Assembly: GCF_003722075.1 (NCBI RefSeq)
Contig: NZ_RDSK01000003.1
Coordinates: 1 to 51,830 of the forward strand
Source: Methanohalophilus sp. RSK
Lineage (GTDB): Archaea > Halobacteriota > Methanosarcinia > Methanosarcinales > Methanosarcinaceae
Direction: 5' to 3'
DNA: 51,830 nucleotides
Shown here: positions 1-51,830 of the stretch, in pieces
How the letters are laid out: every line of letters begins with the position of its first letter
How positions within the stretch are numbered: the first letter of the stretch is position 1
Translations under genes and position numbers: made by a program
The notes under the pieces: generated by a model
Seen by the model: the letters and a program-made list of their open reading frames with translations, nothing else
Told to the model about the DNA's origin: nothing
The model's database searches: none

Positions 1-325
1 AACTGCCATTGCGTGAGTCAGACAGAATTGTTATCTCCTGTCTCCATTGATATGAAGGTGATTATGTTTCCACACACGTATTGTGCGGGAACTCATGAAT
101 ATCGCTTTTGATATATATACCTTTTGATCCGGCCAGGCCGGAACAAATCACACGACAAACCGGCGAGGTTCGCGCATGAAACAGGTTATAGAAAGCAGCC
201 CTAAGATACCATCATAATATATATAGATTTCGTGATAAGGCATTTCACATGGATTTGCGGAATCCAAACATAAATAACACGCAAATATAAATAGTAGAAA
301 AGCAAAGTAATTTGCGGGATTTATT
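1..325. promoter_or_regulatory. Non-coding leader region upstream of leuA
   Basis: I see no convincing gene in these 325 bases. TATA-like stretches lie near 110-119, 211-222 and 283-292; the last is about 40 bases upstream of the leuA ATG at 326 and is the most likely proximal promoter. A perfect 15-base palindrome follows the first TATA-like element (separate entry). A 13-codon reading frame starts at ATG 176, but it has no run of leucine codons and I do not call it a leader peptide. Confidence 0.5.
128..142. promoter_or_regulatory. Perfect palindrome downstream of a TATA-like box, candidate operator
   Basis: The sequence TCCGGCC-A-GGCCGGA is a perfect 7-1-7 inverted repeat. It lies 8 bases past an AT-rich TATA-like element (about 110-119), where archaeal repressors commonly block RNA polymerase. 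It is GC-rich in an AT-rich surround. Which gene it would control is unclear: leuA is the nearest downstream gene on +, but would need a leader of about 185 bases. Function is inferred from position only. Confidence 0.35.
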
Positions 326-1868
326 ATGTATGCGAAGAACCAACTGAGGGATCGCTTTTTACAGCGCTGAATCGATTAGAAATAAAGAAATAACCATTTT
401 TGATACTACCCTTCGCGACGGGGAACAAACCCCTGGTGTATCCCTGACCCCAAAACAGAAGTTCAATATTGCAACGCAGCTTGACAAGCTTGGGGTAGAT
501 ACGATTGAAGCAGGTTTTCCAATAGCATCCGAAGGAGACAAAGAATCGGTACAATCAATAGCCAACGCAGGCCTTACTTCCGAGGTCTGCGGTCTTGCCC
601 GGGTGCTTACAAAAGATATCGACGCCTGTATAGACGCAGGAGTGGATATGGTGCACACCTTCGTCTCCACATCGGATATCCAGAGGGAACATACCATACG
701 CAAAAGTCGTGAAGAAGTACAACAAATGGCCACCCAGGCCGTGGGATACATAAAAGACCACGGACTGAGATGTATGTTTTCTGCTATGGATGCCACACGA
801 ACCGACCTCGATTACCTGGTAGCAATCTACGGGGCAGCAGAGGAAGCTGGATGTGATATTATCAACGTGCCGGACACCGTGGGCGTAATGTCCCCGTCGG
901 GCATGTATAACCTGATAAGTGACCTACGCCAGGAAATCAGTATACCCATAGATACACACTGCCACAACGACTTTGGGCTTGCTGTATCAAACAGCCTGAT
1001 GGGAATCGAAGCGGGGGCTAACCAGGCACAGGTGACGGTGAACGGTCTTGGTGAGAGAGCAGGCAACGCAGATCTGGCAGAAACGGTCATGAGCCTCAGA
1101 TCCATATACGGCGCCAGCCTCAATATCAATACAGAATATATCGTTGAAACCGCACGAATGGTCGAACGTTATACAACCGTTCCTATTACAGCCCATCGTC
1201 CGGTTGTTGGTGAGAATGCGTTTGCGCATGAATCAGGAATCCATACCCACGGCGTCCTCGAGAATTCTGACACCTTCGAACCGGGCATAATGACCCCGGA
1301 GATGGTGGGCCACACACGCCGTATCGTACTGGGCAAACATGCCGGCAAACATGCGGTACGCAGATCCCTTGAAGCTGCCAACCTTAACCCCAATGATGAA
1401 CAACTCAATCACATCATTGAGAAGGTAAAAACAATAGCAGACAAGGGCAAGCGACTGACAGATGCTGACCTGTACGCGATTGCCTGTGCAGTCATGCACA
1501 AACCAACGGGTAAGCCTGCAATTGACCTCAAAGAGCTGTCTGTAATGACGGGTAACGTCACAACACCTACAGCCGTTGTGAAAGCACAGGTTAACGATGA
1601 AGAAAAGATACTTTCAAATATCGGAACCGGGCCCGTTGATGCCGCACTCAAGGCAGTAACCGGTATAATCGGGGAACACGCCACCATAAGCATCCACGAC
1701 TTCCGCATTGAAGCGGTAACCGGTGGTTCGGATGCCGTTGCAGAAGTGATAGTCGGCGTACAGGATGAAAACGGACGGATAGTGTCCGCACGTTCCGCAA
1801 GTGCAGATATTGTATATGCATCCGTTGAAGCACTCGTAACCGCTATTAACATGCTCCTCCAGAAGTGA
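326..1868 (+). CDS. leuA: 2-isopropylmalate synthase (LeuA/CimA family), with apparent 5' frameshift
   Basis: DRE-TIM metallolyase that condenses acetyl-CoA with a 2-oxoacid; most likely 2-isopropylmalate synthase, the first step of leucine synthesis. The acceptor loop (FDTTLRDGEQTPGVS), the metal-binding HCHNDFG, and the NGLGERAGN and GKHAGKHA motifs are visible, and the last 120 residues form the LeuA allosteric dimer domain (GPVDAALKAV). Citramalate synthase CimA is closely similar; EAGFPIAS and the leuD and leuB genes 11 kb downstream favour LeuA. The frame carrying the motifs has no ATG, GTG or TTG after the stop at 345-347. Translation from ATG 326 gives MYAKNQLRDRF, which joins SAESIRNKEITIFD if one T is removed from the T5 run at 356-360. 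The product would then be about 513 residues. This is either a sequencing error or a real disruption. Confidence 0.85.
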
Positions 1869-1873
1869 GGAAC

Positions 1874-2632
1874 ATGTTACCTTATTTTATTGATTCACAC
1901 TGCCATCTTGATTTTTCCAAGTTCAACCGCGATCGTGAAGAGGTTATCCATCGTGCAAAAGAAGCAGGGGCCTGTGAAATGATCAACTCGGGTATTGATC
2001 TGAAAACCAACATTTCAACCCTTGAACTGGCTAAAACCCATGACTGCATCCACCCAACAATAGGGTTAAGCCCCATGCTCGCCACAAATCCCGATAAAGA
2101 CAGGCCGCAGGAAGTTCTCTCCCAGCTGGATGAACAGGCCGGACAGGCCATAGGAATAGGGGAAGCGGGGGTGGACTACTATCACTGTACGGATGAGAAA
2201 CTGCGCAAGAGACAGAGAGATATATTCGAACAGGTCATCTCAATCGCGGAAAAACATACAAAACCGCTGGTTATCCATGGTAGGGATGCCGAGGAAGAAG
2301 CGCTTGCAATGGCAGGCCATCTGGACAGGGTAATCTTCCATTGCTACGGTGGCTCCCTTGAAACAATGAAAAAAATAACTGATGCCGGCCACTACATATC
2401 CATACCTACCCTGGTCTGCTTCTCCAGCCATCACAAAGAGATCGCTGCCACTGTACCTGAAGAACTCATGCTGATAGAAACAGACAGCCCCTATCTTTCA
2501 CCTCGCAAGGGCCGCAATGAACCCGCATACCTGATTGATTCCATAAATACAATAGCAGAAAAAAGGAATATGGAACCTGCCGACGTGGCAGAAATCACAC
2601 GGAAAAACACCTATACCGCATTCAAAATCTAA
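1874..2632 (+). CDS. TatD-family metal-dependent hydrolase
   Basis: A 252-residue TIM-barrel metallohydrolase of the TatD family, whose members act as metal-dependent DNases or phosphoesterases in the cytoplasm. The metal ligands are visible in order: DSHCHLD near residue 6, the glutamate in IGEAGVDYY, the histidines in VIHGRD and IFHCYGG, and the aspartate in ETDSPYLSP. Length is normal. I start at ATG 1874, which has GTGAGG just upstream; an alternative GTG at 1865 overlaps the leuA stop. The gene is translationally close to leuA and is followed after 9 bases by the metallo-beta-lactamase-fold gene, so the run is probably one transcript. The physiological substrate is unknown. Confidence 0.9.
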   Translation: MLPYFIDSHCHLDFSKFNRDREEVIHRAKEAGACEMINSGIDLKTNISTLELAKTHDCIHPTIGLSPMLATNPDKDRPQEVLSQLDEQAGQAIGIGEAGVDYYHCTDEKLRKRQRDIFEQVISIAEKHTKPLVIHGRDAEEEALAMAGHLDRVIFHCYGGSLETMKKITDAGHYISIPTLVCFSSHHKEIAATVPEELMLIETDSPYLSPRKGRNEPAYLIDSINTIAEKRNMEPADVAEITRKNTYTAFKI

Positions 2633-2641
2633 GGGATACAT

Positions 2642-3277
2642 ATGAAAGTCATACAATGCAATGCCACCACCAATGATGCAAACTCCTACCTTATAAACGA
2701 CAGTATCCTCATCGATACCGGGCTGAACGGAGAAAGACTTGCCCGGGAAATTGAAACTCATATAGATCTCAATAAACTGGAACTGATAATCCTGACCCAC
2801 TGCCACTATGATCATACAGCAGCTGTGCCCCTGCTTGTGGAACTCAGTGGGGCAAAGGTCGGCGTCCACAGGGCAGATGAGCCTATGCTCACGGATGATA
2901 TGGGAAGTGTATCAACATTCTTTGGGCAAAAAGCGCCTGCTATCGAGCCGGATATCCTCTATGAAGACGGAGACATGATCAAATTAGACGAAATCGAAGC
3001 CCTTCAGATAATCCACACACCCGGCCACACTCCGGGAGGCATATGTCTCTACGAACCTTTTTCCAAAAGCCTGTTCTCGGGAGACACAGTCTTTGCATCC
3101 GGCGGATTTGGACGCACGGATTTTGAAGGAGGCTCAGCCAGACAACTCACCGAATCAATCGAAAAACTGGCAGAAATCGATGTAGAAACCCTCTATCCCG
3201 GCCATGGCCCGGTGGTAAAAAGTGATGCCAACCGCCAGATCCAGCTTTCAATGCGTGCATCCCGAACCATATGGTGA
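2642..3277 (+). CDS. Metallo-beta-lactamase-fold hydrolase (glyoxalase II-like)
   Basis: A 211-residue MBL-fold protein. The HxHxDH motif THCHYDH is at residues 52-58; further zinc ligands follow in HTPGHTPGG, SGDTVF and the C-terminal YPGHGP. The size and motif pattern match small glyoxalase II-like thioester hydrolases; the specific substrate cannot be read from sequence. The start ATG 2642 has AAGGGA just upstream. The gene lies between tatD and the YgiQ-like gene with very short gaps, suggesting co-transcription. Confidence 0.85.
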   Translation: MKVIQCNATTNDANSYLINDSILIDTGLNGERLAREIETHIDLNKLELIILTHCHYDHTAAVPLLVELSGAKVGVHRADEPMLTDDMGSVSTFFGQKAPAIEPDILYEDGDMIKLDEIEALQIIHTPGHTPGGICLYEPFSKSLFSGDTVFASGGFGRTDFEGGSARQLTESIEKLAEIDVETLYPGHGPVVKSDANRQIQLSMRASRTIW

Positions 3278-3286
3278 TCCAGAACA

Positions 3287-5125
3287 ATGAAACACGATAA
3301 AAAAACATCAAACCCCCTCCCGATGTCAAAAAAAGAAATGTATCAGCGGGGATGGGACACCCTTGACATAATCATAGTAACAGGCGATGCATACGTTGAC
3401 CACCCTTCCTTCGGGGCTGCCCTGATAGGCCGCCTCCTTGAGGCCAGGGGATTCAGAGTAGGAATAATAGCCCAGCCTGCCCACGATAAACCGGAAGAGT
3501 TAAAGAAACTTGGAAAACCGGAACTTTTCTTTGCTGCAACCGCCGGCAACATGGACTCAATGGTATCCAACTATACGCCATCCCTCAAGCCACGTAAGCG
3601 TGATATGTATTCTCCGGGAGGTACCCCTGGTATGCGACCGGATAGGGCGACCATTGTATATTCCAATCGCATACACCAGGCATACCCGGATGCCCCTATT
3701 GTGATTGCAGGCGTAGAAGCCTCCCTGCGCAGACTGGCACAATATGATTTCCAGTCAGGAAAGGTAAGGAAATCAATTCTTGCAGATGCCCCGGCAGACC
3801 TTCTTATATATGGGATGGGCGAAACCCAGACAGAAGAAATCGCACGCAGATTACAGGCAGGAGAAGATATCAAACAAATAAAGGACATTCCCGGTACCGT
3901 CTGGAAAACCCCGGTGAAAACCTGGAAAGAAGAACTTCAAGGCATGGATTATATCGAACTGGAATCCTACACTACGGTTTCAGAAGAAAAGGAAGCCTTT
4001 GCCAGGAATTACAAAACCCTCTGGCAGCAGCAAAATCCGGGAAATGGGAAAATACTGGTCCAGCCCCACCCCAAAACTATCATTGTCCAGAATCCTCCGG
4101 CAAAACCTCTTGAGACCCAAAAGCTGGATGAGGTTTATGAGTTACCTTACACAAGACAAAAACACCCCGCTTACAAAGAGGACATCCCTGCTATTGAACC
4201 GGTGCGCTTCTCCCTCACTACCCACAGGGGTTGCTTTGGTGCCTGTTCCTTCTGCGCCATCGCCCACCATCAGGGCCGCATGGTTAATTCCAGGAGTATT
4301 GAATCACTCTTAAGAGAGGCAAAAAGCCTCACCAAAATGAAAGATTTCAAGGGAAATATCAATGGAGTGGGAGGGCCCACCGCAAATATGTATTCAATGG
4401 AATGTTCCCGTTGGAAAGACAAAGGGGTGTGTACCGACAAGCTGTGCCTCTACCCCGAGGTCTGCCCGTCAATGAATACTGACCACAGCAAAAACATGGA
4501 ACTACTAAACCGTCTGGAACAAATTCCCGGGGTGAAAAAGGTGTTCATAACTTACGGTGTGCGCTACGACCTTGCCCTGACCCAACCTGAGTATCTGGAA
4601 ATGATATGTAAAAAGCATGTCAGTGGCAGACTTGCTGTGGCACCGGAGCATTATTCAAAAAAAGTCACCGACAGCATGAGAAAACCCGGCAGGGATGTTT
4701 TTGAAAAGTTTGTGGAAATGTATTCAGCAATCAACAAGAAACTGGGCAAAGAGCAATACCTTCAGACATATCTCATGTCCGGCCACCCGGGTTGCGGGCT
4801 TAAAGAGATGATCGAAACTGCCGAATACATACGTGATAATAAACTGTATAGTGAGCAGGTCCAGGATTTCACACCAACCCCCATGACAGCATCCACCTGC
4901 ATGTATCATACCGGAATCGACCCCTTCACCGGGGAAAATATAGAAGTTGCCACTTCACGCAGGGACAAGAAGATCCAGCGCACAATCCTCCATTACAGGG
5001 ACAAACGAAATCGCAAATATATTCTTGAAGCTTTAAAAACGGCAGACCGAATGGATCTTGTGGGTAACAGCTGGAAATGTCTGATTTCCGGTAAAAGCGG
5101 CATGTGGGAATCCAAAAAGAAATGA
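3287..5125 (+). CDS. YgiQ-family radical SAM protein
   Basis: A 612-residue radical SAM protein of the YgiQ (UPF0313) family. The [4Fe-4S]-SAM motif CFGACSFC is at residues 316-323, within HRGCFGACSFCAIAHHQGR. The long N-terminal domain resembles a cobalamin-binding-like fold, and the C-terminal part matches the DUF3362 region common to the family. A second cysteine-rich stretch (CSRWKDKGVCTDKLC, then CP) lies near residues 370-395. The reaction is not established for the family. The start at 3287 is supported by GGTGATC at 3273-3279, which overlaps the stop of the upstream gene. It is the last gene of the leuA-tatD-MBL run. Confidence 0.9.
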   Translation: MKHDKKTSNPLPMSKKEMYQRGWDTLDIIIVTGDAYVDHPSFGAALIGRLLEARGFRVGIIAQPAHDKPEELKKLGKPELFFAATAGNMDSMVSNYTPSLKPRKRDMYSPGGTPGMRPDRATIVYSNRIHQAYPDAPIVIAGVEASLRRLAQYDFQSGKVRKSILADAPADLLIYGMGETQTEEIARRLQAGEDIKQIKDIPGTVWKTPVKTWKEELQGMDYIELESYTTVSEEKEAFARNYKTLWQQQNPGNGKILVQPHPKTIIVQNPPAKPLETQKLDEVYELPYTRQKHPAYKEDIPAIEPVRFSLTTHRGCFGACSFCAIAHHQGRMVNSRSIESLLREAKSLTKMKDFKGNINGVGGPTANMYSMECSRWKDKGVCTDKLCLYPEVCPSMNTDHSKNMELLNRLEQIPGVKKVFITYGVRYDLALTQPEYLEMICKKHVSGRLAVAPEHYSKKVTDSMRKPGRDVFEKFVEMYSAINKKLGKEQYLQTYLMSGHPGCGLKEMIETAEYIRDNKLYSEQVQDFTPTPMTASTCMYHTGIDPFTGENIEVATSRRDKKIQRTILHYRDKRNRKYILEALKTADRMDLVGNSWKCLISGKSGMWESKKK

Positions 5126-5154
5126 ACATTTTTAAAGAAATTTTATATAATTAT

Positions 5155-5168
5155 ATGTATATATACAT
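5155..5168. promoter_or_regulatory. 14-base AT palindrome in the sensor-kinase promoter
   Basis: ATGTATATATACAT is a perfect palindrome just after a TATA-like element (TTTTATATAA, 5141-5150) and 30 bases before the kinase start. Its position suits a repressor site, but the sequence is all but one pair A/T alternation and could be part of the promoter or chance. Confidence 0.25.
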
Positions 5169-5198
5169 CGTATATATAGACTCTACAGGAGATTGCTC

Positions 5199-6665
5199 AT
5201 GCTTCAAAAGAAGCAATTCGAAATACTGATGGTAGATGACAAGCCTGAAGACATCGATATTATCGAGAATATGCTTCAGGCAGAGTATACCATAACAAAG
5301 GCAAATTCAGGAATTGACAGCCTGGAGATAATGGAAAAAACAACTCCTGATGTGATTTTGCTGGATATCGACCTGAATGATATCAGTGGCCAAGAAGTAT
5401 GCAGGATCCTCAAGCAGCGTCAGGATACACGTACCATCCCCCTGATCATCGTAACAGCCATAAACGACAGGGAGGAAAAAATCAGGGCCTTCAATAATGG
5501 GGCGGATGATTTTGTCCTGAAACCGGTCGATGAATTCATACTCAAGAGCCGTATTGAGACCCTGCTAAAAGTAAAAGGGTTGCAGCAGCAGATCCTTCAG
5601 GAAAGGGACCTGGCACTCAAGTATATAGACACGGCGGGTTCCATAATGATAATCCTGGACAGGCATATGAATATCAAAATTGCGAACCAAAAAACTGCAA
5701 AGGTGCTGGGATATGAGACCTCCGTACTAAAGGAAAAAAACTGGATTGACAGTTTTGTTCCTGCAGAGGAAAAAATAAAGGTCAAGAAGCAATTCAAAAG
5801 ACTACTCAATGAAGAAAAAGGCATACCCGAATACCTGGAAAATCATATTATAAACCGCAAAGGGGAAAAAAGGTTAATTCGCTGGCGCCAGACTGTTTTA
5901 AGGGATGATGTGGGTGAAGTAGGAGAAATAGTGGTTGCCGGCGAAGATGTCACAGCCCAGAAAGAGACTGAAGAGCAACTCAAAAAGGCCTACGAAGAAT
6001 TAAAAACTATAGACCAGGTCAAAAAAGAATTCATTGCCAATATCAGTCATGAACTTCGCACTCCCATGATATCGCTCAAAGGTTTCAGCGACCTGCTCAG
6101 CAAAGAGAGGCTCGGAGAACTTGGCGCGGAACAAAAAAAAGCCATGGAGTCCATCTCTCGCAATTCGATATTTCTACACAGACTCATTGAGTCATTATTT
6201 TATGCAGATGATACAGCCAGAGATAACATACGCTATTCCTTTAGCCCTCTGGATATAAACAAATTTTTAAAAGAAATACTACAGGACATTTCCATTCAAA
6301 TTAGGGAAAAGGGAATTACTATAGATACCTGCTTTGATGACAGCGTTTGTGAAATTTCTGGCAGCTCTAATTACCTCAGAAGAGTATTCCTCCACCTGCT
6401 GGATAACGCTATCAGGTTTTGCCCGGCAGATTCCATGATATCCATCACAACACTGAAAAAGGAAGATAATATCGATATCTGTTTCGAATATGTACCTGAA
6501 TTACCAGACACAAGCGAAGACAACATCCCACCTCTTGAAGACATGGACAGGGGAGGCTTACGTATGTGCCGGGAAATTATCGACACACACAAAGGGGAAC
6601 TGAAAATAACAGAAAGCGAAAGCCTCACACAAATTTTCGTGAAACTCCCGCCACTTCAAAATTAA
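5199..6665 (+). CDS. Hybrid response regulator-PAS-histidine kinase
   Basis: A 488-residue cytoplasmic signalling protein with no membrane segment. Residues 6-122 form a receiver domain (acidic pair in MVDDKPED, phosphoacceptor Asp56 in LLDIDLND, Lys in FVLKPVDE). Residues 140-258 are a PAS domain ending in VVAGEDVTAQKE, followed by a coiled linker. HisKA follows with His284 in NISHELRTP. In the ATPase domain an N-box-like LDNAIRF (about 401-407) and a glycine pair at 452-453 are present, but I cannot find the DxGxG box expected near 430-445, so kinase activity is uncertain. The start at ATG 5199 has AGGAG at 5187-5191. It is monocistronic, facing the oxidoreductase pair. Signal and output are unknown. 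Confidence 0.88.
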   Translation: MLQKKQFEILMVDDKPEDIDIIENMLQAEYTITKANSGIDSLEIMEKTTPDVILLDIDLNDISGQEVCRILKQRQDTRTIPLIIVTAINDREEKIRAFNNGADDFVLKPVDEFILKSRIETLLKVKGLQQQILQERDLALKYIDTAGSIMIILDRHMNIKIANQKTAKVLGYETSVLKEKNWIDSFVPAEEKIKVKKQFKRLLNEEKGIPEYLENHIINRKGEKRLIRWRQTVLRDDVGEVGEIVVAGEDVTAQKETEEQLKKAYEELKTIDQVKKEFIANISHELRTPMISLKGFSDLLSKERLGELGAEQKKAMESISRNSIFLHRLIESLFYADDTARDNIRYSFSPLDINKFLKEILQDISIQIREKGITIDTCFDDSVCEISGSSNYLRRVFLHLLDNAIRFCPADSMISITTLKKEDNIDICFEYVPELPDTSEDNIPPLEDMDRGGLRMCREIIDTHKGELKITESESLTQIFVKLPPLQN

Positions 6666-7723
6666 CAGATAGCCTTTTCAAGCAGCTCAATAAGATCTAT
6701 GAGCTCGCGGTCTTCTGCAGCCATCTCAAGATTGGAACGGCACAGAGGACAGGAAGTTACGAGTAGTTCAGCCTTTTCTGGAATCTCGTCCAGTCTTTTG
6801 GAGGCAAGGGACTGGGATAGATCTGAGAAACTTCTCCTCACGCCACCTCCACCACCACAGCAACGTGCATTTTCGTGGTGAGTGTCCATCTCCTCAAGAT
6901 TGCAGATACGCCTGATAACATTGCGCGGTGCTTCATAGATACCATGTGCCCTGCCTATATGGCACGGGTCGTGATAGGATACGGAAATATCAAGTCTCTT
7001 GATATCAAGTTCATCGAGTTTTTGCTCTAAAAATTCGGAAACATGAAGTACATCCAGTTCTCCGGGATAATCCTTTTTCAGGGTAGTGTAGCATCCAGCA
7101 CATCCTGTGATAATGGTTTTTGCCCCGCTTTTTTTAATCTGTTCCAGGTTATGCTCGATCAATTCGGAGGCATCAGAACCTGTGCGAAGCAGAGGGGAAC
7201 CACAGCATACCTCATCCTTCAAAACACCCACCCCGAACTTCTTGAGGATATCAAAGGTTTTGCGTGCAACTTCCGGATATCTGTATGCAGTCATACAACC
7301 TGCAAAATAAACATACTCACATTTATCAGGCAATTTTTCCTTCTCATCAGATTCAAGCCAATGCAGACGTTGCCGGGATTCACGCAGGGGATTGCCCCAT
7401 TCAACAGCGTCCTTTTTGAGTTTTTCCTGAGCCTTACTGGCCCCGGCCTTGCGCACAACAGCTGCACGTGCATTTTCAACTATATCCGGAGGTGTTGCCC
7501 CGGAAGGACACATTTGTTCACATATTCCGCAGGTTGTACAGGTATCCAGGGAAAACCGGAAACTGTCATCAATATCCGAATCATCATCGATTTGCTGGGC
7601 GATGAGCATCCTTCCTCTGGCATTGGTGGATTCCCAACCATATTCATTGAATACGGGACAATAAGCCCTGCAGGTTCCACAGTGTACACATTTCAGGATC
7701 GACCTGCGATCTTCACTATTCAT
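6662..7723 (-). CDS. Iron-sulfur (CCG-domain) subunit of a GlcF/HdrD-like oxidoreductase
   Basis: A 353-residue electron-transfer protein. Two ferredoxin-type clusters lie near the N-terminus (CVHCGTCRAYCP and CTTCGICEQMCP). Two CCG domains follow, one with FAGCMTAY and CCGSP, the other with HDPCHIG, CCGGGGG and TSCPLC. This is the layout of glycolate oxidase GlcF and lactate-dehydrogenase Fe-S subunits, and is related to HdrD. Its ATG overlaps the TGA of the upstream FAD subunit gene (7720-7723), so the two are translationally coupled and probably form a complex. Whether electrons go to methanophenazine, heterodisulfide or another carrier cannot be told. It overlaps the end of the convergent kinase gene by 4 bases. 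Confidence 0.85.
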   Translation of the reverse strand: MNSEDRRSILKCVHCGTCRAYCPVFNEYGWESTNARGRMLIAQQIDDDSDIDDSFRFSLDTCTTCGICEQMCPSGATPPDIVENARAAVVRKAGASKAQEKLKKDAVEWGNPLRESRQRLHWLESDEKEKLPDKCEYVYFAGCMTAYRYPEVARKTFDILKKFGVGVLKDEVCCGSPLLRTGSDASELIEHNLEQIKKSGAKTIITGCAGCYTTLKKDYPGELDVLHVSEFLEQKLDELDIKRLDISVSYHDPCHIGRAHGIYEAPRNVIRRICNLEEMDTHHENARCCGGGGGVRRSFSDLSQSLASKRLDEIPEKAELLVTSCPLCRSNLEMAAEDRELIDLIELLEKAIC

Positions 7724-9096
7724 TTATCCACCCCCAGTTTTCCGGGATTAAGGATTCCTTTGGGATCAAGGGCTTTCTTGATAAGGGCCATTACCGGCAG
7801 GGATGTAGGATGCTCTAGTTCCATGTAGTCCGAGCGTGCACCACCAATGCCGTGTTCTGCGGAGACCGTTCCTCCTAATTCTATTGCCTTGCGGTAGATA
7901 AGGTCAGCAGCCCTGTGGAGCTTGTCCCATTCCTCCTCACTGAGCATATCGATACTCATACCGGTATGCAGATTGCCATCTCCTATATGGCCATATATCA
8001 TGATCGGAATTCCTACTTCATCGGATATCCTGTGTACATTCTCGATCATTTCAGGTATCTTTTTTATCGGCACACCGACATCCTCCCCTACATACACCCG
8101 ATTGCGCAGGGGATCCAGACGGCTGATTGCCGCCCCCACTATTCGCCGGGCAGCCCAGATGCGGTCACTTTCCTCTTCATCGCGTGCAGCACGTATGTCA
8201 TCCGCAATCTCTTCACATACCTTTTTCACCATTTCTGAAGCCTCAGAGACCGCACCTTCTGAACCATCCACCTCAACCATGAGAATAGCACCTGCATCAG
8301 GGATATCAAGACTCGGATCATAGGATTTCAGGGCACTTATAGTAGTACTATCCAGTATTTCACAGGCTGAGGGAATTGTTCCCGAGGAAAGGATACGCAC
8401 AACTGCGCCTCCGGCTTTTTCCGCACTATCAAAAGAGAGGAGAATTACCAGCCTGGCGCGAGGGAGGGGATGAATCTTCAAAACTGCCTCAGTAATTATG
8501 CCCAGGGTTCCTTCAGAACCTACCATCAGGGCTGTCAGATCATAACCTGAAGCCATTTTTAGTGTTCTTGAACCGGTCCTGATGATGCTGCCGTCCGCAA
8601 GGACTACTTCAAGGTCCAGCACATAACGTTTCGTAGTCCCATATTTTACGGAACGCATTCCACTACCATTGTTTGCTATAAGGCCAGCCAGGGTACACAT
8701 AGCAGTGCTACCAGGGTCAGGAGGGAAGAAAAAGCCGTGGGGCTTCAGAGTTTCATTGAGCCTGGAATGTACAACCCCGGGACCGATTGTTACCTGCAGA
8801 TTATCAATGTCTATATCGATAATCTCATCCATACCGCTCACATCCAGCACAATTCCACCACGGACCGGTACTGCACCACCTGCAAGCCCACTGGCAGCAC
8901 CCCGGGCCACCACAGGAATCTCGTTTTCAGAAGCAAGTTTTACTATCTTGCTCACCTGTTCTGAATTATGGGGGCGTACCACATATTCAGGACGACCCTT
9001 TACCTGGGATGCATCCGAAGAATAGCAACAAATGTCCGAGGCCGAATTACTTACGTTTTTATCGCCGACTATCTCCTTCAGCCTGTTAAGAAGCAT
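7720..9096 (-). CDS. FAD-linked D-2-hydroxyacid dehydrogenase (GlcD / D-lactate dehydrogenase-like)
   Basis: A 458-residue flavoprotein of the GlcD/Dld family, oxidising D-lactate, glycolate or a related 2-hydroxyacid. The N-terminal PCMH FAD-binding domain shows VVARGAASGLAGGAVP and DPGSTAMCTLAG, with NNGSGMRSVKYG following. The C-terminal domain carries the metal/substrate motif GHIGDGNLH and the late EHGIGGARSDYM. It forms a two-gene operon with the Fe-S subunit, overlapping by 4 bases. A 14-base palindrome lies 19-32 bases upstream of the start (separate entry). Substrate assignment is by family only. Confidence 0.88.
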   Translation of the reverse strand: MLLNRLKEIVGDKNVSNSASDICCYSSDASQVKGRPEYVVRPHNSEQVSKIVKLASENEIPVVARGAASGLAGGAVPVRGGIVLDVSGMDEIIDIDIDNLQVTIGPGVVHSRLNETLKPHGFFFPPDPGSTAMCTLAGLIANNGSGMRSVKYGTTKRYVLDLEVVLADGSIIRTGSRTLKMASGYDLTALMVGSEGTLGIITEAVLKIHPLPRARLVILLSFDSAEKAGGAVVRILSSGTIPSACEILDSTTISALKSYDPSLDIPDAGAILMVEVDGSEGAVSEASEMVKKVCEEIADDIRAARDEEESDRIWAARRIVGAAISRLDPLRNRVYVGEDVGVPIKKIPEMIENVHRISDEVGIPIMIYGHIGDGNLHTGMSIDMLSEEEWDKLHRAADLIYRKAIELGGTVSAEHGIGGARSDYMELEHPTSLPVMALIKKALDPKGILNPGKLGVDK

Positions 9097-9114
9097 ATAC
9101 GTTCAACCTGTAAT

Positions 9115-9128
9115 ATATTGATCAATAT
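9115..9128 (-). promoter_or_regulatory. 14-base palindrome upstream of the GlcD-like gene
   Basis: ATATTGATCAATAT is a perfect palindrome in the 82-base gap between the divergent GlcD-like gene and arcS. It lies 19-32 bases upstream of the GlcD-like start, downstream of a TATA-like CTATATAG (9157-9164). This fits an operator near the transcription start of the oxidoreductase operon. No cognate regulator is adjacent. Confidence 0.35.
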
Positions 9129-9178
9129 TATGTGATTGAGTAGAAAACGTTTACATCTATATAGTTCTATTCTATGCC

Positions 9179-11011
9179 ATGACCAGATACTTCGAAGTCC
9201 ATCAGCGAGACGGGGCTGCAAGAACGGGAAGCCTCTATCTTAACAAAACGATCCACACACCAGCGGTAATTGACACTTCTTCCCTCAAGCCAAAAGCAGA
9301 AGGAGATATAATATACCCTGGCAACCAGTGGTATTTCGGAAGTGGAAAAGCAGCAACACAAGCCACCCTGAATTTAAGGGAACGTGTGGGAAAAGATAAA
9401 CTTTTAATCATGCCTTCCTGCACATATCCGCCCATGGTAGCAGGAGATGTTACCTGTGAAAAGATTGACGTGCCAGCGGACGAAGGACCCACGGGGGTAG
9501 CCTATTCTGAAAGAGATGCGGAAACTACCCGGGACCTCTATGTGGCAGATGGCATCGCCTGTCATGAAGGCAACCCTCGCAGGCTGCTGGCCGAGCTCAT
9601 GGAGATTAGGAAAAACATTGCACCGGATTCGGCGCTGTATGCACCTAATATCGCCCTGCCGGAAAATCTTGCCATGTTGATTTACCTGGGTGTGGATATC
9701 CTGGATACGACAAGGGCAACGATTGCTGCCTTTGAAGATAAATACCTGACATCTGCCGGTTTCATCCACCTGGACAGACTTGCAGAATTGCCCTGCTGCT
9801 GTGCCCATTGCAGCGGCATGTGTGCAAAAGAAGTAAAGGATATGGATAAAAAGCAACGTGCCCGACTACTTGAAAAGCATAATATCGCTATTCTTGAGGC
9901 AGAAGTGGCCCTTGTCAGACAACGGATACGCAGTGCCTCTCTCAGGGAATACGTGGAAGGAAGATGCCGTCATGCCCCCAGCCTTGTGGCAATGCTGCGC
10001 CTGAGTGATGCAGAATACAATTTCCTCGAAGAAAGAACAGCCCTATTCAAACCCGCACCCCTGCTTGCAACAACCTCTGAATCCCTGACAAGGCCCGAAG
10101 TTGTACGCTTTGCCCGACGAGTACAGCAGCGATACACACCACCTGAAAAGGATGTCCTGCTACTTTTACCCTGTTCAGCCCGCAAACCTTACTCGATTTC
10201 TATGACCCATTCCAGATTCCGCAAGGCACTTGGAAAAAACCTCAAACTTGTACAGGAAGTCATAATTACCTCACCACTGGGAATAGTACCCCGGGAACTG
10301 GAAGTCACATATCCCGCAGCACATTATGATACCACAGTAACGGGCTACTGGGATGCAGAGGAACACAGGTGGGTGGAAGAATGCCTGGCAGACTTCCTGC
10401 TCAAACATCCTTACAAACATATTGTAGCACATGTGGAAGATGAATATCGCAGTATATGTGAGAACGTATCCAAAAAACTAGGATTGGACATAACTTACAC
10501 ATCCGACGGAAATGTGACTTCCCCAACCTCCCTGCACAAACTGGAAGATACGATGAAAAATTTGTGTGACGGGCTCAGGTACAGGGGAGATTACAGACGG
10601 GACATGCTGAAAGCCATTGCAGATTACCAGTTTGGTGCGGGTTGCGGTGAAGCCCTTTTACCCCCTGATTCAAAAATTAAGGCCCCTTTCCCCCGCTACC
10701 AGGCATTTCTCGATAAGGAGCAAATCATAACCCTGATTCCCGAAAATGGTACGATAGCCCTGACCATCGAAGGAGCTAAAAGAATCGTTGGAACAGGAAA
10801 TTATGTTGTAAATATCGATGGTTTCGTGCCGCGGGGTTCAATACTGGCGCCGGGAGTCATTGATGCAGATGAGAGGATTCGCCCTAATGATGAAGTATTC
10901 ATATGCGGAGATAAAGCATTTTGTGTTGGACGTGCTGCAATGAGCGGCCCGGAGATGATACGCTCAAACCGGGGTATTGCCGTGGATGTAAGGCACGTCA
11001 AGAAATTGTAA
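9179..11011 (+). CDS. arcS: Archaeosine synthase ArcS (TgtA2)
   Basis: A 610-residue member of the archaeal tRNA-guanine transglycosylase-like family that converts preQ0 at position 15 of tRNA towards archaeosine. The N-terminal part is TGT-like (LGVDILDTTRATIAAFEDKY; CCCAHCSGMC). The ArcS core contains LLPCSARKPYS near residue 330, and the last 80 residues are a PUA RNA-binding domain (FVPRGSILAPGV; GRAAMSGPEM). The TATA-like element at 9157-9164 is so close to the ATG that the transcript may be leaderless. The gene is followed after 20 bases by a RimI-like gene. Confidence 0.9.
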   Translation: MTRYFEVHQRDGAARTGSLYLNKTIHTPAVIDTSSLKPKAEGDIIYPGNQWYFGSGKAATQATLNLRERVGKDKLLIMPSCTYPPMVAGDVTCEKIDVPADEGPTGVAYSERDAETTRDLYVADGIACHEGNPRRLLAELMEIRKNIAPDSALYAPNIALPENLAMLIYLGVDILDTTRATIAAFEDKYLTSAGFIHLDRLAELPCCCAHCSGMCAKEVKDMDKKQRARLLEKHNIAILEAEVALVRQRIRSASLREYVEGRCRHAPSLVAMLRLSDAEYNFLEERTALFKPAPLLATTSESLTRPEVVRFARRVQQRYTPPEKDVLLLLPCSARKPYSISMTHSRFRKALGKNLKLVQEVIITSPLGIVPRELEVTYPAAHYDTTVTGYWDAEEHRWVEECLADFLLKHPYKHIVAHVEDEYRSICENVSKKLGLDITYTSDGNVTSPTSLHKLEDTMKNLCDGLRYRGDYRRDMLKAIADYQFGAGCGEALLPPDSKIKAPFPRYQAFLDKEQIITLIPENGTIALTIEGAKRIVGTGNYVVNIDGFVPRGSILAPGVIDADERIRPNDEVFICGDKAFCVGRAAMSGPEMIRSNRGIAVDVRHVKKL

Positions 11012-11031
11012 AATGCCCGGGAGGGGCAACA

Positions 11032-11517
11032 TTGCAGTTTAGAAGATTCGAAGGAAGGGATTTTGCCGAAGTGCTGCAGATTGAAATGGAGGCATTCGAA
11101 GACCATGACCCCTACACCTACATGAATTTCTATGAAATGAACCCGGAAGGTTTTCTTGTTGCTGAAAGCGGGAAAACCATTACTGGTTTTGTAATGGGAT
11201 ATCGCAGTAGTGAACAGGAAGGGAGGATATTTTCCCTTGCCGTTAAAAGAGAATTCCAGAAAAGGGGAATCGGTCAGGCATTATTGCAGGTAATACAAAG
11301 ACATTTTCGCAACCGTAATGTAAAATATGTGCGCCTGGAGGTACGTGCCAGCAATAAAAAAGCCAGGAGTCTTTATAGTCGCATGGGATTTGTCGACTGC
11401 TGGTATGAACCGGGCTATTACATAGATGGGGAATGCGGAATAATTATGAAGAAATATCTATATCCCGCAGGTTTGCATGACGATTTACTGACAGGCAATT
11501 GGCCTGCCATACCTTAA
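11032..11517 (+). CDS. RimI-like N-acetyltransferase
   Basis: A 161-residue GNAT acetyltransferase, probably an N-terminal protein acetyltransferase of the archaeal RimI/ArdI type. The acetyl-CoA loop is visible as RGIGQAL preceded by SLAVKREFQK, and the C-terminal part has VRASNKKARSLYSRMGF, typical of RimI. I start at TTG 11032, giving LQFRRFEGRDF, because GGAGGGG sits at 11020-11026; upstream in-frame codons belong to the arcS tail in another frame. Probably co-transcribed with arcS. Confidence 0.85.
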   Translation: MQFRRFEGRDFAEVLQIEMEAFEDHDPYTYMNFYEMNPEGFLVAESGKTITGFVMGYRSSEQEGRIFSLAVKREFQKRGIGQALLQVIQRHFRNRNVKYVRLEVRASNKKARSLYSRMGFVDCWYEPGYYIDGECGIIMKKYLYPAGLHDDLLTGNWPAIP

Positions 11518-11524
11518 GTTCCGT

Positions 11525-11809
11525 TCAATTACTATGTGAAACCCTATGTCCCGATCTCTCGGCAAATTCCTGCATCCTGACAGAGGTCCTGCTTACACTG
11601 GATATCTCGTCTTCTGAAATGATGGATGCCAGGTGATTACCGAGGATAAAGATTGCATGCTTGTGTTCTGCTTTGCTTCGATGGATGTGAACCGGACTTA
11701 TGGAGAGGGAGTTATAATCCTCAAAATCATGTTCTACACCCTGATCTTCCAGATACCTTTTGATTTGGGCCATCAAAGTATGCAACTGGATCAGTTCATC
11801 TTTGTGCAT
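11525..11809 (-). CDS. UPF0058 family protein
   Basis: A 94-residue protein matching the archaeal UPF0058 family, recognised by its N-terminus MHKDELIQLHTLM and by HIHRSKAEHKHAIFILG in the middle. The histidine-rich centre suggests metal binding, but no function is established. The gene is monocistronic and convergent with the acetyltransferase gene. The 217 bases upstream (11810-12026) are AT-rich and hold its promoter; I see no further gene there. Confidence 0.85.
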   Translation of the reverse strand: MHKDELIQLHTLMAQIKRYLEDQGVEHDFEDYNSLSISPVHIHRSKAEHKHAIFILGNHLASIISEDEISSVSRTSVRMQEFAERSGHRVSHSN

Positions 11810-12026
11810 TGTAACAACCTGTATAATATCAATTTAAAGCAGCATAGACTCAGAAATAGAATCTAAATGAGTTAGATAAAACCATTCCCTACGGAAATGA
11901 GTTGCTTTGTTGTGCTATAAATTATTTCCTATTTAATTACAACTAATAATGATTAACAATGCTGCACTAAAAGATGCAGAATCCAGCTTTGTTAAAAAAT
12001 AGTCTGAAAATATTCTCTAATTGGTT

Positions 12027-12617
12027 TCAAAAAAGTGCTTTTCCTAAAAGCATTGCCCCAAGTGCAGCAAATGGTATAAAAAGGTTATCATGGCGAGAAA
12101 TTGAACATTCCGTGACCATACCGGCCACACTACCAACAACAGCCAGCACTCCAACAAAATAAAATCCTACTATAGAAGACAGGATTATCCCTCCAGTGGT
12201 ACCCTCCACCGTCTTACATGAGCCGGGTAGGCGCAATCTTCCCAGATAACCGATCAGCGGTGCTACTCCATCACCCAGAGTCAGGACTACCATGGAAGCA
12301 TAACATATACCTGCATTTACAAAATAACTCAAACCCAGAAGGACAAAAAAAGATAGAATGTAAAAAAGAGGGTCCAGTGCGAACACTTCCTTCTCACCGT
12401 TCCTCCATAAAAGACCATATACATACCTTTTCTTTTCAGCCGGTTTGATAACTTCCATTATGAAAAAAATAAGTGTTGCAAACCCAAGCGCCAGTGCGGC
12501 ATATTCCCTGCCATAAATATCCGCAATAAAAGGAACCGCCCCTCCCGACATATGCACAATTTTGCGTAAAGGAAGCGCCTTATTGCCACACAATGAGTCA
12601 TTCTTGTGAATTGCCAT
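12027..12617 (-). CDS. Diacylglycerol/polyprenol (dolichol) kinase-like membrane protein
   Basis: An integral membrane protein with about six hydrophobic segments. It resembles the CTP-dependent dolichol/phytol/diacylglycerol kinase family: LRKIVHMSGG near the N-terminus and LGDGVAPLIGYL followed by CKTVEGTTGG, the family's nucleotide-binding region. It may phosphorylate an isoprenoid alcohol in lipid or glycan-carrier metabolism. I prefer ATG 12617 (196 residues): a TATA-like element about 29 bases upstream would make a leaderless transcript, and the extra 37 residues from an alternative ATG at 12728 look unlike the family. The start remains uncertain. Confidence 0.7.
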   Translation of the reverse strand: MAIHKNDSLCGNKALPLRKIVHMSGGAVPFIADIYGREYAALALGFATLIFFIMEVIKPAEKKRYVYGLLWRNGEKEVFALDPLFYILSFFVLLGLSYFVNAGICYASMVVLTLGDGVAPLIGYLGRLRLPGSCKTVEGTTGGIILSSIVGFYFVGVLAVVGSVAGMVTECSISRHDNLFIPFAALGAMLLGKALF

Positions 12618-12825
12618 TATCTGGAATCTGGCAGGTAAATGGATATATTTTGCTATTGGAAACCCTATATAGCCATACATGATGCTACAAATTGCTATTT
12701 CAGATGAAATGTGGGAAAAATATACCATCCAGGGATGAGATTATTATATGATTATTTTGTATTATTAGCACAATTCTGGATACAAGATGCCATCTCATCC
12801 AGTGATTTGATTTGCCGGTGATAGA

Positions 12826-13308
12826 ATGGAAGGAAAAGTTTGGAAATTCGGAGATGACGTGGATACTGACGCGGTTATCCCGGGAAGATTTCTGGTCCTA
12901 AACACCCCTGAAGAACTTGCAGCGCATGCATTCGAAGGAGTGAGACCAGATTTTGCAGAAAATGTAAAGGAAAATGACATAATCGTTGCTGGAAGCAATT
13001 TTGGCTGCGGATCATCCAGAGAACATGCACCCCTAGCATTAAAAGGGACAAAGGTTGGATGCGTTATTGCAAAATCCTTTGCAAGAATTTTTTTCAGAAA
13101 CGCAATCAACATCGGTGTACCATTACTGGAATGTGCTGATACCGACAATATAGATGAGAACGACAAACTTAAAGTGGATATTTCCACCGGGATTATCGAG
13201 AACCTGTCCAAAGGAGAAAAGTATCAGGCAACTCCTCTCCCTGATTTTGTAAGAGAGATTGTAAATGCCGGTGGACTGATAGAATACACACGAAAGATAA
13301 TCGATTAA
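12826..13308 (+). CDS. leuD: 3-isopropylmalate dehydratase small subunit
   Basis: A 160-residue small (swivel) subunit of an aconitase-like hydro-lyase. [14 protein letters not shown] and [19 protein letters not shown] are the family signatures. The substrate-specificity loop after PG reads RFLVL, closer to the YLVx loop of isopropylmalate isomerases than to the YLRT loop of homoaconitases, so I assign it to leucine synthesis. The start ATG 12826 has GGTGAT upstream. It is followed after 26 bases by leuB. No large subunit lies in this window. Confidence 0.85.
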
Positions 13309-13334
13309 TCTGATAATACCGGAGATAATTAACA

Positions 13335-14462
13335 ATGACCCAATATAAAGTGCCTGTAATTCCCGGAGATGGCATCGGCCCGGAAATCGTGGCAGAAGGA
13401 ATGAAAGTTATAGATGCCGCAGGAGAAAAATTCGGATTCGATGTGGACTGGATAGATTATCCACACGGTGCTGACCATTACCTTGAAACCGGGGAACTGA
13501 TAAGCGAGGACACACTCAAAGAACTGTCCGACTATTCAGCCATATATCTGGGTTCTATAGGAGATCCCAGGATTGCTCCGGGTGTGCTCGAGAAAGGTAT
13601 CCTGCTTGCTGCACGTTTTTATTTTGACCAGTATATTAATCTACGTCCAATAAAACTTCTCGAGGGAGTATGGACTCCTATAAAGGATAAAACTCCGAAA
13701 GATATTGACTTTACAGTAGTAAGGGAAAACACTGAAGATTTCTATATCGGAATCGGTGGAAGGTCCAAGAAGGGTACCAGCAAGGAACTGCTTGAGGTCT
13801 CACGTTCCCTGTACTCCGCAAAATTTGACCTTGACATCGAAACCGACAGCGAGGAGATCGCCTATCAGATAGGAATGATCTCCAAAGAGGGTACCAGAAG
13901 GGTTATCGAGTATGCCTTTGATCTTGCAGAAAAAAGCGACAGGCATGTGGCTTCTGTGGATAAGGCAAATGTGCTCTCCGATATCTATGGATTCTGGAGA
14001 GAAGAATTTGAAGAGGTAGCTGCCACACATCCAGATGTTGATACAGATTTCAACTATGTTGATGCTATTACCATGTGGTTTGTCAAAAATCCCGACTGGT
14101 TTGATGTAGTTGTAACCCCCAACATGTTCGGGGACATAATCACCGATCTGGGCGCAATGATACAGGGAGGACTGGGACTTGCACCCGGCGGAAACATCAA
14201 TCCCGAAGGAACCAGTATGTTCGAACCAATCCACGGTTCTGCACCCAAGTACAAGGGGCAGAACAAGGTCAACCCTATCGCCACAATATGGGCCGGTTCC
14301 ATGCTGATAGACCAGCTCGGAGAAACCGAAGCTGGTGCAAGTATTGTTTCTGCCATTGAACAGAACATAATGGAAAACAATGTCAAAACCTATGATATGG
14401 GAGGCAACTCTAAAACCTCCGATGTGGGGGATGACATAGCAAGAATAATACTTGAAGAATAA
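13335..14462 (+). CDS. leuB: 3-isopropylmalate dehydrogenase
   Basis: A 375-residue NAD-dependent beta-decarboxylating dehydrogenase that oxidises 3-isopropylmalate. Visible features are PGDGIGPEI at the N-terminus, [18 protein letters not shown], the catalytic Lys in SVDKANVLS, the metal-binding aspartates in [13 protein letters not shown], and the cofactor loop [14 protein letters not shown]. Homoisocitrate and isocitrate dehydrogenases share the fold; linkage to leuD favours LeuB. The gene ends just before a strong hairpin terminator. Confidence 0.88.
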
Positions 14463-14474
14463 GTGATATTTAAG

Positions 14475-14512
14475 GGAGGTTTGCTGATGGGGTAATGCAA
14501 ACTCCCCTTTTA
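14475..14512 (+). terminator. Hairpin terminator after leuB
   Basis: GGGAGGTTTGC and GCAAACTCCC pair with a single bulged G around a 12-base loop, and the stem is followed by TTTT. It begins 12 bases after the leuB stop, so it most likely ends the leuDB transcript. Confidence 0.75.
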
Positions 14513-14564
14513 GACACATAATTTATATTGATCTGGAACGTTTTCAGCGGGGAAGGGTACGCAT

Positions 14565-16043
14565 ATGCATAGCACTAAATCTGTTTGTCCTGAATGTAAG
14601 AAAATTATTGAAGCCAGTATATTTGAAAATAATGGCAGAGTATTGATGGAAAAGGAATGTCCAGAACATGGCAAGTTCGAAGAAGTCTACTGGTCGGATG
14701 CCAACCTGTACCGAAAATTCCAGAAATATCGCCATGAAGGAAACGGTGTTTCAAACTCGCTGACTTCAGATGATGAGGGTTGTCCCTTGAGTTGCGGACT
14801 GTGCCCGTCCCATAAAACAACAACCCTTCTTGGAAACATCGATGTTACAAACCGCTGTAACCTAAATTGTCCCATCTGTTTTGCCAATGCAAAGACCCGG
14901 GGCTTCATTTATGAACCTGGTTTCCAGCAGATAGAAGATATGCTAAAAACCCTGAGAGAAGAAAAACCAACTCCCTGCCCGGCAATACAATTCTCAGGCG
15001 GAGAACCAACTGTCAGAGATGATCTGCCCGCCATGATCCAGAAGGCAAAGGAACTGGGGTTTGTCCAGATTCAGATTGCTACAAACGGCGTCAGAATCGC
15101 AAAAGATATTGAATATGCCCGCAAACTGAAAAATGCGGGATTGCATACAATATATCTCTCCTTTGATGGGGTCAAAGAAGAAACTTACCAAAAGATACGT
15201 AATTTCAATGCCCTTCCTGTAAAAGAAAAAGCAATCGATAATTGCCGTGAAGCAGGTCTCCACAGTATCGTTCTAGTGCCCACTCTCGTTAAAGGGGAAA
15301 ACGATGATCAACTTGCCGATATCCTTCAGTTTGCCACCGATAAACTGGATGTGGTGAAAGGAATCAACTTCCAGCCTGTGGCATTCACCGGTAGAATCGA
15401 CAGGCAAAGCAGGGAAAAACAGAGATTTACCATTCCTGACCTGATTAAGGGACTTGCAGATCAGACCTCCGGGAAGGTGCCCGAATCAGCCTGGTACCCA
15501 ATACCCTTTGTTGTGCCCATCTCACGTTTTATAGAAGGAATACAGGGAAAACACCTTCCCGAATTCACAGTCCATCCGCACTGTGGAGCCGCAACATACC
15601 TTTTTGTAGAGGAAGGCAGAATCATACCGATTACAGATTTCCTTGATGTTGAGGGATTCATCGAATTGCTTGAGGATGCCACACAGGACCTCAACGGTAC
15701 AAAAGCCAGGAACCTTATCAACTTTGCCAGGGTAGTCCGGGAAATCCCAAAACTGGTCGATCAGGAAAAGGCTCCCAAATCAATCAATGTTACAAAAATG
15801 CTGATTAACATAATAAAGGAAGGGGGACGTGAAGTAACCAGCCAATTCCACCGAAAAACGCTTTTTGTTGGAGCAATGCATTTCCAGGACCTCTATAACT
15901 TTGACCTGGAAAGAGTTTGCCGCTGTGGCATCCATTATGCCACGCCAGATGGAAGGATAATACCTTTCTGTAGTTACAATACATTCCACCGGGATGAGGT
16001 AGAAGGACAATTCCTGAAACCCTATGATATAAATAAAAAATGA
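14565..16043 (+). CDS. Radical SAM protein of the tetraether lipid synthase (Tes)/MJ0619 family
   Basis: A 492-residue multi-cluster radical SAM protein. The N-terminus has a rubredoxin-like set (CPEC at 8-11, CPEHG at 32-36). A cysteine cluster GCPLSCGLC (73-80) precedes the radical SAM motif CNLNCPIC (98-105). SGGEPTVRDD follows, and the C-terminal half has HPHCGAA and CRCGIH...PFC. This arrangement is that of MJ0619 and Methanosarcina Tes, which join lipid tails to make tetraethers. MJ0619 was earlier described as a pterin methyltransferase, so paralogues with other roles are possible. It is transcribed alone, after the leuB terminator, and is convergent with nrpR. Two other ether-lipid genes occur in the window. 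Confidence 0.75.
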   Translation: MHSTKSVCPECKKIIEASIFENNGRVLMEKECPEHGKFEEVYWSDANLYRKFQKYRHEGNGVSNSLTSDDEGCPLSCGLCPSHKTTTLLGNIDVTNRCNLNCPICFANAKTRGFIYEPGFQQIEDMLKTLREEKPTPCPAIQFSGGEPTVRDDLPAMIQKAKELGFVQIQIATNGVRIAKDIEYARKLKNAGLHTIYLSFDGVKEETYQKIRNFNALPVKEKAIDNCREAGLHSIVLVPTLVKGENDDQLADILQFATDKLDVVKGINFQPVAFTGRIDRQSREKQRFTIPDLIKGLADQTSGKVPESAWYPIPFVVPISRFIEGIQGKHLPEFTVHPHCGAATYLFVEEGRIIPITDFLDVEGFIELLEDATQDLNGTKARNLINFARVVREIPKLVDQEKAPKSINVTKMLINIIKEGGREVTSQFHRKTLFVGAMHFQDLYNFDLERVCRCGIHYATPDGRIIPFCSYNTFHRDEVEGQFLKPYDINKK

Positions 16044-16055
16044 AAACAGATTATC

Positions 16056-17021
16056 TCACAGGGATTTCATTGTTCCATAATCCATAATCGTTGAAACGGG
16101 TCGGGTATTTACATCAATACCGTATTCTTCAACAACCGCCAGGGCATTTACACCTACAGAAACAACAATCCCCGACATGCCGATATCTACAGGTGCTCCC
16201 AGCACATTACCCGATTCGTGATCCATAGCAAGCAATCCGCCTATATCAGATTCATGCAATTGCTGGAAAAGAAGATGGGCATCTCCAGCAGCAGATTGTG
16301 GAATACTACGCATATTAGCCAGGATGGTGCCAGAACCCGACTGAAGCAATCCTGTTACTGATGTGGAGTGGCGCATCAAAAAAATCTTAATCGGATCTAT
16401 AGATGTACCCCTGTACGAGATAAGGTCTTTGAAAACCACCGGTTCATTGTTTTCCATGGAAAGAATTCCCCCAAAGTTAGGCTTGACCGGAATGCCATGC
16501 CGCAGGAGGATTCCATCAAAAGTAATACTGCAAACTGTCGCAATCCCCACTTTCCCTCGTGGAACAAATATATCCTCCGAATCTTCTTCAAATATTCCCA
16601 CCCTGGGACTTATTGAGTAATCAACTGCACTTCTCATCAAGCCGGCAGTTTTTTCAAAATCATCCTTGTCCACATAGGATACATTTACAATCACATTCCC
16701 TTGCTTTTTTACCGGATCATAATCTGTGCGATAGATCAGGTCCTCAATCCTTGTGATTACAAAATCGAGCCGGTCACCTATAAGGGCTTCTTCCAGTTCT
16801 TCCTTACCTCTTGATGTGATGGAGCGACCTGTATAGCCGTGTTTTTCAGTAAAGCCACGCTCGTCCAGTATTCTGAGGTGATAGCGTACAGCCCTTTCAC
16901 CAAGATTATAACCCCTGTTGCGTAATTCGTCGGCAATGATACGGGCACCTACAGGCCTGTCACTTTCATTGATAATACGCATGATTTCGATAAGTTTTCT
17001 TTCGATCTGGGGGTCAGTCAT
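16056..17021 (-). CDS. nrpR: Nitrogen regulatory repressor NrpR (DUF128)
   Basis: A 321-residue transcriptional repressor of nitrogen-assimilation genes in methanogens, responsive to 2-oxoglutarate in characterised homologues. Residues 1-70 are a winged helix (ADELRNRGYNLGERAVRYHLRIL), and residues 85-320 are a single NrpR effector domain (PRGKVGIATVCSITFDGILL; PVKPNFGGILS). The single domain with an HTH matches the NrpRI arrangement of Methanosarcina rather than the two-domain proteins of Methanococcus. GGAGG at 17028-17032 supports the start. A perfect palindrome lies between its TATA box and its start, suggesting autoregulation. Confidence 0.88.
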   Translation of the reverse strand: MTDPQIERKLIEIMRIINESDRPVGARIIADELRNRGYNLGERAVRYHLRILDERGFTEKHGYTGRSITSRGKEELEEALIGDRLDFVITRIEDLIYRTDYDPVKKQGNVIVNVSYVDKDDFEKTAGLMRSAVDYSISPRVGIFEEDSEDIFVPRGKVGIATVCSITFDGILLRHGIPVKPNFGGILSMENNEPVVFKDLISYRGTSIDPIKIFLMRHSTSVTGLLQSGSGTILANMRSIPQSAAGDAHLLFQQLHESDIGGLLAMDHESGNVLGAPVDIGMSGIVVSVGVNALAVVEEYGIDVNTRPVSTIMDYGTMKSL

Positions 17022-17042
17022 AGGATTCCTCCGTTTTTGTGG

Positions 17043-17060
17043 ACATTCTATTTCGAATGT
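17043..17060 (-). promoter_or_regulatory. Palindromic operator candidate in the nrpR promoter
   Basis: ACATTC-N6-GAATGT is a perfect inverted repeat directly downstream of a TATA box (TTTATATATC on the - strand, 17065-17074), 22-39 bases upstream of the nrpR start. The N6 spacing equals that of known NrpR operators (GGAA-N6-TTCC and GGTA-N6-TACC), but the half-site differs. NrpR autoregulation is an inference. Confidence 0.5.
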
Positions 17061-17082
17061 TTGCGATATATAAATTGTGATG

Positions 17083-18762
17083 TTATAGATTTCCAGTTCT
17101 AATAATATATATAATCAGACCCATACCGAAAAACCCGGCAGCAAGGAAACCAAGCAGACCAAACAACGGAACCCCCCACGCCTGGGGTTCCATACCGGTT
17201 TGTATAATCAGGGAAGAACCAACTATAATGGCAGAAATGATAAGACTGAAAGCAAGCCGGTTGGAGGCAACGCTTATTTCCGAAAGGAGACGGTCGGTGC
17301 CTTCATGTTCAAATTTAAGATTCAGGTAACCTTTTTCGGCAATCTCGAGAATGTGTGAAAACTGCAACGGGGCACGACTGAGAAGCCTGCTTACATACCA
17401 GAGATTCTTTGAACTGTTTTTGACCATATTACGCGGAGAAAAGCGTTTTTTCATGAATTTATGTGCATAGGGCTCGGCGATCTCAGTTACATTGAAATCC
17501 GGGACCATTTGCATAGCAAAGCCACTTACAGTCATTACTCCTTTGAAAAGCAGGGCAACGTTGGGAGGTACCTGTATCTGATGTTTACGCAAAAGAGACA
17601 GCATTTCAGAGGAAACATCTGTGGCGTCCACCTGATTCAGTGTGCGCCCATAATACTTGAAAAGGAAATGATCATAATCCGCTTTGAAGGAACGCACATC
17701 CAGTTTTTCATCCGCTACTCCCAGATCACGCATAACCTCTATATATTGGGTACTGTCCCCGTTTGTTATGGCTATGAGGGCATCTATCAAAAGTCCACGC
17801 ATATCTTCGGAAAGATGACCCGCCATCCCGAAATCCAGCAGGGCTATTCTGCCGTCTTCCAGGGCAAATATGTTGCCCGAATGGAGATCGGCATGGAAAA
17901 AACCATGTTCAAAAACCTGTTTCATAAAAGCTTCAGAAACATCTGTGGCAATTTTTTCCCGATCCAGATTCTCATTTGCCAGCTTTTCAAATTTGTTACA
18001 TTTTATCCCTTCAATATATTCCAGGGTCAGGATGCGATCACTGCTGTAATCATTGTATACCCGGGGAATTACAATAACAGGATCGTTTTCAAAGTTGGAC
18101 AGGAAGTGTTCGATATTCCTTGCTTCCTGAGTATAGTCCATTTCTGAGTGAATGGACCTTGACAGTTCGTCTACAACCGCCACCGGGTTGTAGAGTTTTA
18201 TTTCCTCGATATGCTGCTGGGCAAACCCGGCAAGACTGTACATAATATCCAGGTCCGCCTCAATAATGCGGCGAATGCCGGGCCTCTGTATCTTTACAAC
18301 CACAGCTTCCCCGGTATGAAGGCGTGCTTTGTGGACCTGACCAATGGATGCAGCTGCGACCGGTTTTTCATCAAAATCAGAAAATAGTTCAGGTATATCC
18401 CTGCCAAGTTCAGTTTTGAGTACTGCTTTTACATCTTCAAAGGGAAAAGGAGGGACATCGTTCTGAAGTTTTGTAAATTCCTGGGCGTATTTCAGGGGTA
18501 TCAGGTCTTCCCGCATGCTGAGTAACTGGCCGAATTTGACATAGGTGGGGCCCAGTTCTTCAAGTACCTTACGTGCCCTTTCCGGACGGGTATCAGTTTC
18601 CTGTTCCCTTCCAAACCGGTCCTTGACACGACTGCGAACAGACCCCATTGACCAGAGGCCCATTTTATCCACAAAATAACCAAATCCATTCGATACGAGT
18701 ACATCTATAATACGCCCGTATCGCTTGACGATTGAATATCTGTGAGAAATACCCGGTACCAT
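17083..18762 (-). CDS. AarF/ABC1/UbiB-family atypical kinase
   Basis: A 559-residue protein of the UbiB/ADCK family. Residues near 90-110 carry the family KxGQ motif (YVKFGQLLSMREDLIP). The nucleotide-loop AAASIGQVHKA, the catalytic FHADLHSGNIF and the metal-binding LLDFGMAG follow. Two hydrophobic segments at the C-terminus suggest membrane anchoring. In bacteria and mitochondria the family supports isoprenoid-quinone synthesis; a methanogen equivalent might be methanophenazine metabolism, but that is speculation. It follows a phasin-like gene by 34 bases on the same strand. Confidence 0.88.
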   Translation of the reverse strand: MVPGISHRYSIVKRYGRIIDVLVSNGFGYFVDKMGLWSMGSVRSRVKDRFGREQETDTRPERARKVLEELGPTYVKFGQLLSMREDLIPLKYAQEFTKLQNDVPPFPFEDVKAVLKTELGRDIPELFSDFDEKPVAAASIGQVHKARLHTGEAVVVKIQRPGIRRIIEADLDIMYSLAGFAQQHIEEIKLYNPVAVVDELSRSIHSEMDYTQEARNIEHFLSNFENDPVIVIPRVYNDYSSDRILTLEYIEGIKCNKFEKLANENLDREKIATDVSEAFMKQVFEHGFFHADLHSGNIFALEDGRIALLDFGMAGHLSEDMRGLLIDALIAITNGDSTQYIEVMRDLGVADEKLDVRSFKADYDHFLFKYYGRTLNQVDATDVSSEMLSLLRKHQIQVPPNVALLFKGVMTVSGFAMQMVPDFNVTEIAEPYAHKFMKKRFSPRNMVKNSSKNLWYVSRLLSRAPLQFSHILEIAEKGYLNLKFEHEGTDRLLSEISVASNRLAFSLIISAIIVGSSLIIQTGMEPQAWGVPLFGLLGFLAAGFFGMGLIIYIIRTGNL

Positions 18763-18796
18763 GGTATCAAAAAAGGGATATTAGGGATGAATGGTA

Positions 18797-19165
18797 TCAG
18801 GACCACTCATCATCTTTTTCATGCTTGTCTTTTTCTTCAGCAGGTCCGTCTTCGCCCAGAGATTTTGCAAGCATCTTTTCAAGACGGTCAATCTTTTCTT
18901 CCAGGTTCTTTACATGTTCCTGGGTTGCAACATCGGATTTGTTGACAGCTTCCTTGACCCGGGAAGACATTTTCTCTTCCATCTCTTCCTGCTGTTTTCT
19001 TTTGGTTTCAATCAAATCCTTAACGAATTTCTTTCCCTCTTCCCTGTTAATTTCCCCGCTTTCGACGAGTTCTTTCACATATTCATTAATCTTCTCTTCG
19101 GTCAGGGCATACAAACCCACGGTAAAAAGCCCAAATTTTTTCATATAATATACAGGATCGTACAT
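18797..19165 (-). CDS. Phasin-like coiled-coil protein
   Basis: A 122-residue, highly charged, helical protein. Residues 1-20 are amphipathic (YYMKKFGLFTVGLYALT), residues 25-95 are predicted coiled coil rich in Glu and Lys, and the tail is acidic. The pattern (EKINEYVKELVESGEINREE) is that of the phasin/PhaF-like family often found beside UbiB-like genes. It may bind a membrane or lipid surface and assist the kinase. GGAGG at 19175-19179 supports the start at 19165. Confidence 0.7.
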   Translation of the reverse strand: MYDPVYYMKKFGLFTVGLYALTEEKINEYVKELVESGEINREEGKKFVKDLIETKRKQQEEMEEKMSSRVKEAVNKSDVATQEHVKNLEEKIDRLEKMLAKSLGEDGPAEEKDKHEKDDEWS

Positions 19166-19263
19166 TTTATTAAACCTCCAAGAGTATATTGTGTTTCAAT
19201 ATATATAAACAAAATGAAAATAAGCAGAAGAAAGAATTATCACTCAACTTAACTGTTCCAAAA

Positions 19264-20982
19264 TTACTTTGAAAGGAGCCCGTCAATGCCCTTTCCAATG
19301 TAGGTCACACCGGTTGATTCTATGAAGTTATCACATACTTCCCGGGCATCCCCCTCTTCAATAACCGAACCTCCGGATACCAAAACTGCCCTGTGGGCTA
19401 CTTCTTTCACAAAATCCATGTGATGGCTGACAAAAACTATTGTCGTGCCAAACCTGCGATTTATTTCCTTGAGAGAATTGGTAACATCTCTCAGAGTAAT
19501 CGGGTCAAGATCTCCAAAAGGTTCATCCAGCATGAGTATATCCGGAGATGTGGCAAGAGATACTGCAATATAGGACCTCACATGTTCCCCGCCACTTATC
19601 TGTGCAGGTTTCTTTTCAAGTATGTCAGGAGAAAGATCCAGAGCATCAAATACAGGTTCTGCATATTTGGCCACATTGAGATCCGGCCAGGCGGGGAACA
19701 ATTCAAGATAGACCTGTGGTGTCAGGCCCATTTTTGAAAGGGATTGTTCTTTTTCTGCCTCTGCCATATCGGGCAACTGATAAATCGTATCCAGCATTTT
19801 TTCAGAAATACCCAGCTCCTCTGCTTTTTGGCGGGCGTGTTCTATCGCACCCTGTCTTTTGAGCCTGAGTTTAAAGGCAATATGCTGTCCTATTGTGGAA
19901 TGAGGGGACAGGGTAAATTCCTGATGCATGATACTCATTCTGCGACGCATTTCCATTCTTTGCGGGCTGAAACGGGAAATATCAATCCAGTTATCCTCAA
20001 GGGAATAAAGGACCCTGCCATTTTGGGGTTCAAGCAGACCGGCTAACATCCGCAGCAGGGTTGTCTTACCACTTCCGGAAGGACCAATAAAGCCCAGTAT
20101 CTCACCCCTGTTAACAGAAAGAGAGATATCCTTCAGATCCAAAACTTCCCCAACTCTCCAGAGGGAATAACGCTTGGCAAGATTCTCTGCCCTGACACAA
20201 ACCTCTTCTGAAAAAGCACCCAGAGGTTTTTTGTCAGCCATTCCATGAAGGAACTTATCCAGAACTTCACCAGAACTCCCTGATGCCACAATTTTTCCTT
20301 CATCAATGTAGAGCATATCATCGGCAAGGTAACTCAAAATTTCCGGAAGATGGGATACTACGAGAATAGGAATGTTGAGTTTTTCTTTCAGAAGAAGAAT
20401 TATATCCAGTATTTGCTGTTTGGAATCCGGACCAGCCATTGTGACAGGCTCATCAAGAAGTAGCACGGATGGCCGGGATGCAAGCTGGCGGGCAAGAATG
20501 AGGCGTTGTTTTTCTCCTCCACTCAATGCTCCGGAAAAATGCAGGGCTTTTTCCTTCAAGCCCACAATACCCAGATAGGCCATTGCCTCCTCATACATTT
20601 CATCATAAAGGGGGTGATCGCTTTCCGGAAGGGCTTCGTAACCTTCCCTTGCATAATAAAGCCTGCGGATTATATTTTCAACTGCTTTACCGGACCACAG
20701 GCTGAAGTTGCGCTGAAGATGAAGAGCACTATTGCTCATCAAAAAACGTTGACCGCTTTGCCCCATATCCGGATTTATAGCCTTTCCGTCGATCTCAATC
20801 GTTCCACTGTCAAAGGTTTCAATTCCACGCAGAATTTCCAGTAGTGTAGATTTGCCACTACCACTTTTACCTGTAATGCCAAGTATTTCGCCATTCTGTA
20901 CGGTAAAACTGATGTCCTCAAGTACCTGTTTTTTCCCGCAGGGAGAAGCGTAAATTTTTGAAATACCTTTTACTTTAAGCAT
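19264..20982 (-). CDS. atwA: Methyl-coenzyme M reductase activation component A2 (AtwA)
   Basis: A 572-residue soluble protein with two ABC ATPase domains and no membrane segments. The first Walker A is GKSGSGKST (38-46) with signature LSGGEKQR and Walker B VLLLDEP. The second Walker A is GPSGSGKTT, with signature ISGGEHVRS and Walker B ILMLDEPFGDLDP. This tandem form matches AtwA, the ATP-dependent factor needed for reductive activation of the nickel cofactor of methyl-coenzyme M reductase. It is the third gene of rpl40e-GGGPS-atwA on the - strand. Confidence 0.85.
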   Translation of the reverse strand: MLKVKGISKIYASPCGKKQVLEDISFTVQNGEILGITGKSGSGKSTLLEILRGIETFDSGTIEIDGKAINPDMGQSGQRFLMSNSALHLQRNFSLWSGKAVENIIRRLYYAREGYEALPESDHPLYDEMYEEAMAYLGIVGLKEKALHFSGALSGGEKQRLILARQLASRPSVLLLDEPVTMAGPDSKQQILDIILLLKEKLNIPILVVSHLPEILSYLADDMLYIDEGKIVASGSSGEVLDKFLHGMADKKPLGAFSEEVCVRAENLAKRYSLWRVGEVLDLKDISLSVNRGEILGFIGPSGSGKTTLLRMLAGLLEPQNGRVLYSLEDNWIDISRFSPQRMEMRRRMSIMHQEFTLSPHSTIGQHIAFKLRLKRQGAIEHARQKAEELGISEKMLDTIYQLPDMAEAEKEQSLSKMGLTPQVYLELFPAWPDLNVAKYAEPVFDALDLSPDILEKKPAQISGGEHVRSYIAVSLATSPDILMLDEPFGDLDPITLRDVTNSLKEINRRFGTTIVFVSHHMDFVKEVAHRAVLVSGGSVIEEGDAREVCDNFIESTGVTYIGKGIDGLLSK

Positions 20983-21011
20983 TTCCCCACCTCATTAAGG
21001 GAAATCCATTT

Positions 21012-21755
21012 TTAACTTTTGATCGCAGAAACGAATTCAGCAATCTTTGCACGGACATCGCCAGCACCTTCTACGGCAGTACCTGTCACGATCATATCCG
21101 CCCCTGCCTTTGCACAGACAACTGCAGCATTACGGTCGCGGATACCTCCACCTACTATCAAGTGTCCTTTATCGATAGCATGTTTCACAGCACCCACCAT
21201 TTCAACCGGAACAGGTTCATCAGCACCCGAACCTGCCTCAAGATACACGTAGCGCATTCCAAAATAGGATCCTGCAAGAGCATAGGCTGCAGCAAGCTCC
21301 GGTTTTGTACGGGGGAGCAAACGTGCATCCCCTACCCATCCAACCGTGCCTCCTGGTTCCACTATCAGGTAGGCCATTGGAATGGGTTCAATGCCGAATT
21401 TGCGCACAAGAGGCGCACCCATCGCCTGATTGGTAACAATATAGTTGATATCCCTGGAATTCAGCAGGCTCATGAAAAAAATAGCATCGGCGTATGAACT
21501 CACGCCTGCGGAATCGCCAGGGAAAAGAATAGTCGGCACATCAATTTGTTCTTTCATCAGCTGAAGGGTCCGGTCAAGAACCTGACCCATCGCTCCGGTG
21601 GAACCCCCAATCATTATAGCATCGGTGCCCCCCTCAACGGCAGCTTTTGCAATCTCTGCCGCTCTTTCGGGTTTTTGGGAGGCGGGATCTATAAGTGTCA
21701 GATGGGCACAACCGTCCCTCTTTACAATGCCATTGAGGTACTCTTCCACCTGCAT
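21012..21755 (-). CDS. Geranylgeranylglyceryl phosphate synthase
   Basis: A 247-residue TIM-barrel prenyltransferase that makes the first ether bond of archaeal lipids from sn-glycerol-1-phosphate and GGPP. Visible are HLTLIDPASQKP, GGTDAIMIGGSTG, the substrate-binding YVYLEAGSGADEPVP and the phosphate-binding IVGGGIRDRNAA and MIVTGTAVE. I start at ATG 21755 (MQVEEYL); a longer reading would run into the L40e gene in another frame. The gene begins 8 bases after the rpl40e stop. Confidence 0.92.
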   Translation of the reverse strand: MQVEEYLNGIVKRDGCAHLTLIDPASQKPERAAEIAKAAVEGGTDAIMIGGSTGAMGQVLDRTLQLMKEQIDVPTILFPGDSAGVSSYADAIFFMSLLNSRDINYIVTNQAMGAPLVRKFGIEPIPMAYLIVEPGGTVGWVGDARLLPRTKPELAAAYALAGSYFGMRYVYLEAGSGADEPVPVEMVGAVKHAIDKGHLIVGGGIRDRNAAVVCAKAGADMIVTGTAVEGAGDVRAKIAEFVSAIKS

Positions 21756-21763
21756 CAGACAGA

Positions 21764-21913
21764 TCAGCCTCTCTTTACTTCCTTGGATTTTACACGGAGA
21801 TTTTTGTAACCACACTTTCTGCATTTAACAGCCCTTACAGCGTTACGGGCATTGCAATTCATGCAGATCTTCTTATTAAGTATACGTTCCTCAGCTTCGG
21901 GGAATCTTGCCAT
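21764..21913 (-). CDS. rpl40e: 50S ribosomal protein L40e
   Basis: A 49-residue zinc-ribbon ribosomal protein. It starts [20 protein letters not shown] and has a four-cysteine motif (CMNC, then CRKCGY). This is the archaeal L40e without the ubiquitin fusion seen in eukaryotes. GGTGAG at 21917-21922 gives a good ribosome-binding site. It is the first gene of the rpl40e-GGGPS-atwA run. Confidence 0.92.
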
Positions 21914-21973
21914 ATTCTCACCTTTGTAATGATTGTAATTGAATTAATAGTATCGGGCTGGCTACATAGCCCT

Positions 21974-21993
21974 CAAAACATATAATTGTTTTG
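21974..21993 (-). terminator. Hairpin after gatB, possible terminator
   Basis: CAAAAC and GTTTTG form a perfect 6-base stem around an 8-base AT loop, 7 bases after the gatB stop. A second potential stem (GGGCT/AGCCC) follows at about 21955-21972. It may separate gatCAB from the rpl40e promoter. Confidence 0.4.
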
Positions 21994-21999
21994 GGGCAA

Positions 22000-23430
22000 T
22001 CATCGATAATTCTTATCGATTTCCTCCAGCATCATCTCACGTACTGAACGGGCATCCGCACGGCCACGTGTTTTCTTCATAACCTGACCCACAAGGAAGT
22101 TCAGGGATTTTTCCTTACCTGCAAAATAATCCTCCAGAGCTTGCGGGTTTTCTCTTAAAACTTCCTCTACAGCCTGGTCGACCACATCACCTTCTACCTT
22201 CAGCAGGCCCTTCTCCTTTACAATGTCCATCGGGGACCCGCCCTCATCAAGGATATTGCGTATGATCTCCACAGCTCCCTTTTCGGTAATCTTACCACTG
22301 ACTACCAGCTCAATGATCTTTACCATATCTTCTACTGTAAAGGAAGCTATGGTGAGATCACGGTAATTGAGCTCTCCCTTGAGGACATCGGAAACCCATA
22401 CCGCTGCTGAGGCAGGATCTACCTGCGAGGCAACCTCTTCATAGAAATCCGCCACCCTGATATCAGATGTTAGCGCCTTGGCATGGGTATCAACCATTCC
22501 ATAATCCGAAATGAACCTGCTGCGCCTGGCATCAGGCAATTCGGGAAGGGTTTCAAGGATACCCTCAACCCAGCTTCCAACCCTCATGGGTACCAGATCG
22601 GGTTCGGGGAAATAACGGTAGTCGTGCTCTTCTTCCTTGGTCCTCATGGAAATCGTGACCCCGCGGGCCTCGTCAAAGTGACGTGTTTCCATAACAACCT
22701 TTTCTCCCCGGCGTTTGATATTCTTCTGGCGCATGATCTCATAGAGCAGGGCCCTTTCGGCGCCTTTGTGGGAAGAAATGTTCTTAACCTCTGTTCGGTC
22801 ACCGCCACCAATAGAGATATTGGCATCCACCCTCATCGAGCCCTCCAGGGTACTGTCGAAGACATCCAGATACTCAAGGATGTTACGCAGCTTGTCCAGG
22901 AAACGTCTGGCTTCCCGTGGACTGCGCATATCCGGCTCGGAAACTATCTCAATCAGGGCCATGCCCGAGCGGTTGTAATCAATCAGTGTACCCCTGGACT
23001 TTTCAATTGAGCCCATATGCATCAATCTACCCGGGTCTTCCTCCATATGAGCACGCCTGATCCGAACGACATGTTCACCGTCCTCACCTTCAATGACCAC
23101 CTTGCCGTCACTGACAATCGGGTAATCATACTGGGTGGTCTGGAAACCTTTTGGAAGATCAGGGTAATAGTAATTCTTACGGTGGAACTGGGTTTGTTCC
23201 ACAATCTCACAGTTTAGGGCCAGTCCGATCCTGATAGCATATTCCACAGCCCTTTTGTTCAGCACCGGCAGACAACCGGGAAGGCCCATACATACCGGAC
23301 ATACATGAGTATTGGGTTCTGAAGTATGATAATCCGTGGAACAGCCACAGAATAACTTGGTAGCAAGCTTGTTGAGCTGGACATGTATCTCCAGGCCTAT
23401 CATAACACCATCGGGATTTTCGTATACCAT
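22000..23430 (-). CDS. gatB: Asp/Glu-tRNA amidotransferase subunit B
   Basis: A 476-residue GatB, which binds the misacylated tRNA and uses ATP to activate the carboxyl group before amidation. It begins with GLEIHVQLN, followed by zinc ligands in FCGCSTD and CPVCMGLPGCLP. The kinase region includes HMEEDPGRLMH and DYNRSGMALIEIVSEPD. The C-terminal tail domain is complete and ends near MMLEEIDKNYR. The start directly abuts the gatA stop (23430/23431). It is the last gene of gatCAB. Confidence 0.95.
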   Translation of the reverse strand: MVYENPDGVMIGLEIHVQLNKLATKLFCGCSTDYHTSEPNTHVCPVCMGLPGCLPVLNKRAVEYAIRIGLALNCEIVEQTQFHRKNYYYPDLPKGFQTTQYDYPIVSDGKVVIEGEDGEHVVRIRRAHMEEDPGRLMHMGSIEKSRGTLIDYNRSGMALIEIVSEPDMRSPREARRFLDKLRNILEYLDVFDSTLEGSMRVDANISIGGGDRTEVKNISSHKGAERALLYEIMRQKNIKRRGEKVVMETRHFDEARGVTISMRTKEEEHDYRYFPEPDLVPMRVGSWVEGILETLPELPDARRSRFISDYGMVDTHAKALTSDIRVADFYEEVASQVDPASAAVWVSDVLKGELNYRDLTIASFTVEDMVKIIELVVSGKITEKGAVEIIRNILDEGGSPMDIVKEKGLLKVEGDVVDQAVEEVLRENPQALEDYFAGKEKSLNFLVGQVMKKTRGRADARSVREMMLEEIDKNYR

Positions 23431-24852
23431 TTATACCACCGCCCCGGCCAGTTTGGTATGATGATCAGTATTTTTCTCAAAAGCGTTGGCTGCTTTGAGA
23501 ATGGTAGCTTCATCAAAGTAGTTCCCGATTACCTGCAGTCCTACAGGCAGACCTTCGGAAAAGCCACACGGCACTGATATGGAAGGCACCCCTGCAAGAT
23601 TAATCGGGACAGTGTTGACATCCGTAAGATACAGGGAGAGGGGATCATCCATTTTTTCCCCTATCCTGAAAGCGGGAGTCGGCATTGTGGGTGCCATCAA
23701 TACATCCACGTCCTCAAAGGCTCTTTCAAAATCCTGTTTTACAAGGGTGCGAACCTTGAGGGCTTTTAGATAATATCTGTCATGATAGCCCGCAGAAAGA
23801 GCATAGGTTCCAAGCAGGATACGTCTTTTTACCTCTGCACCAAACTTTTCCTGCCGGGTCTTTGAAGCCATCATATGCCAGTTCTCCCCTTCTGAACGGG
23901 TGCCATAGCGAGTACCGTCAAAACGGGCAAGGTTGGAGGAGGCTTCACTCATGGCTATGGTATAATACGCTGCCAGTGCATAGGGTGTGTTTGGCATGGA
24001 AACTTTCGTGTACTCAGCTCCCATATCCTCGAACTTGCCAACAGCATCCCATACCAGTTTCTGTACATTATCATCGATACCTTCTCCGAAATATTCGGCA
24101 GGAACTCCTATCTTTAATCCTTCCATATCGTCCTGCAGGGCATCAGTATAACCAGCATTATGCTTGACACAGGTTGAATCCCGGTTATCATATGTGCTGA
24201 TTACGTCCATCAGGGTTGCGACGTCTTCCACACGATTTGCCAGGGGACCGATTTGCTCCAGGGAATTGGCATAGGACACAAGGCCGTATCTGGAAACTGC
24301 CCCGTAAGTCGGTTTCAGGCCCACAGCCCCACAAAAGGCCGCCGGACAACGTACCGAACCACCTGTATCCGAACCCAGCGAGACAGGAACCTGCCCTGCA
24401 ACTACAGCAGCGGCACTTCCCCCTGAGGAGCCACCGGCCACTCTTTCTGCATCCCAGGGATTAAGAGTCGGACCATAGGTACTTGTTTCAGTGGAAGTTC
24501 CCATACCAAACTCATCCATGTTGGATTTGCCGATTATCACTGCACCGGCCTCCCGCAATCTTTCGATCACATGAGCATCATAGGGTGGCACATAACCATC
24601 AAGGATGGCAGAACTGCAGGTTGTGGATAATCCCTTCGTGGAAATATTATCCTTAATTGCAATGGGTACACCTGCAAGAGGCCCTTCCATATTAAGGGAA
24701 TCAATTTTTTTAGCCTGATCAGTAGCATCTTCTGCAATACAGGTGAAGGCATTAATATCACTTTTTTCTATTCTTTCCAGATAGGAGGCAACAACTTCCT
24801 CGGCTGATGAGGAACCTATCTTATATTTTATATCAGATAAACCATCCAGCAT
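23431..24852 (-). CDS. gatA: Asp/Glu-tRNA amidotransferase subunit A
   Basis: A 473-residue amidase-signature enzyme that releases ammonia from glutamine or asparagine for GatB. The Ser-cisSer-Lys triad is visible: Lys67 in GVPIAIKDN, cis-Ser142 in GGSSGGS and Ser166 in DTGGSVRCP. Length is normal. In archaea GatCAB mainly makes Asn-tRNA, while GatDE makes Gln-tRNA. It starts 11 bases after gatC, with a GAGGGGG site. Confidence 0.95.
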   Translation of the reverse strand: MLDGLSDIKYKIGSSSAEEVVASYLERIEKSDINAFTCIAEDATDQAKKIDSLNMEGPLAGVPIAIKDNISTKGLSTTCSSAILDGYVPPYDAHVIERLREAGAVIIGKSNMDEFGMGTSTETSTYGPTLNPWDAERVAGGSSGGSAAAVVAGQVPVSLGSDTGGSVRCPAAFCGAVGLKPTYGAVSRYGLVSYANSLEQIGPLANRVEDVATLMDVISTYDNRDSTCVKHNAGYTDALQDDMEGLKIGVPAEYFGEGIDDNVQKLVWDAVGKFEDMGAEYTKVSMPNTPYALAAYYTIAMSEASSNLARFDGTRYGTRSEGENWHMMASKTRQEKFGAEVKRRILLGTYALSAGYHDRYYLKALKVRTLVKQDFERAFEDVDVLMAPTMPTPAFRIGEKMDDPLSLYLTDVNTVPINLAGVPSISVPCGFSEGLPVGLQVIGNYFDEATILKAANAFEKNTDHHTKLAGAVV

Positions 24853-24863
24853 TTTTCGCCCCC

Positions 24864-25145
24864 TCAGATGATCTTTGGAGTTTTTATGTAGCCTTCCTGT
24901 ATCTCTTCAGCATTTGCAAGAATATCATCCTGCTCCAGGGAATCTTTTGGCTTATCTTCCCTGAATACATTCATGACATCGGCAACGTGGTATGTAGGTT
25001 TGACATCCGAGGTATCCACCTCATCCAGCTGTCCGAAATAATCCAGCACAGTGCTTAGTTCCGATGCAAATTCAAAAGCATCCTCCTCATCGATATTGAC
25101 CCGTGCAAGCCAGCCGATGTGTTCTACCTGTTCCTTTGTAATCAT
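24864..25145 (-). CDS. gatC: Asp/Glu-tRNA amidotransferase subunit C
   Basis: A 93-residue GatC, the small scaffold that wraps GatA and GatB. It begins MITKEQVEHIGWLARVNI and has the typical FGQLDEVDTSDVKPTYHV core. It is the first gene of the gatCAB operon. Confidence 0.93.
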   Translation of the reverse strand: MITKEQVEHIGWLARVNIDEEDAFEFASELSTVLDYFGQLDEVDTSDVKPTYHVADVMNVFREDKPKDSLEQDDILANAEEIQEGYIKTPKII

Positions 25146-25216
25146 AATATGAAGCCTCTGTAAGCGTTATATAGCGTATGTGTTACACAAAAGGTAATGC
25201 TATTAATATGTTCTTA

Positions 25217-26380
25217 TCAGGCCTTTTTACTCCTGCGGTTTACACCATACATCTGTACCTTTTTCATCCTGGCAAGATTGAGCACCCTGTCCATCTCATA
25301 GTCCTCCAGGGGCCTGGCCTCCAGAAAACCATTTTCCACAGCTTCATTGAATATCTCATAACCAATACTGGACCGGGCAAAAACCGTGGTGTAACCATCC
25401 GGCGTACCCACACCCCCGAAACTTATATCGGAATTTTCTGCCGCCATGTCGGTACAGAACTTGCATGAGGAAGACCTGTATTCATCAAATTCGGACAGAG
25501 AGAATCTGCTAATCTGACCTGCCTGCTCAAACTCGAACTTACCCTTACGGATCTTCATTGCATCAATATCCGCAAGTCTCATACCATGGTTTTCAACAAA
25601 TTCCTTGATGCCTTCGTAAGAAAATGTGTCCATACAGAATAGTCCCAGACGCAATACATTGGCCCTCATGAACAAATGCAAAAAACCATAGGGACTACGC
25701 TGCGTCTTGTAAACTGCATCTATATTGCAACTTGGACCTACAAAAGCAATACTTCGCATACCTTGCTGAATAGCCTGCATCAACTGTTCCATTGTCATGC
25801 TGTGAGAATACATGCTACCAGAGGACTCAAGGACCTGTGCACGGTCCTCAGCAATAATTGCAACCGGTTTCCAGGGTTGATCCTTTGAATGAGTGGTTAC
25901 TACCGCACAATCAATCAGACCTTCCTTCAGCCCATAAGCCAGCAATGCCGTAACAGCACCTCCATCCTGTCCCTCATGCCGGGGAAGAAGGCTTTTGGCG
26001 CTGTATGCAAACCTGAGTTTGCCCACAAGTTCCTCTTCTGTAGTAATCGTGCGAGGGCACTGGTTGTAACACACCCCGCATGATGTGCATGGTCCTACTA
26101 TTTTGGGACGTTTATCCTTTATTGCTATGGATTCACAGGATGCAGCACATGCTCCGCAGAGGGTGCAGATACCCGGCTTGATAACATCTTTGTTTAGTTT
26201 GCCAAAAGAAACACGTTTTTTCTCATCAAGACTGCGTTTGAGACGTATTACGCTTTTCTTCATCTCATCAAATGTTTTCAGGCATTCACTTGAACAAAAA
26301 TAATAGGTTTCGCCGTCATATTCTTTCTGGAAAGAAGTGTCTTCAGCAATCTCTTTTTTACAAATAGGGTCCTGCTTCAT
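25217..26380 (-). CDS. YHS domain-ferredoxin-FrhB fusion, F420-dependent oxidoreductase family
   Basis: A 387-residue fusion. Residues 1-45 form a YHS/TRASH-type metal-binding domain (DPICKKEI then YYFCSSECLKTF). Residues 65-115 hold two ferredoxin clusters (CTLCGACAASC; CTSCGVCYNQCP). The remainder is the FrhB/FdhB-type coenzyme F420 oxidoreductase domain (GQDGGAVTALL; FVGPSCNIDAVY; CKFCTDMAAENSDIS). It probably passes electrons between F420 and an unknown partner. I start at ATG 26380, where GGTGAA lies at 26385-26390. It is transcribed away from an unassigned radical SAM gene across a 98-base gap. The N-terminal YHS domain is not part of FpoF or FrhB. Confidence 0.8.
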   Translation of the reverse strand: MKQDPICKKEIAEDTSFQKEYDGETYYFCSSECLKTFDEMKKSVIRLKRSLDEKKRVSFGKLNKDVIKPGICTLCGACAASCESIAIKDKRPKIVGPCTSCGVCYNQCPRTITTEEELVGKLRFAYSAKSLLPRHEGQDGGAVTALLAYGLKEGLIDCAVVTTHSKDQPWKPVAIIAEDRAQVLESSGSMYSHSMTMEQLMQAIQQGMRSIAFVGPSCNIDAVYKTQRSPYGFLHLFMRANVLRLGLFCMDTFSYEGIKEFVENHGMRLADIDAMKIRKGKFEFEQAGQISRFSLSEFDEYRSSSCKFCTDMAAENSDISFGGVGTPDGYTTVFARSSIGYEIFNEAVENGFLEARPLEDYEMDRVLNLARMKKVQMYGVNRRSKKA

Positions 26381-26478
26381 TATATTCACCACAAAAACTG
26401 TCTACAATAGGATATCCATGCACTATTATAAACTGATGGCAGAAAACTATAATTAATCTTACTACCCACCATGAGTAC

Positions 26479-27456
26479 ATGGATGCCCAGATCAAAGCCG
26501 AATTACTGGCAACAGGAAGAGTGGCCATCGATGAAAAACTACTCGGGAAACCCACTGTTTCAAGTGCAGGACCGGGTGCCGGTAAAGTAGGTTTCTTTTT
26601 TAGTTCCGGAGGACACCGGGTAAAACTTGGAGCAGATGTAAAATCCCCTTTAAAAGCGCTTAAAAAGGATGGAAAAATCTGTATCTACAAAAATGAGAAG
26701 CTCCTTGCCTGTGGACAAATTGAAGAAGAACTGCTTCACTGTCCAGAACAGGCGTATATCAATATGACCGAGACCTGTATCTTTGACTGCAAATTCTGCC
26801 CGGTCCCAAAACTCAATGGCAGGGTCAAATCAGTGGAAGAAGTGCTGGATATGATAGAAAAAGCACATGATACAGGAAAGATGAAAGCCATATCTATCAC
26901 TGCCGGAGTTGATGAGACAGTTGAAAAGGAAGTTGAAAGGGCGGTTGATGTTGTCAGGAAGTGCAAAAAATACAATGTACCCATTGGAGTTTCGGTATAT
27001 CCCACAATCAATTCCAACAAACTGCTAAAAGAGGCCGGCGCAGATGAGATAAAATATAATGTAGAGACAATGGATCGCCAGCTGTACAGCGCGCTTTGTG
27101 GCGAACAGGACCTTGACTTTATACTGGACTGCCTTTCCGAAGCTGTCCTGATGTTTGGCAAGAACAGGGTTTGTTCCAATTTCATAATCGGTTTGGGAGA
27201 AAATGATGAAACTGTAATGCAAGGAATACGGGAACTTGTACGCAGAGGTGTGGTTCCTATCCTGAGACCCGCAGCAAGCCATTCCCTCAGAAAGGAAGAG
27301 GTTAATATAGAGAGGCCTTCAAAAGAGCGTATCCTCAAACTCACCCGTTTCCTGAGAGAAGAGCTGGATCAGGGCGGACTTGATACAAGACTGTTCGGGA
27401 CAATGTGCCTGCCATGCACAGGTTGTGACCTGGGCCCTCATAGAGATCTGAGATGA
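26479..27456 (+). CDS. Radical SAM protein of unknown function (BioB-like)
   Basis: A 325-residue radical SAM protein. After a 95-residue N-terminal domain comes the cluster motif CIFDCKFC within NMTETCIFDCKFCPVPK, then a TIM-barrel core (ISITAGVDE; EIKYNVETMD; SNFIIGLGENDE). The C-terminus has a separate cysteine motif CLPCTGCDLGPHRD, which could bind an auxiliary cluster. The barrel resembles BioB/PylB-like enzymes, but I cannot assign a product. It is divergent from the YHS-FrhB fusion, with a TATA-like element near 26447 close to the ATG, so its mRNA may be nearly leaderless. Confidence 0.75.
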   Translation: MDAQIKAELLATGRVAIDEKLLGKPTVSSAGPGAGKVGFFFSSGGHRVKLGADVKSPLKALKKDGKICIYKNEKLLACGQIEEELLHCPEQAYINMTETCIFDCKFCPVPKLNGRVKSVEEVLDMIEKAHDTGKMKAISITAGVDETVEKEVERAVDVVRKCKKYNVPIGVSVYPTINSNKLLKEAGADEIKYNVETMDRQLYSALCGEQDLDFILDCLSEAVLMFGKNRVCSNFIIGLGENDETVMQGIRELVRRGVVPILRPAASHSLRKEEVNIERPSKERILKLTRFLREELDQGGLDTRLFGTMCLPCTGCDLGPHRDLR

Positions 27457-27552
27457 AGAACCGGTCGACAAAATTTGTGCATAATTATAAAAGATGCCAC
27501 TGTGCGAAAATTAAGGAAAGTATTTATTGCAAAGGGATTCCAAGGGTTGACT

Positions 27553-27765
27553 ATGAGTCTGTTGGAAAAACTCTATAACATCAATGTGGGCTATATCATA
27601 ATAGCAGGGATTGCCCTGACTGCTCTGCTCTTTAAATTCCTTCTCCAGTATGCCGAAGAAGGGAATCTGGTACTTGTTATATTGCTTGGTCTTGCTATTG
27701 GTTTTGTGGCCACATTAATTACGCGGGTTGTCAAGAACCAGCGCTATTTACAACAAATTAAATAA
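27553..27765 (+). CDS. Small two-helix membrane protein
   Basis: A 70-residue protein with two hydrophobic segments (YIIIAGIALTALLFKFLL and LVLVILLGLAIGFVATLI), a short acidic loop and a basic C-terminus. I start at ATG 27553 (MSLLEKLYN), with AAGGGTTGA upstream; an earlier in-frame start would add a basic stretch. It lies 96 bases after the radical SAM gene and is convergent with the nuclease gene. I do not recognise the family. Confidence 0.55.
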   Translation: MSLLEKLYNINVGYIIIAGIALTALLFKFLLQYAEEGNLVLVILLGLAIGFVATLITRVVKNQRYLQQIK

Positions 27766-27768
27766 CAT

Positions 27769-28761
27769 TCATTCCTTTCCCAGGCCTTTCAGGATTGCCT
27801 CCCTCCATTCAGAGGCGTTTTCCACATCATATATGTGCCTGGTAATACTTTCCTTTGATTCAAGGATTGCAAGTTTATCCTTGTGTAATATTCCCTGTTT
27901 CTCAATCTCTGCCCCTGCAATATCCTTCAATCTGATAGTTTCGATATTGTCTTTATCCATCATGAGAAATCTGCGGTTGGTAAGCACCAGACAACCTTTT
28001 TTTTCCTATCCAAATTTCCGGAGGGTTTCGCCCCGCAGAAAAGAAGGACGAAACAATTCAAGGTTCTCTGCAAAACTTTTCGGCTCCCTGATCGAAAGGG
28101 CCAGTACCTCAGGATTTTTCTCATCGATTACTATATAGAGGGAATTTGTATCCTGTTTCAAACCTATAACTGAACTTGCATCTATTCTCCTGATAAGTTC
28201 TTTTTTCTTTGAGAAAAGAGTGGCAGTTATTTTTTCAAAATACATATGTTTCTTTGTGAGTACCAGCCATATCCTGTCTCCTTCAATTGTTGCGCTATGT
28301 CTTCCAAATACTTGTTCACCGGTTTCAAGCACATCAACCCCCCGTCCTTTCCGGTGGAAACTCTCCCCTTCATCAGGACAATAATGGTTAAGCATCTCGG
28401 TAAGCAGGGGGCCTTCTATCAGCTTGATGTTGTGTTTTGCCCCTTCCATTCTTCCTTCACCGGTAAAACTGGAAGTGGTAACAATAATTACTCCATCCAC
28501 ATTTTCTCTGTAAGACAAACTGCCATATTCACGCACTTCCTTGACCCCTACAGGCCCTGAATAACGTTTGGCCTGGACAAGCCATCGATGGGAAAGACCA
28601 AAATTATCAATCGATATTTCGATATCGACACCCCCATCCCTGCTCTGTTGTGTCGATTGGGTATTATAACCCATTTTATCAAAAAGGTGAGCTACCAGCC
28701 TTTCAAAATCATAAGGGTCAAGATTGAGCAGTTGATTAATTTCCCACATTAAATCATTCAT
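27769..28761 (-). CDS. Mrr-type nuclease with PH-like C-terminus, containing an in-frame TAG
   Basis: Residues 1-130 resemble the Mrr_cat restriction-endonuclease domain: FERLVAHLFDKMGY, then DGGVDIE and VQAKRY, the PD-(D/E)xK active-site pattern. Residues 155-245 look like a PH-like beta domain (VFGRHSATIEGDRIWLVLT). A TAG occurs at codon 252 (28006-28008). The same frame then continues for 78 codons as EKKGCLVLTNRRFLMMDKDN and a second PH-like segment, ending in TGA at 27769. Read through, the product is 330 residues; stopped, 251. I start at ATG 28761 (MNDLMWEI), which overlaps the stop of the upstream zinc-ribbon frame. Pyrrolysine insertion, a nonsense mutation or two separate genes are all possible. 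Confidence 0.7.
28006..28008 (-). other. In-frame TAG, candidate pyrrolysine codon
   Basis: TAG is the only stop between two same-frame halves of the Mrr/PH protein. No intact CDS I assign in this window terminates with TAG, which is the pattern expected when UAG is reassigned to pyrrolysine in Methanosarcinaceae. An A8 run directly after it (gaaaaaaaagg on the - strand) also leaves room for an indel-related artefact. Confidence 0.5.
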
Positions 28762-28921
28762 CCACGGTATAGGACAGGCCACATTCCGGACAGGAATACG
28801 TTACTGTTCTGCCAGCATTCTTATTTTTATTCTCGATCCTATTCATCCATGTGCCACAGGTTACACATTTCTGATCGAATATTGTGCGGTTGCTTGATTT
28901 TTCACTGTCTGCTTTTGTAAT
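28754..28921 (-). CDS. Small zinc-ribbon protein coupled to the Mrr-like nuclease, unusual start
   Basis: A 55-codon frame ending at TGA 28754 encodes two CxxC knuckles (CVTCGT and CPECGLS), the pattern of a DNA- or RNA-binding zinc ribbon. No ATG, GTG or TTG opens the frame before the first knuckle. The best-placed start is ATT at 28919-28921, preceded five bases earlier by a perfect GGAGGGG. The frame overlaps the nuclease start by 8 bases (GTGGATGAATGA), implying translational coupling. Either AUU is used as a start, the base is a sequencing error, or the gene is decayed. Confidence 0.5.
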   Translation of the reverse strand: MTKADSEKSSNRTIFDQKCVTCGTWMNRIENKNKNAGRTVTYSCPECGLSYTVDE

Positions 28922-29071
28922 GGAAACCCCTCCAGGATGGGCAATTGTTGGTTGTGCACTATTTGTGAATAACCATCCAAACCTTTAAATGTATGCAGTA
29001 CATAGCTAATTGGTAATTGATCAGAATCACAGATATAGCTTATGAAATATCTAAATAATGCGAGGGGAAAC

Positions 29072-29464
29072 ATGGACGAACTCGAAGAAATAAGGAAGAA
29101 GAGAATGAAAGAGATAAAGACAGATCTCGAAAAGGCCAACTGGCCTGCAGAAGCCATGATAGTATCAGATGCCGATTTTGAAGATTTTGTAAGCCGTTAT
29201 CCACTTGCTGTAGTGGACTGCTGGGCAGAATGGTGTGGCCCCTGCAAAAAGGTCGGGCCGATAATAGACTCCCTTGCCGGGCAGATGCAGGGAGACGTTG
29301 TTTTTGGCAAACTCGATACGGACCAGAATCAGGTTACTGCGAGAAAATTCCAGATCACTGCAATTCCAACCCTTCTTGTGTTCAAAAATGGGCAACTTGC
29401 AGACCGAATGGTGGGTGCATTGCCACAGGCAAACATACAGGAAAAAATTAAATCATACCTCTGA
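29072..29464 (+). CDS. Thioredoxin
   Basis: A 130-residue thioredoxin with the WCGPC active site at residues 54-58, the cis-proline in AIPTLLVFKNG, and a 30-residue charged helical N-terminal extension (MDELEEIRKKRMKE). It is a cytoplasmic disulfide reductant. I start at ATG 29072, which has GAGGGGA upstream; an ATG at 29042 lacks a site. Marker 14 follows after 12 bases. Confidence 0.92.
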   Translation: MDELEEIRKKRMKEIKTDLEKANWPAEAMIVSDADFEDFVSRYPLAVVDCWAEWCGPCKKVGPIIDSLAGQMQGDVVFGKLDTDQNQVTARKFQITAIPTLLVFKNGQLADRMVGALPQANIQEKIKSYL

Positions 29465-29476
29465 GGGACAGATTTT

Positions 29477-30913
29477 ATGTCACACAAACCCAGGATGGCC
29501 GAGACTCCTTCCGTTAGACTGATAGACCTGAAATCAAAATCCAATTCCTATTTCATAGTGGCCTCTGTAGAAGTGGGCAATACGACCACCAAATGCATCC
29601 TGACGGCCACAGATCTTGAAAAAGGTACGACATACCATGTGGTGAAAACTGTAAGGATGACAAGGGATGTAAGACAACCAAAACCTGGAGAAGAAGTATT
29701 CGGCAAGACGCTTACAGGAGTGGAATTGAGCCGTGAATCCGTGGCAGAACTTGTCAAGAACACGCTGATAGAGGCTGTCAAAAAAGCCAACCTCGATATA
29801 GAAAAAGATATTCACTTCGTTGTCCGATCCACCGGCGTTGTGGCCGGATTCGATGCACCGGAAGAAGTGGGAGAATTTATCAAAGCTCTTGCAGACGGCT
29901 GCCTTCTGGCAGGAGTACCTCCCAGGAACATGACACCTCCGATGTCCCAGGATAATATAAACCCCAGATTCCAGAAGTTCAGTAAACTCAACAAAGTTAT
30001 TTTTGATGGTGCAGTTGCCAGCGTCCTTCCTCCCACGGGGGCCACAGGTGTGGAAATCGTGGCCAATGAGATGGAGGGAGAACTTGCAACCGCCGGTATT
30101 AAAGAAGGAGCGAAATGGGTGGATGTGGATTTCCGCAATCCCTGTTTATCGATGGATTTTGGGACCACGCTAGATGGACGGGTCATCAGCCCGGAGGAGC
30201 CCTATGCAAAAACCATTGGGAACTTCTGTGGCTATGCAGGAGCCATTCCCGATGCTATAATCCGTGGGACCCAGCTTGTGGATTTGGAACTGGGAACCGC
30301 TCTTGATGTCTTTGACGAAAAGCCTCCGGGCATGATTACCATGTTCCTGAAGGGGAAGAAAATAAAGGAATATGCAAACCGCCTGATGGAAAAGATATCT
30401 ATCGAAAAGGTACCTGAAAATGTTACCCGTTATGGAAGTGTCCCTGTAAATCCTGCCGCTGCAGCCGAAATTGGGGTCGTGCTCATTGGATGTGACGTGG
30501 GTACCAATGGTTCAAAAATGGATGAATTAACAGAACTGGGGGCCCAGATTTACAAAGAAGAGGGACTCAAGGTCCTGTTCGCAGTAATCGATGAAGTGAT
30601 GGCAGGTGTAATCTACCGCCTTGTGGAAGTGGCACAGAAAGAAGGAGTTGTATTTCCTGAAACTTCCATTGGAATTACCGGAAGGGCCGGCATATCAGGA
30701 GATAAACCCAAACTTGTGCTTGAAAAACTGGAAACACTGGGGTTGGGAGATAAAATCGAAGAAAAAGTCGTATTTGTCGATGACGGGCTTGCAAGGGGTG
30801 CAGCAGTGATGGCACGATGTATGAATTCACTGGGAACCCCTCATAATCCCCTGGGCGGCCATACAGGCGGCAAATGCATCCTCAAGGACAGGATCAAATT
30901 GCAGAGCCAGTAA
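29477..30913 (+). CDS. Methanogenesis marker protein 14
   Basis: A 478-residue protein recognised as the methanogenesis marker 14 family, found in methanogens and of unproven function. The N-terminal VASVEVGNTTTKCIL and later SMDFGTTLDGRV resemble phosphate-binding loops of actin/Hsp70-like ATPases, and GIGVVLIGCDVGTNG-type glycine loops recur. The C-terminus ends in a glycine- and cysteine-containing GGHTGGKCILKDR. It follows the thioredoxin gene with GAGGGA as ribosome-binding site, which suggests a shared transcript. Confidence 0.85.
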   Translation: MSHKPRMAETPSVRLIDLKSKSNSYFIVASVEVGNTTTKCILTATDLEKGTTYHVVKTVRMTRDVRQPKPGEEVFGKTLTGVELSRESVAELVKNTLIEAVKKANLDIEKDIHFVVRSTGVVAGFDAPEEVGEFIKALADGCLLAGVPPRNMTPPMSQDNINPRFQKFSKLNKVIFDGAVASVLPPTGATGVEIVANEMEGELATAGIKEGAKWVDVDFRNPCLSMDFGTTLDGRVISPEEPYAKTIGNFCGYAGAIPDAIIRGTQLVDLELGTALDVFDEKPPGMITMFLKGKKIKEYANRLMEKISIEKVPENVTRYGSVPVNPAAAAEIGVVLIGCDVGTNGSKMDELTELGAQIYKEEGLKVLFAVIDEVMAGVIYRLVEVAQKEGVVFPETSIGITGRAGISGDKPKLVLEKLETLGLGDKIEEKVVFVDDGLARGAAVMARCMNSLGTPHNPLGGHTGGKCILKDRIKLQSQ

Positions 30914-30915
30914 AC

Positions 30916-31584
30916 TCATTCTTCTGAGAGGGTTTTCAGAGCCTTCTCAATTGCTTTTTTATGCAACTGGGCCGAATCATGGATTCCTCCCAGCTGCCCT
31001 CTGACAGCCCTGCAAGGGTATTGCTGGATTAACAAACCTGCCTTTGCAGGGGCATCCTCCACTCTTGTACCGATCAGTTTTTCCGCCATTCTCCATGTGC
31101 TGCCGCAGGGTGCCCCTTTCAGGACCCGGACATCCGATATATAGCCGTTTTTAGTGGAGACTTCGAATTCCGGAAGACCAAAGACACTGGAATATGGTGC
31201 TGTTTCTTCCTTTTCCGCAAGAGTACAGCATATCTCATCCACCTCGATATAGATACCATATTCCGAAGATATTCTATCCAGTTCGACAAGTGGGGCCCGG
31301 GAAGAGCCTCCGGGTACGATCAATGAGGACACACCGGCTTTCCCGGCTAGGCGGGCAATCACCGGTGTAATATCGGGATGCAGAGAATAAGTTATTATGG
31401 TGTCTGCATTGAATACATCCGGATTGATATCCAGTCTTTTTACAAATTCTTCCGGCTCATCCAAAAAATCGGGTAACCTGGCAGGCAGGGATGCAGTTTT
31501 GACGGTGAAATCCGAATGTTGACGTAATGTTTCTATCAATCTGTTGCCGTACTTACCCCTTGTAATTACTCCTATAATCGTCAT
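30916..31584 (-). CDS. DUF166 family protein
   Basis: A 222-residue protein of the archaeal DUF166 family, sometimes loosely named thymidylate-synthase-like. Recognisable parts are the N-terminal GVITRGKYGNRLIETL, the central LIVPGGSSRA and the cysteine-bearing KGAPCGSTWRMAEKLIG. Cysteines in EICCTL, GAPCGST and YPCRAVRGQ could bind a metal or cluster. It is convergent with marker 14, with a 2-base gap, and divergent from the small zinc ribbon. Function unknown. Confidence 0.78.
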   Translation of the reverse strand: MTIIGVITRGKYGNRLIETLRQHSDFTVKTASLPARLPDFLDEPEEFVKRLDINPDVFNADTIITYSLHPDITPVIARLAGKAGVSSLIVPGGSSRAPLVELDRISSEYGIYIEVDEICCTLAEKEETAPYSSVFGLPEFEVSTKNGYISDVRVLKGAPCGSTWRMAEKLIGTRVEDAPAKAGLLIQQYPCRAVRGQLGGIHDSAQLHKKAIEKALKTLSEE

Positions 31585-31644
31585 ACACTGGAAATGGAGA
31601 ATATAGTTATATTATTTACCGGTTAATATTATACAGGTGAAAAT

Positions 31645-31773
31645 ATGGAAGATATAGACCAATCAAAGGTATATTTTGTATGCAATACCTGCAGTTTCGT
31701 ATTCCAGGCAGACCCCAACTTCATGCCTATAAAATGTCCCCAATGTGGCAGTGAAGACACAGTCCGTACCTGA
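31645..31773 (+). CDS. 42-residue zinc-ribbon protein
   Basis: A complete small frame starts at ATG 31645 (MEDIDQSKVYFVCNTC) and ends at TGA 31773. Two CxxC knuckles, CNTC and CPQC, give a rubredoxin-like or zinc-ribbon fold. AGGTGA at 31635-31640 is a good ribosome-binding site. It lies 9 bases before thymidylate kinase, so the two are probably co-transcribed. The size and position are consistent with a real gene that automated calling can miss. Confidence 0.75.
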   Translation: MEDIDQSKVYFVCNTCSFVFQADPNFMPIKCPQCGSEDTVRT

Positions 31774-31782
31774 GAGATATAA

Positions 31783-32382
31783 ATGAAAGGAAAACTTGTC
31801 ACCATTGAAGGGATTGACGGGTCGGGCAAGACCACCATAATGGAATACCTGAAACAAAATCCCTTTTATTCGGATATTATTTTTACACGGGAACCTACAA
31901 AAGACTGGATCGGCCAGGCTGTGATGCGGGCAATCCAGTCGGATGTTGATCCCCTAGCAGAGCTCTTATTGTTTACAGCCGATCATGCAGAACACATCCG
32001 AAATACAATCAACCCTGCAATGCAGGCCGGCAGAGTGATAATTTCAGACAGGTACTCAGACAGCAGAATTGCCTACCAATCGTCTACCCTTAAGGACAGG
32101 TTCGATGAGCCGGTGGAGTGGATCAAGCAGCTGCACAGGGGATGGACCATTGTGCCGGACCTCACTGTACTGCTTGATATCGACCCCAAGACTGCCGTTT
32201 CAAGATGTAACAGTCGTGACGCACAGACCAAGTTTGAAAAGGTGGATTTCCTTTTGGGGGTTCGCAATGTATTCCTGCAACTTGCAAAAGAAAATCCTCA
32301 GCGATTTGTAATTATAGACGCATCACAGAGTCTGGAAAAAGTAAAAAAGGAAGTAGACAGGGCCATCAAAGAACTTGAATGA
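31783..32382 (+). CDS. tmk: Thymidylate kinase
   Basis: A 199-residue dTMP kinase that makes dTDP. The P-loop GIDGSGKTT is at residues 10-18, the DR motif in IISDRYSDSRIAYQ, and the TREPT loop near residue 37. Length is normal. It follows the 42-residue zinc-ribbon gene and abuts the end of a convergent small gene at 32383. Confidence 0.93.
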   Translation: MKGKLVTIEGIDGSGKTTIMEYLKQNPFYSDIIFTREPTKDWIGQAVMRAIQSDVDPLAELLLFTADHAEHIRNTINPAMQAGRVIISDRYSDSRIAYQSSTLKDRFDEPVEWIKQLHRGWTIVPDLTVLLDIDPKTAVSRCNSRDAQTKFEKVDFLLGVRNVFLQLAKENPQRFVIIDASQSLEKVKKEVDRAIKELE

Positions 32383-32613
32383 TCAAAGCTCATTGGAGTC
32401 GGCAAATTCAATAAGGGCCTCTCCCAGCTGTCTTGCATATTTGGGATTGAGATTAAAACGGCCCCGTTTCTGGCCCCCTCTTTCCTTTGCAATTTCCACA
32501 TATTCTTTTTCATACTTTTCACTGGTTTCCAGTGAGATGGTAAGGTACCACCCTCCACCCATTTTTATTTCATGATACGCTGCTTCAACATCTTCAAATG
32601 TATCTTCATCCAT
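32383..32613 (-). CDS. Small acidic protein of unknown function
   Basis: A 76-residue acidic protein. Residues 15-35 (EIKMGGGWYLTISLETSEK) suggest beta strands, and the tail (LNPKYARQLGEALIEFADSN) a helix. I start at ATG 32613 because AGGTGAT lies four bases before it. I do not recognise the family. It precedes no gene on its strand within 200 bases and follows the HisA-like gene, with its start 18 bases past that gene's stop side, so it may be on the same transcript. Confidence 0.6.
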   Translation of the reverse strand: MDEDTFEDVEAAYHEIKMGGGWYLTISLETSEKYEKEYVEIAKERGGQKRGRFNLNPKYARQLGEALIEFADSNEL

Positions 32614-32631
32614 AGTTATCACCTGATTTTT

Positions 32632-33339
32632 TTATCGTAGTTGTTTTACTGGTATAACTTGTTTGTGCACTGCCGTTGCGACAAGTGCACCTGAAATCCC
32701 GGCGTTTTCAAGTTCTGCAATATCTGCCATATCCCGCACACCACCCCCCAGCAGAAGAGGGTGGTGGGATCTCTTAGCAAGATGGGAAAGCATATCAATG
32801 TCCATCCCTGAAGAGGTGCCTACACGATCCAGATCAAGATAAATGATATCTTTCAATGGCAACTCATTGAGTATTTCTATTGCCTGATCAGGATTTTCAG
32901 GGATATCCGATGATTTAGACAGTAATTGACCATTTTTGCGATCAATGCTCACACTTATGCGGCCCGGATACCTGGCTGCCAGATTCCTGATCACATCCAT
33001 TGAAGCCGTTTCAGTGCCCAGCACCAGAGTATCGGCAACTTGCAGCCATTTATATGCATCCTCCTGCCTGTCTACACCGCCGTCCAACATGACATTAGAT
33101 GTGGATGAAAGGGATTTTAATCCATCAATATTCGCTTTGTTTTCCCCTCCCCCCTGCAGGATATTGAGGTCGGCAATATAGACTTCCCGTGGATTGAGAG
33201 TTTCAATTATACCACAGGGACTTGAAGTTTCACATACCTGACTGGACCGATGGACAGCCTGGTATTTTTTCCGGTCACCTCCCCGGGCATGAACTGCAAT
33301 ACCATTATATATATCTAGTACAAAGACAATTCGAAACAT
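32632..33339 (-). CDS. HisA/HisF-like TIM-barrel protein
   Basis: A 235-residue (beta/alpha)8 protein related to HisA (ProFAR isomerase), of the archaeal HisAF-related group. It has the first catalytic Asp in VLDIYNGIAVHARGG, a second in SVSIDRKNG, and phosphate loops LDGGVDR and LLGGGVRDM. In methanogens this group is distinct from true HisA, and its substrate is not established. Adjacency to mfnB raises a link to furan-cofactor synthesis. I start at ATG 33339 (MFRIVFVLD); a TTTTTATAG element about 30 bases upstream could give a leaderless mRNA. Confidence 0.75.
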   Translation of the reverse strand: MFRIVFVLDIYNGIAVHARGGDRKKYQAVHRSSQVCETSSPCGIIETLNPREVYIADLNILQGGGENKANIDGLKSLSSTSNVMLDGGVDRQEDAYKWLQVADTLVLGTETASMDVIRNLAARYPGRISVSIDRKNGQLLSKSSDIPENPDQAIEILNELPLKDIIYLDLDRVGTSSGMDIDMLSHLAKRSHHPLLLGGGVRDMADIAELENAGISGALVATAVHKQVIPVKQLR

Positions 33340-33385
33340 ATTTAATATGACACTTAATTCCATCCTATAAAAAAGAGGCCATTAC

Positions 33386-34087
33386 ATGAAACTGCTGGTT
33401 AGTCCTATTAATAACGAAGAAGCAATCTCCGCCCTAAAAGGCGGTGCAGATATTATCGATGTCAAAAATCCAAAGGAAGGCTCTCTTGGTGCCAATTTCC
33501 CGGGAGTGATCAAAGGAGTGAAGGAAACTGTAGGGAACCAAAAGCCCATCAGTGCAGCTCTGGGGGATTTTAACTACAAGCCTGGCACCGCTGCCCTTGC
33601 TGCCTATGGTGCAGCAGCTGCAGGTGCGGATTATGTCAAAATCGGCCTGTATGATATCCAGACAGAGGAACAGGCCTATGAGATGCTTGCCGGAATTACT
33701 GAAGCTGTCAGGACAATGGACAATGTCCCAAAAGTAGTCGCATGTGCGTATTCCGATTATGCGAGGATCAATTCAATTGACCCCGCCCTCTTACCGGCAA
33801 TCGGTGCAAAGGCAGGAGTTGACCTGGTCATGGTTGATACAGGGGTAAAGGACGGACGTTCCACCTTCGAGTTCCTCAATGAAGCACAGCTTAAGGATTT
33901 CGTTGAAAAAGCACATGCAAATGGCCTGGAAACGGCTCTGGCAGGCAGTATCAAATTCGAGGATATAGAAGCAATAATGGAAATCAAGCCGGATATCCTG
34001 GGTGTCAGGGGTATCGTCTGTGGTGGGGATCGTAGCACATCCATCAAGCAGGAACTTGTAGAACAGCTCCGTGCCCGCCTGAGCTAA
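33386..34087 (+). CDS. mfnB: (5-formylfuran-3-yl)methyl phosphate synthase MfnB
   Basis: A 233-residue TIM-barrel enzyme that condenses two glyceraldehyde-3-phosphates into 4-HFC-phosphate, the furan of methanofuran. The family signature [16 protein letters not shown] includes the Schiff-base lysine near residue 27, and a second lysine lies in DYVKIGLYD. The C-terminal phosphate site [12 protein letters not shown] is intact. It is divergent from the HisA-like gene and followed after 16 bases by the Cdc48-like gene. Confidence 0.9.
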
Positions 34088-34103
34088 TATTTTTGGACCA
34101 AGT

Positions 34104-36281
34104 ATGGTCTCCTCCAACCCAACCATCAATAAAATCGAAGTTTGTGTGGCAGAGGCATACCACCGTGATGCAGGAAGAGGTATTGCCAGGCTTAACAAGG
34201 ACCTGATGGAAAAGGTAGGAGCCATCAGTGGAGATATAATATCTATTCAGGGTAAGCGTAAAACCTATGCCGTTGTGTGGCCCGGCTACCTTGATGATGC
34301 AGGTAAAACCATCATAAGAATTGATGGTAACCTGCGTAATAATGCAGGTATAGGTATCGATGATAAAGTCACTATCAAAAAGGTTGAAGCAACAGATGCC
34401 CAGAGGGTTACTCTTGCTACAAACCAGACTATACATTCCAAAAATTACTCACGTTATATTCACCGTATCCTGGAAGGCAGACCACTTGACCGTGGACAAA
34501 AGATACGTGTTGAGACCGTTAACACACCGATGTCGTTTGTAGTAACAGCTACCCAGCCGACAGGCCCTGTGATTGTTACCCGCAATACCAGACTGATGCT
34601 GAAGGAAAAACCTGTAGAACAGTTACCAGGAGATGAACAGGTTTCCTATGAGGATATAGGGGGGCTGAAAAGGGAAATCGGCCTGATGCGGGAGATGATC
34701 GAACTACCCTTGCGACATCCAGAACTATTCCAGAAACTGGGAATCGACCCTCCGGCAGGTATGATGCTTTATGGACCTCCCGGTACCGGAAAAACCATGA
34801 TTGCAAAGGCTGTTGCAAGTGAAACCGAAGCCAATTTCCTTTCCATTAGTGGTCCCGAGATCGTTTCAAAATATTATGGTGAAAGCGAACAAAAGCTCAG
34901 GGAAATTTTCGATGAGGCTGAAAAGGAAGCCCCTTCCATTATTTTCATTGATGAAATCGATTCCATAGCTCCCAAAAGGGATGAGGTCAGGGGCGAAGTG
35001 GAAAGACGCGTGGTTGCCCAGTTGCTTTCCCTTATGGACGGCCTGAAATCACGCGGAAAAGTTATAGTAATAGCTGCGACCAACCGACCCAACTCCATTG
35101 ACCAGGCCCTGCGAAGAGGGGGACGGTTTGACCGGGAAATTGAGATTGGGATTCCGGATAGGGAAGGGCGGCTGCAGGTACTTTATGTGCATACAAGAGG
35201 TATGCCCCTTTCTAACAGTGTAGACCTGGAAAAGATAGCAGATACAACATACGGTTTTGTCGGAGCTGATCTTTCCTCACTCTGCAAAGAAGCTGCCATG
35301 CATGCACTGCGCAGACTCATGCCCCGGCTGAAAATTGAAGATGAAATCCCTCCGGAAATCATGGATGAACTTACAGTCAATGCTGTTGACTTTGAAGAAG
35401 CACGCAAAAACGTTGAACCCTCTGCAATGCGGGAAGTCTTCCTAGAAATGGCAGATACCCTCTGGGATGATGTAGGGGGAATGGAGAAAGTCAAACAGGA
35501 TCTTATGGAAGCTGTGGAATGGCCCCTAAAATATCCGGAACTGTTCGAAATAACTGCCACCCGGCCTCCTCTGGGAATTATGCTTTACGGACCGCCCGGC
35601 ACAGGCAAGACCCTGCTGGCACGGGCAGCAGCCGGGGAAAGTAATGCCAATTTCATAAGCATAAAGGGACCGGAATTACTAAGCAGATATGTAGGGGATT
35701 CCGAAAAAGCAGTCCGTGAAACATTTCGCAAAGCACGGCAGGCATCTCCTTCAATTATTTTTTTCGATCAAATCGATTCGATTGCACCCAAAAGACAGGA
35801 TAACTTTGGAGGGGAGGGAGCTGAGAGAGTAATTAGCCAGATCCTTACCGAGATCGACGGCATAGAGGAGTTGAAGGATATTGTCATAATTGCCGCCACC
35901 AACCGCCCTGAGATGGTGGATCCGGCACTGCTCAGGCCGGGCCGTTTTGACAGGCTCATACATGTAGACTTGCCTGATTCTGCCGGCAGGGAAGCAATTT
36001 TTGGAATCCACCTGAAGGGCAAACCCCTGTCAGAAGATGTCAATATACATGAGCTGGCCGGACTTACGGATGGTTATTGTGGGGCTGATATAGAGGCTAT
36101 TTGCAGGGAAGCTTCAATGCTTTCAATCAGGGAAAATGTCCGGCCTGCCATGAAGCGGGAGGATGTGAAAAGGATAGCATACTCAATTCACATCAACAAC
36201 CAACACTTCAGGACTGCAATTGAAAAACTCAAAAATGCAAAGGCAGGTTGTGAACATAAAGATACGGAAACCGGAAATTAA
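34104..36281 (+). CDS. Cdc48/VAT-family AAA ATPase with altered second Walker B
   Basis: A 725-residue AAA protein: an N-terminal double-psi barrel domain (1-185), D1 with Walker A GPPGTGKT (224-231) and Walker B IIFIDEID (Glu284), and D2 with Walker A GPPGTGKT (496-503). Such proteins unfold substrates for the proteasome. In D2 the Walker B reads [12 protein letters not shown]: Gln556 (codon CAA at 35769-35771) replaces the catalytic glutamate, so D2 may bind but not hydrolyse ATP. The C-terminus (DTETGN) has no HbYX proteasome-docking motif. It follows mfnB by 16 bases. Probably a specialised paralogue. Confidence 0.9.
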
Positions 36282-36355
36282 AAGCCAAATAGTACAAAAC
36301 TACTTTAAATTGTAAACCAATTTTTATTCTGTACTTTTTATAACGGGGAGGAAAC

Positions 36356-37033
36356 ATGTTGAGACAGAGGTTTATAATGGATACCACCGGGCTTACCGAT
36401 ATTCAGGCACGCCAGTCACTGGGACAGGACACTATCTGTGCAGGTATGAAAGAAATTCTGGACCTGATAGCCGATGCCCGACTGCATCTGCAGATCAGCT
36501 GCTATGTCCCCTTCCCTTCCGTTTATAATGAACTTCAGGAGTTTGCCAATAACAATAACTGTGACCCTGAAGTCGTGGCAAAGATTGATACCTGGCTTGT
36601 CAAGAAAACCCCTGACAGGTATGAGGTACAGATCCCCTCCCGAATCTTCCACGAATACGTATCCTACATGAGGGAGAGGATCAACAAAGGCATGAATGTG
36701 GCAGAGGATGCAATACGTGAGGCTTCCCACGAATGTCTTATCCAGAATTCACAGGCAGAAACCAAACATATGGTGGAAAGGGATATCGATCGCGAAGTAG
36801 TGGGTTCCGTTGTGAACAAATTCCGCAACAAATACCGCTCAGCCCTGCGTTACGGGATACTGGACAGTGCACCGGATATCGATGTGCTACTGCTGGCAAA
36901 AGAACTTGATGCAGCCGTAGTTGCCAAGGATTACGGGATTCAGAAATGGGCCGAACAACTGGGTGTGAGGTTTGTTCCCGCCGAAACGTTTCCCCGGATG
37001 TTGCAGGAATATCTCAGGCATACATCCCGTTAA
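36356..37033 (+). CDS. Protein-only RNase P (HARP family, UPF0278)
   Basis: A 225-residue PIN-domain nuclease homologous to Aquifex HARP, the minimal RNA-free RNase P that removes 5' leaders from pre-tRNA. The active-site aspartates appear in [10 protein letters not shown] and in the C-terminal [19 protein letters not shown]. The spike helix region ([32 protein letters not shown]) is present. A strong GGGGAGGA precedes ATG 36356. Its stop codon overlaps that of the convergent DGGGP synthase gene within TTAA. In archaea it usually coexists with RNA-based RNase P. Confidence 0.85.
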
Positions 37034-37869
37034 GCACCTGCCACAAAGGCAAACAATGCCATGAACATAGCCAGTTTGAAGCGTTTGGAGGAAAGGGCCG
37101 GGTCATTTTTCAACACTGCATAGACAGCCGCGATAAAAAGCAGGTCAGCGATACCCACCAGAGGGAGGTAATATTCACCCAGCATGGATTTCAGGTAAGG
37201 GTAAGGACTGGCAGCAATACCTATCAGGGCAAGCGCCGAAGCTACAAGCCCTGCCTGTTTTTTCCCGATGAGAATGGGGAGAGTGGTAGCTCCTGCTTTT
37301 AGATCTCCCTCCATATCCTCGATATCCTTCACAATTTCACGTGCAATTGTAGCCAGGGTTGCAAGCAGGAATAATACCGAAAGGGCATACAATCCTTCTA
37401 TCCCAAATACAGCGGCACCGAAAAGAAAAGTGGAACCTGTCAGGTAACCCACCGCAGCATTGCCAAAAAAGGGAGTGGTCTTCAGATTACGGGCATACAG
37501 GACAAGCAGGAGAGAATTGAAAAGAGCTATAAAAGCACAGACCAGATTAATGAACCAGGCAATGGTAATTCCGGCAATGAAAAGGAATGCAGCAAAGAAA
37601 AGCGCCTGTTTCTTACTTACCCTTCCAGAGGGAATCGGCCTGTCAGGCCTGTTTGTCGTATCAATAGCCACATCAAAATAATCATTGATGGTATTGCCGG
37701 CCCCTGTTACGAGCATTACTACAAATCCCACAAGCCCTGCTTCTAAAAATGGAAATGCCTGAAGGGGTTGTTCAAAAATGATTCTAAAAGCGATTAACAC
37801 GCCGATAACTGCTGCAAAGGCTGCCATTGCGCAATTGACAATACGCATTAATTGAAGATAAGCGTGCAT
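37030..37869 (-). CDS. Digeranylgeranylglyceryl phosphate synthase (UbiA family)
   Basis: A 279-residue integral membrane prenyltransferase that adds the second geranylgeranyl chain to GGGP. The first Asp-rich motif is [19 protein letters not shown] and the second DIEDMEGD, with about eight hydrophobic helices. Length is normal. It is separated by 15 bases from the upstream nadA. Together with GGGPS and the Tes-like protein it covers three steps of archaeal lipid synthesis in this window. Confidence 0.9.
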
Positions 37870-37884
37870 GGAAATAGCCCGCCT

Positions 37885-38802
37885 TTATGCTCTTCCTGCT
37901 TCAAGCATGCGATCAAGGGCTTTTTTGGCCTGCGCTGTGACCTTTTCCTCTACTGTGACCTCATATTCTTCATTTTCCAGACAATCCAGAACAGATGCAA
38001 GGTCGATGGTTTTCATATCCGGACATATCGCATATTCAGAGCAGGGGTAAAAGTGCTTATCCGGATTGTCCGTGCGCAGGCGATGCAGAAGCCCGTTTTC
38101 CGTAGCTATAATGAATTCATTTGAACAAGAGGAGGAGCAATATCCTGTCATTCCTGTGGTGCTGAAAATATGATCTGCTTTTTCAAGCACCTCCCGCCTG
38201 CATTCCGGATGAGCCAAAACCTCGGCGCCAGCATGAGCTTCTTTAGACGAAGCTACATCCGACTCACGTAACTGGTTGTGGGTCGGGCAGTAGCCGTCCC
38301 ACAGAATTATTTCCTTATCAGTATTTTTGGCTACATGATCTCCCAGGTTTTTATCAGGAATGAACAGTACTTTCGCGCAATCCAGTGAGTTGACAACTTC
38401 CACCGCATTGGCGGAGGTGCAGCATACATCACTTTCTGCTTTCACCTCTGCACTGCTGTTTACATAGGACACAACCATCGCGTCTGGATGTTGTTTTTTG
38501 GCTTTTCTCACCTCATCTGCAGTAGCCATTGCGGCCATTGGGCAGCGTGCAAACCTGTCGGGAATTAGAACTTTCTTTTGGGGGCTCAGGATAGCAGCGC
38601 TTTGCGCCATGAAGTCTACGCCACAAAAAACAATGATATCACCGGGTTGCTCGACTGCCTGACGGCTCAGGCCAAGTGAATCACCAACAAAATCAGCTAT
38701 ATCCTGTACATCGCCACGGCAGTAATTGTGGGCAAGGATCACCGCATTTTTTTCCTTTTTCAGGACATTAATCCTGTCTATTATCGCCTGCTTATCCTGC
38801 AT
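37885..38802 (-). CDS. nadA: Quinolinate synthase
   Basis: A 305-residue [4Fe-4S] enzyme that condenses iminoaspartate with dihydroxyacetone phosphate. The N-terminus is AVILAHNYCRGDVQDIADF, and cluster cysteines lie in DVCCTSANAVE, TGYCSSSCSNEF and FYPCSEYAICPDM. Length is typical of archaea. It lies downstream of nadX on the same strand with a 74-base gap containing TATA-like sequence, so it may also have its own promoter. Confidence 0.93.
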   Translation of the reverse strand: MQDKQAIIDRINVLKKEKNAVILAHNYCRGDVQDIADFVGDSLGLSRQAVEQPGDIIVFCGVDFMAQSAAILSPQKKVLIPDRFARCPMAAMATADEVRKAKKQHPDAMVVSYVNSSAEVKAESDVCCTSANAVEVVNSLDCAKVLFIPDKNLGDHVAKNTDKEIILWDGYCPTHNQLRESDVASSKEAHAGAEVLAHPECRREVLEKADHIFSTTGMTGYCSSSCSNEFIIATENGLLHRLRTDNPDKHFYPCSEYAICPDMKTIDLASVLDCLENEEYEVTVEEKVTAQAKKALDRMLEAGRA

Positions 38803-38876
38803 ATTACCACTGCAATCCCGGGATAATGAATTCCGGGCGAATACATAGATTATATAACATATAAGTTTATGCGAGT

Positions 38877-39692
38877 TCAGGTTCCCACATTAAAGGATTG
38901 GGTCAGTTTCTTCAAGGTAGAAATTACGGAAAGAGGAGCCAGATAACTTGTTTTTGGATTTGTGGGGGATGGCACATTTTCCACTCTGGAGGTAAACCTT
39001 CCAAACTCACCTTCAACTGCGATTTCATGGATATTTCTTGTCAGGGCAGGATTGACCACTATCCTTACCCTGGTATTATCAAATCCAATCCCGGCAAGAC
39101 TGAGAGTAGCAGCCACATTCACATTTGCAGGGAATGCATGTACAGCCTCGGTCGCTGAGCCTTCAAAAAGAACCGTTCTGCCGGTTATGGAATCAATATC
39201 GATATTATTTTCAAGGACATAGGGGGCACCCCTCAATCCAGCGGGGGGTTTTTCGGTTGTCAGGGTGACTGAATGCAGAGCAGCTGCAGAAGCTGAAATC
39301 AAACCATCTATTCCACAGATGGCACCAGAGGGAACGTAAATCCGGCAATTTTTTTCACGGGCTATGTTTTCGGCCATTTCAAGCAGTTGTGTGTCAGCAA
39401 AAGCCCCGACACTGACCACCATGACATCACATTTTGCATGCAACGCTGCGGGAACCACTTCATAAACCGCCTGCTGGGAAGCACATTCTACCACCAGGTC
39501 TACCTCCCTGACCATTTCAACAATTTCCATGACCTGCGGATCAAAATTTTCCAGTGAACTTCTCACCCTGTTCAGGGATTCATCATGGCGGTCATATATA
39601 GCATAGAGTTCTGCTTCAATCTGGCCATTATCAATAGCCCTACATATCTCTCCACCTATGGCACCACAACCGAAAACTCCTATTTTAAGCAT
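38877..39692 (-). CDS. nadX: L-aspartate dehydrogenase
   Basis: A 271-residue NAD(P)-dependent aspartate dehydrogenase that makes iminoaspartate and replaces the oxygen-dependent NadB in this anaerobe. The Rossmann motif GVFGCGAIGGEI is at residues 5-16. Further family motifs are VVECASQQAVYEVVP, VPSGAICGIDGL and FPANVNVAATLSLAG. I start at ATG 39692 with GGAG at 39701-39704. It is divergent from nadC across about 100 bases. Confidence 0.9.
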   Translation of the reverse strand: MLKIGVFGCGAIGGEICRAIDNGQIEAELYAIYDRHDESLNRVRSSLENFDPQVMEIVEMVREVDLVVECASQQAVYEVVPAALHAKCDVMVVSVGAFADTQLLEMAENIAREKNCRIYVPSGAICGIDGLISASAAALHSVTLTTEKPPAGLRGAPYVLENNIDIDSITGRTVLFEGSATEAVHAFPANVNVAATLSLAGIGFDNTRVRIVVNPALTRNIHEIAVEGEFGRFTSRVENVPSPTNPKTSYLAPLSVISTLKKLTQSFNVGT

Positions 39693-39793
39693 TAATGAGA
39701 CTCCTTTATGTTCTAGAGGGGCAGCGCATAAAAGTATTATCATTACAAAGCCTATTAAAACTTCCCGAACATAAAGTAAATCCGGTGAAAAGG

Positions 39794-40630
39794 ATGCTGA
39801 GAGGACAGATAGAGAACTTCATCCGGGAAGATCTGGGTTATCATGATATCTCATGCCAGATGGTGCCGGATACAATTGCAGAAGCCGTGGTTTTTGCAAA
39901 ACAGGATTGTGTAATTGCCGGTGTGGATGTTGCAGAAGCCATATTTGATTATTTTGATATCGAATATACAAGAAAGGTTGCAGATGGTGAAAGGATACAG
40001 AATAACGATGTGATCTTTGAACTTAAGGCAAGCACGGTATCCTTATTACGTGCCGAAAGGCTGAGCTTGAATTTCCTGGGACACCTGAGCGGTATTGCGA
40101 CCCTTACAAGAGATTGCGTGGAAACTGTAAATCAGTGTTCTGAAGCAGTTGTGGCTGCAACCCGTAAAACAACTCCGGGAATCCGGGAGTTCGAAAAACT
40201 GGCCGTAATCGCGGGTGGAGGGGACCCCCACAGGTTCAATCTCTCCGATTCCATCATGATAAAGGACAACCACAGGAATATAATGGGCCTGGAAAATGCA
40301 ATCCTCAAAGCAAAGGAAATGGCAAGTTTTACCCAAAAGATAGAAGCTGAAGTTGAATCCGCAACCGATGCTATTCTGGCTGCAAAGATGGGAGTGGACA
40401 TCATTATGCTGGACAATATGGCCCCTTCAGAAATAATATCAACCGTGGAAAAGTTACGTCACGAAGGATTAAGGAATAAGGTAATAGTAGAGGTGTCGGG
40501 AGGAATAAACACCGAAAACCTTGCCGAATACGCAAAAACCGGAATTGACGTAATCTCTATGGGCTCTCTGATCCATAAAGCACAATGGGCCGATCTGAGT
40601 ATGGAGATGAAAGAGTCTTTTATGTCATAA
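39794..40630 (+). CDS. nadC: Nicotinate-nucleotide pyrophosphorylase (carboxylating)
   Basis: A 278-residue quinolinate phosphoribosyltransferase, the third step of de novo NAD synthesis. Visible motifs are REDLGYHDISCQ, RLSLNFLGHLSGIAT, the PRPP/quinolinate-binding ATRKTTPGIREFEK and GGDPHRFNLSDSIMIKDNH. The start ATG 39794 has GGTGAAAAGG at 39784-39793. With nadX and nadA on the other strand it forms a divergent NAD cluster. Confidence 0.93.
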   Translation: MLRGQIENFIREDLGYHDISCQMVPDTIAEAVVFAKQDCVIAGVDVAEAIFDYFDIEYTRKVADGERIQNNDVIFELKASTVSLLRAERLSLNFLGHLSGIATLTRDCVETVNQCSEAVVAATRKTTPGIREFEKLAVIAGGGDPHRFNLSDSIMIKDNHRNIMGLENAILKAKEMASFTQKIEAEVESATDAILAAKMGVDIIMLDNMAPSEIISTVEKLRHEGLRNKVIVEVSGGINTENLAEYAKTGIDVISMGSLIHKAQWADLSMEMKESFMS

Positions 40631-40707
40631 ACTTTATATTGGTTTCCAGTAGTGTATTTAGGCAGTATTTAGATAACAAATCATGAAAAAATCGTGGCGA
40701 GGGGAAC

Positions 40708-41955
40708 ATGGAATTCAAAAAAATGATAGTATGCCTGCTCTTGATAGCAGCCTTGTCCTCAGTGGTATTTGCGGGCTCTGCTTGTGCAACAAGTGTTCTT
40801 TATGAAGGAGATATACAAGCCGGTGATGGGTACCAGATAAACAATCATGTAATAGATGTAGCCGATGTGTTCCCTTCAGAAGACTATGCATCGTTTTATG
40901 TGTATGAAAAGGACACTGAATTGATGGACAAAGGGCTGGATATTAACGACACTTTTACCTTTGAAATCGATAATGAAGAAGTTGAAGTGAAACTTCTCGA
41001 TACAAAGACAGGTACTTTAAATCTTGCCAAAATACTCATTACAATTACCGATGAGGATATCATCAATACAAAGGGAGTTGTCGATGGGGGCCATAAAAAG
41101 GCGGAATTTTCCGGTACACCCGTTATAGAAATAACCAAAAGTGTAAGCTCAAATACCATACAAGCAGGTGATTCGGTAACAGTTACCGTCAGGGCAGAAA
41201 ACAAAGGAGATGACGATGCAACTGATCTCAGGTTTTCCAACAACCTCCCCGAGAAATTCATCCTGGAAGAAACTTTCGTAAGCCAATCCGGGGAGATGTC
41301 CCTGGACGTTGGGGAGTCACAGCAAATCTTTGTCTATCGCATCAAGTCAACAGAACCCGGCACATTTACACTCAAACCTACTACTGCAACCTTTTCCAAC
41401 AATGCGGGAGTTGATTTCCCGCAGGCAAGTTCCAACACTCCTACAATCACAGTGGAAGGCGAACCTGCAGCCATGGCAGATGTGGAAGTCTCGGCAGAGC
41501 TTCAGGAACCTGTTATACCGCGGGGCGAGAGTACTGAAGTAACATTACTCATAAGAAATAACGGTGAAGGGGATGCTGAAGCTGTTTCAGTGGACATCCA
41601 GCTTCCCGACGAACTTGAGTATGAAGGCGAGGACAGCGAAATTGAGATTATCAGTGGTACACCCACAATATACCTGGAAACCCTGGGAGTGCAACAGGAA
41701 AAGGAATTCACATTCAACGTCAAAGCAGAGGAAATGGGCAGTTATCCGGTAACAGCCTCCTATTCCTACATCAGTGCTGAAGACCCTGAAGCAGAAGAAA
41801 TAAACAGTGAAACAACAACAAATGCACTGGAAGTCACAAAAGGCAAATACGACGTGATCTTCGAGCAGCCGCTATATGTATATATCGTGCCTGTAGTCAT
41901 CATTCTTGGGGCAGCAGCATGGATATATTACCGCCGCCAACAATACCGCTTTTAA
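40708..41955 (+). CDS. Secreted, C-terminally anchored protein with two BatD/CARDB-like domains
   Basis: A 415-residue acidic exported protein. Residues 1-27 are a signal peptide (basic MEFKK, then VCLLLIAALSSVVFAG, cleavage near SACA). Residues 30-135 form an N-terminal beta domain, followed by two immunoglobulin-like DUF11/CARDB-type repeats: SVTVTVRAENKGDDDATDL near 155, and STEVTLLIRNNGEGDAEAV near 275. A single transmembrane segment (YVYIVPVVIILGAAAWIYY) near 390-408 precedes a basic RRQQYRF tail. It resembles S-layer-domain (COG1361-type) proteins. It leads a four-gene run with a tubulin-like GTPase 20 bases downstream. Partner and function unknown. Confidence 0.8.
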   Translation: MEFKKMIVCLLLIAALSSVVFAGSACATSVLYEGDIQAGDGYQINNHVIDVADVFPSEDYASFYVYEKDTELMDKGLDINDTFTFEIDNEEVEVKLLDTKTGTLNLAKILITITDEDIINTKGVVDGGHKKAEFSGTPVIEITKSVSSNTIQAGDSVTVTVRAENKGDDDATDLRFSNNLPEKFILEETFVSQSGEMSLDVGESQQIFVYRIKSTEPGTFTLKPTTATFSNNAGVDFPQASSNTPTITVEGEPAAMADVEVSAELQEPVIPRGESTEVTLLIRNNGEGDAEAVSVDIQLPDELEYEGEDSEIEIISGTPTIYLETLGVQQEKEFTFNVKAEEMGSYPVTASYSYISAEDPEAEEINSETTTNALEVTKGKYDVIFEQPLYVYIVPVVIILGAAAWIYYRRQQYRF

Positions 41956-41975
41956 ATATCATCTGGAGGAATTAA

Positions 41976-43082
41976 TTGCTCAACATACTTATGGTCGGAA
42001 ACGGACAGTGTGGCAACCGTATCCTGGACTCTATAAACAGGCAGGCATTCGGCTCCAAAAGTCGATTTGCTAAATTCTATGCAAAACAACAGTATAAAAG
42101 TAATGTACAAACTCTTGCCATAAATACTGCCGTCAACGACCTCAAGGAAATGAAATATACCAAGGCAAAGGATCGAATCCATATACCTCACCTGCACGGA
42201 GTTGGTGCAAACAGAAACGTGGGAAGGAAAGTTTTTGATGAAAATAAATCCCAGATCATGCGCAACCTCGATGAGAGAGGCAGTTTCGATCTTGCTTTTG
42301 TTATAACTTCTGCCTCCGGAGGTACAGGATCATCTTTTACTCCTTCCCTGATCCGGGAATTGAAAGAACAAAATGATTATCCGGTATATGCAGTCGTTGT
42401 CCTCCCCTTCAGAGAAGAAGGGACACTGTACCTGCAAAACGCGGCATTTGCCCTCAAGGACATAAGGGAAAGTGGGGTTGACGGGATAATCCTTGCAGAT
42501 AACCAGTATCTCAAACAGATGGGCGGGGATGTGGAATCTGCCTATGATTCCATAAATGAGATGATCGCAAAAAGGCTGATCTTCCTGCTGGATTCCCTGG
42601 ACAGCGAGATGATGATGGTCACCGACCTGGGTGATTTCAAGACGGTCATGAGTGGAGGAGCCGGGATTGCAACCATTGGTTACTATGAAGCAGACGGAGA
42701 AGTGCCTGTCAGAACAGCCATCCAGAAGGCTGTATCCCCAAGCGGATTACTGTTTAATACCAATGTTTACGAGGAAGCAAGCAGGTCCATGATGATCATC
42801 AGGGGTGACAAGAGTTACCTGAGTATCGATGAAATCTCCACAGAAGTTGAGAAACTTTCTGATTCGGTAGGCCATGTTTTCAAAGGAATAATTGTCCGCA
42901 AAGGCGAATCTCCCCGGGTACTGTCTGTCCTTACTCTTGAATCCGCTTCCGAGCTGGAAGAACTTTATCATCTTGCAGTCGATGCTATCAATATTGAAAA
43001 AGAGAAAAAGGAACGTGTCCAGGAAGAAAAAGAAGTAGACAAGGCATTCTCCCAGATCGAAGGTCTGGAACCGCATTACTGA
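41976..43082 (+). CDS. Non-canonical tubulin/FtsZ-superfamily GTPase
   Basis: A 368-residue protein. The nucleotide T1 loop GNGQCGN (8-14) is closer to tubulin GQCGN than to FtsZ. The T4 signature is SASGGTGSS (112-120). The T7 region VTDLGDFKTVMSGGAG keeps the two acidic residues of the FtsZ NxDxxD element, but the Asn is replaced. The C-terminus is a charged coiled coil (EKEKKERVQEEKEV) without an FtsZ-like terminal peptide. I start at TTG 41976 because GGAGGA is at 41965-41970. It may polymerise in the cytoplasm; CetZ-like shape or motility roles are possible but unproven. Confidence 0.8.
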   Translation: MLNILMVGNGQCGNRILDSINRQAFGSKSRFAKFYAKQQYKSNVQTLAINTAVNDLKEMKYTKAKDRIHIPHLHGVGANRNVGRKVFDENKSQIMRNLDERGSFDLAFVITSASGGTGSSFTPSLIRELKEQNDYPVYAVVVLPFREEGTLYLQNAAFALKDIRESGVDGIILADNQYLKQMGGDVESAYDSINEMIAKRLIFLLDSLDSEMMMVTDLGDFKTVMSGGAGIATIGYYEADGEVPVRTAIQKAVSPSGLLFNTNVYEEASRSMMIIRGDKSYLSIDEISTEVEKLSDSVGHVFKGIIVRKGESPRVLSVLTLESASELEELYHLAVDAINIEKEKKERVQEEKEVDKAFSQIEGLEPHY

Positions 43083-43111
43083 CATGATGTGCAATGTTTC
43101 CAGGGAGGGAC

Positions 43112-43792
43112 ATGCCACAAACAGACAATATCATCGAGATCCGTGGGTTGGAAAAAGTCTATGGAGATGGCGTCGAGGTAAAGGCGCTTGACGGACTGGA
43201 CCTTGATGTGAAAAAGGGAGAATTCCTTTCAATAGTTGGCCCTTCCGGGTCCGGCAAAAGTACCCTGCTCCACATGATAGGTATTCTGGACACTCCCACA
43301 AAAGGCACTATCCTGATTGACGGCCAGGATGTCACCAGCATGGATGACCGGCAGCGATCCAGTGCACGAAATAAATTGCTTGGTTTTATTTTCCAGTACC
43401 ATCATCTTCTACCCGATTTCACCGCACTGGAAAATGTCATGATGCCTCTTTTGATAGCCGGCAAGAAAAAGGGTGAAGCTACCAGAGAAGCTGAAAAATT
43501 GCTCAATGAAGTTGGACTTAAAGACCGTCTGCACCATTTTCCAGGCCAGCTTTCAGGGGGACAAAACCAGCGCGTAGCTGTGGCAAGGGCACTTGTCAAC
43601 CAGCCAAAGATCGTCATCGGGGACGAACCTACCGGGAATCTGGACAGCCATTCCAGTGACAAGGTCTATGAACTTTTAAGGAAACTGAACCGGGAATTTG
43701 ACCAGACATTCATCCTGGTGACCCATGATGAAAACATGGCCCGCAAAACCGACAGGATCGTCAGGATCGTAGATGGCAAAATTACTGAATAA
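43112..43792 (+). CDS. LolD/MacB-type ABC transporter ATPase
   Basis: A 226-residue ATPase: Walker A GPSGSGKST, Q-loop FIFQYHHLLPDF, signature LSGGQNQR, Walker B IVIGDEPTGNLD and the switch His in VTHDEN. These are features of the LolD/MacB/FtsE family, which works with FtsX-fold permeases. GGGAGGGA precedes ATG 43112. It sits 29 bases after the tubulin-like gene and 9 bases before the PPC gene. The nearest matching permease is at 46060-47229, after enolase. Confidence 0.9.
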   Translation: MPQTDNIIEIRGLEKVYGDGVEVKALDGLDLDVKKGEFLSIVGPSGSGKSTLLHMIGILDTPTKGTILIDGQDVTSMDDRQRSSARNKLLGFIFQYHHLLPDFTALENVMMPLLIAGKKKGEATREAEKLLNEVGLKDRLHHFPGQLSGGQNQRVAVARALVNQPKIVIGDEPTGNLDSHSSDKVYELLRKLNREFDQTFILVTHDENMARKTDRIVRIVDGKITE

Positions 43793-43801
43793 GGGAATAA
43801 C

Positions 43802-44239
43802 ATGGAATACAGAGAAGGAAAAGTCGGAAGAGTATTTGTCCTCAGGGTAGATGACGGTGAAGACATACTGGAAAGTATAACGGCCCTGGCAGAAGAAAAA
43901 GGTATAGAAAAGGCATTCCTTTTCATGCTGGGAGCATGCAGGAACTCAAATCTGGTCACCGGCCCCCTCAAAGATATGATTCCCCCGGAGCCCATATGGA
44001 ATTCATTTGTGGACCCGCATGAAATAATCGGTATTGGCAACATAATGCTTGAGAACAAAAAACCCGTAGTTCACCTCCATACCGGCCTGGGCAGGGATGG
44101 CAAAGCCAGTATCGGATGCATGCGAAAGCACAATGAAGCCTTCATGGTGACGGAAATCCTTCTTCTTGAAATTGAAGGAATGGATGCTTTGCGCAAATTT
44201 GACAGTAAAAGAGGATTTGCCCCTATCAATTTCGGATAA
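43802..44239 (+). CDS. PPC-domain (DUF296) protein
   Basis: A 145-residue protein of the PPC/DUF296 family, which forms trimers and in plants is fused to AT-hook DNA-binding motifs. Typical features are VGRVFVLRVDDGEDI, the metal-binding histidines in VHLHTGLGRDG, and ETEILLLEIEG-like strands near the end. There is no AT-hook here. It closes the four-gene + run and is convergent with a winged-helix regulator gene 8 bases away. Function unknown. Confidence 0.85.
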   Translation: MEYREGKVGRVFVLRVDDGEDILESITALAEEKGIEKAFLFMLGACRNSNLVTGPLKDMIPPEPIWNSFVDPHEIIGIGNIMLENKKPVVHLHTGLGRDGKASIGCMRKHNEAFMVTEILLLEIEGMDALRKFDSKRGFAPINFG

Positions 44240-44247
44240 AAAGAGAA

Positions 44248-44625
44248 TTAAGTGCATATCTGTTTTAGCCTATTGAGCGCGTGGGATTTACACTCTATTT
44301 CGGCCGATATGTCATTTTCCAGATTTCTCATGAATGTATCAAAGGTTAATTTTAATTTGTAGTAACGACGAGGCCTACCCCGGTCCTTTGATAACTTCTG
44401 ATCCCAGGACTCCACTATACCTTTTTTGCAGAGAGGTTTCATGGCAACACTTACCTCTGGTTGTCTCAAGCCGGTGAGATTTTCAATCTCACTTGAGGTA
44501 AGCGAATCACCATCAATAAGGCAGGTCATAGCTAGAGCTTCTATCCGGGACAGGGAGAGGTTTTGGAGTAAATCTGCAATCTCCCTCTTGCCGGGATCGA
44601 GCTTTATGAAAGCAACGTCATTCAT
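44248..44625 (-). CDS. Winged-helix transcriptional regulator
   Basis: A 125-residue DNA-binding protein. Residues 25-75 form a winged helix (ALAMTCLIDGDSLTSSEIEN, then QPEVSVAMKPLCKKGIV), and the RGRPRRYYKLKL wing is strongly basic. The C-terminal 40 residues look helical and could dimerise. It is divergent from enolase, across a 150-base gap holding a TACGTA inverted repeat that may be its binding site. It does not match a specific family I can name, though TrmB/MarR-like proteins are similar. Confidence 0.75.
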   Translation of the reverse strand: MNDVAFIKLDPGKREIADLLQNLSLSRIEALAMTCLIDGDSLTSSEIENLTGLRQPEVSVAMKPLCKKGIVESWDQKLSKDRGRPRRYYKLKLTFDTFMRNLENDISAEIECKSHALNRLKQICT

Positions 44626-44672
44626 AAGAGAAGAAAAATGGCTCCATTAATATATATTTTATGAATACATTA

Positions 44673-44686
44673 TACGTAAATACGTA
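44673..44686. promoter_or_regulatory. Inverted repeat between the regulator and enolase, candidate operator
   Basis: TACGTA-AA-TACGTA is at once an inverted repeat and a duplicated palindrome. It lies about 50 bases upstream of the regulator start and about 90 bases upstream of enolase, between the TATA-like elements of the two genes (about 44648-44660 for the regulator, 44722-44735 for enolase). Position suggests a regulator binding site for one or both genes. Confidence 0.4.
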
Positions 44687-44775
44687 CAAAACATTAACAA
44701 CAAAGATTTCAGGGACAAGAATATTATATATACAGTAATTTCCTATTCAGTAAACAAAGTCCAAGGCGGAATTAT

Positions 44776-46053
44776 ATGAGTTACAGGGCAGAAGAAGCAG
44801 GATACCGGATAGAAAAGATTCATGCAAGAGAGATATTGGACTCCAGGGGAAATCCCACAGTGGAGGTTGATGTGTTCACGCCAAAGGGTTTTGGCAGGGC
44901 CAGTGTCCCTTCAGGAGCTTCCACAGGAACAAATGAAGCCATTGAAATGCGGGATAAGGAGGATGAACGCTACAATGGTAAAGGTGTCCTAGATGCCGTG
45001 GACAATGTCAATACAACAATAGCCGGGGAACTGACTGGTTATGACGTGCGCAGCCAGAGGGAGATCGATGGGTTAATGATTGCCCTTGACGGAACCGACA
45101 ACAAGATTACTTTCGGTGCAAATGCCATCCTGGGTGTATCAATGGCTGTTGCCAATGCAGCTGCAGATTCCCTCAAAATGCCCCTGTACAGGTATCTTGG
45201 AGGATCGAATTCCTTTGCACTACCCGTTCCCACAATGAATGTCCTCAACGGCGGCAAGCATGCAGGCAATGGTCTGGCGATCCAGGAATTCATGATCCAG
45301 CCCAAGGGAACTGATACTTATTCAAATGCCCTGCGCATGGGAAGCGAGACCTATCATGCCCTGGGAAAGGTACTGGAGGATAAATATGGTGCGTCCGCAA
45401 CCAATGTGGGATATGAGGGAGGATACGCCCCACCCATCGACCAGACAGTGGATGCCCTGGATGCTCTGGTAAGTGGCATCGAAGAAGCGGGATATACCGA
45501 GTCTGAGGTGACCATCGGGATGGACGCCGCTGCCTCTGAGTTTTTCGATGGGGAGAACTACAATATCGACGGAACCACCATGACCGGAGCAGAACTTACC
45601 GATTTCTACGTCGACCTGATTGACACATACCCTATAGTAATGATTGAGGATCCCTTCCATGAGGAAGCCTTTGAGGATTTTGCAAATCTTACCAATGAAG
45701 CCTGGGAAACCATTATTGTGGGAGATGACCTGTTTGTCACAAATGTTTCAAGACTTGCCAAAGGCATCGAAATGGAAGCTGCAAATGCTCTTCTGCTCAA
45801 GGTAAACCAGATCGGTACTCTTTCTGAGGCCTTCGATGCTGCAAGCATGGCATTCCACAGCGGCTATAATGTAGTGGTAAGCCACAGGTCTGCAGAAACC
45901 GAGGATACAATGATTGCAGATATTTCAGTGGCAATCGGTGCCGATCTTATCAAGACCGGAGCTCCTGCCAGAGGGGAAAGAACTGCCAAGTACAACCAGC
46001 TTCTGCGTATTGAAGAAAACCTGGGAGATGCTGCACGTTATGTGCAGCTCTGA
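44776..46053 (+). CDS. eno: Enolase
   Basis: A 425-residue phosphopyruvate hydratase interconverting 2-phosphoglycerate and PEP. Family motifs are AREILDSRGNPTVEVD, SGASTGTNEA, NVLNGGKHAGNGLAIQEFM, the metal ligands in GMDAAASEF, MIEDPFHE and VGDDLFVTN, the catalytic Lys in LLLKVNQIGTLSEA, and VVSHRSAETED. Complete and of normal length. A permease gene follows after 6 bases. Confidence 0.96.
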   Translation: MSYRAEEAGYRIEKIHAREILDSRGNPTVEVDVFTPKGFGRASVPSGASTGTNEAIEMRDKEDERYNGKGVLDAVDNVNTTIAGELTGYDVRSQREIDGLMIALDGTDNKITFGANAILGVSMAVANAAADSLKMPLYRYLGGSNSFALPVPTMNVLNGGKHAGNGLAIQEFMIQPKGTDTYSNALRMGSETYHALGKVLEDKYGASATNVGYEGGYAPPIDQTVDALDALVSGIEEAGYTESEVTIGMDAAASEFFDGENYNIDGTTMTGAELTDFYVDLIDTYPIVMIEDPFHEEAFEDFANLTNEAWETIIVGDDLFVTNVSRLAKGIEMEAANALLLKVNQIGTLSEAFDAASMAFHSGYNVVVSHRSAETEDTMIADISVAIGADLIKTGAPARGERTAKYNQLLRIEENLGDAARYVQL

Positions 46054-46059
46054 AACTTT

Positions 46060-47229
46060 ATGTTCGAATTCAGGATTGCCCGCAGGCATATCGCTTCAAA
46101 ACAGCGCAATACATTCTTTTCCATTCTTGCTGTAGCCCTTGCTGTAGTGGTAATTGTAGTCCTGATGTCCCTTATGACCGGGTTTACCGATGAACTGATA
46201 GAAAAAACAGTGGAAAACTCTCCTCATATAGTGGTGTATCCTGCAGAGGAAAAGGATGCAGGTATACATCTCTACGATTATTATAAATCTGTAATCGAAA
46301 GCAACCCCACAGTTATCGCTTCCTCTGCATACCTTGAAAAACAGGCCGTGATTACATACCGGGATAATTCCGCAGGGATCAACATATTCGGAGTGGATCC
46401 TCCGGATGAAAATAAAGTGATGCACCTTAAACCCGATATCGTAGAGGGAAATTATGAGGATCTTTCCAGAGGTGGCAAAGGTATCCTTATAGGGGATGAC
46501 CTGGCCGATGATCTGAAAACAAGACCTGGTGAGTGGGTACAGATAACCTCCCCTCAAGCAGGCGAGCTTTCCCTGAAAGTTATAGGGATTTTTGACAGTG
46601 GCACCGGCCGGGACAAAAGTGTTGCCTATGCAAGACTGGAAACCCTGCAGGATTTTTATGATGAGAAGGGAACAATCACTGCAATATCCATGCGTGTCAC
46701 AGATCCCTATAATGCAGAGACAACCGCTTTAGAAATTGAAAGAGAAACAGGTCTAAAGGCTGATAGTTGGATTGAGATCAACAGTCAGCTCCTGGATTTA
46801 CTCAATACCCAGAAGATGGTTGTGTGGCTTTACTATATCCTGATCTATATTACCGCCGGATTTGGTATTGCCAATACACTGATCAATATTGTCATGGACA
46901 AGAAAAGTGAGATCGGAATGCTCATGGCAATGGGTACTTCCAGAAAAAGCATCACTAAAATATTCCTGATAGAATCCACAATCCTGGGCGCTTTCGGCCT
47001 CCTGCTGGGTCTTGTACTGGGATATTTTACAGCGGTGGCAATTGGATCCTACGAAATAGAATTGCCTGCCGAAATGTATCTGGGGCTTACACGTATGCCC
47101 ATGAAGATTGAGGCAATGAATTTTATTTATGCCGCCATCTTTGCTTTTATAATAAATATGATCGCCGGAGTATATCCGGCAAGAAAGGCATCAAAACTGG
47201 ATCCCGTGGAAGCCATAGAAAGTATATGA
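46060..47229 (+). CDS. FtsX/LolCE-type ABC transporter permease
   Basis: A 389-residue permease of the MacB/LolE fold. A first membrane segment (SILAVALAVVVIVVLMSLM) follows a short cytoplasmic N-terminus with the RRHIASKQRN motif. A large extracytoplasmic MacB-PCD domain spans about 45-240. Three membrane segments follow, and the end reads YPARKASKLDPVEAIESI, typical of FtsX permeases. It is likely the partner of the LolD-type ATPase 2.3 kb upstream, although enolase lies between. Its stop is one base from that of the convergent polymerase gene. Confidence 0.88.
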   Translation: MFEFRIARRHIASKQRNTFFSILAVALAVVVIVVLMSLMTGFTDELIEKTVENSPHIVVYPAEEKDAGIHLYDYYKSVIESNPTVIASSAYLEKQAVITYRDNSAGINIFGVDPPDENKVMHLKPDIVEGNYEDLSRGGKGILIGDDLADDLKTRPGEWVQITSPQAGELSLKVIGIFDSGTGRDKSVAYARLETLQDFYDEKGTITAISMRVTDPYNAETTALEIERETGLKADSWIEINSQLLDLLNTQKMVVWLYYILIYITAGFGIANTLINIVMDKKSEIGMLMAMGTSRKSITKIFLIESTILGAFGLLLGLVLGYFTAVAIGSYEIELPAEMYLGLTRMPMKIEAMNFIYAAIFAFIINMIAGVYPARKASKLDPVEAIESI

Positions 47230-47230
47230 T

Positions 47231-49987
47231 TCAGAAATCAAGTAGGGAACTCTGGTTGCCGCTTTCTGGAAGTTTTTCTTTTTCAGGTTCTCTTACTTCG
47301 GCATTCATCTGACACCCGTTGTCAGCAGGTTTGGATTTCGCAAAATCAAAAAGCCCCTTTTGCCTGGAGTCATGATCCAGGGTCGCTATATTCACACCAA
47401 ATACTGAAAGGATGCGTTCCACCGGTGGAAGGAGCTGTTTCTGGATATAGTAATCAACATCCAGGGCTATGTTGTGCTGCCTGACATACTCAGGGTCTTC
47501 CGCACGGTTTACAAAAAGGTCCTTGCCCGCAACTATCACAAAGGGAATTCTCTCTCCGATGGAAGGACGCATGCCGGTACGCTGTTCTATCTTTTCCACC
47601 ACGGTGAGATGGGGTTGTTTGTTCTTGTAGCTTGAAGGACTCTTGGAAAAAGTCTTTGTCAGTACCAGATCATCAATAATATCAGAATCCCGGGTGACAT
47701 CCAGATTGCGCACCCTGTCCACAGTGGTTTTCACATGTTCCACTGCCTTTTCCACATTACCTTCTTTCAGGACATATTCCAGTACCCGGTTTAGCATATT
47801 GGATGTCAGCTCACACCAGTCACGCCTGACGGTTTCCAGGCCCTTGACCTTGATCTTATCCTTCCAGCCGTCTTCCGCAGGTTCAAACAGCCATTGAGCA
47901 TAGCGTTTCTTTGCTACAAGCAGGACACGCCTGGCGGTAGCTTCGAACTCAAGTTCCATGGGATCGGGCAGGGATGCGGTTACAAGGGAAGCAACTTTGC
48001 TGCCCACCCGGGCAGATTCTTCCAAAGTCAAGTCATCAGGAGATATTTCCCTGTTATCCCTATCCATACAGTGCACAAAAACACTGTCCGTATCCCCGTA
48101 AACAATGGAAAGGTTTACTTTTTTGTCATCAGGTCCAATTTCACCTGCTTCATCCCTGAAATAGACCTCGTCATTCCTGAGCACCACGCTGCCTATCTGG
48201 CTGCAGACAATCTCCTCGGTGCGGGCGATGTTTTCCCTGCCAATACCTGTTACTGAGCCGGCCATTCCCAGACTGTACAGACGGGCCCGGGCATAGCCGG
48301 AATAGCCATAAAAACTATTGAGCAGGATTTTCAGGGCAAGCTGGGTGGCATCCAGAACACGGTGTTGATTTTCATCCCGGGTCTTTTTCATTATTTGTTT
48401 GGTCTCACTGCGCCTTCTCAAAAGATCCTCGAGTACCGAGGGTACGATGCCTTTGTATAGATGGGGTTTGACAAATTTATCCCCGGTAGGAGAGATTATA
48501 AGGTCATCTGCTTCAAGATTGCTGTTTTGCACAACGGTGGTATAGCAGAGATTATGGGCCATTATAATGGTGGGATAAAGGGACTTATAGTCCAGCACAA
48601 GCACGTTTTCATGTAACCCTTTATGAGGCTCAAGGACTGCCCCCCCTTTGAGGTTCTCATTCAGCTTCCGTCTTTGCTGGGATGTATGTTCATCGGGTTT
48701 GGATGACATGACCCTGTTCTGCTTGCCATATTCACTCAGGAGGAGCTGTTCGACCATATTGGTCTGGCCTCCGCTTATCACATCCTGAAGCAGAGTGCCG
48801 CTTACCTGGGATACCGCTATATGTTTATCAAGTAATTTTAGGTGCAGAAGCAGTTCAAGGGCAAGCTCGGAGTCACGTCTGGCGTAATTGATAAACTCAT
48901 AGAGTTTGGTACCGTTGTCTTCCCAGTACTCTTCCATGTCCTGAGGGGAAACATCCAGTTTTTCCTTGTCGAGCAATTCATGGGAGACATTCCTGAGGGT
49001 ATAACGTTTCAGGCTGAATTCCTGCCTGATCAGGGGCAACACATCGACAACAGCCCTGCCGGTGATATCAACCATGGTGCGAATGCCGATTTTCCTGTAA
49101 CCCAGGCTCCTGCCGTCCCTGCCTACATCGGATTTGATCCTGTGGCCATTTTTGTTGAGAATGGATACACGATCGGTTATATAGGGAATATCAAAATCAT
49201 TGCTGTTATAGCCGGTAACCACGTCGGGATCGAATTCCCTGAATATCTCAAAAAACCGCGACAACATGGAAGCTTCATCCTGGCAGGCTTCCACATCTGC
49301 GTCCACGCCATCAGCAGGTTTGGCTATCAGGACTATGGTGTCTTTGCCCTGATAGGCCGGTGCAAAGGAGATACTGATCATTATCACGGGAGAGGTTTCA
49401 GGAGTGGGCATATTGCCATCCACTGGTAAACACTCGATGTCAAACGCCAGGTGCCTCAGGGGTGCAGGTTCCTTTCTTTCAAATTCTTCCACGTCCCCAC
49501 TGCTGCAGGTTATATTGCAGAGGGGAAGGTCCTGCACGGCACTTTGGGGGGTCAACCGCATCCAGCCCATCCCATGCAGGCCCCTGTCAATCAGAAAGCG
49601 GTTCCTGAATAGGATGTCTGCCTCGTAGATCTCTTTTACAGCAGGCATGGCGGCTATATCATCCCTGATCTCCGGCACGTTACCCGGATCATGGGTAATT
49701 ATCTTTAACATGCGGATGGGTGTGGTCTGGTAACCTACCGGTTCAAATTTCTCAACCTCTTCAATGGCCTTTACCTGTTCGAACTTTTGCTTTATATCAG
49801 CTGCAACCTGTTCCAGGTCTGTATTACAATTTACATAAAAATAAGGTTCAAAGCCGGGTACCTGACAGCATATACTTTTACCTTCTGAGGAACGCCCAAA
49901 CAGGCGGATTACAGGAGAGTTGTCCTGTCTGAAGTAGTCGGCATCTATTAGCTGGAATTCTAACTGGTCAGGTAGGTTTTTGGTCAT
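47231..49987 (-). CDS. polB: Family-B replicative DNA polymerase
   Basis: A 918-residue PolB. The 3'-5' exonuclease motifs are LAFDIECLP, VTGYNSNDFDIPY and YARRDSEL. The polymerase motifs are DYKSLYPTIIMAHN (A), LKILLNSFYGYSG (B) and VYGDTDSVFVH (C), with KKRYAQWLF after C. A PIP box for PCNA binding (QKGLFDFAK) lies near the C-terminus, and the protein ends in SSLLDF, a second PIP-like motif. I start at ATG 49987; a GTG three codons earlier has no ribosome-binding site. No intein is present. Confidence 0.95.
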   Translation of the reverse strand: MTKNLPDQLEFQLIDADYFRQDNSPVIRLFGRSSEGKSICCQVPGFEPYFYVNCNTDLEQVAADIKQKFEQVKAIEEVEKFEPVGYQTTPIRMLKIITHDPGNVPEIRDDIAAMPAVKEIYEADILFRNRFLIDRGLHGMGWMRLTPQSAVQDLPLCNITCSSGDVEEFERKEPAPLRHLAFDIECLPVDGNMPTPETSPVIMISISFAPAYQGKDTIVLIAKPADGVDADVEACQDEASMLSRFFEIFREFDPDVVTGYNSNDFDIPYITDRVSILNKNGHRIKSDVGRDGRSLGYRKIGIRTMVDITGRAVVDVLPLIRQEFSLKRYTLRNVSHELLDKEKLDVSPQDMEEYWEDNGTKLYEFINYARRDSELALELLLHLKLLDKHIAVSQVSGTLLQDVISGGQTNMVEQLLLSEYGKQNRVMSSKPDEHTSQQRRKLNENLKGGAVLEPHKGLHENVLVLDYKSLYPTIIMAHNLCYTTVVQNSNLEADDLIISPTGDKFVKPHLYKGIVPSVLEDLLRRRSETKQIMKKTRDENQHRVLDATQLALKILLNSFYGYSGYARARLYSLGMAGSVTGIGRENIARTEEIVCSQIGSVVLRNDEVYFRDEAGEIGPDDKKVNLSIVYGDTDSVFVHCMDRDNREISPDDLTLEESARVGSKVASLVTASLPDPMELEFEATARRVLLVAKKRYAQWLFEPAEDGWKDKIKVKGLETVRRDWCELTSNMLNRVLEYVLKEGNVEKAVEHVKTTVDRVRNLDVTRDSDIIDDLVLTKTFSKSPSSYKNKQPHLTVVEKIEQRTGMRPSIGERIPFVIVAGKDLFVNRAEDPEYVRQHNIALDVDYYIQKQLLPPVERILSVFGVNIATLDHDSRQKGLFDFAKSKPADNGCQMNAEVREPEKEKLPESGNQSSLLDF

Positions 49988-49996
49988 GGTTTTCAC

Positions 49997-50387
49997 TGTG
50001 AAAGATGATTGATTATGGGTATGCAGTATGAGATTTCTTATTTATAACTTAACCCCTGTGACATATCTACAAAAACCAAAGTGTAGGGAATTCCTGCCAA
50101 ACAATAACCGGTAACAAAAGAGCAAAGAAAATATTTTAAGATTACACCGCCAAATCACTTTTTGAACTGCGATGGAAAACCGCAACCACAGTCGAATATG
50201 ATTTGTTTTTCAGTAGCCTTTGCATGCTCTTCTTTTGTCATGGTTGCATTGCTGTGCACCAGTAAACTGCAAGGTCCTAAAGAAAGGGCGGTGTTTCAGA
50301 TTGTATTGAAACGCCACGCTCATATGCTTCTAATAATCTCCATAAGCATTCAAAATATGCTTTAGAGACCCTACGTTGATGCTACGA
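49997..50387. other. Gene-free interval between polB and the katG remnant
   Basis: Nothing firm is coded here. The first 130 bases are AT-rich and must hold the polB promoter. A 28-codon frame on the - strand (50155-50241, MTKEEHAKATEKQIIF then CGCGFP) looks protein-like but has no ribosome-binding site. A hairpin that could end katG transcription lies at 50287-50315. Confidence 0.5.
50287..50315 (-). terminator. Hairpin downstream of the katG remnant
   Basis: On the - strand GGCGTTTCA pairs with TGAAACACCGCC, with a small bulge, around an 8-base loop, and is followed by CTTTCTTT. It lies 73 bases after the katG stop, a plausible terminator of the ancestral gene. Confidence 0.45.
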
Positions 50388-51601
<1,214 letters not shown>

Positions 51602-51729
51602 TGAGTCAGCAGCGATGCATAGTTCCCAAAGGCTCTCGCACTTTAGTACAATATACAACGCTGGCAGGCTTATCTTCTGTGTTCGGGATGGGTACAGGAG
51701 TTGCCCTGCCGCTATGGCCGCTGTCCTCA
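51602..51729 (-). rRNA. 5S ribosomal RNA
   Basis: On the - strand the sequence has the archaeal 5S core: GCGGCCATAGCGGCAGGG near the 5' end, then CCCATCCCGAACACAGAAG (loop B/C region), ending in GCATCGCTGCTGACTC. The ends TTGAG and CTCAA can pair to close helix I. Boundaries are good to a few bases. It lies 20 bases downstream of tRNA-Cys; no 16S or 23S is inside the window. Confidence 0.9.
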
Positions 51730-51749
51730 ACTTATATGAGATGGATGAA

Positions 51750-51821
51750 AGCCAAGGCCCGGATTCGAACCGGGATGGAATCGCTCTGCAGGCGATTGCG
51801 TAGCCGCTCCGCCACCTTGGC
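51750..51821 (-). tRNA. tRNA-Cys (GCA)
   Basis: A complete 72-base cloverleaf on the - strand. The acceptor stem GCCAAGG pairs with CCTTGGC, and the anticodon stem ATCGC/GCGAT encloses loop CTGCAGA with anticodon GCA. The T arm is CCCGGTTCGAATCCGGG. The discriminator base is U73, the known identity element of tRNA-Cys. No intron; CCA is not encoded. Confidence 0.95.
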
Positions 51822-51830
51822 ACTTTTACG

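Follow-up and report, generated by a model that had tools for sequence, protein, structure and literature searches.

Certain archaeal genomes reportedly use UAG as a sense codon throughout, an archaeal 'Pyl code' reportedly described by Kivenson et al. in Science in 2025; the genome studied here may resemble them in a genome-wide reading of TAG as pyrrolysine. In MtmB, MtbB and MttB an in-frame UAG is read as pyrrolysine by the pyl machinery, and the residue is described as always present and located in the active site (PMC8211752). Thg1 of Methanosarcina acetivorans is a non-methylamine protein that gained an amber codon in one lineage, and this codon is described as not essential for activity (PMC2933860). 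For 'Ca. M. alvus' (Methanomassiliicoccales), a published analysis predicts 16 pyrrolysine proteins beyond the methyltransferases, Cas1 among them, and makes a drift argument comparable to ours (PMC4153887).

Here we describe an Mrr-type nuclease gene of the halophilic methanogen Methanohalophilus sp. RSK, the single in-frame TAG of which is, on comparative sequence evidence, very probably decoded as pyrrolysine. The gene lies in a 51,830-nt stretch of contig NZ_RDSK01000003.1, hereafter the window (Table 1). As in MtmB, MtbB and MttB, the same pyl machinery would read the UAG; unlike in those proteins, the site is variable, and relatives mostly have Arg, Gln or Lys there. The nuclease is like Thg1 in being a non-methylamine protein with a lineage-specific amber codon and a probably dispensable residue, but it belongs to another protein family and its TAG is common to two species within a near-identical tract. 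With 'Ca. M. alvus' the genome shares low usage of TAG as a stop and many non-methylamine genes with an in-frame TAG, one of them defence-type; that organism, however, belongs to a different order, and the accessible part of its description mentions no TAG allele common to two species. Drift of this kind is thus already published for another pyrrolysine-using methanogen, and the nuclease is a further case. The first-pass annotation had called a non-methylamine pyrrolysine protein unusual, which now appears overstated, as this genome seems to hold several and others have been predicted in 'Ca. M. alvus'.

Table 1. Features of the nuclease locus, in window coordinates.
Feature	Position	Strand	Remarks
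Mrr-like nuclease CDS with PH-like segments	27769..28761	-	330 residues, including the predicted pyrrolysine at codon 252
In-frame TAG, very probably read as pyrrolysine	28006..28008	-	codon 252; AAG (Lys) in G121, G045, G149 and G009; TAG in G041
TGA terminating the full-length frame	27769..27771	-	from the open-frame reading
A8 run (T8 on the + strand)	27997..28004	-	one base (G) 3' of the TAG
Mrr_cat nuclease domain	28390..28728	-	Pfam PF04471, E 8.5e-30, 103.7 bits against a cut-off of 21
First PH-like segment	28057..28341, limits approximate	-	from profile comparison with the second segment
Second PH-like segment	27799..28008	-	Pfam bPH_3 (PF14470), residues 259-328; match starts at the TAG codon
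Small zinc-ribbon ORF	28754..28921	-	5' of the nuclease gene, overlapping its start
Tract near-identical to G041, with the TAG inside; likely recombination tract	27758..28062		3 differences in 305 nt

The nuclease frame starts with an ATG at 28761 on the minus strand and is open as far as the TGA except for the one TAG, in agreement with the first-pass reading of two halves in a single frame. Full-length matches with 93-95% identity were found in five congeners. The Pfam Mrr_cat match covers residues 19-131 (numbering from 28782), and D49, D53, Q70 and K72 in the same numbering, which we take to be the catalytic residues of the nuclease fold, are invariant in all 32 aligned rows. The profile score above the cut-off and the conserved residues argue for membership of Mrr_cat, and nuclease activity is predicted on this basis. 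PADLOC returned matches to PDC-S02 (E 2.4e-19) and mREase_IV (E 6e-13), with coverage only of residues 11-134, that is, of the nuclease domain. The catalytic domain and its residues are thus like those of Mrr and the type IV restriction endonucleases. A search through 149 genomes sampled within the order yielded 47 full-length matches, the window genome counted, as well as many genomes with matches to the nuclease domain only. Because 45 of the 47 fall in the window's own family, the gene looks like a resident one.

The parallel between two C-terminal PH-like segments, also drawn in the first-pass annotation, holds only weakly. Comparison by hhalign gave a probability of 71.5% in local mode and 17.1% in global mode, and bPH_3 matched the second segment with E 0.0014 and 19.5 bits, under the gathering cut-off of 23, which was exceeded by none of ten scanned homologues. 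An AlphaFold2 prediction based on three rows that were almost identical could not be used (mean pLDDT 43.2), and a phmmer search of the PDB returned a single match that was not meaningful (E 0.27). Upstream of the nuclease gene, the in-frame C..C...C..C pattern of the zinc-ribbon ORF was found in 20 of 30 homologous loci.

The continuation beyond the TAG is conserved. The first-pass annotation had raised the possibility that homologues all end at this point, but 44 of the 47 full-length homologues carry no stop, two carry TAG (the window genome and a second species, G041) and one carries TGA (G134). The last of these (G134:C67:2547-3539) has a single in-frame TGA, possibly an error or decay. 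We aligned 32 rows (loci L005-L034 with L003 and L004, of which L003 and L007 are one species), and the frame after the TAG aligned across all of them. Thirty rows had a sense codon at the site, which is R in 14, Q in seven, K in six, I in two and S in one. The close congeners G121, G045, G149 and G009 have GAA AAG where the window and G041 have GGA TAG, so that the lysine anticipated in the first pass is indeed present in them; across the family the site is variable. In the two less closely related congeners the codon is AAA (Lys, G133) or AGT (Ser, G090). Most simply, the TAG would have replaced the lysine codon AAG by a single base change, next to a change of GAA to GGA (Glu to Gly) in the preceding codon. 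Re-initiation at a GTG shortly 3' of the TAG (ORF 27769..27987) was considered and rejected, since the start would fall inside a conserved LVLTNRR stretch.

Conservation of pyrrolysine across the nuclease family, as for a functional (catalytic) pyrrolysine, was not seen in the 32 aligned rows. Because the site varies, a catalytic role for the residue is unsupported, and the TAG would be tolerated at this position; pyrrolysine at codon 252 is probably neither needed nor functional. Folding of the RNA 3' of the TAG gave no signal of a PYLIS-type structure (z 0.51; 136 of 200 shuffles folded as well or better). RNA structure is described as not a necessary factor for UAG decoding (PMC3639795).

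The genome possesses the machinery that this reading calls for. The pyl genes, named for a search in the first-pass annotation, were all found: pylS, pylB, pylC and pylD score above their NCBIfam cut-offs, and a tRNA with a CUA anticodon (general Rfam tRNA model, 37.8 bits) lies just upstream of pylS. The name tRNA-Pyl, or pylT, is assigned from the anticodon and the position next to pylS. Two mtmB genes with an in-frame TAG in the same genome serve as a positive control. PylS scored above the cut-off in 74 of the 149 genomes of the order. The pyl genes, the mtmB TAGs, the conserved continuation and the TAG of the second species together support pyrrolysine as the meaning of UAG, as the first-pass annotation had proposed.

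TAG is rare as the end of ORFs in this genome. Among 44 window ORFs with a score of at least 12, only one ends in TAG, the nuclease gene itself, against 22 in TGA and 21 in TAA; this agrees with the first-pass observation that none of roughly 49 other CDSs ends in TAG, although such rarity is weak evidence alone. In a 442-kb sample, about 22% of the genome, TAG ended 8 of 241 ORFs at a score of at least 25, 9 of 279 at 20 or more, and 11 of 339 at 12 or more. Read-through is supported for nine of the 11, the other two being pylB and a 119-aa ORF. Two of the 11 are the mtmB genes. In five more, the Mrr gene among them, congeners have sense codons at the position of the TAG. A rubredoxin-TPP enzyme (L053:435-2249, +) has its in-frame TAG where G041 has GAG and G009, G045 and G121 have GAA, in a comparison that left aside rows L094-L098 (five paralogues, 31-33% identity). 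A THUMP/UPF0020 methyltransferase (L043:11885-12940, -), whose similarity to TIGR01177 falls short of the cut-off for that model (268.1 against 316.55 bits), has a DPPY stretch 3' of its in-frame TAG, and six congeners have CAG and one CAA at the site. The THUMP methyltransferase gene of G090 (L086) contains one in-frame TGA, possibly an error or decay. In a copper-type P-ATPase (L041:7863-9845, +) the TAG lies 30 codons from the end, and CAG is found in five congeners and TAT in one. A small protein without a Pfam match has a two-residue tail beyond its TAG, which corresponds to TAT in four congeners and TAC in one. Finally, Pfam domains span the in-frame TAG of a TRM5/TYW2-type methyltransferase (L056:15577-16599, -) and of a PAS histidine kinase (L054:8759-10396, +).

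As a control, the same ORF procedure (score of at least 20) was applied to 80-kb stretches of G003, G033, G019 and G073. In G003, which is without PylS above the cut-off, TAG ended 2 of 44 ORFs, and the extensions scored negative for coding. In G033, which has PylS and belongs to the same family, the one TAG among 28 ORFs is a true stop, with another stop immediately after it. G019 had one TAG in 35 ORFs, with a coding extension of 752 codons, and G073 none in 35. Rarity of TAG stops, tried as a diagnostic, is therefore weak: G003 has few without PylS above the cut-off, and G033 has a true TAG stop with it. The diagnostic is the reading into conserved sequence and not TAG rarity alone.

The TAG allele of the nuclease gene is probably of common origin in the two species. 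Over 25001-31500 the alignment of the window with G041 shows 389 differing positions, about 6%; about 18 differences would be expected by proportion in the 305-nt tract around the TAG, against the three observed. Over 27772-28050 the other close congeners differ from the window at 17 (G149, G121 and G045) or 26 (G009) positions. The dS between the window and G041 is 0.262 upstream of the TAG and 0.021 downstream. The longest identical run shared with G041 in 25001-31500 measures 131 nt and adjoins the TAG. Other identical runs in this interval, of 129 and 126 nt, are a caveat on recombination; the 126-nt run also occurs in G149, and the greater part of the 129-nt run in G045 and G121, and the 131-nt run differs in this. 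One allele including the TAG thus probably passed between species when a stretch of about 300 bp underwent homologous recombination.

We propose that this Methanohalophilus genome in effect uses UAG as a sense codon. PylS would charge tRNA-Pyl(CUA), pyrrolysine would be inserted at codon 252 and translation would go on to the TGA. With efficient decoding of UAG in the cell, the change to TAG would have been a near-neutral drift, and recombination would probably account for its presence in both species. The insertion of pyrrolysine and its efficiency are predictions, as are the neutrality of the residue and the activity of the nuclease.

An unlikely alternative is that UAG mostly terminates here, so that the main product is a nuclease of 251 residues with a single PH-like segment and the read-through form is minor. 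The genome has one full-length match to aRF1 and a further partial match below the cut-off, and release factors are described as competing with tRNA-Pyl at UAG (PMC8211752). Because aRF1 is present, decoding would presumably proceed by competition with Pyl-tRNA. The TAG of pylB also speaks for termination, as it stands at residue 354, where the PylB profile ends (residue 351), and so does the TAG without any extension in the family member G033. Because pylB and the 119-aa ORF are not clearly read through, UAG may still terminate sometimes. However, the short form of the nuclease would drop a segment retained in the 44 stop-free full-length homologues, and TAGs in place of Gln, Glu and Tyr in other enzymes suggest efficient read-through. 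The pylB gene itself (L002:3783-4964, -; G000:C1 303785-304963) has a TAG near its natural end in all eight genomes of the genus, and read-through would add 39 residues overlapping the pylC reading frame. Such a TAG near the natural end is on record for M. mazei, M. acetivorans and M. burtonii (PMC2933860); possibly it is a self-sensing stop of the pyl operon. The 119-aa ORF (L048:13862-14257, -) is methyltransferase-like and ends in TAG with an 11-codon extension.

Quite unlikely, too, is that the UAG is a nutritional switch. Cells with methylamines and enough pyrrolysine would make the full-length protein with two PH-like segments, and otherwise the 251-residue form with one; the two forms would differ in activity or location, and recombination would have spread a useful allele.

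A recent nonsense mutation that left a pseudogene in both species is very unlikely. The stop is single in an otherwise conserved gene, and few changes are recorded since the TAG arose; indeed, the 3' likeness of the two TAG alleles means that selection has had little time to leave a record. Decay is nonetheless hard to reconcile with an identical TAG retained by two species, with intact catalytic residues and with TAG apparently decoded elsewhere in the genome, and no further stop or frame break was found in the window species or G041. Of five codon changes after the TAG, three private to the pair (codons 262, 284 and 297) and two between the window and G041 (278 and 298; one synonymous, one non-synonymous), four are synonymous and one is non-synonymous, against a random expectation of about 4/5 non-synonymous (S 49, N 185 sites; binomial p about 0.008, transition bias uncorrected). 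The three synonymous changes shared by the pair may predate the TAG. The A8 run noted as a caution in the first-pass annotation is indeed present. The chance that the adjacent TAG is an error of sequencing or assembly is practically negligible, because, as also counts against decay, the continuation is conserved, congeners have Lys and the separate single-contig genome G041 carries the same TAG and flank, so that the triplet is not a lone read error, and the frame is continuous without any indel. At the A8 run both TAG species have AAA AAA, against AAA AAG in the four close congeners with Lys.

Decoding of UAG as pyrrolysine would illustrate, in a single genus, the passage of a stop codon to an ordinary sense codon. 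In ordinary enzymes, including RNA-type methyltransferases, lineage-specific TAGs occur a single base away from codons for Lys, Gln, Glu and Tyr, and one TAG allele seems to have passed from one species to another. Such proteins would be truncated by gene callers that apply the standard code. Should these enzymes depend on read-through, pyrrolysine would be needed for growth on any substrate.

Congeners at such TAG sites have mostly codons one base from TAG. Across a larger sample of G041 (140 kb, score of at least 20), TAG ends one of 88 ORFs, namely the Mrr gene. Among ORFs near the nuclease homologue in seven congeners (score of at least 12), TAG was found in G041 (the Mrr gene) and in two genes of G149, the other five having none. 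The two genes of G149 encode an MBL-fold protein (L073:12224-12919, -) and a CCG-domain iron-sulfur protein (L073:7772-8833, +). In the window and six other congeners the MBL site is CAG in five, the window included, and AAA and GAA in one each; the CCG site is GAG in six, again including the window, and GGG in one. A single in-frame TAG is likewise found in each of two TPP-enzyme paralogues of G149 (L096; G149:C2:1112049-1113668).
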